DNA of 64,000 bases from an uncultured Methylophilaceae bacterium (lineage in GTDB: Bacteria; Pseudomonadota; Gammaproteobacteria; Burkholderiales; Methylophilaceae): assembly GCA_903899965.1 (NCBI GenBank), contig CAIULB010000010.1, forward strand, positions 62,001-126,000, in the 5' to 3' direction. Each line of letters begins with the position of its first letter. Within the stretch, counting starts at the first letter, position 1. Under the pieces are notes generated by a model, which was given only the letters and a program-made list of their open reading frames with translations, made no database searches and was not told the origin of the DNA. Both the position numbers and the translations under genes were made by a program. Of the stretch, positions 1 through 64,000 are shown piece by piece.

Positions 1-404
1 GCGTAGCCGTTGCAACAGGCTGCATCCGAATGTTAGCAAGCACTTTAGCACTTGTTATCAAAGGGGATGCGAAAAAAGGTGACGTGCTGGGAATTGCGCG
101 GATTGCAGCGATTCAAGCATCAAAGCGCACTTCGGATTTAATCCCGCTATGCCATCCAATCAGCCTCACCAAAGTGGGCGTGGAGTTTGAAATCGACGAA
201 AAATCTAACATCATTCATTGCACCGTCACCGCAAAATGCACAGGGAAAACAGGCGTAGAAATGGAAGCGCTCACAGCGACTAGCCTGGCTTTACTTACTA
301 TATACGATATGTGCAAAGCCGTTGACCGCGGTATGGTGATGGGTGAAATTAAGCTGCTAGAGAAACAAGGTGGAAAATCTGGGCATTGGGTGGCAGAGAA
401 GTAG
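1..404 (+). CDS. moaC: Cyclic pyranopterin monophosphate synthase MoaC (5' end outside window)
   Basis: This is the C-terminal part of MoaC, which works with MoaA in the first steps of molybdenum cofactor synthesis to form cyclic pyranopterin monophosphate. The frame is open from the window edge (codons from base 3). The motifs seen are family-typical: [24 protein letters not shown] and [11 protein letters not shown]. The last 29 codons before the final EK-stop are repeated exactly at 10012-10097, where the frame instead ends WVA-stop. The 3' end is therefore an attachment site, and the terminal codons here were most likely supplied by the integrated element. The protein should be functional, because only the last residues differ. 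Confidence 0.95.
309..394 (+). repeat. attL: 86-bp direct repeat in the moaC 3' end
   Basis: These 86 bases are identical to 10012-10097 in the same orientation. They lie inside moaC, beginning at the ATG codon of MCKAVDRG. Such long identity between a gene end and a copy 9.7 kb away, with an integrase gene starting 95 bp downstream, is the classical signature of site-specific integration. The flanking bases differ on both sides (t/c before, a/t after), which fixes the repeat ends. Confidence 0.93.
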
Positions 405-420
405 CTACCAACATACCAAT

Positions 421-477
421 CTTCAAATCACTTCAAATATAGATAAAAAGTCTCATTTGTCCTAAATCTGTCCTAAT
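421..477. promoter_or_regulatory. Tandem short repeats between attL and integrase (possible arm sites)
   Basis: CTTCAAAT occurs at 421-428 and 431-438, and GTCCTAA at 459-465 and 470-476. Each pair is spaced about one helical turn (10-11 bp). Pairs of short direct repeats next to the crossover core are typical arm-type sites for the N-terminal domain of tyrosine integrases. The assignment here is inferred from position only. Confidence 0.4.
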
Positions 478-489
478 TTTGGATGGAAA

Positions 490-1482
490 ATGGCGACATT
501 TCGTAAGCGTAATGGCAAGTGGCAAGCCCGTGTAACACGGAAAGGCTATGACACTCTCTGTAAAACTTTTGAATCAAAAAAAGATGCGCAATACTGGGCT
601 AGAGGCATTGAAAGTGAAATTGACAAAGGCGCATATAAGAATCTTCGATACGCCCAAAAAATCACCTTCAAAGAACTAGTAGAGCGTTATATCAACGAAG
701 TCTCACCCTCAATGCGCGGCGCGGCCGCAGACATTTATCGCTTACGCGCCCTAACAACGCGCTCAATCAGCAAACTCAGCATGACATCGCTGACCCCTTC
801 TAAATTAGCGCAATATAGAGACCAACGATTAAAAGTCATTGCGCCAAACACAATGCTGCGTGAACTTGCTTATTTCTCATGCGTTATTAATCACGCAAAG
901 CGTGAGTGGGGTCTTAATATCGACAATCCTGTCGCAATGATCAAAAAGCCACCAGTGCCTGACGGCAGAACAAGAATATTAAGCAATGAAGAAAAAGAAA
1001 GAATCATTTTTGAATGTCTAAAGTCGCGACAAGAAAAATGTAATGTTTGGGTGCCTGCGATTATCGAATTTGCTTTAGCGACAGCAATGCGGCGTGGCGA
1101 AATTACATCGCTTCTTTGGCGCAATGTTGATATTAATAAACGCACAGCTTTTCTACCTATTACAAAAAATGGTCATTGTCGCCATGTGCCACTATCCAAT
1201 ACTGCCATCAAAATTCTTAACGAGTTGCCACGCACTGAGAGTGAAAGAGTTTTCCCAGTCAATGAGGTGTCATTATCAACAGCATTTTATCGCTATTCAC
1301 GCTTAGCAGGCGTTCCCAATGTACGATTTCATGACTTAAGACATACGGCAATTACTGCGATGTCAGGCAAACTAACTAATGTAATAGAACTATCCTCAGT
1401 TACAGGGCATAGATCACTATCGATGCTTAAAAGATATATTCATTTAAACATAGAAGAATTAGCCAAGAAGCTTGATGATTAA
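490..1482 (+). CDS. int: Tyrosine recombinase/integrase of the moaC element
   Basis: A phage-type integrase of 330 residues. Residues 1-50 form an arm-binding-like domain (RKRNGKWQARV). A SAM-like core-binding domain lies at about 57-150 and the catalytic domain at about 165-325. The catalytic set is visible: R201 in AMRRGE, K226, H281-x-x-R284 in FHDLRHT, H307 in TGHRS and Y316 in KRYIH. The ATG at 490 lies 95 bp from the attL core, so this is the best candidate for the enzyme that integrates at moaC. Its stop codon touches the first copy of the 15-bp palindrome, which also resembles a terminator. Confidence 0.93.
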   Translation: MATFRKRNGKWQARVTRKGYDTLCKTFESKKDAQYWARGIESEIDKGAYKNLRYAQKITFKELVERYINEVSPSMRGAAADIYRLRALTTRSISKLSMTSLTPSKLAQYRDQRLKVIAPNTMLRELAYFSCVINHAKREWGLNIDNPVAMIKKPPVPDGRTRILSNEEKERIIFECLKSRQEKCNVWVPAIIEFALATAMRRGEITSLLWRNVDINKRTAFLPITKNGHCRHVPLSNTAIKILNELPRTESERVFPVNEVSLSTAFYRYSRLAGVPNVRFHDLRHTAITAMSGKLTNVIELSSVTGHRSLSMLKRYIHLNIEELAKKLDD

Positions 1483-1505
1483 AGTGTCGTTTAAAACGAC
1501 ACTTT
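1481..1505. repeat. Palindrome copy 1 (25-bp extended)
   Basis: The core GTCGTTTAAAACGAC is at 1486-1500 and the symmetry extends to 25 bp. It begins in the integrase stop codon and runs into a short T-rich stretch, so it may also end transcription. It is the longest and most symmetric copy of the element-specific palindrome. Confidence 0.85.
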
Positions 1506-1576
1506 TTAAATATTTCTTGCTAGCATTTGTTTTTGATATTACATTGTATACAACCGAATGTTACTTGGAGAAAATA

Positions 1577-1813
1577 ATGGAAAGCAGTGTTCTCACATTG
1601 AGATTGAATACAGAAACTAAAGATAAATTAGATAAATTGGCCTCTGCCACACAGCGAAGCAAATCATTCCTAGCTGCTGAAGCTATTAATCGATATTTAG
1701 AAATTGAAGCATGGCAAATAAGTGAAATAGAAAAAGCGTTAAAAGAAGCTGATGCTGGAGATTTTGCTACCAATGACGATCTAGCTTTATTGGCGACAAA
1801 GTATGCAGGTTAA
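1577..1813 (+). CDS. Ribbon-helix-helix antitoxin (RelB/CopG-like)
   Basis: A 78-residue protein with an RHH-like N-terminus (SSVLTLRLNTETKDKLDKLA) followed by TQRSKSFLAAEAINRYLE, typical of ParD/RelB/CopG antitoxins. The start at 1577 is chosen over the upstream in-frame codon at 1472 because TTGGAG sits 8-11 bases before it and the family begins there. It overlaps the toxin gene by 11 bases, implying translational coupling. It probably binds its own promoter and neutralises the toxin. Confidence 0.85.
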   Translation: MESSVLTLRLNTETKDKLDKLASATQRSKSFLAAEAINRYLEIEAWQISEIEKALKEADAGDFATNDDLALLATKYAG

Positions 1814-2087
1814 ATGGTTAAAGCGAGCACTTCAAAACTTAGATGCTGAAGCTGCTTATATCGCTCAAGAGAATCCAAAAGCAGCTTATGAATGCATCGC
1901 CCACATTCTTAAATCTGTTGATCAATTAGCAAGCCATCCAAGTATTGGTCGTGCTGGTCGCGTATTTGGCACTAGAGAATTGGTTATTACACATTACCCT
2001 TACATCGTGCCATATCGAATTAAAGATGATGCTGTTGAAGTGTTGCGCGTATTTCACACATCTCGCAAATGGCCCAGCCAGTTATAA
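1803..2087 (+). CDS. RelE/ParE-family toxin
   Basis: A 94-residue protein of the RelE/ParE fold. The start QVKWLKRALQNLDAEAAYIA and the central block SIGRAGRVFGTRELVI are family-typical, and the C-terminal VEVLRVFHTSRKWP matches the usual RVxHxxRxWP ending. ParE toxins target gyrase and RelE toxins cleave mRNA on the ribosome. The sequence looks closer to ParE, but the target cannot be fixed from it. The pair probably stabilises the element. A palindrome copy follows 3 bases after the stop. Confidence 0.88.
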   Translation: MQVKWLKRALQNLDAEAAYIAQENPKAAYECIAHILKSVDQLASHPSIGRAGRVFGTRELVITHYPYIVPYRIKDDAVEVLRVFHTSRKWPSQL

Positions 2088-2090
2088 ACT

Positions 2091-2105
2091 GTCGTTTTAA
2101 ACGAC
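2091..2105. repeat. Palindrome copy 2
   Basis: GTCGTTTTAAACGAC, extending to a 17-bp TGTCG...CGACA palindrome. It lies 3 bases after the toxin stop codon. Confidence 0.85.
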
Positions 2106-2130
2106 AAATTATAAAACACCTTCGCTAGTG

Positions 2131-2292
2131 CTAACGCACCAACTGCGGATAACTAACTACATTCCCCTTGCCATACATGGCTTCTAATTGAAGCTTAGCT
2201 TTGTATGCGTCCTGCGCTTGAACAACAACATTCGTTGTCGTTGTTACTTTCTGTGTAACTACCAATCTCACTAAACTCTTATATGTATTCAT
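2131..2292 (-). CDS. Small hypothetical protein, 53 aa
   Basis: This ORF is below the usual length cut-off. It starts at ATG 2292 (minus strand) with GAGG about 12 bases upstream and ends at TAG 2131. The product begins MNTYKSLVRLVV, has a threonine run (VTTTTNVVV), and then QAQDAYKAKLQLEAMYGKG and a short tail. The sequence has codon-like structure and an ordered, non-repetitive C-terminal half, which argues for a real gene. I do not recognise the function. It is the only coding signal in the 330-bp gap between the toxin and the gene at 2438. Confidence 0.6.
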   Translation of the reverse strand: MNTYKSLVRLVVTQKVTTTTNVVVQAQDAYKAKLQLEAMYGKGNVVSYPQLVR

Positions 2293-2437
2293 CTCTGTTT
2301 TTCCTCACCCTAAAGTCTTTAATTTAATTTCTCTTAAATTAAATTCCTACCGAAATTAGGTCTACCCCAGTAGTTTTAAAACGAATCAAAATTAATAGAT
2401 TTTTTATGGTTTTCTTTTGTTCTGTATAAATACTTAT

Positions 2438-2740
2438 ATGAATAACTATCAAGCAGAACAATTAACAGCTAACTGGCTTAAGCAAAACGGAATGGATGAA
2501 AAGAGCTTTACGGTCATCGACCTCCCATTCATACAAGCACAGCAAGTGGCTTTTGCGTTGATGAAATATCACGCTGAGTTGTTAGATGATGATCAAACAG
2601 AATTTGTCTGTAGCTATTTAGAAGACATCAATCACAGAGCTAAGAGAAAGAAATTAACAGCCACAAAGGCATATCGCGTACTAAACATAGGCACAAAGAT
2701 TAATAGGCAATTATTTAAAGCAAATAGAAAAAGCAGATAA
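2438..2740 (+). CDS. Hypothetical protein, 100 aa
   Basis: A small, mostly helical, C-terminally basic protein (MNNYQAEQLTANWLKQNGMD ... HRAKRKKLTATKAYRVLNIG ... FKANRKSR). ATG 2438 is preferred over the in-frame TTG at 2417, although neither has a clear Shine-Dalgarno sequence. The Lys/Arg-rich C-terminus suggests nucleic acid binding. That is an inference; I do not recognise the family. Confidence 0.6.
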   Translation: MNNYQAEQLTANWLKQNGMDEKSFTVIDLPFIQAQQVAFALMKYHAELLDDDQTEFVCSYLEDINHRAKRKKLTATKAYRVLNIGTKINRQLFKANRKSR

Positions 2741-3228
2741 GTCACTGCTCTAACAAAGGATAAAAACGCGGGTTGTAATATGACGGCTAATGAGCCCGCA
2801 CTCATTGTGTAAGTCTGTAAGCGAGCACAAGTTAAATGAGTAGTTGCCGGTGGATACTTGTATCAAGTGGGAGTTTGTATGCTGTCTCCCAAAAAATTCA
2901 TTTACAGGCGTGTGGTGGGACTTTTGACCGTAAAACACGAACGACGACTAACGCAGTTTTAATTGCGATAGCCGTCGTATTGGCGAACATTCTCCGTAAA
3001 CCTAACTACACCAAATACTACTTCGTAGTATTCGGCTTTCTCTCTATTACTCAATTCAAACAAAAGAACAAAAAAGTGTGTTGAGCAAAAGCGAATGCTT
3101 TTGTGAAAACACTAGCGAACATCAGTTCGCTCATTAACTCATCGCATAAATATAAAAACAAAGGAACTAAGCAATACCTTTGATATTAACCACGCAGATT
3201 ACTTAACCAATTGATTAATGGATAGAAG
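2741..3228. other. Hairpin-rich non-coding region of the element
   Basis: There is no convincing gene in this stretch, but it holds several strong inverted repeats. 2941-2956/2963-2978 pairs 13 of 16 positions. 3014-3021/3025-3032 is a perfect 8-bp stem with a 3-base loop. 3086-3092/3097-3103 is a perfect 7-bp stem nested in 3078-3082/3108-3112. 3114-3120/3125-3131 is a perfect 7-bp stem with a 4-base loop. This could be a structured RNA or a replication or processing origin. The function is not visible. Confidence 0.55.
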
Positions 3229-3921
3229 ATGAACATAAAGGACATATGGCAAAAAATGGTAGGAAATGAAAAACAAAGAAATTACGCTGCTAATAATGAA
3301 AACAACACATTATTAGAGGATTACATGAAACAGGCACGTACATTAAACGACAAAGAATTAAACCTATTACTGCTTTATGTGAATACACGCAAATACGCAG
3401 AACGTGATCGTTGTATGTTGTTGATGACATACTTTGGTGGAATGCGTATTGGTGAAGTTGCCGCAACGAAGATTAAAGATGTATTGGCTAGTGACGGCAC
3501 GATTAAACAAGAAATCAACTTAACCGCAGAACAGACTAAAGGTAAGTTCGCCAGAACTGTCGTTTTAAACGACAAGCTACGCAAAGAGATTATGGGTTAC
3601 TTGCTTACTCGCTACAGCAAGCAAGACTTAATCACTATTCAATACAGCCCAATTAAAGAAAAACCATTGTTCTGTACACAAAAGAGCGAAGGCTTTAATG
3701 CCAACACAGCTTGTTATCACTTTCATATGTTATACAAAAACGCAGGACTTGAAGGGTGTAGTAGCCATAGCGGCAGACGTAGCTTTTTAACTGAGCTAAG
3801 CAGCAAGTCAGTGCCACTTAAAGTATTAATGGAGTTAGCAGGTCATCGCCAAGCACAAACAACTATGCGTTATGTCAATGTCACACAAGACATGAAACGA
3901 GCTGCGGTGGAATTGATATAG
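3229..3921 (+). CDS. Second tyrosine recombinase (short form)
   Basis: A 230-residue recombinase with an almost bare catalytic domain. The catalytic residues are R73 in GGMRIGE, H180-x-x-R183 in HSGRRSF, H206 in AGHRQ and Y215 in MRYVNVT; a lysine is likely near 104-106. The N-terminal core-binding domain is reduced to about 35 residues, so it may act like small XerD-like or resolvase-type recombinases, or depend on a partner. ATG 3229 has a weak GAAG in front of it. ATG 3325 with AGAGGA is an alternative start. A palindrome copy lies in frame, encoding VVLND. Confidence 0.82.
   Translation: MNIKDIWQKMVGNEKQRNYAANNENNTLLEDYMKQARTLNDKELNLLLLYVNTRKYAERDRCMLLMTYFGGMRIGEVAATKIKDVLASDGTIKQEINLTAEQTKGKFARTVVLNDKLRKEIMGYLLTRYSKQDLITIQYSPIKEKPLFCTQKSEGFNANTACYHFHMLYKNAGLEGCSSHSGRRSFLTELSSKSVPLKVLMELAGHRQAQTTMRYVNVTQDMKRAAVELI
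3559..3573. repeat. Palindrome copy 3 (intragenic)
   Basis: GTCGTTTTAAACGAC inside the short recombinase gene, read in frame as Val-Val-Leu-Asn-Asp. Confidence 0.85.
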
Positions 3922-3932
3922 CTATAATAAAT

Positions 3933-3947
3933 GTCGTTTAAAACGAC
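3933..3947. repeat. Palindrome copy 4
   Basis: GTCGTTTAAAACGAC between two convergent genes. It lies 12 bases after the recombinase stop and supplies the TAA stop codon of the minus-strand gene ending at 3938. Confidence 0.85.
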
Positions 3948-4885
3948 TTAATATAGAGCCCATCAATATCTAATTTGTAGCCTTTTGGTGGAAGAGGCAC
4001 TTTTTCAAACATCTTTCGAAAATTTTCCACATCAGCTGCGGGTGGTTGCCATTCACCTCTAGCAATTGCCGCATCCAATTCCTTTTGTTGCTTTTCACTC
4101 CACCGCTGCCGCGACTCTAATTTATCAAAACTCGGGAACTTACCTATTTCAGCGTTGGCAATTAAAGCATCAGCTCTGTTTAGCATACGGCTAACAGCAA
4201 CCTTCATCCCATTACGTTTCTTTTTGCTTGTATCAATGCTTTCACCGACTTTAGGCATACAGTTACGCACAAGCCTAAAACCAATACCCATTTGATGCGT
4301 AGTCATTTTATTAAATGGGGCACCAATAGTTGAGCCTTCCTGTTTAGCTAACTTTGCTAGATGATTAACACACCATATATCGTGCGCTCTTTTCAGAACC
4401 TGCTTTCTGATCCCTACCAGTTTTTTAAGTGAGCGTTTAGCGTAACTAACTCTTTTAACATCCCTATGCGCCTGTGCTCTTACTATTGCCATTAACTGAC
4501 GGCTGATAGTGCGCTCAGTTAAGTTAAGTGGAATTTCTACAATTAAGTTCTGTTGATAGTTAGAGCTTAAATTGGATAGCTCATTGTTTACTTGTTTTAC
4601 AGCAGGTAAGCGGACTTGTTCAGAAAACAATTGCCTGCCCTTATTTCTCCACCAATCATTGAAGTTAAGGGTGTACACATCACCAAAGTCTTCCCACATT
4701 GATCGCAAGTCTTCATCTAGTGTGTTGCCTTGCTGCTGACATACCCACCAGTAGTCTCTGCTAATTCTCAAATAGTCACGCCATAGCCGATATGGACTGC
4801 CATAAGCATCACTCAACTCTTCTGCTGTGTTTTTATAGCGAAGGCGGGGCATTCCTTTATATACAACTTTATTTTCCATAACCAT
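3938..4885 (-). CDS. Hypothetical element protein, about 315 aa
   Basis: A basic, tryptophan-rich protein that I do not recognise. Notable parts are an aromatic N-terminal region (YRLWRDYLRISRDYWWVCQQQ), a Lys/Arg-rich middle (KRVSYAKRSLKKLVGIRKQVLKR, described here only by its charge) and a C-terminal Pro-rich segment (PLPPKGYKLDIDGLYIKSF). The start is uncertain: ATG 4885, ATG 4879 or GTG 4891. It is transcribed divergently from the gene at 5018 and convergently with the short recombinase. Its size and charge would suit a replication or DNA-processing protein, but no motif proves this. Confidence 0.65.
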   Translation of the reverse strand: MVMENKVVYKGMPRLRYKNTAEELSDAYGSPYRLWRDYLRISRDYWWVCQQQGNTLDEDLRSMWEDFGDVYTLNFNDWWRNKGRQLFSEQVRLPAVKQVNNELSNLSSNYQQNLIVEIPLNLTERTISRQLMAIVRAQAHRDVKRVSYAKRSLKKLVGIRKQVLKRAHDIWCVNHLAKLAKQEGSTIGAPFNKMTTHQMGIGFRLVRNCMPKVGESIDTSKKKRNGMKVAVSRMLNRADALIANAEIGKFPSFDKLESRQRWSEKQQKELDAAIARGEWQPPAADVENFRKMFEKVPLPPKGYKLDIDGLYIKSF

Positions 4886-5017
4886 TTTCACAAAGTGTTA
4901 TCAGTTTAATGTTGTTAACATAGTGCTAAATGATACCTGCGTAGACTTGAAATTGTCGATAGGGCAAATACAAAAAACGCACTGTCGCAATTTTTTAATT
5001 TTACGAAAGCAAAAATC

Positions 5018-5875
5018 ATGTCAAACGCAACTTTAGTAGCACCAGTAACAAACACAGCAACTCCTTCTATTAACACACAAGTTACTTCAGCAGTTGTAGC
5101 GACTGTTAAAACTAGCAAATCAACCGCTAAAAATAAATCAGTCGTTTCAAACGACAGTTTTAAAAAGCAGACGCTTACTACACTCAAAAATTTAGTGAGC
5201 CAACGCGAAAAATGGGAAACCACTGTTTATCGCAAAAGCAACGAAATGCTCTACGGCATTTTACAAAATTGCTTTGCTGTTAATCACGCAATGCTTGGCA
5301 ACGACAAGGAAGCTAAAGAACGCCGCTCTGCGCTTAATCAGTTTATTGAGCAAAAGAACTACCGTTTCACAGAATCAACACCTGTCATAACTAAAGTTGT
5401 TAAGTGTGTATTTGGTGTAGATCGTCGTCGTGTAAGTGCTTATAGCCTTGTATTGCGCGAAGCAGTTAAACAGTCTGTATTGCTTAAAGATTTGCCGAAG
5501 TGGATTGAAGCGAATGGCGGTGTTGAGCAAATCCGCTTAAGCAAAGGTAAGAATGCGAAAACACCTAAACAAAAAGCGCAGGCTGCCCAAAAGGCAATGG
5601 CTAAAGCAGATGTGCTTTGTGTAGCTAAAAGCCGTTCACTTAGCAAACTGGCTGATGTGGATATGGAAGGCAAAGATTGCGTCTTGCTAGCAACACAACA
5701 GGCTGACGGGACTTTTGCGATTCGCGCATTAGTGCGTTCTAAAGGCGCAGTGAACGCTGCTCTTGTTTCATATCTAAGTCAGTCTAAATCGACTACAGAA
5801 GATGACAACAAGAAAAAAACAGCAGCTAACGATAGCAAGATGCGTCAAAAAGCTATCGACCAAGCAGCTGCTTAA
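5018..5875 (+). CDS. Hypothetical element protein, 285 aa
   Basis: A protein of unknown family. The N-terminal 45 residues are Ala/Thr/Val-rich and low complexity. The middle (about 50-170) is predicted helical and basic (REKWETTVYRKSNEML, CVFGVDRRRVSAYSLVLREAVK). A Lys/Ala-rich linker follows (KNAKTPKQKAQAAQKAMAKA), then a small domain containing DGTFAIRALV and an Ala-rich end. A palindrome copy at 5141-5155 is read in frame as VVSND. The gene is followed by a hairpin and, 55 bp on, by the AAA+ ATPase gene in the same direction. A joint role in replication is possible but unproven. Confidence 0.7.
   Translation: MSNATLVAPVTNTATPSINTQVTSAVVATVKTSKSTAKNKSVVSNDSFKKQTLTTLKNLVSQREKWETTVYRKSNEMLYGILQNCFAVNHAMLGNDKEAKERRSALNQFIEQKNYRFTESTPVITKVVKCVFGVDRRRVSAYSLVLREAVKQSVLLKDLPKWIEANGGVEQIRLSKGKNAKTPKQKAQAAQKAMAKADVLCVAKSRSLSKLADVDMEGKDCVLLATQQADGTFAIRALVRSKGAVNAALVSYLSQSKSTTEDDNKKKTAANDSKMRQKAIDQAAA
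5141..5155. repeat. Palindrome copy 5 (intragenic)
   Basis: GTCGTTTCAAACGAC, in frame as Val-Val-Ser-Asn-Asp within the 285-aa protein. It is in the same reading phase as copy 3. Confidence 0.85.
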
Positions 5876-5881
5876 TTAATC

Positions 5882-5912
5882 AAAGGGGGTGCTAAAAGCA
5901 CCTCCTTTTTAA
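5882..5912 (+). terminator. Hairpin with T-run after the 285-aa gene
   Basis: A GGGGGTGC / GCACCTCC stem with a TAAAA loop, followed by TTTTT. It probably terminates or attenuates transcription before the ATPase gene, which has its own AAGGAG ribosome site at about 5918-5923. Confidence 0.7.
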
Positions 5913-5930
5913 ACTAAAAAGGAGAGTTTC

Positions 5931-6614
5931 ATGTTAGTAAATATTGATAGCTACATCCCAACAGATATTAAAGATGTGATTTTTAATTCTGCGACTGAGA
6001 AACAAAAAATTATGGATATTGTGAAAGGCGTAATGCCATTCCCATTCGCTGGCAAAAATGGCATTTTGTTATACGGCTTATGGGGCACTGGAAAAACAAC
6101 TTTGGCTCAATTGTTGCCTGATGCAATCGAGCGTGTGAAAGGTGGCGTCGACTCTGACTACCATTTACATAAATGCGTACAAGGTGCCAATGGTGCTGTA
6201 ATGATGAATAAAATTATCACACAAGCTGAATTCATCTCAATGACTTACAGTGGTTACCACTACTTCGTAATAGATGAAGTTGATAACTTAACTGAGGCTG
6301 CAATGGCATCTTTAAAGTCTGCGATGAACATGCCAAATACAATATTCATCATCACCACAAATCATATCGACAAGGTCGAGCGTGGCGTAATCAACAGATG
6401 TGAAGAAATAGAATTCAATGCTGCACCTGCTGAGGATTGGTTGCCATTAGCAAATCGCATATTGAAAGATATGAAAATTAAAGGTGTAAGTGATGCAGCT
6501 CTAATAGAAGTAATTGCTAGCTGTAAGGGATCTGCGCGAGATATTTTAAATAGCGTTGTCAAGGTAGGAGTAACCCGCTCACGCACTAGCAAAAGAATGA
6601 ATGTGATTTATTAA
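5931..6614 (+). CDS. AAA+ ATPase, clamp-loader (RFC small-subunit/DnaX)-like
   Basis: A 227-residue AAA+ ATPase. Walker A is GLWGTGKTT at 49-57, Walker B is VIDEVD at about 113-118, sensor 1 is ITTNH at about 141-145, and INRC at about 154-157 resembles the SRC motif with the arginine finger of clamp loaders. The C-terminal part (GVSDAALIEVIASCKGSARDI) resembles the lid domain of RFC/DnaX subunits. Clamp loaders place the sliding clamp on DNA, so an element-encoded version suggests its own replication module or hijacking of host replication. The collar domain of full-length subunits is absent. The start at ATG 5931 follows a clear AAGGAG. Confidence 0.8.
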   Translation: MLVNIDSYIPTDIKDVIFNSATEKQKIMDIVKGVMPFPFAGKNGILLYGLWGTGKTTLAQLLPDAIERVKGGVDSDYHLHKCVQGANGAVMMNKIITQAEFISMTYSGYHYFVIDEVDNLTEAAMASLKSAMNMPNTIFIITTNHIDKVERGVINRCEEIEFNAAPAEDWLPLANRILKDMKIKGVSDAALIEVIASCKGSARDILNSVVKVGVTRSRTSKRMNVIY

Positions 6615-6627
6615 TTTGCTACAAATA

Positions 6628-6657
6628 AAAAGCCCACTCAAAGTAGTGGGCTTTTTT
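6628..6657 (+). terminator. Rho-independent terminator after the AAA+ gene
   Basis: The stem AGCCCACT (6631-6638) pairs with AGTGGGCT (6645-6652) across a 6-base loop and is followed by a T-run. An A-run upstream makes it potentially bidirectional. Confidence 0.88.
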
Positions 6658-6663
6658 GTATCT

Positions 6664-6678
6664 GTCGTGTTAAACGAC
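6664..6678. repeat. Palindrome copy 6
   Basis: GTCGTGTTAAACGAC, one mismatch from perfect symmetry, between the AAA+ terminator and the start of the 65-aa gene. It could act as an operator for that gene. Confidence 0.8.
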
Positions 6679-6705
6679 ACTTTGTTACCAAAGCATAAAT
6701 ACCAT

Positions 6706-6903
6706 ATGCGATTACACGAATTTAAAACAATTAAACCCATCCAGCCACTAACACCTTCGGCAGCTCGAATTAATGCGTTAAAACAGTCTAAAGACAGGGC
6801 TGCAGATGCCTTAACTGCTGAGCGTGATAGGCAGAAAAAGGCTAAGGCAACAGAGCGAGTACAGAAAGCACAGCAGGCACTAGCGAAAGCTAGAATGAAT
6901 TAA
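6706..6903 (+). CDS. Small Lys/Ala-rich coiled-coil protein, 65 aa
   Basis: The product starts MRLHEFKTIKPIQPLTPSA and continues as an Ala/Lys/Arg/Gln-rich helix ending AQQALAKARMN. An earlier in-frame ATG at 6616 lies across the terminator and palindrome copy 6, so the start at 6706 is preferred. Function is unknown; charged helices like this occur in small phage and satellite proteins. The stop codon abuts palindrome copy 7. Confidence 0.6.
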   Translation: MRLHEFKTIKPIQPLTPSAARINALKQSKDRAADALTAERDRQKKAKATERVQKAQQALAKARMN

Positions 6904-6905
6904 GT

Positions 6906-6920
6906 GTCGTTTAACACGAC
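6906..6920. repeat. Palindrome copy 7
   Basis: GTCGTTTAACACGAC, extended as AGTGTCG...CGACACT, directly after the stop of the 65-aa gene and followed by a T-rich run. Confidence 0.8.
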
Positions 6921-6951
6921 ACTATTTTTTGTAGTCAAAACAACTGCGAAA

Positions 6952-7218
6952 CTACTTCTTACATTGGAAAGTTAAATCTCTTTGTGTGCCTCGGCTATTA
7001 TCTGCAGTAGATAGTTTTATGTAGCCGGCAGAGCAAGTTCTTTGTGCTTTTTGGTAGCAATCAGACCACCCTTCAACAGCTCCCGCACAAGTCGTAAAAT
7101 AATACTCGCCTTTTTCTTTACTTAACTTGCTTATAACTGGTTGCTCTTGCCCATGCTGTAATTGAGCACAACCAACCAATGATAACAAAGCAACTAATAT
7201 AGTTTTCTTCATGCGCAT
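6952..7218 (-). CDS. Small lipoprotein
   Basis: An 88-residue protein with a lipoprotein signal: basic start MRMKK, hydrophobic ILVALLSLV and lipobox LVGC, so the mature protein begins at the cysteine. The mature part has four further Cys residues (TTCAG, SDCYQ, RTCSAG, FQCKK), probably forming two disulfides in the periplasm. It resembles small uncharacterised envelope lipoproteins. It is transcribed toward the element's left side, as is the porin upstream. Confidence 0.7.
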   Translation of the reverse strand: MRMKKTILVALLSLVGCAQLQHGQEQPVISKLSKEKGEYYFTTCAGAVEGWSDCYQKAQRTCSAGYIKLSTADNSRGTQRDLTFQCKK

Positions 7219-7244
7219 TCTTTCATTTTAGTTAACCAAATAAA

Positions 7245-7266
7245 AACGGCACCCGAAGGTGCCGTT
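7245..7266 (-). terminator. Terminator of the porin gene
   Basis: A perfect 9-bp stem (7245-7253/7258-7266) with a 4-base loop. On the minus strand it is followed by a T-run (7246-7242). It lies 28 bases downstream of the porin stop. Confidence 0.85.
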
Positions 7267-7293
7267 CAATATCACTAAACTAAGCGTTTAATC

Positions 7294-8445
7294 CTAGAAG
7301 AATAGGATTGCGCCAAGTGATGTTGTGTTACCTGTAACTTTACCAGCAGAAGCAGCTACGCCAGATGTTTCAGCTTCACTACGGCTGTATTCAGCAACTA
7401 GGTTCAAGCTTTTTGTAAGTGGGTGATAAGCACCAACTGTCCAAGCTGAATTTTCAAGTTCTGAATTTTGGTTTGCGTTCTTAGCAAGGCTAGTACCCCA
7501 GCTCACACCAACTTTAGTACCGATTGTTGGGATCTTGTATGTAGCTTGTACGAAACCGCCTGAGCTTGTTCCATTAACTACTGCGCCTGCAGAAGCGATA
7601 GCTAGATCACCGTTTGCAGCAGCTGCTACAGCAGAACTAGTTGATGACAAAGCATCACCAGCGTAGTAGTAACCAACTAACTCAGCACCAGCGTAACCAG
7701 CTTTAGCACCAATTTCCCATGCTTTTGTTTCGAATGCTGAAGCGCCGTTACGGTCTTGGTAAATACCACCAACCCAAACTTTACCTGTTACATCATTAGC
7801 AGCGAAATCATATGTTGCTTTACCTTGGAAACCTAGTTGGTTGTTTGTGCTACCTAATGTATTTGGAGCATATGGCTCAGTCACAGCAACAGTTGCTTGG
7901 AAACCATTGAATGATGGTGTTGCGTAAGCAATTTGACCCATCCAGTCAGCGTATTGATAGCCTGAACCGATATGGCCGTATGTTGCGTTACCGCCAACTT
8001 TACCTACGATTGGACCAACGCCTAACAATGTCATGTCTGACAAGATAACTTCTGAACCGTAAAGACCTAAGTCACGACCAGCTTTCACAGTACCCCATGA
8101 AGCATCACCGAATGTCAAGTAAGCTTGACGAATGTTCAATGAGTTGTCACCGGCGCCTAAGTTACCAGTTTGTGCTGTACCAGTAAAGAATGAGAATTGG
8201 AACGCGATGTCCAAGTCATTTTGACGTGTTTTAGCACCGATACCAAAAGCGGCTGGCAATAGACCAGTACCGATACCGTTAGCTGCAGCTGAACCAACTG
8301 AATGGCCAGTAGCTGTAGATGTTGTGTTAGTTGCGAAAGCGTTAACGTTACCACCGATGTCTACAGTCCAATCACCAGCTGGGATTGTGATACCAGCGTT
8401 AGCTGCAGATGAGAATGCTACTAAAGCACCAGCAGTTTCAAACAT
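7294..8445 (-). CDS. Outer-membrane porin, 5' end apparently truncated
   Basis: A general-porin-like beta-barrel of 383 residues. The mature start is GITIPAGDWTVDIGGNVNAF, the strand pattern repeats, and the chain ends in phenylalanine (GAILFF), as outer-membrane proteins do. The N-terminus is abnormal: only the end of a signal peptide remains (LVAFSSAANA, cleavage before GITIP), preceded by MFET with no positively charged n-region. In the same frame upstream there is a TAG within 20 bases and no Shine-Dalgarno. The first signal-peptide codons and the promoter therefore seem to have been lost at the junction with the third integrase. It is probably a pseudogene, unless it starts at an unusual codon. 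Confidence 0.75.
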   Translation of the reverse strand: MFETAGALVAFSSAANAGITIPAGDWTVDIGGNVNAFATNTTSTATGHSVGSAAANGIGTGLLPAAFGIGAKTRQNDLDIAFQFSFFTGTAQTGNLGAGDNSLNIRQAYLTFGDASWGTVKAGRDLGLYGSEVILSDMTLLGVGPIVGKVGGNATYGHIGSGYQYADWMGQIAYATPSFNGFQATVAVTEPYAPNTLGSTNNQLGFQGKATYDFAANDVTGKVWVGGIYQDRNGASAFETKAWEIGAKAGYAGAELVGYYYAGDALSSTSSAVAAAANGDLAIASAGAVVNGTSSGGFVQATYKIPTIGTKVGVSWGTSLAKNANQNSELENSAWTVGAYHPLTKSLNLVAEYSRSEAETSGVAASAGKVTGNTTSLGAILFF

Positions 8446-8510
8446 ATACTTATGTTGTTGAATCTACTGGTTTTCGTCATCCACTAAAAAGTAGTCGAGT
8501 TTTCACTGTT

Positions 8511-9731
8511 TTAAGGGGTTAAAAATGGAGTAATTTTCTCTAAGTATTCGCCCCACCAACTCATCATCTCTGTTCGCTCATTCATGTATTGCGCTCTGTT
8601 GTAAGCACGACGAACTTGATTGGCTTCTGTATGTGCTAGTTGCCTTTCAATCACATCAGCTCTAAAGCTGTTCTCATTAAGTATCGTACTGGCAATTGCT
8701 CTAAATCCATGGACTGTCATTCTATGTTTATAGCCCATCCAATAAAGCGCATAGATCATTGCGTGATCTACAAGTGGCTTATTTGCTTTATGGAATACAT
8801 AGTCATTACTTGGATATGTTTTTTTAATATGGCTTAGCAAAGTAATCGCTTGTTTACTTAAAGGCACAACATGATCAATTCGCATCTTCATGCGATCTGC
8901 TGGGATTTTCCAAATAGCATTGTCTAAATCAAACTCATCCCACTTAGATAACACCAACTCATTCTTCCGCACAAAAGTTAGTGCCATCAGCTGTAGAGCA
9001 TATTTAACAATCAAGTCACAAGGTTTGTTATACCTCGCTATGTCCTCCATTAATACTGGCAGTTCTTTTGGTGTCACAGCATGGAAGTGAACTACGGTGT
9101 GATCGTGTAATGCTTTGTTTAAGCCTAAAGTAATGTCTTGCTTACATATCCCAATCACAATAGCGTATTGCCATATTTGACGGCAATCATTGAGTACGCG
9201 CCGAGCTAATCCATATGCGCCCCGCTCTTCCATTTTCTGTAACAACCCCAATAAGTCTTTGCGTGTAATGCGCTGAATATTTTTATCCGCAATATAACGA
9301 AGAATGTTGTTTACTAATCTTAGCTCTACCTGCCTAGTATGATTAGCTGACCATTTAGTTGCTTTACGAGATAGCCATTGCGATGCGATTTTCTTAAATC
9401 GCAAATCAATCTTTATAGCCTCAATAGGTTTATTTTCTTCAGTTATTTGATGATTTAAAAGATGTGCTGGATGTTGATATTTGCTAATCAAAAGCCTCTC
9501 GTAAAAAACCCTCGCCTCTTTAAAAGCCTCAATCTTATTTTGTGTTTTACAGCTATGCCGATATGTCTTGCCCATATCAAAATATGTTGCCCACCAATAT
9601 GGCGAAGCATTATTTAAATAAACTTTTAGTTTTTTTGGGTAGTGGGGAACAGGAGTTACTGTGCCAGGTATGGCAGCTGTTCTATGACGAGTTGGAATGT
9701 TAATCTGATCAAAAGCATCGTGCCTTATCAT
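8511..9731 (-). CDS. Third tyrosine recombinase (P4-type integrase)
   Basis: About 406 residues. The catalytic residues (numbered from TTG 9746) are R260 in FVRKNE, H346-x-x-R349 in VHGFRAIAST, H372 in LAHTEANQVRRAY and Y382. The LAHTE...Y block is typical of P4-family integrases, but the usual N-terminal DUF4102 arm domain is replaced by a different, basic N-terminus. ATG 9731 is preferred over TTG 9746 because GAGGG lies 8 bases upstream. The ribosome site lies within a perfect 9-bp inverted repeat (9729-9737/9742-9750). Its 3' end is 65 bp from the truncated porin. Confidence 0.87.
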   Translation of the reverse strand: MIRHDAFDQINIPTRHRTAAIPGTVTPVPHYPKKLKVYLNNASPYWWATYFDMGKTYRHSCKTQNKIEAFKEARVFYERLLISKYQHPAHLLNHQITEENKPIEAIKIDLRFKKIASQWLSRKATKWSANHTRQVELRLVNNILRYIADKNIQRITRKDLLGLLQKMEERGAYGLARRVLNDCRQIWQYAIVIGICKQDITLGLNKALHDHTVVHFHAVTPKELPVLMEDIARYNKPCDLIVKYALQLMALTFVRKNELVLSKWDEFDLDNAIWKIPADRMKMRIDHVVPLSKQAITLLSHIKKTYPSNDYVFHKANKPLVDHAMIYALYWMGYKHRMTVHGFRAIASTILNENSFRADVIERQLAHTEANQVRRAYNRAQYMNERTEMMSWWGEYLEKITPFLTP

Positions 9732-9750
9732 TTTGAGAGCCCTCAAAATG
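9729..9750. promoter_or_regulatory. Inverted repeat over the start of the third integrase
   Basis: CATTTTGAG (9729-9737) and CTCAAAATG (9742-9750) form a perfect 9-bp inverted repeat with a 4-base gap over the ribosome site and start codon. It could be an operator or an mRNA hairpin limiting translation. Confidence 0.5.
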
Positions 9751-10011
9751 ATTAATTATTAATGATACCTTTGTGCTTGAGCTACCTGAATTTGTAGTCG
9801 AAAAACTAGTTAACTACAAATCGACTACTCTTAAATGATTTGTCGTGTAAAACGACACTTGAAAATCTTTGAATGAATGATAAGCTAATAGTAGGGGTTT
9901 TTGTCCCGCAATAGGCCCTTTTGTATTTTTTTAACATACAGATTTTGGATTGCTGAATTTTTATCTATTTGTTTCTATTTGACTTTTTATTAGCGTAGAG
10001 CACCATAAACC
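9747..10011. other. Non-coding right end of the element
   Basis: No gene is seen. The stretch contains palindrome copy 8 and nested inverted repeats (GTAGTCGA 9794-9801 with TCGACTAC 9821-9828; TTTGTAGT 9791-9798 with ACTACAAA 9813-9820). An AT-rich run follows before attR. It may hold recombinase or excisionase binding sites. Confidence 0.5.
9842..9856. repeat. Palindrome copy 8
   Basis: GTCGTGTAAAACGAC with 17-bp symmetry (T...A outside), one mismatch pair. It lies in the non-coding right end of the element. Confidence 0.8.
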
Positions 10012-10097
10012 ATGTGCAAAGCCGTTGACCGCGGTATGGTGATGGGTGAAATTAAGCTGCTAGAGAAACAAGGTGGAAAATCTGGGCATTGGGTGGC
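10012..10097 (+). repeat. attR: displaced 3' end of native moaC
   Basis: An exact copy of 309-394. Read in the moaC frame it continues to WVA and a TAG stop at 10099-10101. This is therefore most likely the original chromosomal end of moaC, separated from its gene by the insertion. The convergent lpxO-like gene ends 3 bases further on. Confidence 0.93.
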
Positions 10098-10103
10098 TTA
10101 GCC

Positions 10104-11048
10104 TTAAGCATCGAATGCGTTTAAAACCATCGCCACCTTATCAACACCCACCAGCCAAACAACAAACGCTGCAATCAAACCAAACTTAATAACTAAATAA
10201 AGCTGTTTGCTAAATTTTTTCAGCTTGCGTCTGTATTTACCTACAAGCCAAAAGAAGCGGAAAACTTTATTAATGCCGCCTGTTTGGTCGCCTGTTTCGT
10301 TAGGCGAACTCCCTGCAGTCATCACCACTTTCGCAAGCCAGCGATTAATCGCGGTTGCCCAGGGATACTTCATCGGACGCTCTACGTCGCACAACAAAAT
10401 AATGCGTGTTGTATCTGTTTCATTGATAGCCCAATGAATGTAGGTTTCATCAAAAATAACACCTTCACCATCACGCCAGCTATATGGTTGTTGATTCACA
10501 TCGATAAAAGCATGGTCATCATTAGGAGTTGATAAGCCCAAGTGATAGCGGACCGAGCCTGCGTAGGGATCACGGTGAGGGTTGAGCTTCGCACCGGGTG
10601 GCAGCTCAGTAAACATAGCAGCCTTTACCTCTGGCACTTGCGCAAGCAAAGCGACTGTTTTAGGACAAAACTGGAGTGCTGAAGGGTGCTTCGCCTCATA
10701 CCATTTTAGGTAAAAACGCTTCCAACCTTTTTTGAAGAATGAGTTAAAGCCAGCATCATCGTTCTTTTCTGCAGCTTTAATCTTTTCTAGCTTATCCAGC
10801 GCCAAAGCTTCATCACGAATAATTTCCCAATTATCTTCTAAAAGCTTCAAGCCTTTAAATTCACTCACTGGAATATAGGCTTGGCTAGTCGGCACTTTTG
10901 AAAATAAATAAATGAAGATATTGATAGGAGAGACCACTGAAGAGTGATCAAAAATTTGCCTAAAAAATGGCAAGCGGGCTTTGCCGCGAAAATGCACGAA
11001 AAGAATACAAGCTGCGTACAAACCTAAAATAATGTATTTCATTGTCAT
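10104..11048 (-). CDS. lpxO: LpxO-like aspartyl/asparaginyl beta-hydroxylase family protein
   Basis: An Fe(II)/2-oxoglutarate-dependent dioxygenase that probably 2-hydroxylates a lipid A acyl chain. A membrane segment near residues 5-20 and a second hydrophobic helix near the C-terminus (LVIKFGLIAAFVVWLVGV) anchor it. The iron ligands are visible: HRD at about 159-161 in NPHRDPYAGSVRYHLGL and the distal His at about 206 in YIHWAIN, with an arginine (RIILLCDV) for 2-oxoglutarate. The start is ATG 11048 or 11042; neither has a strong ribosome site. The substrate assignment rests on family resemblance. Confidence 0.82.
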   Translation of the reverse strand: MTMKYIILGLYAACILFVHFRGKARLPFFRQIFDHSSVVSPINIFIYLFSKVPTSQAYIPVSEFKGLKLLEDNWEIIRDEALALDKLEKIKAAEKNDDAGFNSFFKKGWKRFYLKWYEAKHPSALQFCPKTVALLAQVPEVKAAMFTELPPGAKLNPHRDPYAGSVRYHLGLSTPNDDHAFIDVNQQPYSWRDGEGVIFDETYIHWAINETDTTRIILLCDVERPMKYPWATAINRWLAKVVMTAGSSPNETGDQTGGINKVFRFFWLVGKYRRKLKKFSKQLYLVIKFGLIAAFVVWLVGVDKVAMVLNAFDA

Positions 11049-11125
11049 CACTTTACTATGCGAAATAGGAGCATTCTAGAAACTAGGGTTTATTTAAGCA
11101 AATTCATATCAATGCTTCGTTGAGC

Positions 11126-12211
11126 TTAATCAATTGCCAATGCAAAAGGGCTGGCATCAATAAATGATTTTTCACCTGCCATCAACTCTGAAACCAAACG
11201 TGCGCTGGCTGGCGCCATGGTGAGACCGTAACGGAAATGTCCCGTATTAAGATAAAGATTATGTATCTGCGGGTGCGCCGATATCGTCGGCAAATTGTCA
11301 GGCGTACCAGGCCGCAAGCCGCTCCAATGCTTGATGATAGGCAAGCCTTTCAATGATGGCATAATTGATTCAGCCTTAGCGGCAAGTTCAGCTTTCACTT
11401 CCTCAGTCACTGATGTATCAAAACCGACATCTTCTAAGGTGCTACCCGCAAGCAATTGTCCATCAGCGCGCGGAATCATGTAAAAGCCGTCTTTATAAAC
11501 GATTTGCTTAAGATTTTGGGTGGGTTGGTAAAGCAAAATTTGGCCCCGCATCGGTTTGATATTGAGGGCGTCGGCCACAGATTTGAGCAACTGAAAGCTC
11601 CAAGCGCCAGAAGTCACAATAAACTTATCGGCTTTAATTTCCAAGCCATCTAACGTTTTCCATGTGGTCAACGGTTTGATTTCATCAAGCGGACACAGCT
11701 CGGTTTGCTCTAGCAAGTTGACATTGTTTTGCACCAACCACTGACGAAGCGCCTTCATCAAATAAGGCGGACGCGCTTGGCAAACTTCTGGCATCCAAAG
11801 TGAGGGTTGCTCATTATTTGTCGCAAGCTGTCCATCCACTTTATCAAGCAACTCATAAGACTGATGGTGATCTTCGCACCACCGAATAGCAGCGGCTTGA
11901 TCATAAGGTGGTAGCAATAAAAAACCTGAATTAATGAACCCCGTTGGCAAACCTGTTTCGCGTTCTAAACGCTCACAAATTTGCTGATAAGACTTTGCGC
12001 CATAGCCCGTGAGTTGATTAACAGGCTCTGAATACATCCAAGGCAACAAAGGAAAAACAATCCCCCCACCAGCCCAAGAAGACTCACCCGAAGTCTGACT
12101 GGCGATTTGATTGCGCTCAACAATGGTGACTCGATAACCACGATCTACCAGCGCCATTGCAGTCATACATCCAACAATGCCACCGCCAACGATAACTACA
12201 TGCTCGCTCAA
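11126..12211 (-). CDS. thiO: Glycine oxidase ThiO (FAD-dependent)
   Basis: A D-amino-acid-oxidase-family flavoprotein of 361 residues. Glycine oxidase makes the iminoglycine used to build the thiazole of thiamine. The FAD-binding motif VVIVGGGIVGCMTA is at 5-18, followed by the acidic residue in TIVERN. The C-terminal block HWSGLRPGTPDNLPTI and NTGHFRYGLTMAPA are typical for ThiO. No thi genes are adjacent. The start overlaps the antiporter stop (ATGA), so the two are translationally coupled. Confidence 0.88.
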   Translation of the reverse strand: MSEHVVIVGGGIVGCMTAMALVDRGYRVTIVERNQIASQTSGESSWAGGGIVFPLLPWMYSEPVNQLTGYGAKSYQQICERLERETGLPTGFINSGFLLLPPYDQAAAIRWCEDHHQSYELLDKVDGQLATNNEQPSLWMPEVCQARPPYLMKALRQWLVQNNVNLLEQTELCPLDEIKPLTTWKTLDGLEIKADKFIVTSGAWSFQLLKSVADALNIKPMRGQILLYQPTQNLKQIVYKDGFYMIPRADGQLLAGSTLEDVGFDTSVTEEVKAELAAKAESIMPSLKGLPIIKHWSGLRPGTPDNLPTISAHPQIHNLYLNTGHFRYGLTMAPASARLVSELMAGEKSFIDASPFALAID

Positions 12212-14181
12212 CTCTCTTTACCCGTGAGTAGAATCCGTTCCGCCAATACCAAATCATGTGGCTTAGCCAACAATACCACCACATCTCCCTCTTTAAATAC
12301 AAAGTCTGGTGAGACTTCTACAGGATGCGCGTCTCTTCTTACTGCTGTAATTTCTGCCTTACAAAGCCCAAAGTAAATATCTTTAAGTGGCTTGCCTATG
12401 CAATAAGCCAAAGCATTCAAAGGTACGGAATGCATGCGTGGCACGGCACGTTCCACCGCTTCATCTCCATCCGAGATGCCATGGAAAAAGCCTTTAAACA
12501 TTTTGTAGCGCTCTTCGCGGAATATACGGATACGTTTCACCACACGATTAAGCGGCACACCCAACAAAACTAATGCGTGAGAAGCCAACATTAAGCTACC
12601 TTCTAGCACTTCTGGCACAACTTCTGAAGCACCTGCGTCACGGAAGCGCTCCATGTTAGTATCATCAACAGTCCTTACAACGACTGGTAAATTAGGAAAG
12701 TAATCATTCACTAAATGCAAAATCTTGATGGCTGCTGGTGGGTCATCGTAACTAATAATCAAGGCTTTTGCTCTTGATGCGCCTGCTGCATCCAACACCA
12801 ACCTTTTACCCGCATCGCCATACATCACATTCTCACCAGCACTTGCAGCTTCTTGCACACGAGCAGGGTCAATATCTAAAGCGATGAATGGAAATTTTTC
12901 TTCTTTTAAGAAACGACTTAAATACTGACCACTACGACCGAAGCCACAAATAATGACGTGGTCTTTAAGTTGCTTACCCGCGCTTTCAATCCCTTCAATC
13001 TGATGCTTACGATTGCGCGTATAGCTTCGAGCAAAGAACTCTGCAATTTGTAAGTTGTACTTAATAATGAAGGGCGCAATAAACATAGAGAGCAATGAGG
13101 CTGCTAATACCACTTGCAATACACCGTTACTAATCAAGCCATTTTCCATGCCAAGTGAAAATACAACGAACGAGAATTCACCAGCTTGCGCCAAGGTCAC
13201 CCCCGCACGAACAGCCACGCCAGGCTCAAAGCGAAAAAAGCGGCTAAGTAGCGCGACGACTAAAGACTTAAAAACAATCAGCCCAACGACCACCATGAAA
13301 ATATCAGGTAGGTTACCCGCCAAACTATTAAAGTCTAATAACATGCCGATGGTGATAAAGAATAAACCCATCAAAATATCGCGGAATGCAGCAATATCAG
13401 CTTCAACTTGATAACGGAAGCGCGTTTCTGAAATCAACATCCCCGCAATAAAAGCACCTAGCGCATAAGAAAGACCTGCGACCTTAGTAGCATAAGCCAA
13501 TACCATGGTGACCATTAACACGTTCATCACGAATAATTCACGCGAACGTTGACGTGCTACTACACCAAACCAGCGGTTCATTAAATTCTTACCAAAGAAA
13601 AATAGAATAGAAAGCATCACCGCCGCTTTTAGAAAGGCGATGCCCAAGGTATAAGCCAATGAACCTGTTGGACTTGCGATGGCAGGGATCACCACCAGCA
13701 AAGGAACAACCGCTAAATCTTGAAACAACAGCACACCAATGGCGACTCGGCCATGACGTGAGTTCAAATCCAAACGTTCAACAAGTAGCTTGGACACAAT
13801 CGCCGTAGAAGACATGGCTAATGCGCCACCAATGATTAGCGCCGCTTGCCAATGAAGATCTAAACCCAAGCAAACCAAAATGATGGCACCCATGGTGACC
13901 AAAACCTGTAAACCACCAATCCCCAATACGATGCGGCGCATGGCATAGAGTTGCGCCAAGCTAAATTCTAAGCCGATGCTAAACATCAAGAAAACAATAC
14001 CGAACTCTGCTAATTCACGGTTGGCTTCTGTGTCAGGCAAAAATCCAAAACTCTTTGGGCCAAGTAACAAACCGACCAAAAAATAAGCCAGCATCGCAGG
14101 CAAACGAAATGCACGGAACATCGCAACAGCAAGCACTGAGCTAACGAGCAAAAGTAAAATAGCGGGAAGCGTTTCGTGCAT
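12208..14181 (-). CDS. Kef-type K+/H+ antiporter (CPA2 family)
   Basis: A 657-residue monovalent cation:proton antiporter like KefB/KefC/YbaL. Residues 1-380 form about twelve membrane segments (LPAMLAYFLVGLLLGP, FGIVFLMFSIGLEFSL, GALAMSSTAIVSKLL). A TrkA-N/RCK nucleotide-binding domain begins at about 408 (HVIICGFGRSGQ, GxGxxG) and a TrkA-C domain is at about 570-650. It probably protects against electrophiles or adjusts potassium and pH. No KefF/KefG partner is adjacent. The 4-base overlap with thiO indicates one transcript. Confidence 0.9.
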   Translation of the reverse strand: MHETLPAILLLLVSSVLAVAMFRAFRLPAMLAYFLVGLLLGPKSFGFLPDTEANRELAEFGIVFLMFSIGLEFSLAQLYAMRRIVLGIGGLQVLVTMGAIILVCLGLDLHWQAALIIGGALAMSSTAIVSKLLVERLDLNSRHGRVAIGVLLFQDLAVVPLLVVIPAIASPTGSLAYTLGIAFLKAAVMLSILFFFGKNLMNRWFGVVARQRSRELFVMNVLMVTMVLAYATKVAGLSYALGAFIAGMLISETRFRYQVEADIAAFRDILMGLFFITIGMLLDFNSLAGNLPDIFMVVVGLIVFKSLVVALLSRFFRFEPGVAVRAGVTLAQAGEFSFVVFSLGMENGLISNGVLQVVLAASLLSMFIAPFIIKYNLQIAEFFARSYTRNRKHQIEGIESAGKQLKDHVIICGFGRSGQYLSRFLKEEKFPFIALDIDPARVQEAASAGENVMYGDAGKRLVLDAAGASRAKALIISYDDPPAAIKILHLVNDYFPNLPVVVRTVDDTNMERFRDAGASEVVPEVLEGSLMLASHALVLLGVPLNRVVKRIRIFREERYKMFKGFFHGISDGDEAVERAVPRMHSVPLNALAYCIGKPLKDIYFGLCKAEITAVRRDAHPVEVSPDFVFKEGDVVVLLAKPHDLVLAERILLTGKES

Positions 14182-14286
14182 AAGTCTTTAAATAATGCAA
14201 AATGTGTGCCGACTTAGGCTAAAAGTCGGTTTTATTTGCAAATGTATCCTTTATTCATGACGGATTCCCTTTTATACTTGGCATGT

Positions 14287-15285
14287 ATGGAAAATTCATC
14301 ATTACAAAAATCTAGCGCCAACAAAACGCCTATCGAGCTTGCAAAATCAGTGCTTTTGATTGAAGCGAATGCGGTTGAGGCACTTGCACAAAAGCTTGAT
14401 GCTAATTTCACCAAGGCAGTTGACCTCATTTTACAATGCCAAGGCCGCGTTGTGGTGAGTGGCATGGGTAAATCTGGACATATTGGCAATAAAATTGCCG
14501 CTACACTTGCTAGCACTGGCACCCCTGCTTTCTTTATGCACCCTGCCGAAGCCAGCCATGGCGATTTAGGCATGATTACCAAAGATGATGTGGTCATTGC
14601 GCTCTCCAACTCTGGCGAAAGCGATGAAATCCTCACTATCCTGCCTTTACTTAAACGCATGGGCACAAAAATTATTAGCATCACTGGTAAAAACAACTCA
14701 ACACTCGCAAGACAGGGCGACACCCATCTAGATGCCGAAGTCGCTGTTGAAGCTTGTCCATTAGGCCTTGCACCAACCGCCAGCACCACAGCCATGCTAG
14801 CGCTTGGTGATGCACTCGCTTTAGCAGTGCTAGATCAACGTGGATTTTCAGCAGAAGACTTTGCACGCTCACACCCAGGTGGCAGCATCGGTCGTAAGCT
14901 TTTAATACGTATTCAAGATATCATGCGCCAAGGCAGCGCCATTCCCAGCGTGAACATTAAAGCAAGCTTAAAAGATGCGCTGATTGAAATGTCACGCAAA
15001 GGCTTAGGCATGACTGCCATTGTGGATGACCAAAACAAAGCAGTAGGCATTTTTACCGATGGCGATTTACGCCGGGCTTTTGAGAATGGCATTGATATAA
15101 ACAAAACTGGTGTTCGCGATGTCATGCATGCCAACCCTCAAAACATTAGCCCTGAACAATTGGCTGTTGAAGCCGTTGAAATCATGGAGCAAAGAAAAAT
15201 TACCGCCTTATTGGTCGTCAGCCAACAAGGTGAGTTATTAGGTGCACTGAATATGCACGATTTACTTATCGCAAAGGTGGTTTAA
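14287..15285 (+). CDS. kdsD: Arabinose-5-phosphate isomerase KdsD
   Basis: Interconverts ribulose-5-phosphate and arabinose-5-phosphate, the first committed step of Kdo synthesis for LPS. A SIS domain (about 40-180; GMGKSGHIGNKIAATLASTG, SNSGESDEI, HPGGSIGRKL) is followed by two CBS domains (about 205-325; IFTDGDLRRAF). ATG 14287 gives 332 residues, close to the family's 328, so it is preferred over the upstream in-frame ATG 14236. It heads the kdsD-kdsC-lptC-lptA-lptB operon and is divergent from the antiporter. Confidence 0.95.
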   Translation: MENSSLQKSSANKTPIELAKSVLLIEANAVEALAQKLDANFTKAVDLILQCQGRVVVSGMGKSGHIGNKIAATLASTGTPAFFMHPAEASHGDLGMITKDDVVIALSNSGESDEILTILPLLKRMGTKIISITGKNNSTLARQGDTHLDAEVAVEACPLGLAPTASTTAMLALGDALALAVLDQRGFSAEDFARSHPGGSIGRKLLIRIQDIMRQGSAIPSVNIKASLKDALIEMSRKGLGMTAIVDDQNKAVGIFTDGDLRRAFENGIDINKTGVRDVMHANPQNISPEQLAVEAVEIMEQRKITALLVVSQQGELLGALNMHDLLIAKVV

Positions 15286-15287
15286 AA

Positions 15288-15827
15288 GTGGCTTTAGCAG
15301 ACAATATTTCAATTGAACAACGCGCTAAGAAAATCAAGGTAGTCATTTTTGATGTCGATGGCGTCATGACCAATGGTGGTTTGATGCTTGGCGATGACGG
15401 ATTGGAATACAAAAACTTCCATTCGCAAGATGGTTTAGGTTTAAAGCTTTTGCACAACACAGGTATACAAATGGCAATTGTGACTGGCCGCACCTCTAAC
15501 GTTGTCACTAAGCGTGCTGAAAACATCAAAATCACCAATATTTATCAGGGTGTTGAAGATAAATTAGAAGCGTTTAATGAAATTTTAAAAGACTTAAACG
15601 TCAGCGCTGAAGAATGTATGTTCATGGGAGATGATGTGATTGATCTTCCGCCAATGCGCCGGGCTGGTTTGGCAGTCACTGTTCCTCACGCCATGCCTTT
15701 GGTCAAAGAGTATGCACATTACATTACCACGCGCGAAGCAGGTCACGGTGCCGTGCGTGAGCTCTGTGAGTTGCTGATGAAAGCGCAAGGTACTTTTGAC
15801 GGCCAAATGGCAAAATTTCTCAAGTAA
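15288..15827 (+). CDS. kdsC: Kdo-8-phosphate phosphatase KdsC
   Basis: A HAD-family phosphatase of 179 residues that removes the phosphate from Kdo-8-P. HAD motif I is FDVDGVMTNG, motif II is TGRTS and the motif III/IV region is FMGDDVIDLP. The start is GTG 15288, only 2 bases after the kdsD stop, implying translational coupling. Confidence 0.95.
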   Translation: MALADNISIEQRAKKIKVVIFDVDGVMTNGGLMLGDDGLEYKNFHSQDGLGLKLLHNTGIQMAIVTGRTSNVVTKRAENIKITNIYQGVEDKLEAFNEILKDLNVSAEECMFMGDDVIDLPPMRRAGLAVTVPHAMPLVKEYAHYITTREAGHGAVRELCELLMKAQGTFDGQMAKFLK

Positions 15828-15856
15828 AAGGTAGCGACTTTTAAGTCAGAATTGAT

Positions 15857-16588
15857 ATGAAGGGACGCAGTCCAATTATTTTTCCACTTATTGTGCTTGG
15901 GGTACTTGCCCTCATCACATTTTGGATTGATAGCACTGTTAAATTAGGCCCTCCCAAAATCGATGGTAGCAATCGTCATGATGTGGATTATTTTGTAGAG
16001 AATTTCGTTACGACCAAAACCGACTTGAACGGTAATTTACGTAATATGCTTGCCGCAACTGAAATGCGACACTACCCAGATAACGACACAACTGAACTGG
16101 TTAGGCCTCGCTATACCCAATACGGCGAAAATAAACCTTATACGCAAATTGAAGCGCAAAAAGGGTTTGTATCAGCCAATGGAGAAGAGATTGAATTTAA
16201 AGGCAATGTGATTATTGTTCGCCAAGCTTTTGAGGGTAGAGGAGAAATGCACCTCAAAACAGACTACCTTAAAGTCTTACCAAAAACTGAATACGCAAGC
16301 ACTGAGAGTGAAGTTCTTATCACCCAGGACCCAAAAACAGTGATTCATGGCACCGGGATGATTTACGACAAAAATGCAAAAGACTTCACCTTGCAAAAAA
16401 GGGTACGGGTGCATTATGAAAAACCGAGTACAAAATCTGCCAAACCGCTATTGCCTAAAGACAGCACAAGCGATAAGGTAAATCCTACAGAAACCACTAA
16501 TAGAACCGCCCAAAATAATAAGGCAAACGATGTTAAACAACCCTCAGACAAATCTCGCAAGTCAAACCGCGAACACAAGAAAAACTGA
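15857..16588 (+). CDS. lptC: LPS export protein LptC
   Basis: A bitopic inner-membrane protein of 243 residues that takes LPS from LptB2FG and passes it to LptA. It has one N-terminal membrane helix (IIFPLIVLGVLALITFWI) and a beta-jellyroll periplasmic domain (about 45-185; GFVSANGEEIEFKGNVIIVR, TEYASTESEVLIT). The last 50 residues are an unusual low-complexity tail rich in Lys, Ser, Asn and Thr, beyond the normal end of the fold. The 3' part overlaps upstream in-frame codons of lptA. Confidence 0.9.
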   Translation: MKGRSPIIFPLIVLGVLALITFWIDSTVKLGPPKIDGSNRHDVDYFVENFVTTKTDLNGNLRNMLAATEMRHYPDNDTTELVRPRYTQYGENKPYTQIEAQKGFVSANGEEIEFKGNVIIVRQAFEGRGEMHLKTDYLKVLPKTEYASTESEVLITQDPKTVIHGTGMIYDKNAKDFTLQKRVRVHYEKPSTKSAKPLLPKDSTSDKVNPTETTNRTAQNNKANDVKQPSDKSRKSNREHKKN

Positions 16589-16601
16589 TTTCGGAGTCAA
16601 T

Positions 16602-17129
16602 ATGGTGCGTCATTTTTTCATTTCATGTTTATTCATCTTTTTTGCAACATCTGCTTTGGCTGAAAAAGCAGATAAAGACAAACCAATTGAAATAGAAGCG
16701 GATACAGTGACTGTTAATGACGCTAAAAAAGTTAGCGTATATACGGGCAACGTCATCGTGACACAAGGCACTTTGCTTATTAAAGCGGATAAATTAGTCG
16801 TACGCGAAGATGAATCAGGCTTTCAACACAGCTCATCTTACGGAACACCAACCACCTTCAAACAAAAGCGTGAAGGCAAAGATGAGTATATGGAAGGCGC
16901 TGCACAGCGTATTGAATATGATGGGCGGATGGACAAAGTTCAGCTTTATACCAAAGCATGGGTAAAAAAAGGTGAGGATATCGTACATGGTGACTACATT
17001 ATGTATGACGCGAATGCGGAATATTCAGAAGTGATTGGCGGTGGCCCTAAGTCAGCCACTCCAGCAACGCCTTCCGGGCGGGTGAAAGCAATTATTCAAC
17101 CTAAAAACAAACCTGTTGATAACAACTAA
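16602..17129 (+). CDS. lptA: Periplasmic LPS-binding protein LptA
   Basis: Forms the periplasmic bridge of the LPS transport machine. 175 residues: a signal peptide ([19 protein letters not shown], cleavage before EKADK), then a beta-jellyroll domain ([41 protein letters not shown]). ATG 16602 follows CGGAG and gives a normal signal peptide; the upstream in-frame extension overlaps lptC and is rejected. It is followed 8 bases later by lptB. Confidence 0.93.
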
Positions 17130-17137
17130 ACGTCGCC

Positions 17138-17860
17138 ATGACTGAATTAATTGTTCAAAATTTACGTAAGCAATATAAAGCTCGCACAGTTGTTCATGAC
17201 ATCTCGCTCAATATCAAAAGCGGTGAAGTTGTTGGTTTACTTGGCCCAAACGGCGCCGGTAAAACTACAAGCTTTTATATGATTGTGGGTTTAGTGCCTT
17301 CAAATGATGGGCGCATTATATTTAATAGCAAAGACATTAGTCGCCTGCCGATTCATCAACGTGCACGCATGGGTATTTCTTACTTACCTCAAGAGCCATC
17401 CATTTTCAGAAAACTAAGTTCAGCAGACAATATCCGTGCCGTGTTAGAACTCCAAGACCTAAGTCCTGATGCTGTTGAAAAACGACTAGATGAATTATTA
17501 GAAGAATTACATATTTCTCACATTCGCGACAATTTGGCGGTGAGCTTATCTGGGGGGGAACGCCGTCGCGTTGAAATTGCGCGTTGCCTAGCAACGAACC
17601 CTAAATTCATTTTATTGGATGAGCCCTTTGCGGGTATCGATCCAATTGCAGTGCTGGATATTCAAAAAACCATTAAGTTTTTAACAGCTAAAAACATTGG
17701 CGTCCTGATTACTGACCACAATGTACGTGAAACCCTTGGCATCTGCGATAGAGCGTATATTGTAAATGAGGGACGCATTTTTGCTTCAGGCACACCAACT
17801 GAGATTATTGAGAACCAAAACGTAAGAGAAGTCTACCTAGGTAAGGATTTCCGCCTGTAA
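17138..17860 (+). CDS. lptB: LPS export ABC transporter ATPase LptB
   Basis: The cytoplasmic ATPase driving LPS extraction with LptF/LptG, which are not in this window. 240 residues: Walker [10 protein letters not shown] at about 35-43, Q-loop YLPQEPSIF, signature [13 protein letters not shown], Walker [13 protein letters not shown] and H-loop TDHNVRET. It is the last lpt gene, and rpoN follows after 27 bases, the usual proteobacterial order. Confidence 0.97.
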
Positions 17861-17887
17861 TGGACGAAAAAGCGAATTAAGCGCTAA

Positions 17888-19369
17888 ATGAAACAAAGTT
17901 TACAACTCAAGTTCTCACAAAATCTTGCGCTCACACCGCAACTACAGCAGTCTATTCGCTTACTGCAACTATCATCACAAGAGTTGAATCAAGAATTAGA
18001 AACCATCTTGCAAGAAAACCCCTTGCTTGAGCGCACCGACAAAAACGATGATGGCTCAGAAAACATTAATGAGTTTGCGAGCGAAGGGTTTAACACACAA
18101 GACGCATCTGTCAGCACAAACACTGTTCAAAAAGATGAAGAAAGCGTATCTGAAACTTCCCCTCAAGACTCATTAAACGGAGATTATTTTGGTGGAAGCG
18201 GCAGCCACCGCTGGGAAGAAAATAACAGCCCAGACGACGACAATGACTACACATTCCAGGAGGCCGTAGCGCCAACTTTGCGTGAGCACCTCATCAGCCA
18301 GCTGCAGTTGATGCCGCTTTCGGATCGTGACCAAACCTTATCGAGGTTTTTAGTGGATGCGGTGAATGAGGATGGGTATCTAGAGCAATCTCTAGAAGAG
18401 TTGGAAGCTCTTCTCCCAGAAGAGCTTGAAATTGATATTTTGGAGCTTGAAACCGCGCTAAAACATATCCAACACTTAGATCCGCCTGGCGTTGGGGCAC
18501 GCAATCTAGCAGAATGTCTCATGTTGCAATTAAAACTTCTGCCAGTTGAAATTCGCGAAGAAAATAAAACCGTTTTTGAATTAGCACTACAAATTGCAGA
18601 GCATCATTTGGCAACGCTAGCATCACGTGATTATGCAAGGCTCAAAAAGATCCTGCGTTGCGATGACGAGAACCTTCGTATTGCCCAGCAAACGCTTAAG
18701 CAACTCAACCCAAGGCCAGGTAGTGACTATACAAAGCTAGCTGCGGGGCATTATATTCAGCATGAAATTGTGGTAAAAAAAGTGAAAGGCAATTGGCTTG
18801 CAAGCTTGAATGATGAAGTTGTTCCGAAGTTGCGCATCAACAAACTTTATGCTGATATTTTGAAGCGCAATCGTGATAGTTCTAACCAATATTTAAACAG
18901 CCAGATGCAAGAAGCAAAATGGATGATTAAAAATATAGAGCAACGCTTTTCCACCATTTTGCGTGTGTCACAGGCCATTATTGACCAGCAAAGTAAGTTC
19001 TTTGAGCATGGTGAAATCGCCATGCGACCTTTGGTATTGCGCGAAATTGCTGACGAGCTTGGTCTACATGAGTCTACTGTATCTAGGGTCACTACGCGAA
19101 AGTATATGCTCACACCGCGAGGTGTTTATGAACTAAAATATTTCTTTGGAAGCCACGTTGCGACCGACACGGGTGGCGCTTGTTCAGCGACGGCGATTCG
19201 GGCACTGATTAAACAAATGGTAGCTGAAGAAAATCCTAAAAAACCGCTTTCTGATAATCAATTGACTGAAGTGTTATCGAAGCAAGGCATTGTCGTTGCA
19301 AGACGTACAATTGCCAAATACCGCGAGTCTTTAAACATTCCCGCGGCCAACCAACGCAAGTCCTTATAA
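17888..19369 (+). CDS. rpoN: RNA polymerase sigma-54 factor RpoN
   Basis: A 493-residue sigma-54. The glutamine/leucine-rich activator-interacting region I is at the N-terminus (LTPQLQQSIRLLQLSSQEL, ILQENPLLE). An acidic linker (about 50-120), core-binding domain, HTH (LGLHESTVSRVTTRKYM) and the RpoN box ARRTIAKYRE near residue 475 follow. It directs transcription that depends on AAA+ activators. The one NtrX-type regulator in this window has lost the residues needed for that job. Confidence 0.97.
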   Translation: MKQSLQLKFSQNLALTPQLQQSIRLLQLSSQELNQELETILQENPLLERTDKNDDGSENINEFASEGFNTQDASVSTNTVQKDEESVSETSPQDSLNGDYFGGSGSHRWEENNSPDDDNDYTFQEAVAPTLREHLISQLQLMPLSDRDQTLSRFLVDAVNEDGYLEQSLEELEALLPEELEIDILELETALKHIQHLDPPGVGARNLAECLMLQLKLLPVEIREENKTVFELALQIAEHHLATLASRDYARLKKILRCDDENLRIAQQTLKQLNPRPGSDYTKLAAGHYIQHEIVVKKVKGNWLASLNDEVVPKLRINKLYADILKRNRDSSNQYLNSQMQEAKWMIKNIEQRFSTILRVSQAIIDQQSKFFEHGEIAMRPLVLREIADELGLHESTVSRVTTRKYMLTPRGVYELKYFFGSHVATDTGGACSATAIRALIKQMVAEENPKKPLSDNQLTEVLSKQGIVVARRTIAKYRESLNIPAANQRKSL

Positions 19370-19402
19370 GACTTGCATAATCACCACCAAAAGGAGTAAA
19401 CC

Positions 19403-19729
19403 ATGAATCTACATTTAACTGGGCACCACTTAGAAGTAACTCCTGCTTTGCGTGAATATATCCAAACCAAACTGGCTCGCGTCAGCAATCATTTTGATCA
19501 TATGATTGATGTAAAAGTCACATTGACAGTGGAAAAGCTTGCTCAAAAAGTTGAAGCGACCATCCATGTGCCAGGTGCTGATTTGCACGCTGAAGCAAGT
19601 GATTCAGACATGTACAGCGCTATTGATTTGCTGGCTGACAAGCTTGATCGTCAAGTGTTAAAACATAAAGAAAAACACGCTGACCATCACAAAGCTAACG
19701 GCGCTGTGAAACATCAAGCAACTGAGTAA
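19403..19729 (+). CDS. hpf: Ribosome hibernation promoting factor (short HPF)
   Basis: A 108-residue S30AE-family protein (MNLHLTGHHLEVTPALREYIQ; VEATIHVPGADLHAEASDSDMY) that binds the 30S subunit during slow growth and favours 100S dimers. A strong AAGGAG precedes the start. It has the short form without the C-terminal dimerisation domain, and its His/Lys-rich tail (KHADHHKANGAVKHQ) is low complexity. It sits directly after rpoN, as is usual. Confidence 0.93.
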   Translation: MNLHLTGHHLEVTPALREYIQTKLARVSNHFDHMIDVKVTLTVEKLAQKVEATIHVPGADLHAEASDSDMYSAIDLLADKLDRQVLKHKEKHADHHKANGAVKHQATE

Positions 19730-19747
19730 TTAAATAGGCGAACTCTG

Positions 19748-20698
19748 ATGGCCGAAATTAGCGTACACCAGCTCCACCAAGAAACCCGCCGCAAACTGAA
19801 GCTCACTTGGGTGGCGGGTAAATCTGGCGGTGATAATCTATTAAATAGCGAGACGGTTTCCAAGCCTTCGCTGGCTTTAACTGGTCATCGAAATTTCGTC
19901 CATCCCAATCGCGTCCAAGTGCTTGGCTGTGCAGAAATGGACTATTTAAACGGCCTAAACGAACAAGATCAAAAACAAGCCATTCAACATTTATTTACGC
20001 AAAAATTAGCTGCACTGATTGTTGCAAATGGCGAAAAAGTGCCTGCAGAACTCATCGTTGCTGCTGATAAGAACCAAACCGCCTTAATGACATCGCCACT
20101 AGCCAGTCCTAATTTGATGGACTTATTAAGCCATCATTTAGCGCAAGCATTGGCTGAATCAACCAGTGCACATGGTGTATTTATTGAGGTGCAGGGCTTT
20201 GGTGTCCTAATTAAAGGCAGCCCAGCGATTGGTAAAAGCGAATTAGCGCTAGAGCTGATTTCACGCGGACATCGTCTAGTCGCTGATGATATCGTTGATT
20301 TTTATCGTGTTTCACCAGAACGCATCGAAGGTCGCTGCCCACCATTATTACAAGATTTTTTAGAGGTACGCGGACTTGGTATTTTGAATATCAGAGCACT
20401 ATTTGGCGATAGTGCCGTCAAACCAACCAAGCCTCTTGATTTGATCATTCAACTCGAAATGGCTGACACATTAGCGCCACAAAGCCTCGATAGACTTAAA
20501 ATTAAATCTCATGATGAGGATGTATTAGGCATCAAGGTACAAAAGGTAGTGATTCCTGTAGCTGCTGGCCGCAATATTGCGGTTTTGGTTGAAGTCGCTG
20601 TGCGCAACCACATGCTGTTATTAAGAGGGGTCAATGGAACCAAACAATTTATGGACAGACAATCCCGGGAAATAAAAAACAACGCGAGTAAAAGCTAA
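19748..20698 (+). CDS. hprK: HPr kinase/phosphorylase HprK
   Basis: A bifunctional enzyme that phosphorylates and dephosphorylates HPr on the regulatory serine. 316 residues: an N-terminal domain (1-130), a P-loop GSPAIGKSE at about 158-166, catalytic ADDIVDFYR and the family signature VEVRGLGILNIRALFG. Its substrate serine is present in the HPr downstream. ptsN, which usually lies between hpf and hprK in related bacteria, is missing here. It overlaps rapZ by one base (TAATG). Confidence 0.95.
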   Translation: MAEISVHQLHQETRRKLKLTWVAGKSGGDNLLNSETVSKPSLALTGHRNFVHPNRVQVLGCAEMDYLNGLNEQDQKQAIQHLFTQKLAALIVANGEKVPAELIVAADKNQTALMTSPLASPNLMDLLSHHLAQALAESTSAHGVFIEVQGFGVLIKGSPAIGKSELALELISRGHRLVADDIVDFYRVSPERIEGRCPPLLQDFLEVRGLGILNIRALFGDSAVKPTKPLDLIIQLEMADTLAPQSLDRLKIKSHDEDVLGIKVQKVVIPVAAGRNIAVLVEVAVRNHMLLLRGVNGTKQFMDRQSREIKNNASKS

Positions 20699-21537
20699 TG
20701 CAATTAATTATTGTCACAGGCCTTTCAGGCTCAGGTAAAAGTGTTGTACTTAAAGCCCTTGAGGACACTGGGTACTATTGCGTAGATAATTTACCAGCGA
20801 CCCTACTCCCTCAAATTTATGAAAATTTAAGTAGTAACCAAAAATTAATTGCCGTTAGTACTGATACGCGCAGTGCCGCCTTAGAAGCACTGCCTGAGAA
20901 TATTGAAAAACTTAAAGCACAAGGCGTCAACGTCCAAGTATTATTTCTTGAATCCACAACACAAGCACTAGTAAAGAGATTCAGCGAAACACGCCGTAGA
21001 CATCCACTGAGCAACGACGACATTACGTTGGCAGAAAGCATTGAGTGTGAGCGTAAGTTACTTGGGCCACTTTCTGAATTAGGGCATCACATTGATACAA
21101 GCGACTTAAGCGCAAATACTTTACGTGGCTGGGTCAAAGATTTTGTCGCCCAAGAAAACAAAAATATCACCTTGTTATTCACTTCTTTTGGCTTTAAACA
21201 CGGCATCCCATTGGATGCGGATTTTGTATTTGATGTGCGCTGTTTACCCAACCCACATTACGATCCAAAATTACGCCCAATGACTGGTCGAGATGCGCCT
21301 GTTAAGGCATTTTTAGACAAGCAACCTCTAGTACACGACATGTACCAAGACATTCAAAACTTTGTCGCACGCTGGTTACCCAGCTTTGTACAAGAAAATC
21401 GGAGTTACTTAACGATTGCGATTGGCTGTACCGGCGGGCAACATCGTTCTGTTCATATCGTTGAAGAGCTAGGTAAACATTTTTCACAGCAACAACAAGT
21501 CTTAATCAGACACCGAGAATTGGAACTGTCTCTATGA
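20698..21537 (+). CDS. rapZ: RapZ, RNase adapter / nucleotide-binding protein
   Basis: 279 residues with Walker A GLSGSGKSV at 8-16 and the C-terminal RapZ signature (LTIAIGCTGGQHRSV, FDVRCLPNPHYDP). In enterobacteria RapZ senses glucosamine-6-phosphate and guides RNase E to GlmZ. No GlmY/GlmZ-type RNA is visible here, so its client is unknown. It overlaps both neighbours (1 and 4 bases), indicating a tightly coupled operon. Confidence 0.93.
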   Translation: MQLIIVTGLSGSGKSVVLKALEDTGYYCVDNLPATLLPQIYENLSSNQKLIAVSTDTRSAALEALPENIEKLKAQGVNVQVLFLESTTQALVKRFSETRRRHPLSNDDITLAESIECERKLLGPLSELGHHIDTSDLSANTLRGWVKDFVAQENKNITLLFTSFGFKHGIPLDADFVFDVRCLPNPHYDPKLRPMTGRDAPVKAFLDKQPLVHDMYQDIQNFVARWLPSFVQENRSYLTIAIGCTGGQHRSVHIVEELGKHFSQQQQVLIRHRELELSL

Positions 21538-21959
21538 TTGGTATTTTAATTGTGGCGCATGGCGCACTTGGCGAAAGCCTGATTCAATGCGCAACGCACG
21601 TGATGGGCGCCAGGCCGCCATTATTAGAGCAGTTTGGTATTGATATGCATGATGATCCATCCATCTTATTGCCTGTAATGCAAAAAGTAGTGCAAGACCT
21701 TGATGAAGGAGATGGAGTGCTCATTCTTTCAGACATTTATGGCGCCACACCATGCAACATAGTGAGCAAATTGGTGAAACAAAATAGCGTAGAAGGCATT
21801 GCGGGGGTCAATTTACCAATGCTTGTTCGCGCACTGACCTACCGAAATGGCAATCTGGCAAAACTTACAGAAAAGGCCTTAAGCGGCGGACAAGACGGTG
21901 TGATTAATTTTACTGAAGCTGCCTGTAAAGAATCATCCGTCAAGAAAGCAAGCAAATGA
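21534..21959 (+). CDS. PTS EIIA component, mannose type
   Basis: A 141-residue EIIA-Man/ManX-like domain. The phosphorylatable histidine is His9 in ILIVAHGALGES, and the second block DGVLILSDIYGATPCNIVS is family-typical. No EIIB, EIIC or EIID gene is near, so it probably ends a regulatory phosphorelay (EI to HPr to EIIA) rather than importing a sugar. ATGA overlaps on both sides (rapZ and ptsH). Confidence 0.92.
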   Translation: MIGILIVAHGALGESLIQCATHVMGARPPLLEQFGIDMHDDPSILLPVMQKVVQDLDEGDGVLILSDIYGATPCNIVSKLVKQNSVEGIAGVNLPMLVRALTYRNGNLAKLTEKALSGGQDGVINFTEAACKESSVKKASK

Positions 21960-22222
21960 AACAAGACATTCTCATCATCAACAAACTCGGCCTGCATGCT
22001 CGCGCTTCAACGAAGCTCACGCAAACTGCCAGCCAATTTAAAAGCGACATTTGGATAGAGCGCAACGGACGTCGCGTGAATGCAAAAAGCATTATGGGCG
22101 TCATGATGTTAGCAGCCAGTAAAGGCAGTACTGTTTCACTTGAGGCAACAGGTGTAGATGAATCAGCTGCCATTGAAGCGCTCGTTGAGTTAATTAACAA
22201 TCGTTTTGGTGAGCCAGAATAA
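21956..22222 (+). CDS. ptsH: Phosphocarrier protein HPr
   Basis: An 88-residue HPr. The active-site His is in NKLGLHARASTKLT (EI-dependent phosphorylation), and the regulatory Ser is in NAKSIMGVMML, the HprK site. It passes phosphate from EI to the EIIA encoded just upstream. The 1-base overlap with ptsI (TAATG) couples translation. Confidence 0.96.
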   Translation: MKQDILIINKLGLHARASTKLTQTASQFKSDIWIERNGRRVNAKSIMGVMMLAASKGSTVSLEATGVDESAAIEALVELINNRFGEPE

Positions 22223-23946
22223 TGAGCTTTTCTATTCACGGCGTAGGCGTGTCAAACGGGATTGCCATCGGTCATGCCCATTTGGTTTCGCACGCCCTGT
22301 TAGAGGTTGTTCATTACCAAGTCCCTGAAAATCTAATCGAACAAGAAGTCGCGCGTTTTGATCAGGCGATTAATACCGTCAAGCTTGATTTAGAAACTGT
22401 TAAATCGCAGCTCCCTAACAAGTCTCCAGCCGAACTCGCCGCTTTCATCAATACCCACTTGATGATTTTGAACGACCACACACTCGCTGAAGATCCTAAA
22501 CTCACCATTAAAAACGAACACTGCAATGCTGAATGGGCGCTCAAACAGCAGATGGAAAATATTGTTGAGCAGTTTGACCAAATTGAAGACGAATACCTGC
22601 GTGAACGTAAACATGATGTCGTGCAAGTCGTAGAGCGAATTATTAAAGTCTTGCTTGGACGGCCTAGTCAAGTGCCTGTGCTTGAACAAGAAAAAGCCAT
22701 TATTTTAGTTGCGCACGACATTTCACCTGCGGACGCCATTCAATTTAAGCATCACCAATTTGCTGCTTTTGTAACAGACGTTGGTGGCGCAACCTCGCAC
22801 ACTGCAATCTTGGCACGAAGTTTAAATATTCCGTCGATCGTTGCCCTGCAACGTGCAAGAACACTCATTCGTGATGGCGAATTGCTAATCATAGATGGCA
22901 CGCAAGGCGTTGTCATTGTGAATCCAGATAAAGATACGCTGGCGGAATACAAACTTAAGCAAGAGCAATGGCAAATCGAGCAACAAAAACTCAAGCGCAT
23001 TAAGCTCACCAAAGCAGTCACTTTGGACGGTACAACAATTGATTTATACGCCAATATTGAAGTGCCGGATGACGTTGTTCAGGTGAAGGCTTCGGGCGCT
23101 AGCGGCATCGGCTTATATCGTACTGAATTCTTATTTATGAATCGCCGTGAAGCGCCTAATGAGCAGGAACAATTCGAAGCCTACAAAGCGGTAGCAGAGG
23201 CTATGGATGGAAAACCTGTCACCATTCGAACGCTTGACCTAGGTGCCGACAAACAAATGAACGCCGACACCGAACGCTCATGCACTAATCCAGCGCTAGG
23301 TTTACGTGCGATTCGTTTGTGCTTAGCCGAGCCGCAAATGTTCCATATTCAATTGCGCGCGTTGCTTCGGGCTTCAGCGTTTGGCAACATTAAAATCCTT
23401 ATTCCAATGCTGTCTTCACTCACTGAACTTAGGCAAACATTACTGCTCATTGAGCGCGCAAAACAAAGCTTAAGACTGGAAAAAGCTGAATTTAATAACG
23501 ATATTGAAGTTGGTGGCATGATTGAAATCCCAGCAGCAGCATTGTGCGCAGAAGCCTTTGCTAAGGAGTTAGATTTCTTATCAATTGGCACCAATGATTT
23601 AATTCAATACTCACTCGCTATTGACCGCACTGATGATAGCGTTTCTCACCTTTACAACCCACTTCATCCAGCGATTCTTCAACTCATCGAAATAACACTT
23701 AAAGCTGGAAAAAAGCTAGGCAAAAAGGTCTCGGTTTGCGGTGAAATGGCGGGGGATTCAAAATTAACGCGTCTTTTATTAGGCTTAGGCTTACGCCAAT
23801 TCTCTATGCATCCTTCGCATATTTTGTCAGTCAAGCATCAGGTCTTACAGAGCGATTTAGTTAAGTTGGTGCCCACTGCGCGCAAGATTTTATCTAGCCA
23901 TGATAGTGACAAAATTGAACCTTTAATCCAAAAAATGAATCTCTAA
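22222..23946 (+). CDS. ptsI: PTS enzyme I (phosphoenolpyruvate-protein phosphotransferase)
   Basis: A 574-residue EI. The swivelling domain carries the active His in GGATSHTAILARSLNIPSI (about 188-206). The PEP-binding TIM barrel has GIGLYRTEFLFMNR, TIRTLDLGADKQ and the catalytic Cys in VSVCGEMAGD. It takes phosphate from PEP and passes it to HPr. Last gene of the rpoN-PTS cluster. Confidence 0.96.
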   Translation: MSFSIHGVGVSNGIAIGHAHLVSHALLEVVHYQVPENLIEQEVARFDQAINTVKLDLETVKSQLPNKSPAELAAFINTHLMILNDHTLAEDPKLTIKNEHCNAEWALKQQMENIVEQFDQIEDEYLRERKHDVVQVVERIIKVLLGRPSQVPVLEQEKAIILVAHDISPADAIQFKHHQFAAFVTDVGGATSHTAILARSLNIPSIVALQRARTLIRDGELLIIDGTQGVVIVNPDKDTLAEYKLKQEQWQIEQQKLKRIKLTKAVTLDGTTIDLYANIEVPDDVVQVKASGASGIGLYRTEFLFMNRREAPNEQEQFEAYKAVAEAMDGKPVTIRTLDLGADKQMNADTERSCTNPALGLRAIRLCLAEPQMFHIQLRALLRASAFGNIKILIPMLSSLTELRQTLLLIERAKQSLRLEKAEFNNDIEVGGMIEIPAAALCAEAFAKELDFLSIGTNDLIQYSLAIDRTDDSVSHLYNPLHPAILQLIEITLKAGKKLGKKVSVCGEMAGDSKLTRLLLGLGLRQFSMHPSHILSVKHQVLQSDLVKLVPTARKILSSHDSDKIEPLIQKMNL

Positions 23947-23995
23947 TTTAAATAAGCGTAATAACACGCCACTGCACCACCTAAAGGAACTTGAA

Positions 23996-26044
23996 TTGAC
24001 CGACTTAGCAAATAACCCTCTACTAAATTTTTCTAGCTTACCGAAATTTGACAAAATTAAAGCCGAACACGTTGAGCCCGCTATCGACCATTTACTTGAG
24101 ACTGGTCGTACTTGCGTTGAAAAACTAGCAACTTCAATGGACACGCCAACATGGAAAAATTTTGCTAAACCGCTTGAAGACATGGAAGAAAACCTTTCCC
24201 GTGCTTGGTCACAAGTTGGTCACATGAATGCAGTGATGAATAGCCCAGAACTGCGTGAAGCCTACAATGCAAGCCTGCCTAAACTGACTGATTTTTACTC
24301 AGATTTAGGCCAAGACGAATGCTTGTATGCAAAATTTCGTATGCTTAAAAACAGTACTGAATTTAGCTCACTCAATACGGCTCAACAAAAAATCATTGAG
24401 AATGAATTGCTCGGCTTTCGTTTGGGCGGTGCTGAATTAGCGGAAGCGGAAAAGGCACGTTTCAAAGCAATTCAAGAATCTCTCTCAAAAATCACTACTA
24501 AGTTTGAAGAAAACTTGATGGATACGGTGAATGATTTCAAACATTTTGTCGAAGATATTGGTGAGCTAAAAGGCGTGCCAGAAGATGCTCTGCAAGCCGC
24601 TCAGGAAGCTGCCGCCAGCGATAACAAAACTGGATATAAATTCACGCTACATTTCCCATCTTATATGCCTGTATTGCAATATTGCGAAAACCGCACATTG
24701 CGTGAATTGCTCTACCGCGCTTATGCAACACGCGCTTCAGAGTTCGGGAAATCCGATTGGGATAACACGCCTCTAATCAGAGAAATTCTCAAACTGCGTC
24801 TCGAAGCGGCAACCTTATTGAGTTACAAAAGCTATGCTGAAATGTCCCTTGCCACAAAAATGGCTAATGCACCGTCAGATGTGATTACGTTTTTAGATAA
24901 CTTGGCACAGCGCGCTAAACCTTTCGCAAAGCGTGATATGCAAGAACTCACTGATTACGCAAGCAAGCTGGGCATAAGCGACATGCAAGCTTGGGATGTT
25001 GCGTTTGTCTCTGAAAAATTACGCGAAGAAAAATATGCATTTTCAGATCAAGAGGTAAAACAATACTTCCCTGAAACGCAAGTATTGGCCGGGCTTTTTA
25101 AAGTCGTCGAAACCATTTTTGGTGTCCATGTTAAAAAATCTCAAGCTCCTGTTTGGCATGCCGATGCAGCCTTTTATGAAATTAGCGACAAACAAGGAAA
25201 AGCAATTGGTCAGTTTTATTTAGACTTGTATGCCCGCAACAATAAGCGTGGTGGTGCATGGATGGACGAAGCGATTACGCGTAGAAAACATGACGCTGAT
25301 AATATCGTCAATCCTGTCGCTTATCTCACCTGTAATTTCTCAGCGCCCGTGGGTGACAAACCAGCATTATTTACGCACGATGAAGTCATTACCATGTTCC
25401 ATGAGTTTGGTCATGGCCTGCATCACATGTTGACCAAAGTAGATGACTACGGGGTTTCCGGTATAAAAGGTGTGGAATGGGATGCCGTCGAGCTACCTAG
25501 TCAATTTATGGAAAATTTCTGTTGGGAATGGGATGTGATTCGCCATATGACCAAACACGTAGAAACAGGCGTAAGCTTGCCACGTGAATTGTTCGACAAA
25601 ATGATTGCTGCTAAAAACTTCCAAGCTGGCATGCAAACTGTTCGCCAGATTGAGTTTTCACTTTTTGACATGCGTTTACATGGTGAGTTTGACCCAAATG
25701 GGAAACAAACAGCACTTGATTTAATTGAACAGGTGCGTGACGAAGTTGCTGTGGTTCGACCACCAAAATGGAACCGCTTCCCGAATGGCTTCAGCCATAT
25801 TTTTGCGGGTGGCTACGCTGCAGGTTACTACAGCTATAAGTGGGCGGAAGTGCTTTCAGCCGATGCTTATAGCATGTTTGAAGAAAATGGCGTGCTTTGC
25901 GCAGAAACAGGACAGCGCTTTTGGCATGAAATTTTAGCCAAGGGTGGTTCTAGACCAGCTTTGGAGTCTTTTGTGGCTTTCCGTGGCCGTGCACCAGATA
26001 TAGAGGCACTATTACGCCACAACGGCATGACCGTGGCAGCCTAA
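23996..26044 (+). CDS. prlC: Oligopeptidase A (M3 metallopeptidase)
   Basis: A cytoplasmic zinc peptidase of 682 residues that degrades short peptides, including cleaved signal peptides. The zinc motif is HEFGH in TMFHEFGHGLHHML (about 470), with the downstream glutamate in GIKGVEWDAVELPSQ. The start is TTG 23996 with AAAGGA 7 bases before it, and no better ATG fits. xthA follows after one base. Confidence 0.94.
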   Translation: MTDLANNPLLNFSSLPKFDKIKAEHVEPAIDHLLETGRTCVEKLATSMDTPTWKNFAKPLEDMEENLSRAWSQVGHMNAVMNSPELREAYNASLPKLTDFYSDLGQDECLYAKFRMLKNSTEFSSLNTAQQKIIENELLGFRLGGAELAEAEKARFKAIQESLSKITTKFEENLMDTVNDFKHFVEDIGELKGVPEDALQAAQEAAASDNKTGYKFTLHFPSYMPVLQYCENRTLRELLYRAYATRASEFGKSDWDNTPLIREILKLRLEAATLLSYKSYAEMSLATKMANAPSDVITFLDNLAQRAKPFAKRDMQELTDYASKLGISDMQAWDVAFVSEKLREEKYAFSDQEVKQYFPETQVLAGLFKVVETIFGVHVKKSQAPVWHADAAFYEISDKQGKAIGQFYLDLYARNNKRGGAWMDEAITRRKHDADNIVNPVAYLTCNFSAPVGDKPALFTHDEVITMFHEFGHGLHHMLTKVDDYGVSGIKGVEWDAVELPSQFMENFCWEWDVIRHMTKHVETGVSLPRELFDKMIAAKNFQAGMQTVRQIEFSLFDMRLHGEFDPNGKQTALDLIEQVRDEVAVVRPPKWNRFPNGFSHIFAGGYAAGYYSYKWAEVLSADAYSMFEENGVLCAETGQRFWHEILAKGGSRPALESFVAFRGRAPDIEALLRHNGMTVAA

Positions 26045-26045
26045 T

Positions 26046-26813
26046 ATGAAAATCGCCACCTGGAACGTTAACTCACTCAATGTGCGCTTGCCACACGTAT
26101 TGGATTGGCTCGTGGCTAACAAGCCCGATGCTTTGTGCCTGCAAGAAACCAAGCAAGAAGACAGCAAGTTTCCTTATGAGGCTTTAAAAGAAGCTGGCTA
26201 TAACGGGATTCATAGTGGACAGAAAACCTATAACGGTGTTGCTATTATTAGCCCACACAACTTAAATGAAGTGCACATGGGCATCCCCAACTTTGCAGAT
26301 GAACAAAAACGCGTGATTGCTGCGACCATTAATGGGGTTCGTATCGTGTGTGTTTATATCCCGAATGGCCAAGCAGTAGGTTCTGATAAATACGCTTATA
26401 AGCTAAGCTGGCTTCAAGCATTCACGCCTTGGCTGGCAGCTGAAATTAGTCACAATTCCAAGCTAGCCTTGTTAGGCGATTACAACATTGCACCTGAGGA
26501 TATTGATTGTCACGACCCCGCCGCATGGATAGGCCAAGTATTAGTGAGCGAACCAGAGCGAGAAGCGTTCAAAGCACTTACTCAATTGGGCTTAGAAGAT
26601 AGCTTCCGCCTATTTGAAAAAGGCGATGGTCAATTTAGTTGGTGGGATTACCGCATGGCTGGGTTTAGACGTAATTTAGGTATGCGTATAGACCATATTT
26701 TGGTCACCCCAGAACTCAGCAAAGTCAGCACTAAGAGCTATATCGACAAATCTCCACGCAAGTTAGAACGACCTAGCGACCACACGCCAGTGGTATTGGA
26801 ATTCGATATTTAA
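26046..26813 (+). CDS. xthA: Exodeoxyribonuclease III
   Basis: An AP endonuclease/3'-exonuclease of base excision repair, 255 residues. The catalytic motifs are NVNSLNVR, CLQETK, LGDYNIAP, RIDHILV and RPSDHTPVV. It is translated from an ATG 1 base after prlC and overlaps the methyltransferase gene by one base, so the three form one operon. Confidence 0.95.
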   Translation: MKIATWNVNSLNVRLPHVLDWLVANKPDALCLQETKQEDSKFPYEALKEAGYNGIHSGQKTYNGVAIISPHNLNEVHMGIPNFADEQKRVIAATINGVRIVCVYIPNGQAVGSDKYAYKLSWLQAFTPWLAAEISHNSKLALLGDYNIAPEDIDCHDPAAWIGQVLVSEPEREAFKALTQLGLEDSFRLFEKGDGQFSWWDYRMAGFRRNLGMRIDHILVTPELSKVSTKSYIDKSPRKLERPSDHTPVVLEFDI

Positions 26814-27958
26814 TGACGATTAGTTGGGTAGAAGGTGGTACAACACTTAGCGCACGCTGGCAATCCGAAGCTGGCGTTGCTGCGCCCAGACGAGTATTGA
26901 TTGTAGACGACACCATCAATGCAGATACCGCATACAGACTTGCTTGCGAAGGCACGGCGATGCTCTGGCGAGGTGACTTTCACAATGCGCGCCAACTATT
27001 ACAAGCGATGGCAAAACGCTGCGGCCTAAAGAAAACATCTAAAAAAAACAAACAAGAAACAGCACCAATAGACCTTAAGCAAGCGTTCAATTTACACCGT
27101 GTTATACAAGCACAACGCGCTAGAATTCTGGGAATGTTACTGATCGAGGTGGGTGAAGGTTATAAAATTTCACTTAAACGCGCACCAGATTTTAGCCAAG
27201 CTTGTTTAGAATCTTACGGTCAATTCACCAGCCCATTTGTCGTTTCATTGCGTGAGCTACAAGGCTTAGTGGGCGCACATGAATGGCGCAAAAAAGGCGT
27301 CCCAATTGAAGTGTTGGGCGCAAACATTCATCCGCATTACGGCGTATTTTCACCAATACGTGGTGAGTATTTAGATCTGCTCGCAACAGCACCTTTGCCG
27401 AGCACCGAGCTTGCTTTTGATATAGGCACTGGTACTGGAGTTATTTCAGCCTTACTCGCTAAACGCGGCATCAAAAAAATCATCGCAACAGATCAAGACT
27501 CACGCGCCATCAAATGTGCTCAGGAAAATATCTCGCGACTTGGCTTGCAAAAGCAAATCACACTCATACAAACCAATATGTTTCCCGAAGGCAAAGCACC
27601 GCTAGTTGTATGTAACCCACCGTGGTTGCCAGCCAAGCCAAGCTCGCCGATTGAATATGCCGTCTACGACCCTGAAAGTAAGATGCTATTAGCTTTTCTA
27701 AATGGCTTAAAAGTGCATCTTAGTGATGACGGTGAGGGCTGGTTGATTATGTCTGACTTTGCAGAGCATTTGGGATTAAGGGGCAAAGATGAACTTAGGA
27801 ATTCAATTGAAAAAGCAGGCTTAAATGTAGAAGAAAAGCTTGATATCAAGCCAAAACATGGCAAGGTAACGAATGAAACAGACCCATTACATCAAGCTAG
27901 AAAATCAGAAATCACTTCGCTTTGGCGCTTAAAAATCCAAAAAGGCTTGAAAAGCTAA
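26813..27958 (+). CDS. Class I SAM-dependent methyltransferase
   Basis: A 381-residue protein. An N-terminal region of about 180 residues has no clear motif. The Rossmann methyltransferase domain starts at FDIGTGTGVISALLAKRG (SAM binding) and contains VVCNPPWLPA, the NPPx motif of N-methyltransferases acting on rRNA or protein glutamine (RlmG/PrmC-like architecture). The exact substrate cannot be read from sequence. It shares an operon with prlC and xthA. Confidence 0.82.
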   Translation: MTISWVEGGTTLSARWQSEAGVAAPRRVLIVDDTINADTAYRLACEGTAMLWRGDFHNARQLLQAMAKRCGLKKTSKKNKQETAPIDLKQAFNLHRVIQAQRARILGMLLIEVGEGYKISLKRAPDFSQACLESYGQFTSPFVVSLRELQGLVGAHEWRKKGVPIEVLGANIHPHYGVFSPIRGEYLDLLATAPLPSTELAFDIGTGTGVISALLAKRGIKKIIATDQDSRAIKCAQENISRLGLQKQITLIQTNMFPEGKAPLVVCNPPWLPAKPSSPIEYAVYDPESKMLLAFLNGLKVHLSDDGEGWLIMSDFAEHLGLRGKDELRNSIEKAGLNVEEKLDIKPKHGKVTNETDPLHQARKSEITSLWRLKIQKGLKS

Positions 27959-27967
27959 GTAATAAAA

Positions 27968-29245
27968 CTACTTGGTTTTAATTCCTAATTGCTTAAGCTT
28001 GCGATATAAATGCGTACGCTCAAGCTCTACCGCTTCCGCCACACGGCTCATATTCTTATCCGCTTTTTGGATGTGATGCTCAAAATATAAACGCTCAAAT
28101 TGATCTCTCGCTTCTCGCAAAGGTTGGTCTAAATCAATAGGCAAACCATTGGCTTTTGGAATCGATTGCTCAGTGACCGCCGTTTGCAGTGGTGCAAACT
28201 GTTCCATTACACGGTTCACATCATCTAAACTGATTTTTTCGCCAAGACTCGTCTGCATCAAATTACGAATCACACTATCTAGCTGAGTTAAATTACCAGG
28301 CCAATCTGCGTTTCTCAACATGTTAAGCGCAGCTATTTCAAACTCTCGGTAAGGCGAAGCCGTAGTTTCAACCAAAAGAAAAGCCATCGCTCGAACCAAA
28401 TCAGGAATATCTTCTCGATGATCTGCCAAGCTAGGAATGCGTAATGTACTGACCGACAAAGTTTGCAGTAAGCCATTGTCAAAACTACCTTCTGTGACCT
28501 TGTCGGGTAATGGTTGTGAAGTCCCACATACCACACGCGTCCCATATTTTTCAGCCTTCGCTAATAAAACCATGAGACCTTTTTGCTGTGTTTTATCTAA
28601 ATCAGCAACCTCTGGAATAAATAAAGCGCCTTCACGCAATTGCTCCAAAATATCTAGCGGTGCATCGGCAAGTCGTTGGAAATCAAGAAGCTCCATCCAA
28701 GGAGTATTCGCCTGATGTAAAAACTTGGCACAGAGTTCTGCGCCGCTTCCTTTTTCGCCTATCAACAACAAAGGCGCTTTGCTCATGCTGATTTGCTCTA
28801 AACGCTGACGCAACTCGTTTATTACAGAACTTTTACCAAGGCTTAACAGGCTCATGTCAGACTTTGGTAGTTGCTCACTATGTTTAAGTGCAGCGGTCAC
28901 AGTTTTCAGTAACTTCTGTAACGCGATTGGTTTTTCTAAGAAATCGAAAGCACCTATACGCGTCGCTTCCACGGCGGTATCTATGGTGCCATGGCCTGAC
29001 ATCATGACAACGGGCATAGTCAACATCCCACCAGTACCCCACTCTTTAAGTAGAGTAATGCCGTCACAATCAGGCATCCAAATATCAAGCAATACCACAT
29101 CTGGGCGTGTATGTTGGCGATACTCCCTAGCCTCGGCTGCATTTTCAGCGAGCATCACTTGATAGCCCTCATCCTGCAAAATATCTCTTAACAGCTCGCG
29201 GATACCAATTTCATCATCCACGACTAACACTTGTCTTGCGGTCAT
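27968..29245 (-). CDS. ntrX: NtrX-like response regulator with degenerate AAA+ domain
   Basis: A partner of NtrY, 425 residues. The receiver domain (1-120) is intact: D10/D11, phosphorylation site D54 and K105 in LEKP. A Fis-type HTH closes the protein (MSRVAEAVELERTHLYRKLKQLG). The central domain is damaged. Walker A reads GEKGSGAE (163-170), with Ala replacing the essential Lys. The Walker B region reads LFIPEVADL, with Pro replacing the Asp. The whole GAFTGA loop that contacts sigma-54 is absent. It cannot work as an ordinary sigma-54 activator and probably acts as a phosphorylation-controlled DNA-binding protein. It overlaps ntrY by 4 bases. Confidence 0.9.
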   Translation of the reverse strand: MTARQVLVVDDEIGIRELLRDILQDEGYQVMLAENAAEAREYRQHTRPDVVLLDIWMPDCDGITLLKEWGTGGMLTMPVVMMSGHGTIDTAVEATRIGAFDFLEKPIALQKLLKTVTAALKHSEQLPKSDMSLLSLGKSSVINELRQRLEQISMSKAPLLLIGEKGSGAELCAKFLHQANTPWMELLDFQRLADAPLDILEQLREGALFIPEVADLDKTQQKGLMVLLAKAEKYGTRVVCGTSQPLPDKVTEGSFDNGLLQTLSVSTLRIPSLADHREDIPDLVRAMAFLLVETTASPYREFEIAALNMLRNADWPGNLTQLDSVIRNLMQTSLGEKISLDDVNRVMEQFAPLQTAVTEQSIPKANGLPIDLDQPLREARDQFERLYFEHHIQKADKNMSRVAEAVELERTHLYRKLKQLGIKTK

Positions 29246-31413
29246 GCTTGCTCTACCTTTTTGCGTTTGACGCTTTTTTCTTTAGATGCCAGGAGATGAA
29301 TTGGAAGGGTTACAACTACCACGGCTCCTGTTTCATTTGAGGTATCCACCTTAATATTCTCGATGCCGATTGTACCTTGATGCTCCTCTACAATTTTCTT
29401 CACAATCGCTAGACCCAAACCAGTTCCATGACGCTTGGTTGTCATGTAAGGCTCAAAAGCACGCGACAAAATATCAACAGGGAAACCAGCGCCGTTGTCT
29501 GTCACCATCAAATATACTTGGTTAGCTTTTTTTAATGTTGCCACTTCAATTCTTGGCGCTTTCACTCCATCTAAAGCATCTTGTGCGTTTTGTAATAAAT
29601 TATGCAGTACTTGACGTAGCATAGTTGCATCGCCCAACACATCAAGTGCTTGGTCTGCCAAATTTACTTTAAGACTAATACCAGGTGGCTCATATAAATC
29701 CAATACGTCCTGCACTAGCTTGTTAAAATCTAAATGTGTTAAATTAAGTACTGGTGCGCGGGCATATTCACTAAATTCGTTGACCATCGTTTTCATGGCA
29801 TCGACTTGCGCAACAATCGTACCTGTTGCACGCTTCAGCATTTCGCTATCAGCCTCATCTAATTTAGATGAAAGCTTGTGCTCAATACGCTCCGCAGACA
29901 ATTGAATTGGCGTAAGTGGATTTTTAATCTCATGGGCCAAACGTCTTGCCACTTCCCCCCAAGCTGCGTCGCGTTGGGCCTGAACCATAGTGGTAATATC
30001 ATCAAACACGACCAAATATCCGCTATCAGCACTGTATGGTAAACGTGTACCTCGCAACAAAAGCGTACGTTGACCTTGTGTGGTAACCACTTCCATTTCC
30101 GCTTGCCAGTCGCTCACCTTACTTTCGTTAGCATTTTGCAAGATGGCATCAGTGAGATTTTTTAAGTTTGGGAATTCTTGACCGACTTTCTCAAAATGAT
30201 GCCCAGAGAAATGGCCAAGTACAACACCCAAAATATTCGAAGCAGTCATGTTATACGTTCGGAGCTCACCCTTATCATTGAGGGCCAAAACACCAGATGA
30301 CAAGTGTGCCAAAATGGTTTCTAAATAACCGCGCGCGGCTTCAACTCTCGATCTGTTTCGTTCTGCAGCTTGCTTTGCTTCGCCAAGTTGTTTGGTCATA
30401 CTATTGAAAGACTGGACTAACACACCAAGCTCATCGTTACCATGCACCGGAAGCACTGTTTCATAGTCACCGCGGGCAATCGCTGTTGTTCCATCAGCCA
30501 ATACTCCAAGTGGTGCAGACAATCGACGACTCAATACAAAAGCAACTGAGACAGCAGTAAGCATTGCTAACATTAATACTAAGGTTAGAGTTAAAGCGAA
30601 AACTTGCTTCATTGATTCACGACTCAATGAAAGCTCTTGATAGTCCTGATAGACGTTTTGTACAGCTTCAGCTGTATTTGAAAGCTGTTTAGGAACCGGT
30701 TGTAACAGCTGCAAAATTCGCGTTTCGCCACCGATATCATTCATATTGACAGGAATAAGTGCGCGAAGATACAAGCCCTTACCAGTAATAGGTTCGATGA
30801 TACCAAAATCTCTCTGACGCGCCTGTCTAAGCTGGTCCAAGCTTGGTGTATCTGGTAAAAATGTCGTTGCGTCATTACTAGAGAAAGCGAGAATTTTTCC
30901 TTGCATTGTGAGTAAAACAGCATCTTGCACACCGCTCTTCTCACGCAAATCATTTAGCACAGTAAGCTGAGAGTTGGTTGGTTGGAACGCAAGATTTAAA
31001 GCCATGCTGTCGCCTTTTTGCTTAAGGTCAGCCAACATAGTATCTAGTGAACTTTGCCCTAATCGTACCCCGCCCTCCAAGGCCGCTTCAACTTTGACGT
31101 TAAACCAAGACTCAATAGAGTGCGTTAGAAAATTCACGGAAACAGCATAAACAATTACACCGGGTGTAATTGCCATCAAAGCAAATGCGCCCAAAAGTCT
31201 TAAAGTAAGGCGACTGCCGATTACTCGCGCACGTATTTGTTTAAAAAGACGGGATAGCTGAAACGCGATAATGAACAGCAAGGCACTGGCAAAAGCGATA
31301 TTGAGACCTAACAATAAGGTGTAATCAGCCCCTGAAACACTACTTCCTGCTTGGGAAAGCAGATAAAGCAATCCGCCACCAAGTATCGCAGTCATCAGAA
31401 CAATATATCGCAT
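29242..31413 (-). CDS. ntrY: NtrY-like sensor histidine kinase
   Basis: A membrane histidine kinase of 723 residues. N-terminal transmembrane helices (about 3-60 and 75-105), an extracytoplasmic region to about 265, another helix (VFALTLTLVLMLAMLTAVSVA), a HAMP domain (about 290-345) and a PAS-like domain (about 355-465). HisKA carries its His in RRLAHEIKNPLTPIQLS, and HATPase has VTDNGAGFP and GTGLGLAIVKKI. It phosphorylates NtrX. In other bacteria the pair responds to nitrogen or redox state; the signal here is unknown. It follows the DUF4390 gene by 15 bases. Confidence 0.92.
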   Translation of the reverse strand: MRYIVLMTAILGGGLLYLLSQAGSSVSGADYTLLLGLNIAFASALLFIIAFQLSRLFKQIRARVIGSRLTLRLLGAFALMAITPGVIVYAVSVNFLTHSIESWFNVKVEAALEGGVRLGQSSLDTMLADLKQKGDSMALNLAFQPTNSQLTVLNDLREKSGVQDAVLLTMQGKILAFSSNDATTFLPDTPSLDQLRQARQRDFGIIEPITGKGLYLRALIPVNMNDIGGETRILQLLQPVPKQLSNTAEAVQNVYQDYQELSLSRESMKQVFALTLTLVLMLAMLTAVSVAFVLSRRLSAPLGVLADGTTAIARGDYETVLPVHGNDELGVLVQSFNSMTKQLGEAKQAAERNRSRVEAARGYLETILAHLSSGVLALNDKGELRTYNMTASNILGVVLGHFSGHHFEKVGQEFPNLKNLTDAILQNANESKVSDWQAEMEVVTTQGQRTLLLRGTRLPYSADSGYLVVFDDITTMVQAQRDAAWGEVARRLAHEIKNPLTPIQLSAERIEHKLSSKLDEADSEMLKRATGTIVAQVDAMKTMVNEFSEYARAPVLNLTHLDFNKLVQDVLDLYEPPGISLKVNLADQALDVLGDATMLRQVLHNLLQNAQDALDGVKAPRIEVATLKKANQVYLMVTDNGAGFPVDILSRAFEPYMTTKRHGTGLGLAIVKKIVEEHQGTIGIENIKVDTSNETGAVVVVTLPIHLLASKEKSVKRKKVEQA

Positions 31414-31428
31414 CAGTAATTACTCACC

Positions 31429-32004
31429 CTAAAATGCAAAGACTGGCGTCCAGCGATATCGTTCAGATGCAATATTCCAATCATCCGAACCAATTGCTTC
31501 AACCTGAACTGGCTTGGGTAATTTTGTCTGGTCTAAACGTACTTTGATAGCGGCCAAATACACATCGCCTTTTTTAAGCAATTTTTTATCAACTACTGAC
31601 CAAAATTTAATATTAGAAATTTCTTCTTTGGCTTGTTGAATGGAAGCAAATGATTGTTGGCGGCCATTACGATTTACCAAGTACTGCCGAGAGAGAGCGT
31701 GATAACTTAATGTAAGGTATTGAGACTGTGTGATAATTTCATCATCAAACCAATATTTTCTTGGAGCGCTAAGCTGGAACTCAATTAAGAAAGTCAGCGG
31801 AACGCCTTTATTTAAAGCATCCTCAATGGCTGGACTTAGTACAATATCAAAATCTGTACTGAGTGCGTAACTATCTTCTGCCGCTAACAACTCCGCACTT
31901 TTAATATGAATAGCACTACTCGCCGCAACAGCAATCGGCGCAAACGCTATAAGTAGCGTCAAAATAATAGTCTGAAGAGACTTAATGCTTTTGTAATAAG
32001 GCAT
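31429..32004 (-). CDS. DUF4390 envelope protein
   Basis: About 191 residues, starting MPYYKSIKSLQTIILTLLIAF, a signal peptide or membrane anchor ending near APIAVAA. A periplasmic domain with SAPRKYWFDDEIITQSQYLTLSYHALSRQYLVNR, matching the DUF4390 family found between rsmB and ntrY in betaproteobacteria, follows. The start at 32004 overlaps the rsmB 3' end by 23 bases; upstream in-frame starts at 32019 and 32046 overlap it further. Function is unknown, but conserved linkage to ntrYX suggests an accessory role. Confidence 0.82.
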   Translation of the reverse strand: MPYYKSIKSLQTIILTLLIAFAPIAVAASSAIHIKSAELLAAEDSYALSTDFDIVLSPAIEDALNKGVPLTFLIEFQLSAPRKYWFDDEIITQSQYLTLSYHALSRQYLVNRNGRQQSFASIQQAKEEISNIKFWSVVDKKLLKKGDVYLAAIKVRLDQTKLPKPVQVEAIGSDDWNIASERYRWTPVFAF

Positions 32005-33268
32005 AAAATAAACCATCATGCTGAGCAGTCGGTTGTAATTGTCCATTCTTTAAAGCTAAGCCTGCCAAGGGTTCGTTCAAAGGCAATTGCTGCGCATCTA
32101 AATGTGTCTTTAAAAAATTATCAATCTGACGTTGGTTCTCTTCTTGAAACACTGAACACGTCACATAAAGCAATTTACCACCCTTTACCAACGCCTGCCA
32201 CAAAGAAGGCAATATCAATGCTTGTTGTCTAGTAAAGGAACTAATATCCGCTTCGCGGCGCAGCCATTTAATATCAACGTGACGTCTAACAATGCCAGAA
32301 GCCGTGCATGGCACATCCGCCAAAATTCGATCAAATGGTTTTCCATCCCACCAATCTGTAGCCTTTCCTGCATCGCCGACTAATAAAGTGGCTTTTAGAT
32401 TTAAGCGGTCGAGATTACTTTTTGTACGGGCAATCCGCGTCGCATCATTATCAACCGCGACCAAATCTACATCGGCCAACTCTAGAATCTGACCCGTTTT
32501 TCCACCTGGCGCACAACAGGTGTCTAGCACTCGCTGCCCATCCTTCAAGTCCAACGCATAGCCAGCAATTTGCGCAGCATAATCTTGTACTGAAGCTTCG
32601 CCAGCACCAAAGCCAGGAATTCGATCTACTGGAACAGGTTTTTCTAAGGTCACTGCATTTGCCCCCAAAGCCATGGTAGCAATTCCATCCATATTCAGTT
32701 TGGCGACAAAGTCTACCGCTGAAATTTGTCGCTGATTCACCCGTAAGGTCATCGGAGGATGTTGATTGCCTGCCTCAAGCATGCTCTGCCAACTTTCTGG
32801 ATATTGATGCTTAAGCTTGGTTATCCACCAAGTTGGATAGGAGTAAGTTGCGAATTCGTTACCCTCAAGATTGGCGAGCAATTCAGCTTGTTGGCGAAGA
32901 AAGTTACGCAAGACACCATTCACCAGACCTTTAGCCCAGGTTTTTTTAGATACCCCTGCCGCCGCCTTAACTGCTTGGTCAACAACAGTGTGGGATGCCG
33001 CTTTGTCGTATTGAAGTTGATAAACAGCGACTAATAACAAACACTGTAATTTGGCATCATCTAATGGCTTTTGTAATAGCTGATCCAATAAAGCTTCTAT
33101 CGTGCCGTAGAAACGCAAAGTGCCATAACTCAAGTCTTGAGCCACTGCACGCTGTTGTGGCGTAATGTTTTGATACCTTGCAAATAGGCTTTCTAAAACC
33201 ACACCTAAATTACGACCTGCAAAGACTTGTCCGATTGCTTCTGCAGCAATCTGCTGTGAGATATGCAC
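31982..33268 (-). CDS. rsmB: 16S rRNA m5C967 methyltransferase RsmB
   Basis: 428 residues. An N-terminal NusB-like domain (1-140) and a Rossmann methyltransferase domain (VLDTCCAPGGKTGQILEL for SAM) with two catalytic cysteines in DVPCTASGIVRRH and YVTCSVFQEEN. It methylates 16S rRNA at C967. It lies in the conserved def-fmt-rsmB order. Confidence 0.95.
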   Translation of the reverse strand: MHISQQIAAEAIGQVFAGRNLGVVLESLFARYQNITPQQRAVAQDLSYGTLRFYGTIEALLDQLLQKPLDDAKLQCLLLVAVYQLQYDKAASHTVVDQAVKAAAGVSKKTWAKGLVNGVLRNFLRQQAELLANLEGNEFATYSYPTWWITKLKHQYPESWQSMLEAGNQHPPMTLRVNQRQISAVDFVAKLNMDGIATMALGANAVTLEKPVPVDRIPGFGAGEASVQDYAAQIAGYALDLKDGQRVLDTCCAPGGKTGQILELADVDLVAVDNDATRIARTKSNLDRLNLKATLLVGDAGKATDWWDGKPFDRILADVPCTASGIVRRHVDIKWLRREADISSFTRQQALILPSLWQALVKGGKLLYVTCSVFQEENQRQIDNFLKTHLDAQQLPLNEPLAGLALKNGQLQPTAQHDGLFYALLQKH

Positions 33269-33308
33269 GTGTTATTTAACCAATCTCATCGAAATGTAAA
33301 ACTTAAAT

Positions 33309-34247
33309 TTATTCAAAATACTGACCGACCTTCAAGTCATGCCCAACTACAAAATCTTTGGCTTTTAAACGATTCCCACCAGGCAATTGTAACTCCTCTA
33401 TTGTCAGCACGCCGCTACCACATGCCACCTTAATAGCAGAACCGACTTCCAATACAACGCCTGGTTTTTCATTGACAAAATCACTAGCAGAAGTCGCCAT
33501 CCAAATTCGACATACTTCGCCATTTAGCATCGCATGCGCAACAGGAAAGGGATTAAAGGCGCGCACTTGGCGTGAAATCAAATCTGCAGAATTCGACCAA
33601 TCAATACTGGCTTCAGCCTTCTGCAATTTTGCAGCATAAGTAACTAAAGAATCATCCTGCTGGACTGATGACAGACCCCCACTCTCAGCCAACTGCCTCA
33701 TGGCATCAACCATCAAATCCGCCCCCATTTTGGCCAATTCATCATGCAAAGATTGCGTCGTATCACGCTCACCTATGGCCAAAACACCCTTTGAAACCAT
33801 CGCACCAGCATCGAGCGCTGGTACCACTTCCATAATTGTCACCCCAGTTTCAGCATCCCCCGCTAACAAAGAGCGATGGATTGGCGCAGCACCACGCCAG
33901 CGTGGCAACAATGAGGCATGAATGTTATAACAGCCGAAACGGGGCATTTCTAGCACGTTAGTTGGGATAATTAAGCCGTAAGCCGCAACAATCATCACGT
34001 CAGCGTTGACATCCGCTATGTGCGATTGCACATCCACATCCTTCAAGGTTTCTGGCTGAAAAATTTCAATTTGATGCTGCGTAGCCAATTCTTTAACAGG
34101 GCTAGCCTTTAGCTTCATTCCTCTCCCAGAGGGTCTATCAGGCTGAGTAAGCACTAGCTTTACATCACATCCAGCTTCTATAAGCGCAGCCAAAGCTGGC
34201 ACTGCAAAATCAGGCGTACCTGCAAAAATGATTTTTAATGGCGTCAT
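33309..34247 (-). CDS. fmt: Methionyl-tRNA formyltransferase
   Basis: Formylates Met-tRNAi for initiation. The start MTPLKIIFAGTPDFAVPAL at 34247 is chosen over a longer frame beginning inside def. The formyl-transfer domain has IHASLLPRWRGAAPIHRSLLAGD and the C-terminal OB-like domain ends near QLPGGNRLKAKDFVVGH. 312 residues, normal length. There is only one base between the def stop and this ATG. Confidence 0.96.
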   Translation of the reverse strand: MTPLKIIFAGTPDFAVPALAALIEAGCDVKLVLTQPDRPSGRGMKLKASPVKELATQHQIEIFQPETLKDVDVQSHIADVNADVMIVAAYGLIIPTNVLEMPRFGCYNIHASLLPRWRGAAPIHRSLLAGDAETGVTIMEVVPALDAGAMVSKGVLAIGERDTTQSLHDELAKMGADLMVDAMRQLAESGGLSSVQQDDSLVTYAAKLQKAEASIDWSNSADLISRQVRAFNPFPVAHAMLNGEVCRIWMATSASDFVNEKPGVVLEVGSAIKVACGSGVLTIEELQLPGGNRLKAKDFVVGHDLKVGQYFE

Positions 34248-34248
34248 C

Positions 34249-34749
34249 TTATCGACCACGCTGCATCTTCTGCATTTTGGTTTTAATACGGTTCTGTTTA
34301 AGCGGAGATAAATACTGCACGAAAACTTTACCAAGCAAATGATCCATCTCATGTTGGATACAAACCGCCATTAAACCATCAGCTTCCAATGTAAAAGGCT
34401 TCCCATTTCGGTCCAAAGCTTCAATCACAACCGTCTCGGCACGCGTAACATTTTCATACACTCCGGGAACAGACAAACAGCCTTCTTCATATTCTTGGGT
34501 GCCAGTTTTTGTTTTAACTTTAGGGTTGATAAACACCTGTAGTTTATTTTTAGCCTCGCTGGTATCAATCACGATAATTTGTAGATGCACATCCACCTGA
34601 GTTGCAGCCAAGCCTATCCCTGGAGCATCGTACATAGTCTCAGCCATGTCATCGATTAAACGCTGAATTTTTGCATCCACTTGCGACACGGGTTTGGCCA
34701 CTGTATACAAACGTGCGTCTGGATAATTAAGTATGTCTAAAATTGCCAT
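34249..34749 (-). CDS. def: Peptide deformylase
   Basis: Removes the formyl group from nascent proteins. 166 residues with all three motifs: [16 protein letters not shown] (metal-ligand Cys) and [12 protein letters not shown] (HExxH-type metal site). First gene of the minus-strand cluster; dprA diverges upstream. Confidence 0.97.
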
Positions 34750-34881
34750 ATCAATAAATCACCGTAGTAGCTTGTTTTCTATATAAATCAAGTGCAAAAT
34801 TTTGAATTTACTGCACTAAAAAATTTTAAAATTATCAGCTTATTGAACCGAATATAAACATCTACGCTATTATAACCCTGC

Positions 34882-35784
34882 ATGACTACCCAAGACACTA
34901 ATGAAGCCGCAATATGGATATGCCTGCAACAAATTCCTGGATTGAATAGCCAAGGAATCTGCAAGCTACTAAGCCAATTTGGGAGCCCTGAAAGTATCTT
35001 TGCAGCCCCTCATCAAGCACTCAAACAAGTTGTATCTGACGCCATATCCAACTTAATCAAAAAAGGCCCCGACCTAGAAGCGATCGAGCCAAGCCTGCAA
35101 TGGCTACAAAAAGATGGCAACCATCTGATTACCCTTGCTGACGCACATTACCCTCAAGCGCTTTTAGAGATTCCAGACCCACCGCCTGTGCTTTATGCAA
35201 AAGGCGATTTAAGTTGCTTAACCATGCCGGCGATAGCGATGGTGGGCAGTCGAAATGCATCGGCACAAGGGGAGAAAAATGCGGAAGAGTTTGCTTATGC
35301 TTTAAGTAGGCAAGGACTCTGCATCATCAGTGGCATGGCGCTTGGAATTGATGGCGCGGCACATCGTGGCGCACTAAAACACGAAAACGGCAAAACAATT
35401 GCAGTGGTTGGCACAGGCTTGGATATTGTCTATCCAAGCAAACATCGCGAGCTCGCTCATAAGATTGTCGCTCAAGGCTTAGTAATATCAGAATATTCGA
35501 TCGGCACTCCATCGCGCCCTGAAAACTTCCCTCGAAGAAATCGCATTATTAGCGGATTAAGCTTAGGATGTTTAGTGGTTGAAGCCAATACACCAAGCGG
35601 CTCACTCATCACTGCCAAATGCGCTACAGAACAAGGTCGTGAAGTGTTCGCAATCCCGGGCTCCATTCATTCCCCAACGTCTAGGGGCTGTCATGCACTG
35701 ATTAAACAAGGTGCTAAATTAGTCGATTGCATCAGAGATATCACTGATGAATTAGCGCCACATCTCACGCATTTAGTTAGCTAA
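34882..35784 (+). CDS. dprA: DNA-processing protein DprA
   Basis: Loads RecA on incoming single-stranded DNA in natural transformation. 300 residues: a SAM-like N-terminal domain (WICLQQIPGLNSQGICKLL) and the Rossmann core (AMVGSRNASAQGEKNAEEFA, IISGMALGIDGAAHRGAL, VFAIPGSIHSP). The C-terminal winged-helix domain found in many Gram-negative DprA proteins (about 360-380 residues) is absent. The short form is known and functional in other bacteria. smg follows, the usual order. Confidence 0.93.
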   Translation: MTTQDTNEAAIWICLQQIPGLNSQGICKLLSQFGSPESIFAAPHQALKQVVSDAISNLIKKGPDLEAIEPSLQWLQKDGNHLITLADAHYPQALLEIPDPPPVLYAKGDLSCLTMPAIAMVGSRNASAQGEKNAEEFAYALSRQGLCIISGMALGIDGAAHRGALKHENGKTIAVVGTGLDIVYPSKHRELAHKIVAQGLVISEYSIGTPSRPENFPRRNRIISGLSLGCLVVEANTPSGSLITAKCATEQGREVFAIPGSIHSPTSRGCHALIKQGAKLVDCIRDITDELAPHLTHLVS

Positions 35785-35984
35785 AGTCTTACTTGATTTA
35801 AGGCAATCCGACCCCATTAATATGGAGTCGATGATTGGGCTTGCCAACTTGACGAGCGAAGCGCTTTCGGCCACACTGTAAGTGCTGGAGTTAAAAAAAT
35901 AAAATAGCTTCTCTACCAGAAGGTCGTTATCAGCGTACCGGCTAACTGAATAAATTTGACCATATAAATTTGATAGGAGAATCT

Positions 35985-36443
35985 ATGTTTGAAGTCTTGG
36001 TTTATATGTTCGAAAACTACGTGGAGGCGAATGTTCAGCCTGACCACAACACCCTAGCCCAAGAACTATTTGAAGCGGGTTTTGATAGCAGTGACATCAA
36101 TGGCGCCTTTGATTGGTTTAGCTCATTAGAGGCCATGGCTGATGCAGCAGGCAACGCGCCAAGTGGCGTCACACAATCAACGCGTATTTATAGCGACGTT
36201 GAAACCAACAAGATTGACGTTGAAGGCTTAAGCTTCTTGATGTTCTTAATGCAGTCGAATGTCATCAATCACGCTTTACACGAAGTCATCATGGATCGTG
36301 CAATGGCTCTTTCACAAGAGCATGTAGGCGTTGATGAAATTCGCTGGACTGCATTGATGGCACTTCGCAAACAAGGTCGTACGGATGATTTCTTATTCGT
36401 TGAAGATGCAATGTTTGGCGATGACAGCCCAACATTCCATTAA
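35985..36443 (+). CDS. smg: Smg family protein (DUF494)
   Basis: A 152-residue acidic, helical protein of the Smg family (MFEVLVYMFENYVEANVQPD; LDEVIMDRAMAL-like block HEVIMDRAMALSQEHVGVDEIRWTALMALRKQG). The molecular function is not established. It is classically linked to dprA and topA; topA is not downstream here. ATG 35985 has AGGAGA and is preferred over the in-frame TTG 35970. Confidence 0.9.
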   Translation: MFEVLVYMFENYVEANVQPDHNTLAQELFEAGFDSSDINGAFDWFSSLEAMADAAGNAPSGVTQSTRIYSDVETNKIDVEGLSFLMFLMQSNVINHALHEVIMDRAMALSQEHVGVDEIRWTALMALRKQGRTDDFLFVEDAMFGDDSPTFH

Positions 36444-36465
36444 AATCGAATAAATCACAGACAAC

Positions 36466-36495
36466 AAAAAAGCCTAGAGATTTCTAGGCTTTTTT
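36466..36495. terminator. Bidirectional terminator between smg and metF
   Basis: An AGCCTAGA/TCTAGGCT stem (36471-36478/36483-36490) with an A-run before and a T-run after serves both convergent genes. Confidence 0.92.
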
Positions 36496-36513
36496 GTTGA
36501 ACTCACAACTAAC

Positions 36514-37347
36514 TTACTTTTTTAGATTCAATCTTTCAGCAATATTAGTAATAATGCCTGATTGATTCAATGTGTAAAAATGCAAGCCTGGTGCACCACC
36601 AGCTAACAATTTTTCACACAAGTCCGTTACCACATCCAATCCCAAAGCACGAAGCGAAGACATATCATCGCCATAATCTTCCAAACGCAAACGTAACCAG
36701 CGAGGAATTTCCGCACCACAAACATTAGAAAAACGGGCCAACTGTGTGTAGTTATAAATTGGCATTACCCCTGGCACAATCGGAATTTGTATTCCCATTG
36801 CTTGGCATTGATCAACAAATTGAAAATAGGCATCCGCATTATAGAAATACTGCGTAATCGCCGCATTTGCACCCGCGTCGACTTTAGTTTTAAAGTGTTT
36901 CAAATCAGCTGCAGCTGAGCGCGCCTCGGGATGCGTTTCAGGATAAGCAGCCACCTCAATTTGGAACCAATCACCCGTTTGTTCACGAATGAAAGCCACC
37001 AACTGACTGGCGTAGACAAAATCGCCACTACTCACTTCACCAGAAGGCAAATCCCCACGCAACACTACCAAGCGGCGAATACCGTGACTCTGATAAGTTT
37101 TAAGCAAACTTAAAATTTCTTCTTTAGAAGAAGAAATGCCTGAGATATGTGGCGCGGCCTCAAAGCCTTCAGCTTGAATTTCAAGCACTGCATCCATAGT
37201 ACGATCACGTGTGGATCCGCCTGCACCAAAAGTCACAGAAAAGAATTTTGGATTAAGCAGCGCCAATTGCTTACGTGTTTCACGTAGTTTTAAGACGCCC
37301 TCATCCGTTTTTGGCGGGAAGAATTCAAAACTAATTTCAGGTTTCAT
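36514..37347 (-). CDS. metF: 5,10-methylenetetrahydrofolate reductase
   Basis: An FAD enzyme reducing methylene-H4F to methyl-H4F, the methyl donor for methionine synthesis. 277 residues starting MKPEISFEFFPPKTDEG (catalytic Glu in SFEFFPPK), with FGAGGSTRDRT, VVLRGDLP and ITQYFYNADAYF. It is clustered with ahcY and metK as an activated-methyl-cycle unit. Confidence 0.96.
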   Translation of the reverse strand: MKPEISFEFFPPKTDEGVLKLRETRKQLALLNPKFFSVTFGAGGSTRDRTMDAVLEIQAEGFEAAPHISGISSSKEEILSLLKTYQSHGIRRLVVLRGDLPSGEVSSGDFVYASQLVAFIREQTGDWFQIEVAAYPETHPEARSAAADLKHFKTKVDAGANAAITQYFYNADAYFQFVDQCQAMGIQIPIVPGVMPIYNYTQLARFSNVCGAEIPRWLRLRLEDYGDDMSSLRALGLDVVTDLCEKLLAGGAPGLHFYTLNQSGIITNIAERLNLKK

Positions 37348-37412
37348 AAATGCTTTCTTCTATCTTTTAGCTATCAGCAGGCCACCTAAGTGACCCACCA
37401 ATCTAAGCTTAA

Positions 37413-38822
37413 TCAATAGCGATAAGTATCTGGCTTGAACGGGCCGTTTTGTGAAACACCAATATAAGCCGCTTGTTCATCTGTTAAGCGCGTTAACTGT
37501 GCATTCAATTTCTTCAATTGCAATACCGCAACTTTTTCATCTAAATGTTTAGGCAAAGTATAAACGCCTACTGGATATTTGTCGGTGTTAGCAAACAATT
37601 CGATTTGCGCGATTGTTTGGTTGGCAAATGACGAACTCATCACATAGCTTGGGTGGCCTGTACCACAACCCAAGTTAACCAAACGACCTTTCGCCAACAA
37701 GATAATTTTTTTGCCATCAGGGAAAATCACATGGTCCACTTGTGGTTTGATTTCATCCCACTCATATTTCTCGAGCGAAGCAACATCAATCTCATTATCA
37801 AAGTGGCCGATGTTACAAACAATCGCCTGGTCTTTCATTTTTGCCATATGGTCATGACCAATGACGTGGTAGTTACCAGTGGCTGTCACAAAAATATCGC
37901 CATGTTCACAAGCGTAATCCATAGTCACAACGCGATAACCCTCCATCGCAGCTTGAAGCGCACAGATTGGATCAATTTCCGTTACCCAAACCTGAGCAGA
38001 CAAAGCACGTAGTGCTTGTGCAGAACCTTTACCCACGTCACCATAGCCAGCAACAACGGCAATCTTGCCCGCAATCATCACATCTGTTGCGCGTTTAATC
38101 GCATCAACCAATGATTCACGGCAGCCGTATAAGTTGTCGAACTTTGATTTTGTTACAGAATCATTCACGTTAATTGCAGGAAAAGCCAAACGGCCTTCTT
38201 TATGCATTTGATATAAACGATGGACGCCTGTCGTTGTTTCTTCAGTCACGCCTTTAATTTGTGCAAGTCGTGTTGAGTACCAAGTTGGGTCTGTTTTAAG
38301 CTTTTCTTTAATCGCATTAAACAAACAAACTTCTTCCTCACTACCTGGATTACTCAATAAGGAAATGTCTTTTTCAGCATTCGTGCCAAGATGAAGCAAC
38401 AAAGTCGCATCGCCACCGTCATCCAAAATCATGTTTGAATGGCCCCCATCAGTCCATTCAAAAATACGGTGCGTGTAATCCCAATACTCTTCTAAAGTTT
38501 CGCCTTTAATCGCAAATACTGGCGTACCCCCTGCAGCAATAGCTGCAGCTGCGTGATCTTGTGTTGAGTAAATATTGCATGACGCCCAGCGTACTTCCGC
38601 TCCCAAATCTTTAAGCGTTTCAATCAACACCGCAGTTTGAATGGTCATGTGCAATGAACCTGTAATACGCGCGCCTTTAAGCGGCTGCGCTTTTGAGAAT
38701 TCTTCACGAATCGCCATCAAGCCCGGCATTTCCGTTTCAGCAATCGCAATTTCTTTACGGCCAAAACCAGCTAAATTAATATCAGCAATGATGTAATCTT
38801 TAAAATCAGTCACAGTATTCAT
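37413..38822 (-). CDS. ahcY: S-adenosylhomocysteinase
   Basis: Hydrolyses SAH to homocysteine and adenosine, relieving product inhibition of methyltransferases. ATG 38822 with AAGGA upstream gives 469 residues. A longer open frame to 39017 runs through the riboswitch and is not real coding. The motifs include [19 protein letters not shown]-binding [15 protein letters not shown] and the C-terminal KPDTYRY. Its expression is probably controlled by the SAH riboswitch just upstream. Confidence 0.97.
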
Positions 38823-38904
38823 GTTTTTCCTTGAATGGTGTGACCGGAGGGAATGCGGAAAATTTGGAGTTGCTTGATAAACTAGAAGTGATTCCACTTG
38901 AAGT

Positions 38905-39010
38905 TCTAACACTCTCACCCGTATCCCGTGCCCGGCACGGTTAATATGGTGAGCGCCGTTAGAACATGTTCCGAGCCTGGGAGTTTTCTCTCGCAGCGCT
39001 CCTCGGAATG
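38905..39010 (-). promoter_or_regulatory. SAH riboswitch upstream of ahcY
   Basis: On the minus strand the leader reads CCGAGGAGCGCTGCGA, then AGGCTCGG about 20 bases on, then AACGGCGCTCACC, followed by a C/G-rich stem. These are the conserved parts of the S-adenosylhomocysteine riboswitch: P1 strands CCGAG/CTCGG and the GAGCGC pseudoknot with GGCGCTC. SAH binding switches ahcY on. Ends are approximate. Confidence 0.92.
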
Positions 39011-39093
39011 GCGGCAATTATACGCGAATATTGTTTTTACACAAATTCAAGGCATTAGTTTGTATTAATTACCTGAGACAGTGCAATGGACAT

Positions 39094-39130
39094 AAAAAAG
39101 CCCCAATCAGTTCAGATTGAGGCTTTTTTT
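39094..39130 (-). terminator. Terminator of metK
   Basis: An AGCC-CAATC / GATTG-GGCT stem with flanking A- and T-runs. On the minus strand it lies 17 bases past the metK stop and ends the metK transcript before the ahcY leader. Confidence 0.85.
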
Positions 39131-39146
39131 ATTTTAACTAAGTAGC

Positions 39147-40304
39147 CTAAACTGAAGCCTTCAATGCCGCAGCTTTATCAATAGCTTCCCAAGAGAACTC
39201 TGGCTCATCACGACCGAAGTGACCATAGGCGGCCGTCTTGGTGTAGATCGGACGTAAGAGATCGAGCATCTTCACAATGCCTTTCGGACGTAGGTCAAAG
39301 TGTTCACGAACAAGCGCTGTTAGCACTTCGTTAGATACTTTACCTGTGCCGTAAGTCTCCACCATGATCGACGTTGGCTGTGCTACACCAATCGCGTAAG
39401 AAATTTGCACTAGGCAGCGTGAAGCAAGTCCTGCCGCAACGATATTCTTTGCTACATAACGACCAGCATAAGCGGCTGAGCGATCTACTTTTGATGGGTC
39501 TTTACCAGAGAATGCGCCACCACCATGTGGGGCTGCCCCGCCATATGTATCGACAATAATCTTACGGCCCGTTAAGCCACAATCACCCTGTGGACCGCCA
39601 ATCACAAAACAACCGGTCGGGTTCACTAAGAACTTGATGTCGCCCTTAATGAGCTCTTTAGGCAATGTTGGTTTGATGATTTCTTCAATCACTGCTTCGC
39701 GGATATCTTTTAATTCCATTTCAGGAGCGTGCTGTGTTGAAACCACCACAGTATCAATCGCACTTGGTTTACCATTTTCGTATTTGATGGTGACTTGAGA
39801 TTTCGCATCTGGGCGTAGCCATGGCAAGCGACCATCCTTACGCAGCTGTGATTGACGTTCCATGACGCGGTGAGACAACCAGATAGGAAGTGGCATCAAT
39901 TGCGGTGTTTCATCACACGCATAACCAAACATAATGCCTTGATCGCCAGCGCCTTGGTCTAGTGGATCATCTTCTGCTTTATCCACACCCTGAGCAATAT
40001 CAGGAGACTGCTTGTCATAAGCCACAAGCACTGCACAACCTTTATAGTCGATACCGTATTCCGTATTGTCATAGCCAATACGTTTAATCGTTTCGCGAGC
40101 AACTTTGATGTAGTCAACATTTGCAGTGGTTGTAATCTCACCAGCGAGCACAATGAGGCCTGTGTTGGCTAAAGTCTCAGCCGCAACACGTGCAGTTGGA
40201 TCTTGTTCAAGAATCGCATCTAGAATACTGTCAGACACCTGATCAGCGAGCTTATCTGGATGGCCTTCAGAAACGGATTCTGAAGTAAATAAATATTCGG
40301 ACAT
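39147..40304 (-). CDS. metK: S-adenosylmethionine synthetase
   Basis: Makes SAM from methionine and ATP. 385 residues from [18 protein letters not shown]. The motifs are [31 protein letters not shown] and [18 protein letters not shown] 40304 is preferred over an upstream in-frame codon at 40316 by family length. Confidence 0.97.
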
Positions 40305-40437
40305 ATGAGTTATCAATTATTTTTGCAAAGATGGCTAGGATAACAAAATAAGTCTCTTTAGCAAAATGACGACTACCTTAGCCAGTCACAATCCCATACA
40401 ATATAAGTAATTATTCAAGCAAGTTTACAGACTAAAT

Positions 40438-41268
40438 ATGCACATAAAATTTTCAAAAATGCAGGGCATAGGCAACGACTTTGTTGTGATTGATGGTTTT
40501 AGTCAGCCAATCAACTTAACAACAGAGCAAATTCGCCTGCTTGCTGATAGACACTTTGGCATTGGTTGCGACCAATTGTTGCTTGTTGAAAAACCGACGA
40601 ATATCCAAGCTGATTTCCGCTATCGCATTTTTAATGCGGACGGCGGCGAAGTAGAACAGTGCGGCAATGGTGCTCGCTGCTTCGTGCGCTTTGTGCATGA
40701 ACAAAAGCTCACAGATAAAACCCAAATTTGTGTTGAAACAGCAAATGGCATGATTTATCCAAAACTTGAAGACAACGGCTTGGTGACGGTCAATATGGGA
40801 GCGCCAAAATTTGAGCCTAAACTAATTCCATTTATCTCAGATAAATTATCGCTCACTTACCCGCTTAGCATTGGGAGTGAAGCGGTTGAAATTTCTACTG
40901 TTTCCATGGGGAATCCGCATGCGGTGATAATAGTCGAAAATATCGACAATGCGCCTTTGCAAACTCAAGGGCCTTTGATAGAAAATCATCCTCAATTTCC
41001 ACAACGCGTGAATGCTGGCTTTATGCAGATCATGAATCAGCACGAAATAAAATTGCGTGTTTTTGAACGCGGCGCTGGCGAGACATTGGCCTGCGGTACA
41101 GGTGCGTGCGCGGCAGCAGTCGCTGGAATGCGTTTGGGCAAATTACAATCGCCTGTAAAAGTTGCAATGCGCGGCGGCGAGTTGAACATTAGCTGGGGTG
41201 GCAATAACACGCCTGTCATGATGACCGGCCCAGCAGTCAAAGTATTTAAAGGCGAAATAGAAATTTAA
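40438..41268 (+). CDS. dapF: Diaminopimelate epimerase
   Basis: Converts LL-DAP to meso-DAP for lysine and peptidoglycan. 276 residues. The two catalytic cysteines are in [10 protein letters not shown] and ACGTGACA. It starts the dapF-DUF484-xerC operon. Confidence 0.96.
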
Positions 41269-41295
41269 TTAAAAGATATTTGGATATATACACCC

Positions 41296-41970
41296 ATGGA
41301 AAATCAAACCAACAACATCGTCCACGAAGCAGAGGTCGTGGAATACTTAGGAAAGAACCCACAATTCTTTTCTAACCATACAGGCTTACTTGCCACCATG
41401 CACCTCCCTAACCCACATGGAAGCGGCACTGTATCTTTAGCTGAGCGTCAACAAGCTGCTCAGCGCGAAAAAATTCATCAAATTGATCGAAAATATAGCG
41501 AACTCCTGCAATTTGGTATCGAAAATGATGAAAAAAGCAACAAAGTGCACAAATTAACCTTGTCATTATTAACCGCAAGCAACTTGGCTGATATTGCGGA
41601 TAATTTAAACAATAGCCTGCAAATTGATTTTGGTATTTCAAGCTCAAAAATCATGCTTTGGGCTGAACCAAAAAATAGTGAAGACGCAAGCCTTTCATTA
41701 TTTAATGAAGTGGATGAAGTCTCCAAAATTTGGACTGAAGCGCTGATTGAGCCATACTGCGGCAAGCTTCCAGATGAAAATCTGGTTAGCATCAAAACCA
41801 ATGGCGATGCTAAATCATATGCAATTACCCCATTAGAAATCGGAACCCAAATCGGCCTATTGGTGATGGCATCAGACGACGAAAAGCGCTTCTATCCAGA
41901 AATGGGAACCGTATTTGTAAAACGCATTGGTGAGCTTGTCAGTGCGGCGCTCAGTCAGCATCTCGTTTAG
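41296..41970 (+). CDS. DUF484 family protein
   Basis: A 224-residue protein (VVEYLGKNPQFFSNHTGLL; SLAERQQAAQREKI) with a coiled-coil stretch and a C-terminal GAF-like domain (AITPLEIGTQIGLLVMASDDEKRFYPEMGT). It lies between dapF and xerC, a conserved position. Function is not established. Confidence 0.88.
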   Translation: MENQTNNIVHEAEVVEYLGKNPQFFSNHTGLLATMHLPNPHGSGTVSLAERQQAAQREKIHQIDRKYSELLQFGIENDEKSNKVHKLTLSLLTASNLADIADNLNNSLQIDFGISSSKIMLWAEPKNSEDASLSLFNEVDEVSKIWTEALIEPYCGKLPDENLVSIKTNGDAKSYAITPLEIGTQIGLLVMASDDEKRFYPEMGTVFVKRIGELVSAALSQHLV

Positions 41971-42002
41971 ATGAGAAAAGCCAGTTCAAGAACGAAACCA
42001 TC

Positions 42003-42884
42003 TTGAATTATTTAGAAAGCTACCTCAATCATATTACTTTCGAGCGCGGACTCAGCAAGCTCACTCAAAATAACTATGCGCGTGACATTAAGCTTTTACT
42101 AGATGCATCTAATGAGATTTCGACCCCTTTAGATGCCTTAAAACCTGCAAATATTCGAGGGCTTATTGCAAAGCTCCACGGCCGTGGACTTGGTGGTAAA
42201 AGCATCGCGCGGATACTTTCATCATGGCGCGGCTTTTTTGACTACTTGGTTAAACAGCATAGTTTTAGTAGCAACCCTTGCATTGGCATGCGAGCACCAA
42301 AATCAGCTAAGACCCTTCCACAGGCGCTTTCTGCAGACCAAGCTGTACAATTGGTTGATGTCAGAGAGGATGACCTATTAAGCTTACGCGACCATGCAAT
42401 CCTCGAGCTTTTTTACTCTTCAGGCTTACGTTTGGCTGAGCTTGTTGGTCTTGATTTCAATACATTGGACCTCGCCAATGGAACAATCTCTGTCACAGGC
42501 AAAGGCAACAAGACGCGCATCATCCCTGTTGGCAGTCATGCGATTACAGCGATTCAAACTTGGCTTAATGTGCGCACGACAATTGCTAAACCAGAGCAAA
42601 ATGCTTTATTTATTACCAAACAAGGCAACCGCATTACGCCCCGCGCCATTCAATACCGACTAAAAGAGTGGGCGATTAAGCAAGGCATCAATAGTGATGT
42701 GCATCCGCACATGCTGCGCCACAGTTTTGCCACGCACGTATTACAATCCAGCGGTGATTTGCGAGCAGTACAAGAAATGCTTGGACACGCCAACATCAGC
42801 ACGACACAAGTCTACACACACCTAGACTTTCAACACCTATCAAAAGTCTACGACCAAGCACATCCTCGCGCTAAAAAGTCTTAA
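42003..42884 (+). CDS. xerC: Tyrosine recombinase XerC
   Basis: The chromosome-dimer resolution recombinase, working with XerD at dif. 293 residues. A SAM-like DNA-binding domain (1-95), catalytic R in SSGLRLAELVGLD, K in TGKGNKTR, HMLRH, GHANIS and Y in TTQVYTHLD. The start is TTG 42003 with only a weak ribosome site. Its sequence is distinct from the element recombinases. Confidence 0.95.
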   Translation: MNYLESYLNHITFERGLSKLTQNNYARDIKLLLDASNEISTPLDALKPANIRGLIAKLHGRGLGGKSIARILSSWRGFFDYLVKQHSFSSNPCIGMRAPKSAKTLPQALSADQAVQLVDVREDDLLSLRDHAILELFYSSGLRLAELVGLDFNTLDLANGTISVTGKGNKTRIIPVGSHAITAIQTWLNVRTTIAKPEQNALFITKQGNRITPRAIQYRLKEWAIKQGINSDVHPHMLRHSFATHVLQSSGDLRAVQEMLGHANISTTQVYTHLDFQHLSKVYDQAHPRAKKS

Positions 42885-42982
42885 TCGTTTTATCCACAAA
42901 GAGAGCATTGTTTTTTATCGTGAACTAATGTGGCAAAATCAGGCCTCAAAAATTTTCAGTCATTACTTTTTAAGGGATTTTC

Positions 42983-43567
42983 ATGGAACACCAATTACCA
43001 GCATTGCCGTATACTAAAAATGCTTTAGCACCACACATTTCTGAAGAAACATTAGAGTTTCATTACGGCAAACATCACCAAACTTATGTGACCAACCTTA
43101 ATAATCTCATCAAAGGTACAGAGTTTGAAAATAGTGGCTTGGAAGAAATCGTCAAAAAATCTTCCGCTGGCATCTATAACAATTCAGCACAAATCTGGAA
43201 CCACACATTCTTCTGGAGCAGCATGAAACCTAACGGCGGCGGTGCACCTACAGGCGCTTTGGCTGATGCGATTAATTCAAAATGGGGCTCATTTGATGAG
43301 TTCAAAAAAGCATTCCAAGCCTCTGCAGTTGGCAACTTCGGCTCTGGCTGGACATGGTTAGTAAAGAAATCAGATGGCTCAGTTGATATCGTCAACATGG
43401 GCGCTGCTGGCACACCACTCACTACTGGCGACACAGCACTTTTAACGATTGATGTTTGGGAACACGCTTACTACATCGACTACCGCAATGCGCGCGCGAA
43501 ATTTGTTGAAGTATTCTTAGCGTCATTGGCTAACTGGGATTTTGCTTCTGCAAATTTCAGCGCTTAA
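42983..43567 (+). CDS. sodB: Superoxide dismutase (Fe)
   Basis: 194 residues. Metal ligands are in [24 protein letters not shown] and [23 protein letters not shown] and GNFGSGW fit the iron type. The product is cytoplasmic, with no signal peptide. Preceded by AAGGG and a 98-bp promoter region. Confidence 0.95.
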
Positions 43568-43583
43568 TTTAGGGCATATGAAA

Positions 43584-43620
43584 CCAAGCCCAGTCTGCAA
43601 TCGCACGCTGGGCTTTTTTA
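43584..43620 (+). terminator. Terminator of sodB
   Basis: The stem AAGCCCAG...CTGGGCTT with a loop of about 14 bases, followed by TTTTT. Confidence 0.88.
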
Positions 43621-43639
43621 ACTTTAAGATATTGAGAAC

Positions 43640-43888
43640 ATGAACATTGAGTTAAAAAATGAATTAATCAAAGCCGTTAAACTCGCGCTAGCTGGAGAGT
43701 GGGATGGGGCTCATCGGATTGTCCAAGACTCCAATGATGCAACCGCCTGCTGGATACATGCCGTACTTCACAAAATTGAAGGCGATGAAGGCAATAGCCG
43801 ATATTGGTATGCGCGCTGCAATTCACGTTTTGAAGACTATGCTGAAACTAGCCAAGAACTTGATGCCATTGAAGAATTTTTAATCTGA
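43640..43888 (+). CDS. Conserved hypothetical protein, 82 aa
   Basis: A small, acidic, helical protein (LKNELIKAVKLALAGEWDGAHRIVQ; WIHAVLHKIEGDEGNSRYWYARC). It resembles a widespread small family with the HAVLHKIEGDxGNxxYWY block; the function is unknown to me. It lies between the sodB terminator and a small Cys/His protein. Confidence 0.8.
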   Translation: MNIELKNELIKAVKLALAGEWDGAHRIVQDSNDATACWIHAVLHKIEGDEGNSRYWYARCNSRFEDYAETSQELDAIEEFLI

Positions 43889-43901
43889 TACAATTACGCC
43901 C

Positions 43902-44213
43902 ATGTTGCGCCGATATTTCATTTATTTTACCTTTGCCCTGCTGTTCGCTCTGACTCAGCAGGCCGCGGTTACGCACGAAATTTCGCACATTTCAGATGTG
44001 CAACAAAGCTCGCAAAAACAGGATAAAACAACACACTCGAATTTCTGTGAAAAATGTTTGAGCTTTGGCGACCTCGCCAATAGCATCTCATCCAAGCACT
44101 TTTCTATTTTGCTTTCTGTTTTCAATTGCGATCTAACAAGCCACACCTCCGTTCAAGATTACAGCAATACTTACGCTGCTTACGCTGCCCGCGCCCCGCC
44201 TTCACACGCTTAA
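43902..44213 (+). CDS. Small exported Cys/His protein (DUF2946-like)
   Basis: A 103-residue protein with an N-terminal hydrophobic segment (YFIYFTFALLFALTQQAAVT) and possible metal ligands in THEISHISD and FCEKCLSFGDLA, ending APPSHA. Such small proteins often precede TonB-dependent metal receptors, as here. It is separated from the receptor by a strong hairpin. A role in copper or zinc handling is an inference. Confidence 0.65.
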   Translation: MLRRYFIYFTFALLFALTQQAAVTHEISHISDVQQSSQKQDKTTHSNFCEKCLSFGDLANSISSKHFSILLSVFNCDLTSHTSVQDYSNTYAAYAARAPPSHA

Positions 44214-44243
44214 TTAAATTAGCTTAACGCAGAGTTGCGTTCT

Positions 44244-44279
44244 CTTTTCTTTCAAGTTTTGAAAGAAAAGCTTTTTTAT
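44244..44279 (+). terminator. Terminator or attenuator before the TonB receptor
   Basis: A perfect 12-bp stem (44244-44255/44259-44270) with a 3-base loop followed by CTTTTTTATTT. It ends only about 20 bases before the receptor start, so it may attenuate the receptor as well as end the upstream gene. Confidence 0.85.
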
Positions 44280-44296
44280 TTATTTAAAGTGTAAGT

Positions 44297-46336
44297 ATGA
44301 AAACAAAAAAATCATTGATGTCTGTTGTTGGCCTTGTGGCCATGCAAGTGGCTTCATTCAGCCCAAGCCAAGCAGCTGAAAGCGCCTCAATCCAAGCCCC
44401 TTCAGTGCCAATTACGGGCAATCCCTTAGGTGCTGGCTCAGATGAGTTAGTCATGCCTGTATACGTTTTGAGTGGAAGAGAATTATCAGTTAAGCGTGAA
44501 TCTACCATCGGCGAAACGCTCACTGAAACCCCAGGGGTCAGTTCTAGCTATTTCGGTCCAAACGCTTCAAGACCAATCATACGCGGCATGGATGGGGACC
44601 GAATCAGAATAATGCAAAATGGCGTGGGCGCGCTAGATGCTTCGTCACTGAGTCCCGATCATGCGGTTGCGATTGATCCTTTAATTGCCGAGCAGATTGA
44701 AGTGATTCGCGGCCCGGCCACAGTACTTTATGGTGCAGGGGCAGTTGGCGGTGTCGTCAATGTGATTGATCACCGCATTCCCAAAGAACCACTGAATGGC
44801 GTCATGGGGCGTGGAGAAACAAGATTTGGTGGTGCAGACAACGAGCGAAGCGGCGCAGCTGTGATTGATGTGGGCAATGGCATGTTTGCTATTCATGCCG
44901 ATGTTTACAAAAGAAAAACCGATGACTTAAGCATTCCAAGCAGCGCCCAAAATAAACTCATCGGCGCTGGCAAAGCAGATCATGTTAACAACGGCAAACT
45001 CGCCAATAGTGCTGCAAAATCGGAGGGGGGTGCATTTGGTGCTTCACTCACTTTCGATAGAGGTCATATCGGCGTCTCATATTCTGAATTTAACAATTTT
45101 TATGGCACAGTGGCTGAGCCAACTGTAAAAGCGGACATGAAGAGTAAGCGCTGGGATATTTCATCTGAGGCACACCATCTAGAGACTTTTGTAGAACGAA
45201 TTAAATTTCGCGCGGCCTTCACAGATTATAAACATCAAGAAATTGACGATGGGATGATTGGCACCACATTCTTAAACAAAGGCGTCGAAAGTACACTAGA
45301 AGTAGGGCATGCCAAAATAGGTAACTTGTCTGGGGTAGTTGGACTACAAACCCAAAATACATGATTCTCAGCCTTAGGGGATGAAGCATTTGTGCCATCC
45401 ACTCACACATCTAGTCAGGGTGTTTATCTATACGAAGAATTACCCATTGAGCGACTAAAACTTTCTGCAGGTGGTCGCATCGATAAAACAACCGTTAAAT
45501 CAGCAGGTGGTGGAACTGGTGATAAGTTTGGCGATGCAACATCTAATCAATTCACCCCAATAAATCTTTCAGCTGGCGCTTTGCTTAGCATTGATGACAA
45601 CTGGAGTATTGCAACGAATCTAACCCATACAGAGCGGGCCCCTACGCAGAATGAGCTGTTTTCAAATGGTCCGCATGTAGCAACTAACCAATATGAGATC
45701 GGCAATAAAAATCTCAATATTGAAAAAGCCAATGGCTTGGATGCACAAATCCGTTGGAAAAATTTAAATCACAGCTTTAGCCTAGGTGGGTTCTACACTA
45801 AGTTTGATAACTTTATAAACGTCTATAACACTGGGGTTTATAGGAATGTCGATGGAACTACCAACCCCTCTGGTGACTTAGCTGAAGCTAATACGATCGG
45901 TGTGCCAGCGATTTTTACGGGCATGGAAGCACAAGGAAAATTCCGTATTTATGAAGGGATTGGTGACTTATATCTTAATGTGCGCGGTGATTATGTCAGA
46001 GCAACAAACGACATCACTAACACCCCGCTCTCTAGGATTGCGCCAATGAGAATTGGCACAGGTCTTGATTACAAGTTTGGTGATTTTGCTTCTAAAATTG
46101 ACGTTCTGCATGGGTTTAAACAAGATAGAGTTGCCACTAATGAGTTGCCAACTGATGGCTACACGCTCGTTAATGCAACTATTAGCTATCGCTTGAAAAC
46201 GGCATTTAATTTAGAGGCCTTTGCTAAAGCCCGAAATTTATTAGACGAAGATATCCGCGACCATAGTTCATTTTTAAAAGAAATTGCCCCAATGGGCGGT
46301 CGTTCAGTTTTAATTGGCTTGCGCGGTGAGTTTTAA
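44297..46336 (+). pseudogene. ZnuD-like TonB-dependent receptor interrupted by in-frame TGA
   Basis: The frame 44297-45361 encodes a signal peptide (ending SPSQAAES), the plug domain (TIGETLTETPGVSSSYFGPNASRPIIRGMDGDRI, described by its start; VIRGPATVLYGAGAVGGVVNV) and the first part of the barrel. A TGA at 45362-45364 interrupts it. The same frame continues without shift through FSALGDEAFVP to the barrel end, closing GRSVLIGLRGEF with the typical terminal Phe. A single base change can explain the break. The nearest relatives are zinc receptors of the ZnuD type. The product is probably inactive unless TGA is read through or is a sequence error. Confidence 0.88.
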
Positions 46337-46411
46337 TCAAACGAGAGATGCGCATCAATCATGCTTGCGCTATCATTAACAATTAACTTTATTCACTAGA
46401 AGATCAGAAAA

Positions 46412-46684
46412 ATGGCACGCACAATCACATGTATTAAACTCGGCCGCGAATCAGAGGGCATGGACTTTCCACCTTACCCAGGCCCATTAGGCCAAAAGAT
46501 TTTTGAAAGCGTCTCAAAAGAAGCTTGGGCTGCTTGGTTAAAACAACAAACCATGTTGGTAAACGAAAACCGCTTAAGTCTTGCCGACCCGCAAGCGCGT
46601 CAATATTTAAAAGAGCAAACCGAAGCTTATTTCTTTGGTGATGGCGCAGACAAGGCAAGCGGCTACGTTCCGCCGATTGCTTAA
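46412..46684 (+). CDS. yggX: Fe(2+)-trafficking protein
   Basis: A 90-residue YggX-family protein ([42 protein letters not shown]) that protects iron-sulfur proteins from oxidation. The conserved Cys near the N-terminus is present. Normal length. Confidence 0.95.
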
Positions 46685-46748
46685 GCCCCTAGCAAATCAC
46701 TTTTTGTCATAAAAACTTCATCATTCACGCTTACAGTTTAGGATTATT

Positions 46749-48845
46749 TTGGCGCACCCCATTAAATTGAATCCAGAACACTTTGTAAATCGTGAATTAG
46801 GCTTATTGGCCTTTAACAAGCGCGTACTTGCTCAAGCAGAAGATGAGCGCGTACCTTTGCTGGAGCGCCTGAAGTTTCTGTGTATATTTAGCAGCAACAT
46901 GGACGAATTTTTTGAAGTCCGTGTTGCCGGCATTAAAGAACAAATCAAATTTAATAACCAGCAGGCTGGTCCTGATGGTCTTTTGCCAAAACAAGTTTAT
47001 GCCAAAATCAGTGCCGAAGCGCATGATTTAGTTGCTCACCAATACAAGATTCTCAACGATGTAGTCCTGCCGAAGCTTGCTGCACAAGATATACATTTTC
47101 TCCGTCGCGCAAGCTGGACTGATGAGCAGCGCCTTTGGATTCGCGACTTTTTCTTTAGAGAGTTGATGCCTATCCTCACGCCTATTGGATTAGATCCAGC
47201 ACATCCTTTCCCTCGCGTTCTAAACAAGAGTTTAAATTTCGCTGTTGAGCTTGAAGGCAAAGATGCCTTTGGTCGCAACTCGGGCATTGCTGTCGTGCAA
47301 GCGCCAAGAGCGCTTCCTCGCGTCATTCGATTGCCAAGTGAAATTGCCAATTGTGAATACGGCTTTGTGTTTCTTTCATCGATTTTGCATGCCCATGTAA
47401 ATGAACTATTTTCAGGCATGACCGTTAAAGGCTGTTACCAATTCCGCGTCACACGCGACAGTGAGTTAACCCTTGATGACGAAGAAACGAAAGACTTAAG
47501 AATTGCACTGCAAGGCGAGTTATCACATCGCCAATTTGGCGATGGCGTTCGGCTTGAGGTTGCTGATAACTGTCCTTCAGAAATGTCTCACTTTCTACTT
47601 GGTCAGTTTGGCTTACATAAAGAAGACCTATACCAAGTAAACGGCATCGTAAACTTAGTCCGTTTAATGCAAATCCCAGACTTGGTGGATAAGCCAGCAC
47701 TTAAATATACGCCTTACACGGCAAGCAAAGCCAAAGAGTTAGTCAAAGAACCAGATGTCTTTAAAGCGATACGTAAACAAGATATTTTGCTTCATCACCC
47801 CTACCAATCTTTTAATGCTGTGATTGATTTCATTACGCAGGCTGCTGAAGACCCGAATGTTTTAGCCATTAAACAAACCTTTTATCGTACCAGCGCTGAT
47901 TCAACATTAATGAAGTCATTAATTGAAGCGGCAAAGCGTGGCAAAGAAGTCACCGTGGTGGTTGAGCTTTTTGCACGTTTTGATGAGGAAGCAAACATTA
48001 ACTGGGCTGCAAAGCTTGAGGATGCTGGTGCGCACGTTGTTTACGGCGTCGTAGGGCACAAAACGCACGCGAAGATGGCAATGGTCGTCAGACGCGAAGA
48101 TGGCGTATTGCGCCGCTACGCACATCTTGCAACTGGCAACTATCACCAGCGCACTGCTAAGCTTTACACTGACTTTGGCTTATTCACCTGCAACGAGAAA
48201 ATCTGTTCGGATGTGAACGATATTTTTGCGCAGTTAACAGGATTGGGCAAGTCGAACAAGCTGAATCATTTATGGCAATCTCCATTCACTTTACAAAGCA
48301 ATCTAATCAAAGCGATTAACAAAGAAGCTGAGATTGCAAAGTCTGGTAAAAAAGCACGCATCATCGCAAAAATGAATGCCTTATTGGAATACGATGTTAT
48401 TAGAGCCTTGTACGATGCGTCTAATGCCGGCGTTGAAATTGATTTATTGGTGCGTGGCGTCTGTGCACTCAAGCCTGGCGTGCTTGGGGTTTCTGAAAAT
48501 ATCAGAGTGCGCTCAGTGGTAGGTCGCTACTTAGAACATACACGTATTTTTTACTTCTTCAATGAAGGCGAAGAAAATGTTTACCTCTCAAGTGCCGATT
48601 GGATGTACCGCAACCTATTTAAGCGTATTGAAGTTTGCTTCCCAATTTTAGATGCCAAAGTTAAAAAGCGCGTCATTCAAGAAGGCTTGGATGTGTACCT
48701 TAAAGACAATGTGAACGCTTGGGAAATGATGCCTGACAGCACTTATCAATTAGCGCACAAACGTGGCATCCAGAACTCAGCACAACAAGCTTTAATGCAG
48801 CTCTATGGTCAGGACTTACCAGCGCAAGAAAGCCCAAAGGGCTAA
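46749..48845 (+). CDS. ppk1: Polyphosphate kinase
   Basis: A PPK1 of 698 residues that makes polyphosphate from ATP. An N-terminal domain with NRELGLLAFNKRVL, catalytic His in HKTHAKMAMVVRR and the second site in ATGNYHQRTAKLYTDFG. The start is TTG 46749 with TAGGAT upstream. The 3' end overlaps the convergent ppx by 4 bases. Confidence 0.96.
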   Translation: MAHPIKLNPEHFVNRELGLLAFNKRVLAQAEDERVPLLERLKFLCIFSSNMDEFFEVRVAGIKEQIKFNNQQAGPDGLLPKQVYAKISAEAHDLVAHQYKILNDVVLPKLAAQDIHFLRRASWTDEQRLWIRDFFFRELMPILTPIGLDPAHPFPRVLNKSLNFAVELEGKDAFGRNSGIAVVQAPRALPRVIRLPSEIANCEYGFVFLSSILHAHVNELFSGMTVKGCYQFRVTRDSELTLDDEETKDLRIALQGELSHRQFGDGVRLEVADNCPSEMSHFLLGQFGLHKEDLYQVNGIVNLVRLMQIPDLVDKPALKYTPYTASKAKELVKEPDVFKAIRKQDILLHHPYQSFNAVIDFITQAAEDPNVLAIKQTFYRTSADSTLMKSLIEAAKRGKEVTVVVELFARFDEEANINWAAKLEDAGAHVVYGVVGHKTHAKMAMVVRREDGVLRRYAHLATGNYHQRTAKLYTDFGLFTCNEKICSDVNDIFAQLTGLGKSNKLNHLWQSPFTLQSNLIKAINKEAEIAKSGKKARIIAKMNALLEYDVIRALYDASNAGVEIDLLVRGVCALKPGVLGVSENIRVRSVVGRYLEHTRIFYFFNEGEENVYLSSADWMYRNLFKRIEVCFPILDAKVKKRVIQEGLDVYLKDNVNAWEMMPDSTYQLAHKRGIQNSAQQALMQLYGQDLPAQESPKG

Positions 48846-50338
48846 GCTAGAGACAAGGCAATGTTTAGGTCTTCCCAGTAGACCACCTCACTGGCTAGCT
48901 CGGCGTCCGTCAATGGATTCTTAGCCAGCCAGCCTGGCTCAACATCCAAACCAAAACCAGCTTTATGCCAAGCCAAGTTGAGCTCTGGCGGCGTGATATC
49001 TAAGCGGTTGCGATGAAACAATACCGACAATCTAAAAATCATTACCAACACTGTCCGGTCGTCAGAAAGTGCTGGCATCTGCAGCTTAGCAAGTGATCGA
49101 CGTTGTGCGCGCACCAAAAAACCTAAGCTTTCTTGTTCCATTTTAGAAAAGCCAGGCATATCAGCATTTTCAATAATGTACGCAGAATGCTTGTGATAAC
49201 CGCCGTGTGCAATCGAAACACCAATTTCATGCAATTTAGAAGCCCAGACCAAATACTGCTTTGCCACCGCAACATCAATGCTTAATTTATGCTCAACTTG
49301 GGAGAGCAATACCAAGGCTAAGGCTTGAACACGCTTTACCTGTTCCCTATCCACATGGTAGCGACGCATAAAGCTATTGACCGTCGAATCGCGGGTATCA
49401 TCATGCTGCATACGGCCAAGCAACTCGTACAAAACCCCTTCACGAAGCGCGCTATTGGCAACCGTTAATTTGTCAATATTCAAACCTTCAAAAGCCGCCA
49501 GCATAATAGCTAGGCCGCCGGAAATCACCGCCGCACGGTCAACGCTTAATCCATTCAATTCAATCTTTTTAATTTCTTTGGACTTGATCAACAGTTGACG
49601 CAATTGATGTAAGCCATCTAATGTCACAGCGCCATCGCTTAATCCATTCAAGCGCAAGACTTCACCCAATGTTCTTGCTGTGCCAGAAGACCCAACCGCC
49701 TCTTGCCAAAGTTTGGATTTGAATTTTTTGGAAATAGTTTGAATTTCGGTCGCGGCTGCAATTTGCGCACGCTCAAAAGCATCTTCGGTGATTCTTCCAT
49801 CGGGAAAGTATCGGAGACTGTAGCTCACACAGCCCATATAGAGACTTTCCATCTCTAAAGGCTCCAAACCTTCGCCGATAATAAACTCTGTTGAGCCGCC
49901 GCCAATATCAATCACCAATCGCTTGTGATCTGCCTTAGGAAGGCTATGACTTACCCCCACAAAAATCATGCGCGCTTCTTCACGACCAGCAATAATTTCA
50001 ATAGGAAAACCAAGCGCTTCTTGCGCTGCTTTTAGGAGTTGCGGGGCATTTTTAGCAACGCGGAACGTATTGGTTGCAACGGCACGAACAGCTTGGGGAG
50101 GTAAACCGCGCAAGCGTTCGCCAAAGCGCTTGAGGCAATCAACAGCGCGGACTAGGGCTTCATCACTCAGGGTTTTATCATCACTGAGCCCCGCGCCTAG
50201 TCTTACGACCTCACGCAGGGAGTCATGAAAAATGAGGTGGTCATCGACCACCCTTGCAAGTTGCAATCTGAAACTATTGGAGCCTAAATCAACCGCGGCA
50301 ATTTCAGAGAAAGTTGGTTTACTATTGACCAAGACCAA
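48842..50338 (-). CDS. ppx: Exopolyphosphatase Ppx/GppA
   Basis: Degrades polyphosphate. 498 residues with the actin-like fold: phosphate-binding AAVDLGSNSFRLQLARV, IGGGSTEFIIGEG and GSSGTARTLGEVL, plus a C-terminal HD-like helical domain (WASKLHEIGVSIAHGGYHKHSAYII). Opposed to ppk, with 4-base tail overlap, which puts both arms of polyphosphate metabolism side by side. Confidence 0.95.
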   Translation of the reverse strand: MVLVNSKPTFSEIAAVDLGSNSFRLQLARVVDDHLIFHDSLREVVRLGAGLSDDKTLSDEALVRAVDCLKRFGERLRGLPPQAVRAVATNTFRVAKNAPQLLKAAQEALGFPIEIIAGREEARMIFVGVSHSLPKADHKRLVIDIGGGSTEFIIGEGLEPLEMESLYMGCVSYSLRYFPDGRITEDAFERAQIAAATEIQTISKKFKSKLWQEAVGSSGTARTLGEVLRLNGLSDGAVTLDGLHQLRQLLIKSKEIKKIELNGLSVDRAAVISGGLAIMLAAFEGLNIDKLTVANSALREGVLYELLGRMQHDDTRDSTVNSFMRRYHVDREQVKRVQALALVLLSQVEHKLSIDVAVAKQYLVWASKLHEIGVSIAHGGYHKHSAYIIENADMPGFSKMEQESLGFLVRAQRRSLAKLQMPALSDDRTVLVMIFRLSVLFHRNRLDITPPELNLAWHKAGFGLDVEPGWLAKNPLTDAELASEVVYWEDLNIALSLA

Positions 50339-50369
50339 CCTTTATTCATCTAACAAAAAAAACAGAAAA

Positions 50370-51077
50370 TTACGGCGCGAGTGTTTCGCGTTCCATCTCA
50401 GCCACAGTAGTGTGACGAACGTCTTTACCCTTCACCATATACACCACATATTCAGCGATGTTTTTAGCATGGTCGCCAATACGCTCAATGGCTTTAGCCA
50501 CAAACAACACTTCTAATGACATAGAAATGGTACGTGGATCTTCCAACATAAAGGTAATTAATTGGCGCATCGCCGCACGGAATTGCTCATCTACTTGCTC
50601 ATCCTGACGAGCAACTTCAACAGTTCTTGTCACATCCAAACGAGCAAAAGCATCTAAAGCTGTACGCAACATCTCACGCACTAAAGTCACCATCGTTTTA
50701 ATTTCATTAAAACGTGGTTTGTACATACGATCTGACTCATAAATCTTTTGGGCTACGCGGGCGATTTTAGTCGCCTCATCACCAATACGCTCTAGGTCGG
50801 TAATGGTTTTTACAACCATCATAATCATGCGCAAATCACTAGCAGCAGGCTGGCGACGCGCAATAATGTGACTACAATCTTCATCGACCTGCACCTCTAA
50901 TGCGTTAACGCGATGGTCAGCTTCCATCACTTCTTCTGCAAGTTTTGGATTAACGCTTACCAATGCTTCCAAAGCATTAATGATTTGTTGCTCAACCAAG
51001 CCGCCCATTTGCAGCACTTTTGCGCGCACTGCTTCAAGTTCAGCATCGTACTGCTTATAGGTGTGTTCAGTTTGCAT
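50370..51077 (-). CDS. phoU: Phosphate signalling regulator PhoU
   Basis: 235 residues with two PhoU three-helix repeats (EVMEADHRVNALEVQVDEDC; IGDEATKIARVAQKIYE; FVAKAIERIGDHAKNIAEYVVYMVKG). It links the Pst transporter to PhoR and restrains phosphate uptake. pst genes are not adjacent; the neighbours are polyphosphate genes. Confidence 0.95.
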   Translation of the reverse strand: MQTEHTYKQYDAELEAVRAKVLQMGGLVEQQIINALEALVSVNPKLAEEVMEADHRVNALEVQVDEDCSHIIARRQPAASDLRMIMMVVKTITDLERIGDEATKIARVAQKIYESDRMYKPRFNEIKTMVTLVREMLRTALDAFARLDVTRTVEVARQDEQVDEQFRAAMRQLITFMLEDPRTISMSLEVLFVAKAIERIGDHAKNIAEYVVYMVKGKDVRHTTVAEMERETLAP

Positions 51078-51158
51078 TAGGAATATCCTTGTTAAAAATT
51101 AATAGCCAAAGCACGAAGTAAATCGAATAGCTTAGACTTTATTTATGACACTTTCATG

Positions 51159-51818
51159 TCACTTAGCTGTGTAAGTTTTTACACCCTCAGCAGTTGCAAG
51201 CAATAATACGTTAGCTGCACGTGCAGCAAATAAACCATTGGTCACCACGCCCACGATTTGATTAATCTTAGCCTCCATTTCAATTGGGTTGCTAATCGTT
51301 AATCCATGCACATCTAAAATGACGTTACCGTTGTCAGTTGTGAAGTCACGCAACTTCGGCTGACCGCCAAGCTTCACTAATTCACGCGCCACATAGCTAC
51401 GGGCCATCGGCAAGACTTCCACTGGCAAAGGGAATTTGCCTAATACTGGAACATATTTGCTCTCATCGCAAATACAGATAAAACTCTTTGCACATGCCGC
51501 CACAATTTTTTCGCGCGTCAAAGCACCGCCACCACCTTTAAGCATATGAAGATGTTCGGTAATTTCATCCGCACCATCCACATAAATTTCCATGCCATCA
51601 ACAGCGTTCAAGTCGAACACTTCAATGCCATGTGCACGCAAACGCTGCGCAGTAGCTTCTGAACTGGCCACGGCGCCATCAATTTTTGATTTTACTTTTG
51701 CAAGTTCATCAATAAAGAAGTTAGCAGTAGAGCCTGTGCCCACCCCAATAATGCCGCCTTTTACATACTCGACCGCCGCTTTTGCGACTTGTTGTTTTAA
51801 TTCGTCTTGCGTTGCCAT
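51159..51818 (-). CDS. rpiA: Ribose-5-phosphate isomerase A
   Basis: 219 residues with [22 protein letters not shown] and [15 protein letters not shown]. It interconverts ribose-5-P and ribulose-5-P; ribulose-5-P is also the acceptor precursor of the ribulose monophosphate cycle in methylotrophs. Confidence 0.96.
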
Positions 51819-51914
51819 GTTCTTTTATCCTTCAAATTGCATAATAAAATTCTTTAATGATGCGTTTTCTTTATAATTACAAGATACCCTCAATCATACA
51901 CTTTGCAAGACTGA

Positions 51915-53426
51915 ATGAAAAACGACTACTTAGAAAAAATTCGTAACGCGCGCGTCTATGACGTGGCGAAAAAAACGCCGCTTGAGTATCAGCCGAATTT
52001 ATCAGCGCGAGTGGATAATCGTGTACTGCTAAAACGTGAAGATATGCAGCCCGTTTTTTCATTTAAGATTCGTGGCGCTTACAACATGATGGCTCACTTA
52101 TCAAAAGAGGCTCTCGCACGCGGTGTGATTGCCGCCTCTGCTGGTAACCATGCCCAAGGTGTAGCGCTTTCAGCACAAAAACTAGGTTGCCGCGCTGTGA
52201 TTGTGATGCCAACCACCACCCCGCTCATTAAAGTCAACGCAGTTAAAAGCCGCGGCGGTGAAGTAGTACTATTTGGTGACTCTTATTCAGACGCATATTT
52301 ACACGCGCTAGAGTTAGAAAAATCTGAAGGACTTACCTTTGTTCACCCTTATGATGACCCTGAAGTCATCGCCGGCCAAGGCACGATTGCCATGGAAATC
52401 CTCAACGAACATCCAGAACCTATCGAAGCAATATTTTGCTGCGTGGGTGGCGGTGGCTTGCTTGCCGGCATTGCCGCTTATGTAAAAGCTTTGCGTCCAG
52501 ACGTTAAAGTTATAGGCGTGGAGGCAAGCGATGCGGATGCGATGACGCAATCACTCAAAGCGGGCAAACGTTTAATGTTGGACCAAGTCGGCTTATTTGC
52601 TGATGGTGCAGCGGTGAAACAAGTCGGGGAACATACTTTCAAGCTATGTCAGGAGTATGTCGATGAAATGATCTTGGTCGATAACGACGCAATCTGTGCA
52701 GCAATTAAAGATGTGTTTGAAGATACCCGCTCTATTTTGGAGCCTGCTGGCGCCCTGGCTGTTGCTGGCATGAAGGAATACATCAAACGAAATAATTTGC
52801 ACGGAAAAACCATGGTGGGCATTGCCTCTGGCGCCAACATGAATTTTGATCGCTTACGTTTTGTGGCTGAGCGCGCTGAAATTGGTGAAAAACGTGAAGC
52901 CGTTTTAGCGGTGACCATTCCAGAAAAACCAGGCTCATTTAAAAAATTCTGCCGATTGTTAAGCGGTCGGAGTATTACTGAATTTAATTATCGTTATTCA
53001 GACCCGCAATCTGCACATATTTTTGTCGGCATTGCGATTAATGACAACAAAGCACCTAGCCAGCTAGTTGAAATGCTTCAAGCCAATGACTTGCCTGCTT
53101 TAGACCTTAGTGATAACGAGGTTGCGAAGTTACACTTACGCCATCTGGTCGGCGGACATGCGCCGCAAGCAACTAACGAAGTAATTTACCGCTTTGAGTT
53201 CCCTGAAAGACCAGGCGCACTCATGAAGTTCCTAGACACCATGGGGCACGATTGGAATATCAGTTTATTCCATTACCGCAACCACGGCGCTGATTACGGC
53301 CGAGTTTTGGTTGGTATGCAAGTGCCGCCTAGTGACCGAGCTGCATTCACAAGCTTCTTAGATCAACTTGGCTACCCGTATTGGGATGAAAGCAGCAACC
53401 CTGCATACAAACTCTTTTTAGGATAA
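51915..53426 (+). CDS. ilvA: Threonine ammonia-lyase, biosynthetic
   Basis: The first step of isoleucine synthesis (threonine to 2-oxobutanoate). 503 residues. PLP lysine in FSFKIRGAYNMM, phosphate-binding glycines in CVGGGGLLAGIA, and two C-terminal ACT-like regulatory domains (AVLAVTIPEKPGSFKKFC; EVIYRFEFPERPGALMKFLD) that give isoleucine inhibition. Confidence 0.96.
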   Translation: MKNDYLEKIRNARVYDVAKKTPLEYQPNLSARVDNRVLLKREDMQPVFSFKIRGAYNMMAHLSKEALARGVIAASAGNHAQGVALSAQKLGCRAVIVMPTTTPLIKVNAVKSRGGEVVLFGDSYSDAYLHALELEKSEGLTFVHPYDDPEVIAGQGTIAMEILNEHPEPIEAIFCCVGGGGLLAGIAAYVKALRPDVKVIGVEASDADAMTQSLKAGKRLMLDQVGLFADGAAVKQVGEHTFKLCQEYVDEMILVDNDAICAAIKDVFEDTRSILEPAGALAVAGMKEYIKRNNLHGKTMVGIASGANMNFDRLRFVAERAEIGEKREAVLAVTIPEKPGSFKKFCRLLSGRSITEFNYRYSDPQSAHIFVGIAINDNKAPSQLVEMLQANDLPALDLSDNEVAKLHLRHLVGGHAPQATNEVIYRFEFPERPGALMKFLDTMGHDWNISLFHYRNHGADYGRVLVGMQVPPSDRAAFTSFLDQLGYPYWDESSNPAYKLFLG

Positions 53427-53507
53427 ATTCCCGACTTGAGGCTTGATAGAACCTAATAGCCAATCCACTGACTAAAGTAAGCACATTCAATACTGGAGAA
53501 GAAATAC

Positions 53508-54548
53508 ATGAAACATCTTTCACTGCTCATCGCAGCGCTTATTTTTGCATCAACAAGCCTTGCTGGTGACAAAGGTAATGCTTATGTATCAAATCAAGAT
53601 GGTGGCGTAACCGTCATTGATTTAGAAAGCATGGAAGCAACCAGCAATATTGACATTCAAGCCAAAAGCCCTCGTGGCATCGCAGTCACTGCAGATGGCA
53701 AGCTCTTAATTACTGCAAACAAAGACGATGACAATATTTCAGTAATTGACCGTGCAACTGGCCAACTTATTAAACATATCGCCGTGGGCAAAAACCCAGA
53801 GTTTGTGCGCGTTTACAAAGGCTTCGTTTTTGTTTCAACCGAGCCGAGCTCAAAAGGTGGCCCGCCACCAAAACCAGGTGAAGCGGTTAAGGAAGATGAC
53901 GATGATGACAAAGTGCCAGCCATCATTGCGGTTGTTGATTTAAAAAAAGGTAAAAAGGTACGTGAAATTGTTGGCGGTCCAGAAACCGAAGGTGTTGAGT
54001 TCTCAAAAGATGGCAAAAAAATTATCATCACCAATGAGGCTGACAACACCATCACCATTCATCACTTTGCCACCGGCAAGTTACTCAAAACCATCTCAAC
54101 AAAAGAATATGGTGACCGTCCACGTGGCATCAAAGCCTCACCTGATGGCAGTTATTACGTAGCCACCTTGGAATACGGTAATAAATTCATGGTGCTAGAT
54201 AAAAAATTCAACGTGACACGTACCGTTGAAACAGGCCAAGCACCTTACGGCATCTCGTTTGACCGTAAAGGCGAACGCATTTTTATCGCTACATCCAAGG
54301 AAAAGGCCTTGCAAGTATTTGATGCTAAAACTTTCGAGAAAATTAAAGATATCAGCACTGGAAACCGTTGCTGGCACTTTAGTTTCACACCGGATGACAA
54401 ACAAATTTTACTTGCCTGCGGCAAATCTCAAGCGGTCATGGTGATCGATACTGAAACGCTAGAAAAAACCAAAGAAATTGCTGATAAAGAAATGCCTTGG
54501 GGCGTGGTGACTTATCCAAAATCGATGGGTAGTTTAGACCAGCCTTAA
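53508..54548 (+). CDS. Exported YVTN-type beta-propeller protein
   Basis: 346 residues with a signal peptide (LLIAALIFASTSLAG) and about seven propeller blades (AYVSNQDGGVTVIDLESMEA; LLITANKDDDNISVIDRATG; IFIATSKEKALQVFDAKTF). It resembles the beta-propeller family associated with PQQ-dependent catabolism in methylotrophs. A Pro-rich and then acidic insertion (PPPKPGEAVKEDDDDDK) at about 122-138 could bind cations. The role is inferred. AGAAG ribosome site upstream. Confidence 0.8.
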   Translation: MKHLSLLIAALIFASTSLAGDKGNAYVSNQDGGVTVIDLESMEATSNIDIQAKSPRGIAVTADGKLLITANKDDDNISVIDRATGQLIKHIAVGKNPEFVRVYKGFVFVSTEPSSKGGPPPKPGEAVKEDDDDDKVPAIIAVVDLKKGKKVREIVGGPETEGVEFSKDGKKIIITNEADNTITIHHFATGKLLKTISTKEYGDRPRGIKASPDGSYYVATLEYGNKFMVLDKKFNVTRTVETGQAPYGISFDRKGERIFIATSKEKALQVFDAKTFEKIKDISTGNRCWHFSFTPDDKQILLACGKSQAVMVIDTETLEKTKEIADKEMPWGVVTYPKSMGSLDQP

Positions 54549-54565
54549 CCCATAGAAATGAACGA

Positions 54566-54596
54566 AAAAGCCCTGAATTTCCAGGGCTTTTTTTGT
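54566..54596 (+). terminator. Terminator between the propeller gene and the EVE gene
   Basis: An AGCCCTG/CAGGGCT stem with a 6-base loop, flanked by A- and T-runs; it can serve both convergent genes. Confidence 0.9.
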
Positions 54597-54603
54597 TTTC
54601 GAC

Positions 54604-55062
54604 TTAGGCTAACAAAGCCATAATCGTTTGCCAATCTCTTGGATCAACAGGCGTAATCGAGAGCCGATTCCCCCGCTGTAAAATTCTTAGGTTTTCCAAT
54701 GCCGGGTTTTCACGCATCTCCTTTAAGCTGAGCAATCTCGTCTTCCGTACCAACTTCACATCCACATTAAACCAACGCGGGGTTTCTGGTGTGGCTTTTG
54801 GATCAAAGTACTTATGGTCTTTAATAAACTGCAACCGGTCAGGATAAGCCAGCGTCGAGACCTCTGCGATACCTGCAATTCCTGGCTGATCGCAATTAGA
54901 GTGGTAGAACAAGACACCATCTCCCACTTGCATTTGATCGCGCATAAAGTTACGTGCTTGGTAATTACGCACACCGTACCAATCCACTGTTTGATTTGGA
55001 AAAGATGCCAAATCATCAATAGAGACATCCGCTGGCTCAGACTTCATTAACCAATACCGCAT
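54604..55062 (-). CDS. EVE domain-containing protein
   Basis: 152 residues of the EVE/PUA-like fold (MRYWLMKSEPADVSIDDL; VDWYGVRNYQARNFMRDQMQVGDGVLFYHSN). These proteins bind modified bases in RNA or DNA. A housekeeping, thymocyte-nuclear-protein-1-like type. Target unknown. Confidence 0.92.
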   Translation of the reverse strand: MRYWLMKSEPADVSIDDLASFPNQTVDWYGVRNYQARNFMRDQMQVGDGVLFYHSNCDQPGIAGIAEVSTLAYPDRLQFIKDHKYFDPKATPETPRWFNVDVKLVRKTRLLSLKEMRENPALENLRILQRGNRLSITPVDPRDWQTIMALLA

Positions 55063-55139
55063 TATTTGTTCCTTATCATTCCTGATATTTCAATATGCGC
55101 TTATCATAACCCGACTTAATATTAAAAAAGAGAAGCACA

Positions 55140-55499
55140 ATGGCAAAAAATGTATTGGGAACGACATTACAAGTGTGTAGCCTAGATCCAATCACGGGAT
55201 TTACTAGAACAGGATGCTGTGAAACGGGCCCTCAAGATACTGGTAGCCATACCGTTTGCGCGCAAGTCACAGAAGAGTTTTTGATTTTTTCTGCCAGCCA
55301 AGGTAACGACCTAAGCACACCTCGTCCAGAATACGGATTTGAAGGGCTTCAGCCAGGAGATCGATGGTGTCTATGTGCGTCACGTTGGCACGAGGCTGCC
55401 GAAGCTGGCTTTGCGCCGCCCGTTGTGCTTGAAGCAAGCCATGAGAAATGTTTAGAAAAAGTAAGCTTAGCCGACTTGAAGTATCACGAACTTCGCTAA
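55140..55499 (+). CDS. DUF2237 family protein
   Basis: 119 residues (NVLGTTLQVCSLDPITGFTRTGCCETG; HTVCAQVTEEFLIFSASQGNDLSTP; LQPGDRWCLCASRWHEA). Several conserved Cys residues suggest metal or redox chemistry. The molecular function is unknown. Preceded by GAAG. Confidence 0.88.
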   Translation: MAKNVLGTTLQVCSLDPITGFTRTGCCETGPQDTGSHTVCAQVTEEFLIFSASQGNDLSTPRPEYGFEGLQPGDRWCLCASRWHEAAEAGFAPPVVLEASHEKCLEKVSLADLKYHELR

Positions 55500-55509
55500 A
55501 AATAAGGAG

Positions 55510-55722
55510 TTCCCCACTGCATGCAGCCTAGGCTAGCATCCTGAACCAAAAAGGCTCAAGTGGTAACCATCTAAAGCGCATTAGGCTCAACCGCAGTGGA
55601 TCGAGCTCACAGCAACTTGAATAACGGAGACCTATGCTAGAAACTAGTTCAAGGAATATATAACCTAAACCACACCGCGGGGAACAAAAGTAACTTGTAA
55701 AACAGATTGTGGGGACGAACTA
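55510..55722 (-). ncRNA. ssrS: 6S RNA (SsrS)
   Basis: This 220-bp gene-free stretch lies directly downstream of zapA on the same strand, the classical place of ssrS. Read on the minus strand, the ends can pair as a long closing stem (AGTTCGTCCCCAC near 55716 with GTGGGGAACTCC near 55520). The interior can form an extended rod with a central bubble. 6S RNA binds the sigma-70 holoenzyme in stationary phase. Ends are approximate, and the call rests on synteny and the closing stem. Confidence 0.72.
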
Positions 55723-56025
55723 GAACAGTTTATTTTGCTCAGCGATTGCGTTATCGACCATGCTTTGCATGCGGGCGACTTTACCCTTCATCCCACCAAC
55801 ATCAACACCGCCACTGCGGGTCGTGAGTAATTCATGCGCCAAGTTAAGCGCCGCCATCATGGCAATACGCTCTGCACCGACAATTTTTCCAGAGTCGCGG
55901 ATATCACACATTTTTTTATCAAGGTAGGCAACGGCACTTAATAAGCCATCGCGCTGCTCTGGTGGGCAAGCAATCGTAAACTCTCGCCCCATAATACTGA
56001 CTTCAACGCCTTTAACGTCACTCAT
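55720..56025 (-). CDS. zapA: Cell division protein ZapA
   Basis: 101 residues (VEVSIMGREFTIACPPEQRDGLLSAVAYLDKKM, described by its start and end; ERIAMMAALNLAHELL) ending in a coiled coil. It crosslinks FtsZ filaments at the Z-ring. The start overlaps the upstream coiled-coil gene by 4 bases. Confidence 0.93.
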   Translation of the reverse strand: MSDVKGVEVSIMGREFTIACPPEQRDGLLSAVAYLDKKMCDIRDSGKIVGAERIAMMAALNLAHELLTTRSGGVDVGGMKGKVARMQSMVDNAIAEQNKLF

Positions 56026-56222
56026 AAGACATCCTCTGGCAAGCGATCAATGATGCTTTCAATACGAACTTGAGCTTGCTCCATACGTGCTTTTAGTTGG
56101 CTCTCAGCCTCTTGCGCTATGGCAAGGGATTGCCTCAGTTCAATGTTGTCTTCACGCAGAGATTTACACAACTGCACGAGTTGTGAAATCTTCTCCTCTA
56201 AAGCTTTTAAATCAGCATCCAT
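56022..56222 (-). CDS. Small coiled-coil protein, ZapB-like (TIGR02449 type)
   Basis: 66 residues, almost entirely coiled coil (LKALEEKISQLVQLCKSLRE; LKARMEQAQVRIESIIDRLP). Its place before zapA and its length match the ZapB-like/TIGR02449 family, probably an accessory of Z-ring assembly. Confidence 0.82.
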   Translation of the reverse strand: MDADLKALEEKISQLVQLCKSLREDNIELRQSLAIAQEAESQLKARMEQAQVRIESIIDRLPEDVL

Positions 56223-56356
56223 CCAAGCACTATAATTGTTAATTCCTCATTAAGTCAACTTCTAAGCGATTACTTTGAAAGCTTTACTGCAGCTTGAGAA
56301 GAGCGTGTTTATATAAATTCCCGAACGGGTCTAATTAAAATCAAATATAATGATGA

Positions 56357-56545
56357 CAAGTTGATAGGTGCCTGCGATGCTTTTCGGCAACAAAGGTGAA
56401 ACTGGGAAATAGGTGCGTTTTTTAAACAACTCCTATGCTGCCCCCGCAACGGTAAGTGATTGTAGATTTGCAACACGCCACTGAACGAGAGTTTGGGAAG
56501 GCGCAAATCGTATCCTCACAAGCCCGGAGACCGGCCTAAACAACC
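56357..56545 (+). promoter_or_regulatory. Cobalamin riboswitch
   Basis: The leader contains the B12-box GCTGCCCCCGCAACGGTAAG (56430s-56450s), preceded by AGGTGCC and GGTGAA elements and followed by AAGCCCGGAGACCGGCC near 56519-56535, the conserved 3' part. It should lower expression of the downstream receptor when adenosylcobalamin is plentiful. GGAAATGCCG near 56553 can pair with CGGCATTTTC at 56641-56650 and may form part of the expression platform. Confidence 0.95.
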
Positions 56546-56698
56546 TAAGCATGGAAATGCCGCGGGGTGACGGTTTCTGTTGTGTTGATTCCTCTTGAAT
56601 TAATACCACTACAATCTCTTATTCTAACGAGCCACACGCTCGGCATTTTCATTTAAATATTGGCGCACGGGGACGCACGCCTTTAATAGGGAATGATA

Positions 56699-58732
56699 AT
56701 GAAAAAAACCACGATAGCTAGCCTCATCGGCTTGCTTTTTACTTCGCCACTTCTGGCCTCAGAAACCTCGATTAATGCCAATGATGTCATTGTTACAGCC
56801 TCTCGCGTTCATGAAGATATTAAAAATATTTCAGCTAACGTGCTAGTCATTACACGGGAAGACATTCAAGAAATTAACTCAACCTCAATTCCTCAGATTC
56901 TGAGTCAACTAGGGGGCATAAAGATTAGTGGTATATCTCCAGGTCAGTTTAACCTTGGCTCAACTGTTGACATGGGATCATATGGAGAAGCGGCGAGTAG
57001 CAACACTCTTGTCTTAATAAACGGTCAAAGAATAACACCTATTGACTCTAGCGCCCCCGCCTGGGAAATGATTCCTGTTGAATCAATTGAACGTATAGAA
57101 ATTACAAAAGGAGGTGCTGGAGTTCAATACGGAAATGGGGCTACTGGCGGTGCAATCAATATTGTTACCAACGAGAACTTCCAAAACATCAATCGCGTGT
57201 CCACCTCTTATGGAAGTTTTAATACGCAAACACTGAATGCACTTTTGCAGAACAAATTTAACGATACCTTATTCAAAGTTGCTGCAAATACTGAACATAC
57301 AAACGGATGGCGCGATAATTCTGCGGCCACTGCATATGCGGCAAATGCGCGAGTAACACAACTCTTTGGTGAAAACAGTGTTTATCTAGATTTATCTGGG
57401 AGCCATCGCTACTCAGAAAGCCCAGGTGGGGTGGTGGGATTGGTCGGCCAAGGGAATGCTCACGCCGCCAAATGGAATAACGTGGGCTCATTCTTTGAAG
57501 GTGAAAATTACGGAGCTACCCTCGGTGGTATTGTCCAGCTAGCCCCAAACGCTTTACTAGAAACAGATATTGCATATAAGAAAGCCAATCTCACCTATGA
57601 GGAACCGAAAACCCCTGGGAACAATAATTCTTACAATCGATGGAGCCTAACTTTCTCTCCTCGTCTAAAAATAGATTTCAATAAATTCGGGGATTTAATT
57701 ACAGGTTATGATTTTAGTCATGCTTATGGGAGTGATCGAAACCTATCTACTGCTTCATTAATTGATAACTCTTTATACGCCATCTATCGCTTGCCAATAG
57801 TGAACAATTTAGATTTTGATACTGGCTACCGCCGTCAGGTTGAATATGTTAATGCACATGACGGTGACCCAAATAACATTTCACCGAATGAATCTAAAAC
57901 GAATTCAGCTAATGCTTGGGATGCTGGTTTAAATTACAAGTTCTCTCAACAGGAAAAGGTCTATGTGAAATATAACCAGTCCTTCCGATTCGCAAATATT
58001 GATGACTTTTGGGCATGGAATCCAAATTATGATTGGGTTAATCCTATCCCTAATAGCAACCCCAGACTGTTTAATGCCTCACTATTAAGCCCTCAAATTG
58101 ACAGAACTTATCAGATTGGTGGGGATTTTTTTGTTGGCACATCTAAAATTACCGCTTCCATTTATCATACTGACACTTCTAACCAAATTCGATACGATTC
58201 ATTTTCAGGCTCCAATATTAACGATCCATATTCGATTGAGAGAAAAGGTCTGTATTTGAGTACCGTTTCATCAATCAGCGATAAGTTGACTGTTTACAGC
58301 AACTCCAGCCTACAAGACATTTCTTATAAAAATGGGCCGAATAATGGGCAATCAGTTCCCTTGGCTCCACACCTTACAATTAATGCAAGACTAAATTATA
58401 AAGTTGATCAAAATTGGTCGATTGGTTCAGTAATCAATCATGTAGGAAACCAGCATTACGCCGGCTACCAAGATTACTCTAATAATGGTTCTGCCACGAT
58501 TACGAATTTCCTAAACAAAATTCCGGCCTACACGGTCGCTGACATTTATGCCAGTTACAAAACCGACAAATGGGATGGGAGAATTACGATTAAGAATGTA
58601 GGTAATGCCAATTACGCAACATATGGCGGAATAGGGTTTGTACATCTTACGCCTGTTGCATACGGGGACGCCTACTATTACTACCCGAGCGATCCAAGGT
58701 CTGTATTTGCCTCAGTAAGCTATAATTTTTGA
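56699..58732 (+). CDS. btuB: TonB-dependent vitamin B12 receptor (BtuB-like)
   Basis: An outer-membrane receptor of 677 residues. Signal peptide ending LFTSPLLAS, TonB box NDVIVTASR, plug domain (RIEITKGGAGVQYGNGATGGAINIV, given by its start and end) and a barrel closing FASVSYNF with a terminal Phe. ATG 56699 is preferred over ATG 56693 because AGGGA then lies 6 bases upstream. Its identity as a B12 receptor rests on the riboswitch directly in front. Confidence 0.92.
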   Translation: MKKTTIASLIGLLFTSPLLASETSINANDVIVTASRVHEDIKNISANVLVITREDIQEINSTSIPQILSQLGGIKISGISPGQFNLGSTVDMGSYGEAASSNTLVLINGQRITPIDSSAPAWEMIPVESIERIEITKGGAGVQYGNGATGGAINIVTNENFQNINRVSTSYGSFNTQTLNALLQNKFNDTLFKVAANTEHTNGWRDNSAATAYAANARVTQLFGENSVYLDLSGSHRYSESPGGVVGLVGQGNAHAAKWNNVGSFFEGENYGATLGGIVQLAPNALLETDIAYKKANLTYEEPKTPGNNNSYNRWSLTFSPRLKIDFNKFGDLITGYDFSHAYGSDRNLSTASLIDNSLYAIYRLPIVNNLDFDTGYRRQVEYVNAHDGDPNNISPNESKTNSANAWDAGLNYKFSQQEKVYVKYNQSFRFANIDDFWAWNPNYDWVNPIPNSNPRLFNASLLSPQIDRTYQIGGDFFVGTSKITASIYHTDTSNQIRYDSFSGSNINDPYSIERKGLYLSTVSSISDKLTVYSNSSLQDISYKNGPNNGQSVPLAPHLTINARLNYKVDQNWSIGSVINHVGNQHYAGYQDYSNNGSATITNFLNKIPAYTVADIYASYKTDKWDGRITIKNVGNANYATYGGIGFVHLTPVAYGDAYYYYPSDPRSVFASVSYNF

Positions 58733-58784
58733 TGAAAACCGTTTTTAGAAGTTACAATGCTATTAAATATCAATGGAGTTAGCT

Positions 58785-59345
58785 ATGCCTGAAAATACAA
58801 AAAATTCAACGTTGATTGGAATTGCTCTTATCGCGTTAATTTTACTCACTCGCACCAGTCATTTTGGAACGAGTGTTCTTTTGCCTGATGCGACAATCGC
58901 AGCGCTTTTCTTAACGGGTATCTTTATGAAAAAGCTGCGTTGGTTAGTAATCTCCATCGTCGTCGCTTTTGCTGTGGACTTTTATGCGTTGGGTTTCGCT
59001 GGCGTTTCTGACTACTGCATGTCTTTAGGCTATTGGGGGTTAATTCCTACCTATGCCATGGTATGGGGCGCAGGCCGCTATATCGCTAAACAAGACAATC
59101 CTTTTGCTCTAACTGTTTTCATCCCTGCAGCCTTATTAACTACCAGCTTGGCATTTATCCTATCAAATGCTTTTTGGTATGCATTTTCAGACAAAGTAAG
59201 TTCATTAACGGTCATTGAGTTTTCACAGCGCGTTGCTCAATACTTCACGCCTTACCTCGGTTTCACGATTTTCTACGTTGGAGTTGCTTGGGTTGCACAA
59301 GCAGCATTCAAAAAATTATCTGCTACAAAGAGTCAAACCGCTTAA
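58785..59345 (+). CDS. Membrane protein, possible ECF-type vitamin transporter S-component
   Basis: 186 residues with about six hydrophobic helices (LIGIALIALILLTR; ATIAALFLTGIFM; LVISIVVAFAVDFYALG; LTVFIPAALLTTSLAFILS; YLGFTIFYVGVAWVAQAA). Size and layout fit S-components of ECF transporters (DUF6580-like). Because it follows the riboswitch-controlled receptor by about 50 bases, it may move B12 or a precursor across the inner membrane. That function is inferred. ATG 58785 has GGAG upstream. Confidence 0.75.
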   Translation: MPENTKNSTLIGIALIALILLTRTSHFGTSVLLPDATIAALFLTGIFMKKLRWLVISIVVAFAVDFYALGFAGVSDYCMSLGYWGLIPTYAMVWGAGRYIAKQDNPFALTVFIPAALLTTSLAFILSNAFWYAFSDKVSSLTVIEFSQRVAQYFTPYLGFTIFYVGVAWVAQAAFKKLSATKSQTA

Positions 59346-59920
59346 CGATTAACAAAACCAAGGCGCGTGATTCCATCATTGATAACAATATGGGTCACGC
59401 TACCGAACTTCACCTCAACTCTTGACGCTTCCCGCAAAGGCTTGTTAAGCGCCTCAGAAACCAAAGCACGAATAACACCAGCATGAGTAAACACTAAGGC
59501 TTGTTTACTTTGCTGACACTCTCCCAAATCCTTTAAAAACTCTGTTGCTCTTTGATGTAATTGGAAATAAGACTCTCCGTTTGGCGGGGCTTCTTTAACG
59601 TGTTCATCAGACCATTCACCCAGGACCCCTTGAGGAATATCTGCCCAAGGTTTCAGTTCCCAATCACCAAAGTTAAGTTCTAGCAAACGTTCATCTGTTT
59701 TTAAAGACCTGAAATTAAAATGTTCAACCGCTTTTTGAGCAAGATTCAAACAACGTTGAAGTGGGCTAGTAAAAACTAACGGATCAACCAAATGAGAAAT
59801 TTTTGCATTCAATTGGTTAAATTCATCATCGAAGCTACTTGCTAGACCAACATCAGCTTGACCATAGCAAATGTCAGATCTGACGTTTAGCGTTGTATGG
59901 CGTACTAAATACACGTCCAT
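59342..59920 (-). CDS. Histidine phosphatase family protein, CobC-like
   Basis: 192 residues. The catalytic His is in YLVRHTTLNVRSDICYGQADV, with the second His in VFTHAGVIRALV. RHTT and CYGQ are typical of alpha-ribazole-5'-phosphate phosphatase (CobC), which acts late in cobalamin assembly. The B12 context supports this, though related phosphoglycerate mutase-like enzymes are possible. It overlaps the convergent membrane protein gene by 4 bases. Confidence 0.82.
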   Translation of the reverse strand: MDVYLVRHTTLNVRSDICYGQADVGLASSFDDEFNQLNAKISHLVDPLVFTSPLQRCLNLAQKAVEHFNFRSLKTDERLLELNFGDWELKPWADIPQGVLGEWSDEHVKEAPPNGESYFQLHQRATEFLKDLGECQQSKQALVFTHAGVIRALVSEALNKPLREASRVEVKFGSVTHIVINDGITRLGFVNR

Positions 59921-60064
59921 CTAAGACCTTAAGATAATAATAAACAATGCACCAATTATTGCATAAGGCACCATTCACCGAACAAAAAGGGCTAAAGTCG
60001 AAGTAATTTAATGAGAAAAACATGCAGATTCAATCTTGGGGATGCCATAAGACATATAGTTTGC

Positions 60065-60070
60065 TATAAT
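60065..60070 (+). promoter_or_regulatory. -10 element of tRNA-Phe
   Basis: TATAAT 38 bases before the mature tRNA; the -35 is not clear. The sequence GCCGG downstream resembles a stable-RNA discriminator. Confidence 0.55.
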
Positions 60071-60107
60071 GCCGGTCTTTCGCGATGTGCAAACATCAAG
60101 AAATGAT

Positions 60108-60183
60108 GGCTGGGTAGCTCAGTTGGTAGAGCAGCGGATTGAAAATCCGCGTGTCGGCGGTTCGATTCCGCCCCCAGCCACCA
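60108..60183 (+). tRNA. tRNA-Phe(GAA)
   Basis: 76 bases including encoded CCA. Acceptor stem GGCTGGG/CCCAGCC, D-arm AGCTCAGTTGGTAGAGC, anticodon GAA at 60141-60143 and T-arm GGTTCGATTCC. All arms pair. No integrase or repeat lies beside it. Confidence 0.97.
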
Positions 60184-60186
60184 CTA

Positions 60187-60214
60187 ATTAAGCCCACAAA
60201 TGTGGGCTTTTTTT
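60187..60214 (+). terminator. Terminator of tRNA-Phe
   Basis: The stem AGCCCACA (60191-60198)/TGTGGGCT (60201-60208) with a short AA loop and a run of T residues. Confidence 0.93.
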
Positions 60215-60279
60215 ATGCCTGGAGTTGCTTTACAAGCTCGCCGTGCATAAAAAAAATAATATCTTTAACAATTGTCAGG

Positions 60280-60308
60280 TTGACATATAGCGCAAATTAA
60301 ACTTTAAT
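60280..60308 (+). promoter_or_regulatory. Sigma-70 promoter of the HU gene
   Basis: TTGACA at 60280-60285, 17-bp spacer, TTTAAT at 60303-60308: a near-consensus promoter 55 bases before the start codon. Confidence 0.75.
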
Positions 60309-60362
60309 TGTGTCTGATTCACCCGCGTTCACGAATTTAACAATAAACCATTGGAGCAATAA

Positions 60363-60638
60363 ATGAATAAATCAGAATTAATTGATGCTGTAGCTAAATC
60401 TGCTGACCTATCAAAAGTTTCAGCAGGCCGCGCGCTTGATGCAACAGTTGCTGCTATCACAGCAGCGCTTAAAAAAGGCGATTCAGTTACATTGATCGGC
60501 TTCGGCACATTCAAAGTATCACATCGCGCTGCTCGTATTGGCCGCAATCCACAAACTGGTAAAGAGCTTAAAATTGCTGCGCGTAAAGCACCAGCTTTCA
60601 CAGCAGGCAAAGCACTAAAAGAAGCTGTTAACAAGTAA
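60363..60638 (+). CDS. hupB: DNA-binding protein HU-beta
   Basis: 91 residues of the HU/IHF family ([42 protein letters not shown] with the DNA-clasping RNPxTG). A nucleoid protein that bends DNA. GGAG lies 6 bases upstream; a strong promoter and terminator make it monocistronic. Confidence 0.97.
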
Positions 60639-60665
60639 TAGCATTCTGCAGTAAGGTTTACGGAA

Positions 60666-60698
60666 TAAAAAAGGGAGCGATATATGCTCCCTTTTTTA
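60666..60698. terminator. Terminator shared by hupB and the MORN gene
   Basis: The stem AAGGGAGC (60671-60678)/GCTCCCTT (60686-60693) with flanking A- and T-runs serves both convergent genes. Confidence 0.92.
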
Positions 60699-60713
60699 CG
60701 TCTAGAGTTTCTA

Positions 60714-61172
60714 CTATTTAACTTCTTGTCCATTAATGTAAGTGCTTTTGTATTTCACACTGCCATCCTTATTCCACGCAGTTTCTTCGCCCTCTTTTTT
60801 GCCGTCGACAAATTGACTTTGGACGCGTACTTGGCCATTTTCATACCACTGGATAAAGCTTCCGTGCTCGCGCCCACCTTTGTAGTTGGCCTCTAGTTTT
60901 ATCTGGCCATTTTCATACCACTGCTTCCAAACGCCATCCTCTTTATCGTCTATATAGTTAGTTTGGATATATAACGCACCACTGCCGTACCAGAAAGTTT
61001 CGAGCCCCTGCTTTTTACCTTTCTCGATGTGCACTTCGTATTTAGGTTTACCATCTGCATACTGCTCTTTTTGAGTGCCGGTAAAGTTTCTATCGTAGAC
61101 TGGTTGCGCGAGTGCTGTAACGGCAAAAGTGATGAAAGCTAGGCAGCTTAATATTGTGTTGAGTATTTTCAT
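60714..61172 (-). CDS. Exported MORN-variant repeat protein (YwqK-like)
   Basis: 152 residues with a signal peptide (LSCLAFITFAVTALA) and about five repeats of the MORN_2 type (QWYENGQIKLEANYKGGREHG; QWYENGQVRVQSQFVDGKKEG). Databases often name this family toxin-antitoxin YwqK, but nothing here shows a toxin role. A periplasmic or surface structural role is more likely. Confidence 0.85.
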   Translation of the reverse strand: MKILNTILSCLAFITFAVTALAQPVYDRNFTGTQKEQYADGKPKYEVHIEKGKKQGLETFWYGSGALYIQTNYIDDKEDGVWKQWYENGQIKLEANYKGGREHGSFIQWYENGQVRVQSQFVDGKKEGEETAWNKDGSVKYKSTYINGQEVK

Positions 61173-61245
61173 AAGAGTTTTAATGGATTGAGAATGCTAA
61201 TTTGATAGCGAACAATCTTTTTTGTTCCGCGGTAACTCCGAATAG

Positions 61246-61275
61246 CAAAAAAGCCACCCTGGGGTGGCTTTTTTT
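61246..61275 (-). terminator. Terminator of the 49-aa gene
   Basis: The stem AAGCCACC/GGTGGCTT with a 4-base loop and A/T-runs on both sides, placed 20 bases after the small gene's stop. Confidence 0.88.
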
Positions 61276-61294
61276 ATTTCTTATTCAAGCAGCC

Positions 61295-61444
61295 TTACTC
61301 AGCTGGCACAAAATCTGGCAATGGCGCTACTCCTTCAGGCAGTGCTTCAGCAGAAATGGCTTCTGAAGCAGGCTCATCAGCATAAACAACAGGAACAGCA
61401 TTTAAAGCAAATACAGCAATTAACATAGCTAATACTTTCTTCAT
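61295..61444 (-). CDS. Small secreted peptide, 49 aa
   Basis: MKKVLAMLIAVFALNAVPVVYA is a complete signal peptide, leaving an acidic, Pro/Glu/Ala-rich mature peptide of about 27 residues (DEPASEAISAEALPEGVAPL and tail). GGGAG precedes ATG 61444; a longer upstream frame is rejected. Own terminator. Function unknown. Confidence 0.72.
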   Translation of the reverse strand: MKKVLAMLIAVFALNAVPVVYADEPASEAISAEALPEGVAPLPDFVPAE

Positions 61445-61559
61445 TCTTTTCTCCCAAAACTGTTTAATGATTTTTTTAAAAGCGCTTGAATAAGTCATAA
61501 GCGAACTTAATATTGCGCCTGTTTTTAATAATTGGCAATCGTCAAAACACTATCAAAAG

Positions 61560-61991
61560 CTATCGTTTAAATGCGATCACCATTAATCCGCAAGCGACCA
61601 AAGCAATCCCTAACCAATCCTTGGTCAGTGGCTTTTCACCTAGAAATACAAACGCCAAGATAGCGACGATCACGATGCTAAATTTATCAACGACAAGTAC
61701 TTTAGATGCTTCACCGATTTGAAGTGCCCGATAAAAACAAATCCAAGAAGCGCAAGTGGCAAGACCCGACAGCGCTAAGAAAACCCAATTGTATTTACTA
61801 AGATTAAAAGGGTTAACCCACTTACCAGTAAAGTGTACAAAAAGTGTTAAAAGCAGTAAGACGATTGCCGTTCTAATCAGCGTAGCTAAATCAGAATCAA
61901 CTCCTTGAATGCCAACTTTGGCAAATATAGTAGTGAGGGCGGCAAATATTGCAGATAAGATTGCCCAAAATATCCATGATGACGAAGCCAT
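61560..61991 (-). CDS. EamA-domain membrane protein
   Basis: 143 residues, about five membrane helices in one EamA unit (IFWAILSAIFAALTTIFAKVG; VFLALSGLATCASWICFYRAL; IVIVAILAFVFLGEKPLT). Half the size of usual drug/metabolite transporters, so it probably dimerises like EmrE-type proteins. It overlaps the SOUL gene by one base. Substrate unknown. Confidence 0.88.
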   Translation of the reverse strand: MASSSWIFWAILSAIFAALTTIFAKVGIQGVDSDLATLIRTAIVLLLLTLFVHFTGKWVNPFNLSKYNWVFLALSGLATCASWICFYRALQIGEASKVLVVDKFSIVIVAILAFVFLGEKPLTKDWLGIALVACGLMVIAFKR

Positions 61992-62650
61992 TATTCAACC
62001 TCAACCATCACTTCGTTTCGCCTCAAAAACGGCAATGTCCAAGGCGGGTTGTATCTAGCCAATTCGGGATTGCCCAAAGTTTTTAGCTTCTTGTTGTCGG
62101 TCCACTCTTTTAATTCAGCTACTCTTTTCGCCATCTTTTCTTCATCCACCAAACCTGAAAATCGAATCACTGCAAACTTTTGGTGAGGGACTTGTTTGAT
62201 GCTAACGAGTGGATTGTTAGGCTTAGGCAGAGTTTCTAAACTGTATTGGCTTGGCATCACAAAATATACTTTCCAGCTATTATTTTCCTGCTGAATGCCA
62301 ACAGGTGCGGTCATGGATATTTTCTCGCTGCGCAGCTCTACTGATACTGGGGCGGTCATGCTAATTTTCTCAGGCTTTCCAGATTGTGCCGTGTTGTTCC
62401 CAAAAATGAAGTCTGCAATGAGCCTAAAGCCCTTGCTAGATGACTCACGCATACTGCCATCCACCACTACCTCGGCAATGATTTTCGGTGCGTATTCGCG
62501 CAACTCAAAGGCCTGGTCTTTTTCAATTAGCGTGAATTTTGGTTCTTCAATGGCCATGGCGTTATTTACAAATGTGAGTAAGATTAATGACCATAGTATC
62601 ACCGCTAATCTTCCTAAGTAGTTAAAGCTGTTAAGCCGCTTTCTCATCAT
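61991..62650 (-). CDS. SOUL-family heme-binding-like protein
   Basis: 219 residues: an N-terminal hydrophobic signal or anchor (LAVILWSLILLTFVNNAMA) and a SOUL domain (IEKDQAFELREYAPKIIAEV; SMRESSSKGFRLIADFIFGNN given in part; EKISMTAPVSVE twice; VYFVMPSQYSLETLPKPNNP). Binds heme in some relatives. Operon with the EamA gene. Confidence 0.9.
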   Translation of the reverse strand: MMRKRLNSFNYLGRLAVILWSLILLTFVNNAMAIEEPKFTLIEKDQAFELREYAPKIIAEVVVDGSMRESSSKGFRLIADFIFGNNTAQSGKPEKISMTAPVSVELRSEKISMTAPVGIQQENNSWKVYFVMPSQYSLETLPKPNNPLVSIKQVPHQKFAVIRFSGLVDEEKMAKRVAELKEWTDNKKLKTLGNPELARYNPPWTLPFLRRNEVMVEVE

Positions 62651-62748
62651 ATCGTTAACCCTCGCTTGAATAATTGATTGCCTATAGCCACATCAATCAT
62701 TTAACGGGTATATAGTTATAATTACAATCATTGATTGGTCTAACTGCC

Positions 62749-63444
62749 ATGAGAACACAGAGCCTTTTTCACTTCACTAAAAAATTAGACACGCTATTTT
62801 CTATTCTTGAGAATGGCTTTTGGCCGCAATATTCTTTTGAAGATATTCACTGGGTCAGTGACACTGACTTCTATGGCAATGCCATGGTTTGTTTCTGTGA
62901 TATCTCGCTATCAAAACTAGATGAACACACCGCGTTTTATGGTCGCTATGGCATAGGCATGAAAAGAGACTGGGGCATCAAGAAGGGGCTCAATCCTTTA
63001 TTGTATATCTCTGAGAAGTCGCTATTGTCGACCTCGTTAAAAGGGCTTTTTTCAAACCCCAACGACCATCGAAATACTAAATTCTATGTGATGACTTCCC
63101 TTGCTTTTACTAAGCCGCTCAAAGGGAAAATGCAAGTGGGAAACAAAGTATTAGAAAAGGACTTTTACGAAGAGTGTGAATGGCGATACGTAGACACCTC
63201 GCATGGCGGGGTTTTGCATGATGAGGGCAACGTGAAAGGCATTGAGCGGAACAACCTACTCTGCCGTTCCAATCCCTTGAAGTTTAAACCCTGCGATGTT
63301 AGGTACCTGCTCGTTGAGTCCGAGAGTGATTTAACCAAACTGGTAGATTTTATCTATACAAAAATGGATCATTTTTCTGCCGACGACCTCAAGCTTTTGA
63401 CGACTAAAATTATTCTGCTAAAAGATTTGAAGGAAGATATTTAG
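62749..63444 (+). CDS. AbiGi-like abortive-infection family protein
   Basis: 231 residues (LFHFTKKLDTLFSILENGFWP; MVCFCDISLSKLDEHTAFYGRYGIGM given by its ends; FYEECEWRY). The N-terminal FHFT...L...IL..G block and the CFCDI segment match the putative abortive phage resistance AbiGi family; DUF2971-type proteins are a distant alternative. No AbiGii partner is adjacent, so a defence role is uncertain. ATG 62749 is chosen over TTG 62731. Confidence 0.7.
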   Translation: MRTQSLFHFTKKLDTLFSILENGFWPQYSFEDIHWVSDTDFYGNAMVCFCDISLSKLDEHTAFYGRYGIGMKRDWGIKKGLNPLLYISEKSLLSTSLKGLFSNPNDHRNTKFYVMTSLAFTKPLKGKMQVGNKVLEKDFYEECEWRYVDTSHGGVLHDEGNVKGIERNNLLCRSNPLKFKPCDVRYLLVESESDLTKLVDFIYTKMDHFSADDLKLLTTKIILLKDLKEDI

Positions 63445-63459
63445 TAGGCTTTTCAAGCA

Positions 63460-63491
63460 ATAAAAAAAGGCAGCCTAGGCTGCCTTTTTTC
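63460..63491. terminator. Bidirectional terminator
   Basis: The stem AGGCAGCC (63468-63475)/GGCTGCCT (63478-63485) between A- and T-runs, between the AbiGi-like and EF-hand genes. Confidence 0.9.
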
Positions 63492-63505
63492 ATAACAAGT
63501 AACGC

Positions 63506-63961
63506 TTATTGCGCTTTATGCATGAAGTCGTGCACCTCATCACGGCTCACTGTGCCGTCTTTGTCAGCGTCAATCGCATCAAAGTTCTTGTACACCTTTT
63601 TCAATTTCTTTGCTTCTTCCTTGGTCAAGGTGCCGTCCGCATCCCTGTCTGCCGCGGCAAACTCTTTTGAACGTTTTTGATGGAGCTTGTCGTGTTCGTT
63701 ATGTTTTTTACGACCACAGGCATTTAGCTCTTCTTTCGTCAGCGTGCCATCTTTGTCTGTATCCATCACGTCAAACTTTTCACCACATACCGCCTTTGCT
63801 TCTTCACGGTCTAGGGTGCCATCTTTGTCTTTATCAGCTTGCTCAAAGGTCACTTTAGTATGCATTTTGCAATGCTCACCCATGCCATCATGGTCAGCAA
63901 AGGCTGTACCCGCTGTTGTCAACATCGCGGCAATTAATAATGCTTGGATTTTTTTCATCAT
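63506..63961 (-). CDS. Exported EF-hand protein with four calcium-binding loops
   Basis: 151 residues with a signal peptide (IQALLIAAMLTTAGTAFA) and a His/Cys-bearing start (DHDGMGEHCKMH). Four canonical 12-residue EF loops follow: DKDKDGTLDREE, DTDKDGTLTKEE, DRDADGTLTKEE and DADKDGTVSRDE. All have Asp at 1, 3 and 5 and Glu at 12. It probably binds Ca2+ in the periplasm; in a methylotroph, lanthanide binding is conceivable, but the Pro residues typical of lanmodulin loops are absent. Confidence 0.88.
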   Translation of the reverse strand: MMKKIQALLIAAMLTTAGTAFADHDGMGEHCKMHTKVTFEQADKDKDGTLDREEAKAVCGEKFDVMDTDKDGTLTKEELNACGRKKHNEHDKLHQKRSKEFAAADRDADGTLTKEEAKKLKKVYKNFDAIDADKDGTVSRDEVHDFMHKAQ

Positions 63962-64000
63962 TCTTCTCCAGTAAATAAGTAAAGCGCTAAATCTGACAGC

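Follow-up and report, generated by a model that had tools for sequence, protein, structure and literature searches.

The ntrX gene found in the 64,000-nucleotide stretch of DNA analysed here (the window) is the beta-proteobacterial NtrX, PlrR in Bordetella, of a freshwater 'Candidatus Methylopumilus'-like methylotroph. Its product is very probably a phosphorylation-controlled, sigma-54-independent DNA-binding regulator, in which a pseudo-AAA+ domain has been kept as a scaffold. The same motif state is found throughout the long-form NtrX proteins of the beta-proteobacteria, and ntrX is retained in genomes that lack rpoN.

The ntrX locus and the state of the central domain

The gene begins with an ATG at position 29245 of the minus strand and, as the preliminary description held, is open over its whole length (27968-29245), encoding 425 amino acids in which Pfam recognises, in order, a receiver, an AAA-like domain, an AAA lid and a Fis-type HTH (Table 1), the first three matches covering aa 6-116, 136-273 and 275-353. 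It overlaps ntrY by 4 bp, the ntrY stop lying within the ntrX start (ATGA), and this partner kinase, likewise reported as intact, has its H (HEIKNPL), N, G1 and G2 boxes in place. The adjoining NtrY and DUF4390 (PlrP) genes, with rsmB upstream, mark the locus as a beta-type NtrYX (PlrSR) system, of which DUF4390/PlrP is a proposed third component (PMC13001219). The order rsmB-DUF4390-ntrY-ntrX recurs in 74 of the 80 loci of our Methylophilaceae comparison, the remaining 6 being short or contig-end-truncated stretches or lacking the upstream match. The best-scoring NCBIfam family was NF051870 (nitrogen assimilation response regulator NtrX), but at 272.5 bits the match falls below the curated cut-off of 600, and the product is therefore filed as a beta-type NtrX/PlrR rather than as a member of that equivalog. 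At its other end, ntrX converges with a methyltransferase-like gene on the opposite strand (26813-27958), with 9 bp (27959-27967) between the two stops.

Table 1. Positions in the window of ntrX, its domains and motifs, and associated genes
Feature	Position	Strand	Basis
ntrX, 425-aa response regulator with pseudo-AAA+ domain	27968..29245	-	Open frame, Pfam domains, orthologs
Receiver domain, aa 4-120, phospho-acceptor D54 intact	28886..29236	-	PF00072, E 5.7e-30
Degenerate AAA+ core, aa 135-273 (Sigma54_activ_2)	28427..28843	-	PF14532, E 3.9e-47; PDB 3co5, E 1.7e-16; AF2
Degenerate Walker A GEKGSGAE, aa 163-170, Lys to Ala169	28736..28759	-	No Lys in 80/80 Methylophilaceae
Shortened segment, aa 177-207, expected place of L1/GAFTGA loop	28625..28717	-	Length comparison
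Degenerate Walker B LFIPEV, aa 208-213, Asp to Pro211, Glu212 kept	28607..28624	-	Alignment
Arginine finger 1 replaced by Asp256	28478..28480	-	Acidic in 80/80 relatives
AAA+ lid domain, aa 274-350, sensor-II Arg lost	28196..28426	-	PF25601, E 2.6e-11
Fis-type HTH, aa 377-425, ERTHLYRKLKQLGI	27971..28117	-	PF02954, conserved recognition helix
ntrY, partner histidine kinase, intact	29242..31413	-	HAMP, HisKA, HATPase_c; H, N, G1, G2 boxes
DUF4390 protein, PlrP homolog	31429..32046	-	PF14334, E 1.3e-51
rsmB-like rRNA methyltransferase, upstream end of conserved cluster	31982..33268	-	Gene order in relatives
rpoN (sigma-54), intact, 493-aa ORF	17888..19369	+	PF04552, E 3.5e-68

The two ends of the protein are intact, as had been noted. 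In the receiver, the active-site residues D10, D11, D54, S83 and K105 are present and invariant in 80 relatives. The HTH has the conserved recognition helix ERTHLYRKL of beta-type NtrX, its Pfam match (PF02954) being weak in the window protein (20.8 bits, E 3.2e-4) and found in 24 of 30 family members.

The central domain is matched by PF14532 over the complete profile (1-138 of 138) with 160.4 bits against a gathering cut-off of 25, and this family is found in 30/30 relatives. As a reference for its motifs we used L001, a canonical NtrC-type activator from this genome. L001 shares common ancestry and domain order with NtrX and, unlike it, keeps GESGTGKE, GAFTGA, LFLDEI and both arginine fingers. 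Aligned with this protein, the window NtrX bears out each of the three motif losses first described: GEKGSGAE stands opposite GESGTGKE, with Ala for the Walker A Lys; LFIPEV stands opposite LFLDEI, with Pro for the Walker B Asp and the following Glu (E212) kept; and the ELFGHERGAFTGA-bearing segment of 54 residues in L001 is reduced to 31, the GAFTGA motif being deleted. Further losses, beyond those described before, affect arginine finger 1 (R to D256), arginine finger 2 (R to T262) and the sensor-II motif GNxRE (R to T320). Without the GAFTGA L1 loop, and without the Walker A Lys, the Walker B Asp, the arginine fingers and the sensor-II Arg, the protein does not have the features of a functional sigma-54 activator (bEBP). 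A normal ATPase cycle should be impossible for it, because the Walker, arginine-finger and sensor-II residues have been replaced. Judged by these motifs, the central domain is a predicted pseudo-ATPase, and with the L1 loop gone it would be unable to contact sigma-54.

The domain has nevertheless been maintained. Among nine Methylopumilus-clade sequences, in which synonymous sites are near saturation and the values accordingly approximate, pN/pS is 0.05 in the receiver, 0.13 in the AAA-like core, 0.11 in the lid and 0.07 in the HTH, with the linker (aa 351-376, 0.41) serving as an internal control. The gene is thus under strong purifying selection, dead domain included. The central domain is also predicted to stay folded, with an AF2 pLDDT of ~90 over aa 160-270. 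The best Foldseek matches of the model are the Brucella NtrX structures 5m7n, 5m7p and 5m7o, and structures of VpsR (7v2b, 7v2v) are also among the matches. By sequence, the nearest solved structure for the central domain is PDB 3co5, a Neisseria gonorrhoeae protein entered as a 'putative two-component system transcriptional response regulator'.

Distribution of the degenerate domain

Orthologs of ntrX are present in 144 of 150 Methylophilaceae genomes and in 292 of the 300 genomes of the order, the named relatives including 'Candidatus Methylopumilus', Methylovorus, Methylobacillus, Methylotenera and Methylophilus. An alignment across the family, proposed earlier as a check, showed the motif loss to be clade-wide: the Walker A Lys is absent in 80/80 aligned Methylophilaceae proteins, the position of arginine finger 1 is Asp or Glu in all 80, and the Walker B Asp is retained in just 15. 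Complete motifs in close relatives would have pointed to a single decayed gene, and every close relative is in the same state as the window protein. Beyond the family, the shortened segment measures 29-32 residues in 52/52 long-form beta-type orthologs, and decay of the ATPase site is common to all long-form beta orthologs examined. A Lys occupies the Walker A column in one of these 52, which we take to be a highly diverged protein of genus g16 (L158) in which the alignment is unreliable. Since it is shared throughout the relatives, the motif loss is ancient, and the same state in every close relative rules out sequencing error or chance. In the small marine genomes of g16, also Methylophilaceae, NtrX (L157, L158) is of undiminished length and still has the receiver and the recognition helix of the HTH, but its central domain is eroded so far as to be almost unrecognisable.

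One may ask whether the window gene is a pseudogene in the making, decaying in one streamlined genome that has not yet lost the kinase and the receiver. The genome is indeed small (1.55 Mb), and the g16 marine relatives have a strongly eroded central domain. However, the same motif state occurs in 80/80 Methylophilaceae and in the 52 long beta-type orthologs, larger genomes (Methylobacillus, Methylovorus) share it, pN/pS in the affected domain is 0.13, and not even the g16 genes have lost the receiver or the HTH. We regard isolated decay as extremely improbable and, on the relatives' motif state and pN/pS, reject it together with sequencing error. As relatives throughout the beta-proteobacteria share its state, the window NtrX belongs to its group as an ordinary member, and the gene has not been broken recently.

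Comparison with other classes places this state within a wider series. In the gamma-proteobacteria, NtrX keeps the Walker A Lys in 26/29 proteins and arginine finger 1 in 26/29, and GAFTGA is found in 0/29, the loop reading ELFGSEEGD or similar; the motif was found in no beta or gamma NtrX sampled. The loop segment, 31 aa long in the window NtrX, has 49 residues in NtrX of the gamma class and 54 in canonical NtrC. The loop of Brucella NtrX (5m7n) is shortened too and carries ELFGTEMDGGERKVG. At the other extreme, short NtrX proteins of 211-264 aa, consisting of receiver and HTH without the AAA domain, occur in ten beta families (f3, f4, f8, f10, f18, f20, f25, f31, most of f34, and f49). Because these domain-deleted families keep receiver and HTH, the AAA domain is unnecessary for the basic output. 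On a tree of receiver and HTH the short form needs 5 changes, of which the starred branches force only 2, rooting and inner order being weak, and the deletion of the whole domain, seen in several beta families, possibly happened more than once. Taken together, the motifs suggest a graded decay, from a missing GAFTGA (alpha, gamma, beta) to a dead ATP site (beta) to deletion of the domain (several beta families). In genus g57 of f34, most species have the short NtrX (L159, L167), the exception being a single genome with the long form and its pseudo-AAA domain (G427:C14:16996-18231); this mixture may reflect a recent domain deletion, gene transfer or contamination.

Retention of ntrX in the absence of sigma-54

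In the genome of the window, both rpoN and the canonical GAFTGA-bearing NtrC-type protein are intact, and the decay of NtrX is therefore not due to loss of sigma-54 here. The rpoN gene is present in 142 of 150 Methylophilaceae genomes and missing in 21 of the 300 genomes of the order. With f41 set aside, about 11 genomes of the order, each at least 98% complete, have retained ntrX despite lacking rpoN. Where rpoN is missing, the gene is full-length in G188, G232, G236 and G387 and of the short form in G179, G223, G248, G321, G338, G368 and, as inferred from the tally, G437, the form being partly assigned from match scores alone. The f41 genomes without rpoN were left uncounted, their receiver matches being weak: in genus g64 of that family (G189, G233, G273, G310, G343, G372, G401, G430; 1.5-2.8 Mb) rpoN is undetected and ntrX is absent or gives a weak receiver match. 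In G086, of genus g16 (94% complete), ntrX is kept and rpoN was not detected.

Retention in some 11 near-complete rpoN-less genomes means that NtrX does not need sigma-54, at least there, and is the strongest evidence in our analysis for a sigma-54-free function. Together with the missing L1 loop and the dead nucleotide site, it makes the sigma-54 independence of NtrX well supported. The preliminary description had spoken of a regulator converted to such independence; the independence stands, and no conversion took place in this gene or genus. Where rpoN and ntrX coexist, an unconventional link to sigma-54 may persist, because rpoN is present in most of the Methylophilaceae. One such link would be indirect: NtrX might act chiefly by titrating NtrC/NtrB, by cross-talk with them or through oligomers mixed with canonical NtrC, and thereby affect sigma-54 output. 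A canonical NtrC-type protein and RpoN do occur in the same genome, and cross-talk between NtrYX and NtrBC has been discussed for Azoarcus (PMC9769520). However, ntrX persists in rpoN-less genomes, a subunit without loop and arginine fingers would disable any ring that it shared, and no sign of such an interaction was seen in the sequence, so that we consider it very unlikely.

Within the window, sites resembling the sigma-54 -24/-12 element occur at chance level (8 versus 5.4 expected), and the count over the genome is mixed with noise from matches with 1-2 mismatches. The motif GCAN9TGC, a proposed NtrX operator taken from another organism (R. sphaeroides), has 19 matches versus 37 expected. 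The window rpoN lies in a row of genes (14236-23946; kdsD-kdsC-lptC-lptA-lptB-rpoN-hpf-hprK-rapZ-PTS EIIA-ptsI-like) in which LPS export adjoins sigma-54 and nitrogen-PTS genes.

Proposed output of a regulator with a dead ATPase

Based on homology, D54 of the NtrX receiver would be phosphorylated by NtrY, whose activity the periplasmic DUF4390 protein probably modulates. Phosphorylation would in turn lead to dimerisation and to binding of the Fis-type HTH to operators, from where NtrX may activate or repress ordinary (sigma-70) promoters without ATP hydrolysis. The purifying selection described above suggests that the pseudo-AAA+ domain is retained as a scaffold or as a dimerisation or spacing module. 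The central domain may still bind nucleotide weakly, since most Methylophilaceae retain the glycines of the P-loop and the Glu of Walker B.

With this in mind, one may speculate that the pseudo-AAA+ domain binds a nucleotide or other ligand without hydrolysing it, and that the bound ligand controls whether the protein dimerises or binds DNA, in the manner of c-di-GMP in VpsR or of unhydrolysed ATP in R. capsulatus NtrC. Consistently, G163 and G166 of the P-loop are nearly invariant, Glu212 is kept in 79/80 relatives, new near-invariant residues (C172, W183) have appeared, the arginine-finger site has become acidic, and VpsR is among the Foldseek matches. The residues that make most of the phosphate contacts (Walker A Lys, arginine fingers) are nevertheless gone, and other families have kept the gene while lacking the entire domain, which makes such gating rather unlikely. 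A further reading, which we likewise hold to be rather unlikely, is that the pseudo-AAA+ domain of beta NtrX is no fading relic. It would then be a repurposed module whose own conserved signature (C172 invariant, W183 nearly so, the acidic finger position) serves to bind a ligand or to set the geometry of the dimer, and it would mark an intermediate stage on the way from a complete sigma-54 activator to the short NtrX forms of other beta families, which consist of receiver and HTH.

Several known systems are close to the window NtrX. The Bordetella PlrPSR system shares the rsmB-DUF4390-NtrY-NtrX order, the receiver, the Fis-type HTH and the lack of a working AAA+ (PMC13001219). PlrR is described as a receiver and a DNA-binding domain, whereas the window NtrX still has a folded AAA+ remnant; in Bordetella trkAH follows plrR, whereas here xthA and prlC are found instead, in convergent orientation. 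Phosphorylated PlrR is essential in Bordetella (PMC13001219), and in the beta-proteobacterium Azoarcus olearius Tn-seq marked ntrX as putatively essential (PMC9769520). The central domain of 3co5 (143 aa) and an NtrX of f44 (L152, only about 46% identical to the window NtrX over its whole length) have the same Sigma54_activ_2 pseudo-AAA+, with a short loop and no P-loop Lys. Brucella abortus NtrX (5m7n, 5m7o, 5m7p), the closest full-length solved fold, also lacks GAFTGA but, unlike the window NtrX, still has the Walker A Lys; its crystal structures were obtained with ATP and ADP. Caulobacter NtrX is another published case without GAFTGA. NtrC of R. capsulatus and Caulobacter, a different paralog, has lost the sigma-54 contact loop and acts at sigma-70 promoters (PMC10274813); in contrast to the window NtrX, its ATP site is kept and functionally important.

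NtrX with a dead ATPase is thus an already recognised type, represented by PF14532, by PDB 3co5 and by published notes on beta-proteobacterial NtrX, which has been described as lacking AAA+ (PMC13001219, citing earlier work). The single gene reported here is, by itself, an ordinary case. What possibly merits reporting is that many beta NtrX proteins still have the domain, as a conserved pseudo-ATPase. The homology-based label 'sigma-54-dependent activator' would be wrong for an entire bacterial group, and the series of loop lost, ATPase dead and domain deleted would represent a natural gradation from an ATP-driven activator to an ordinary response regulator.
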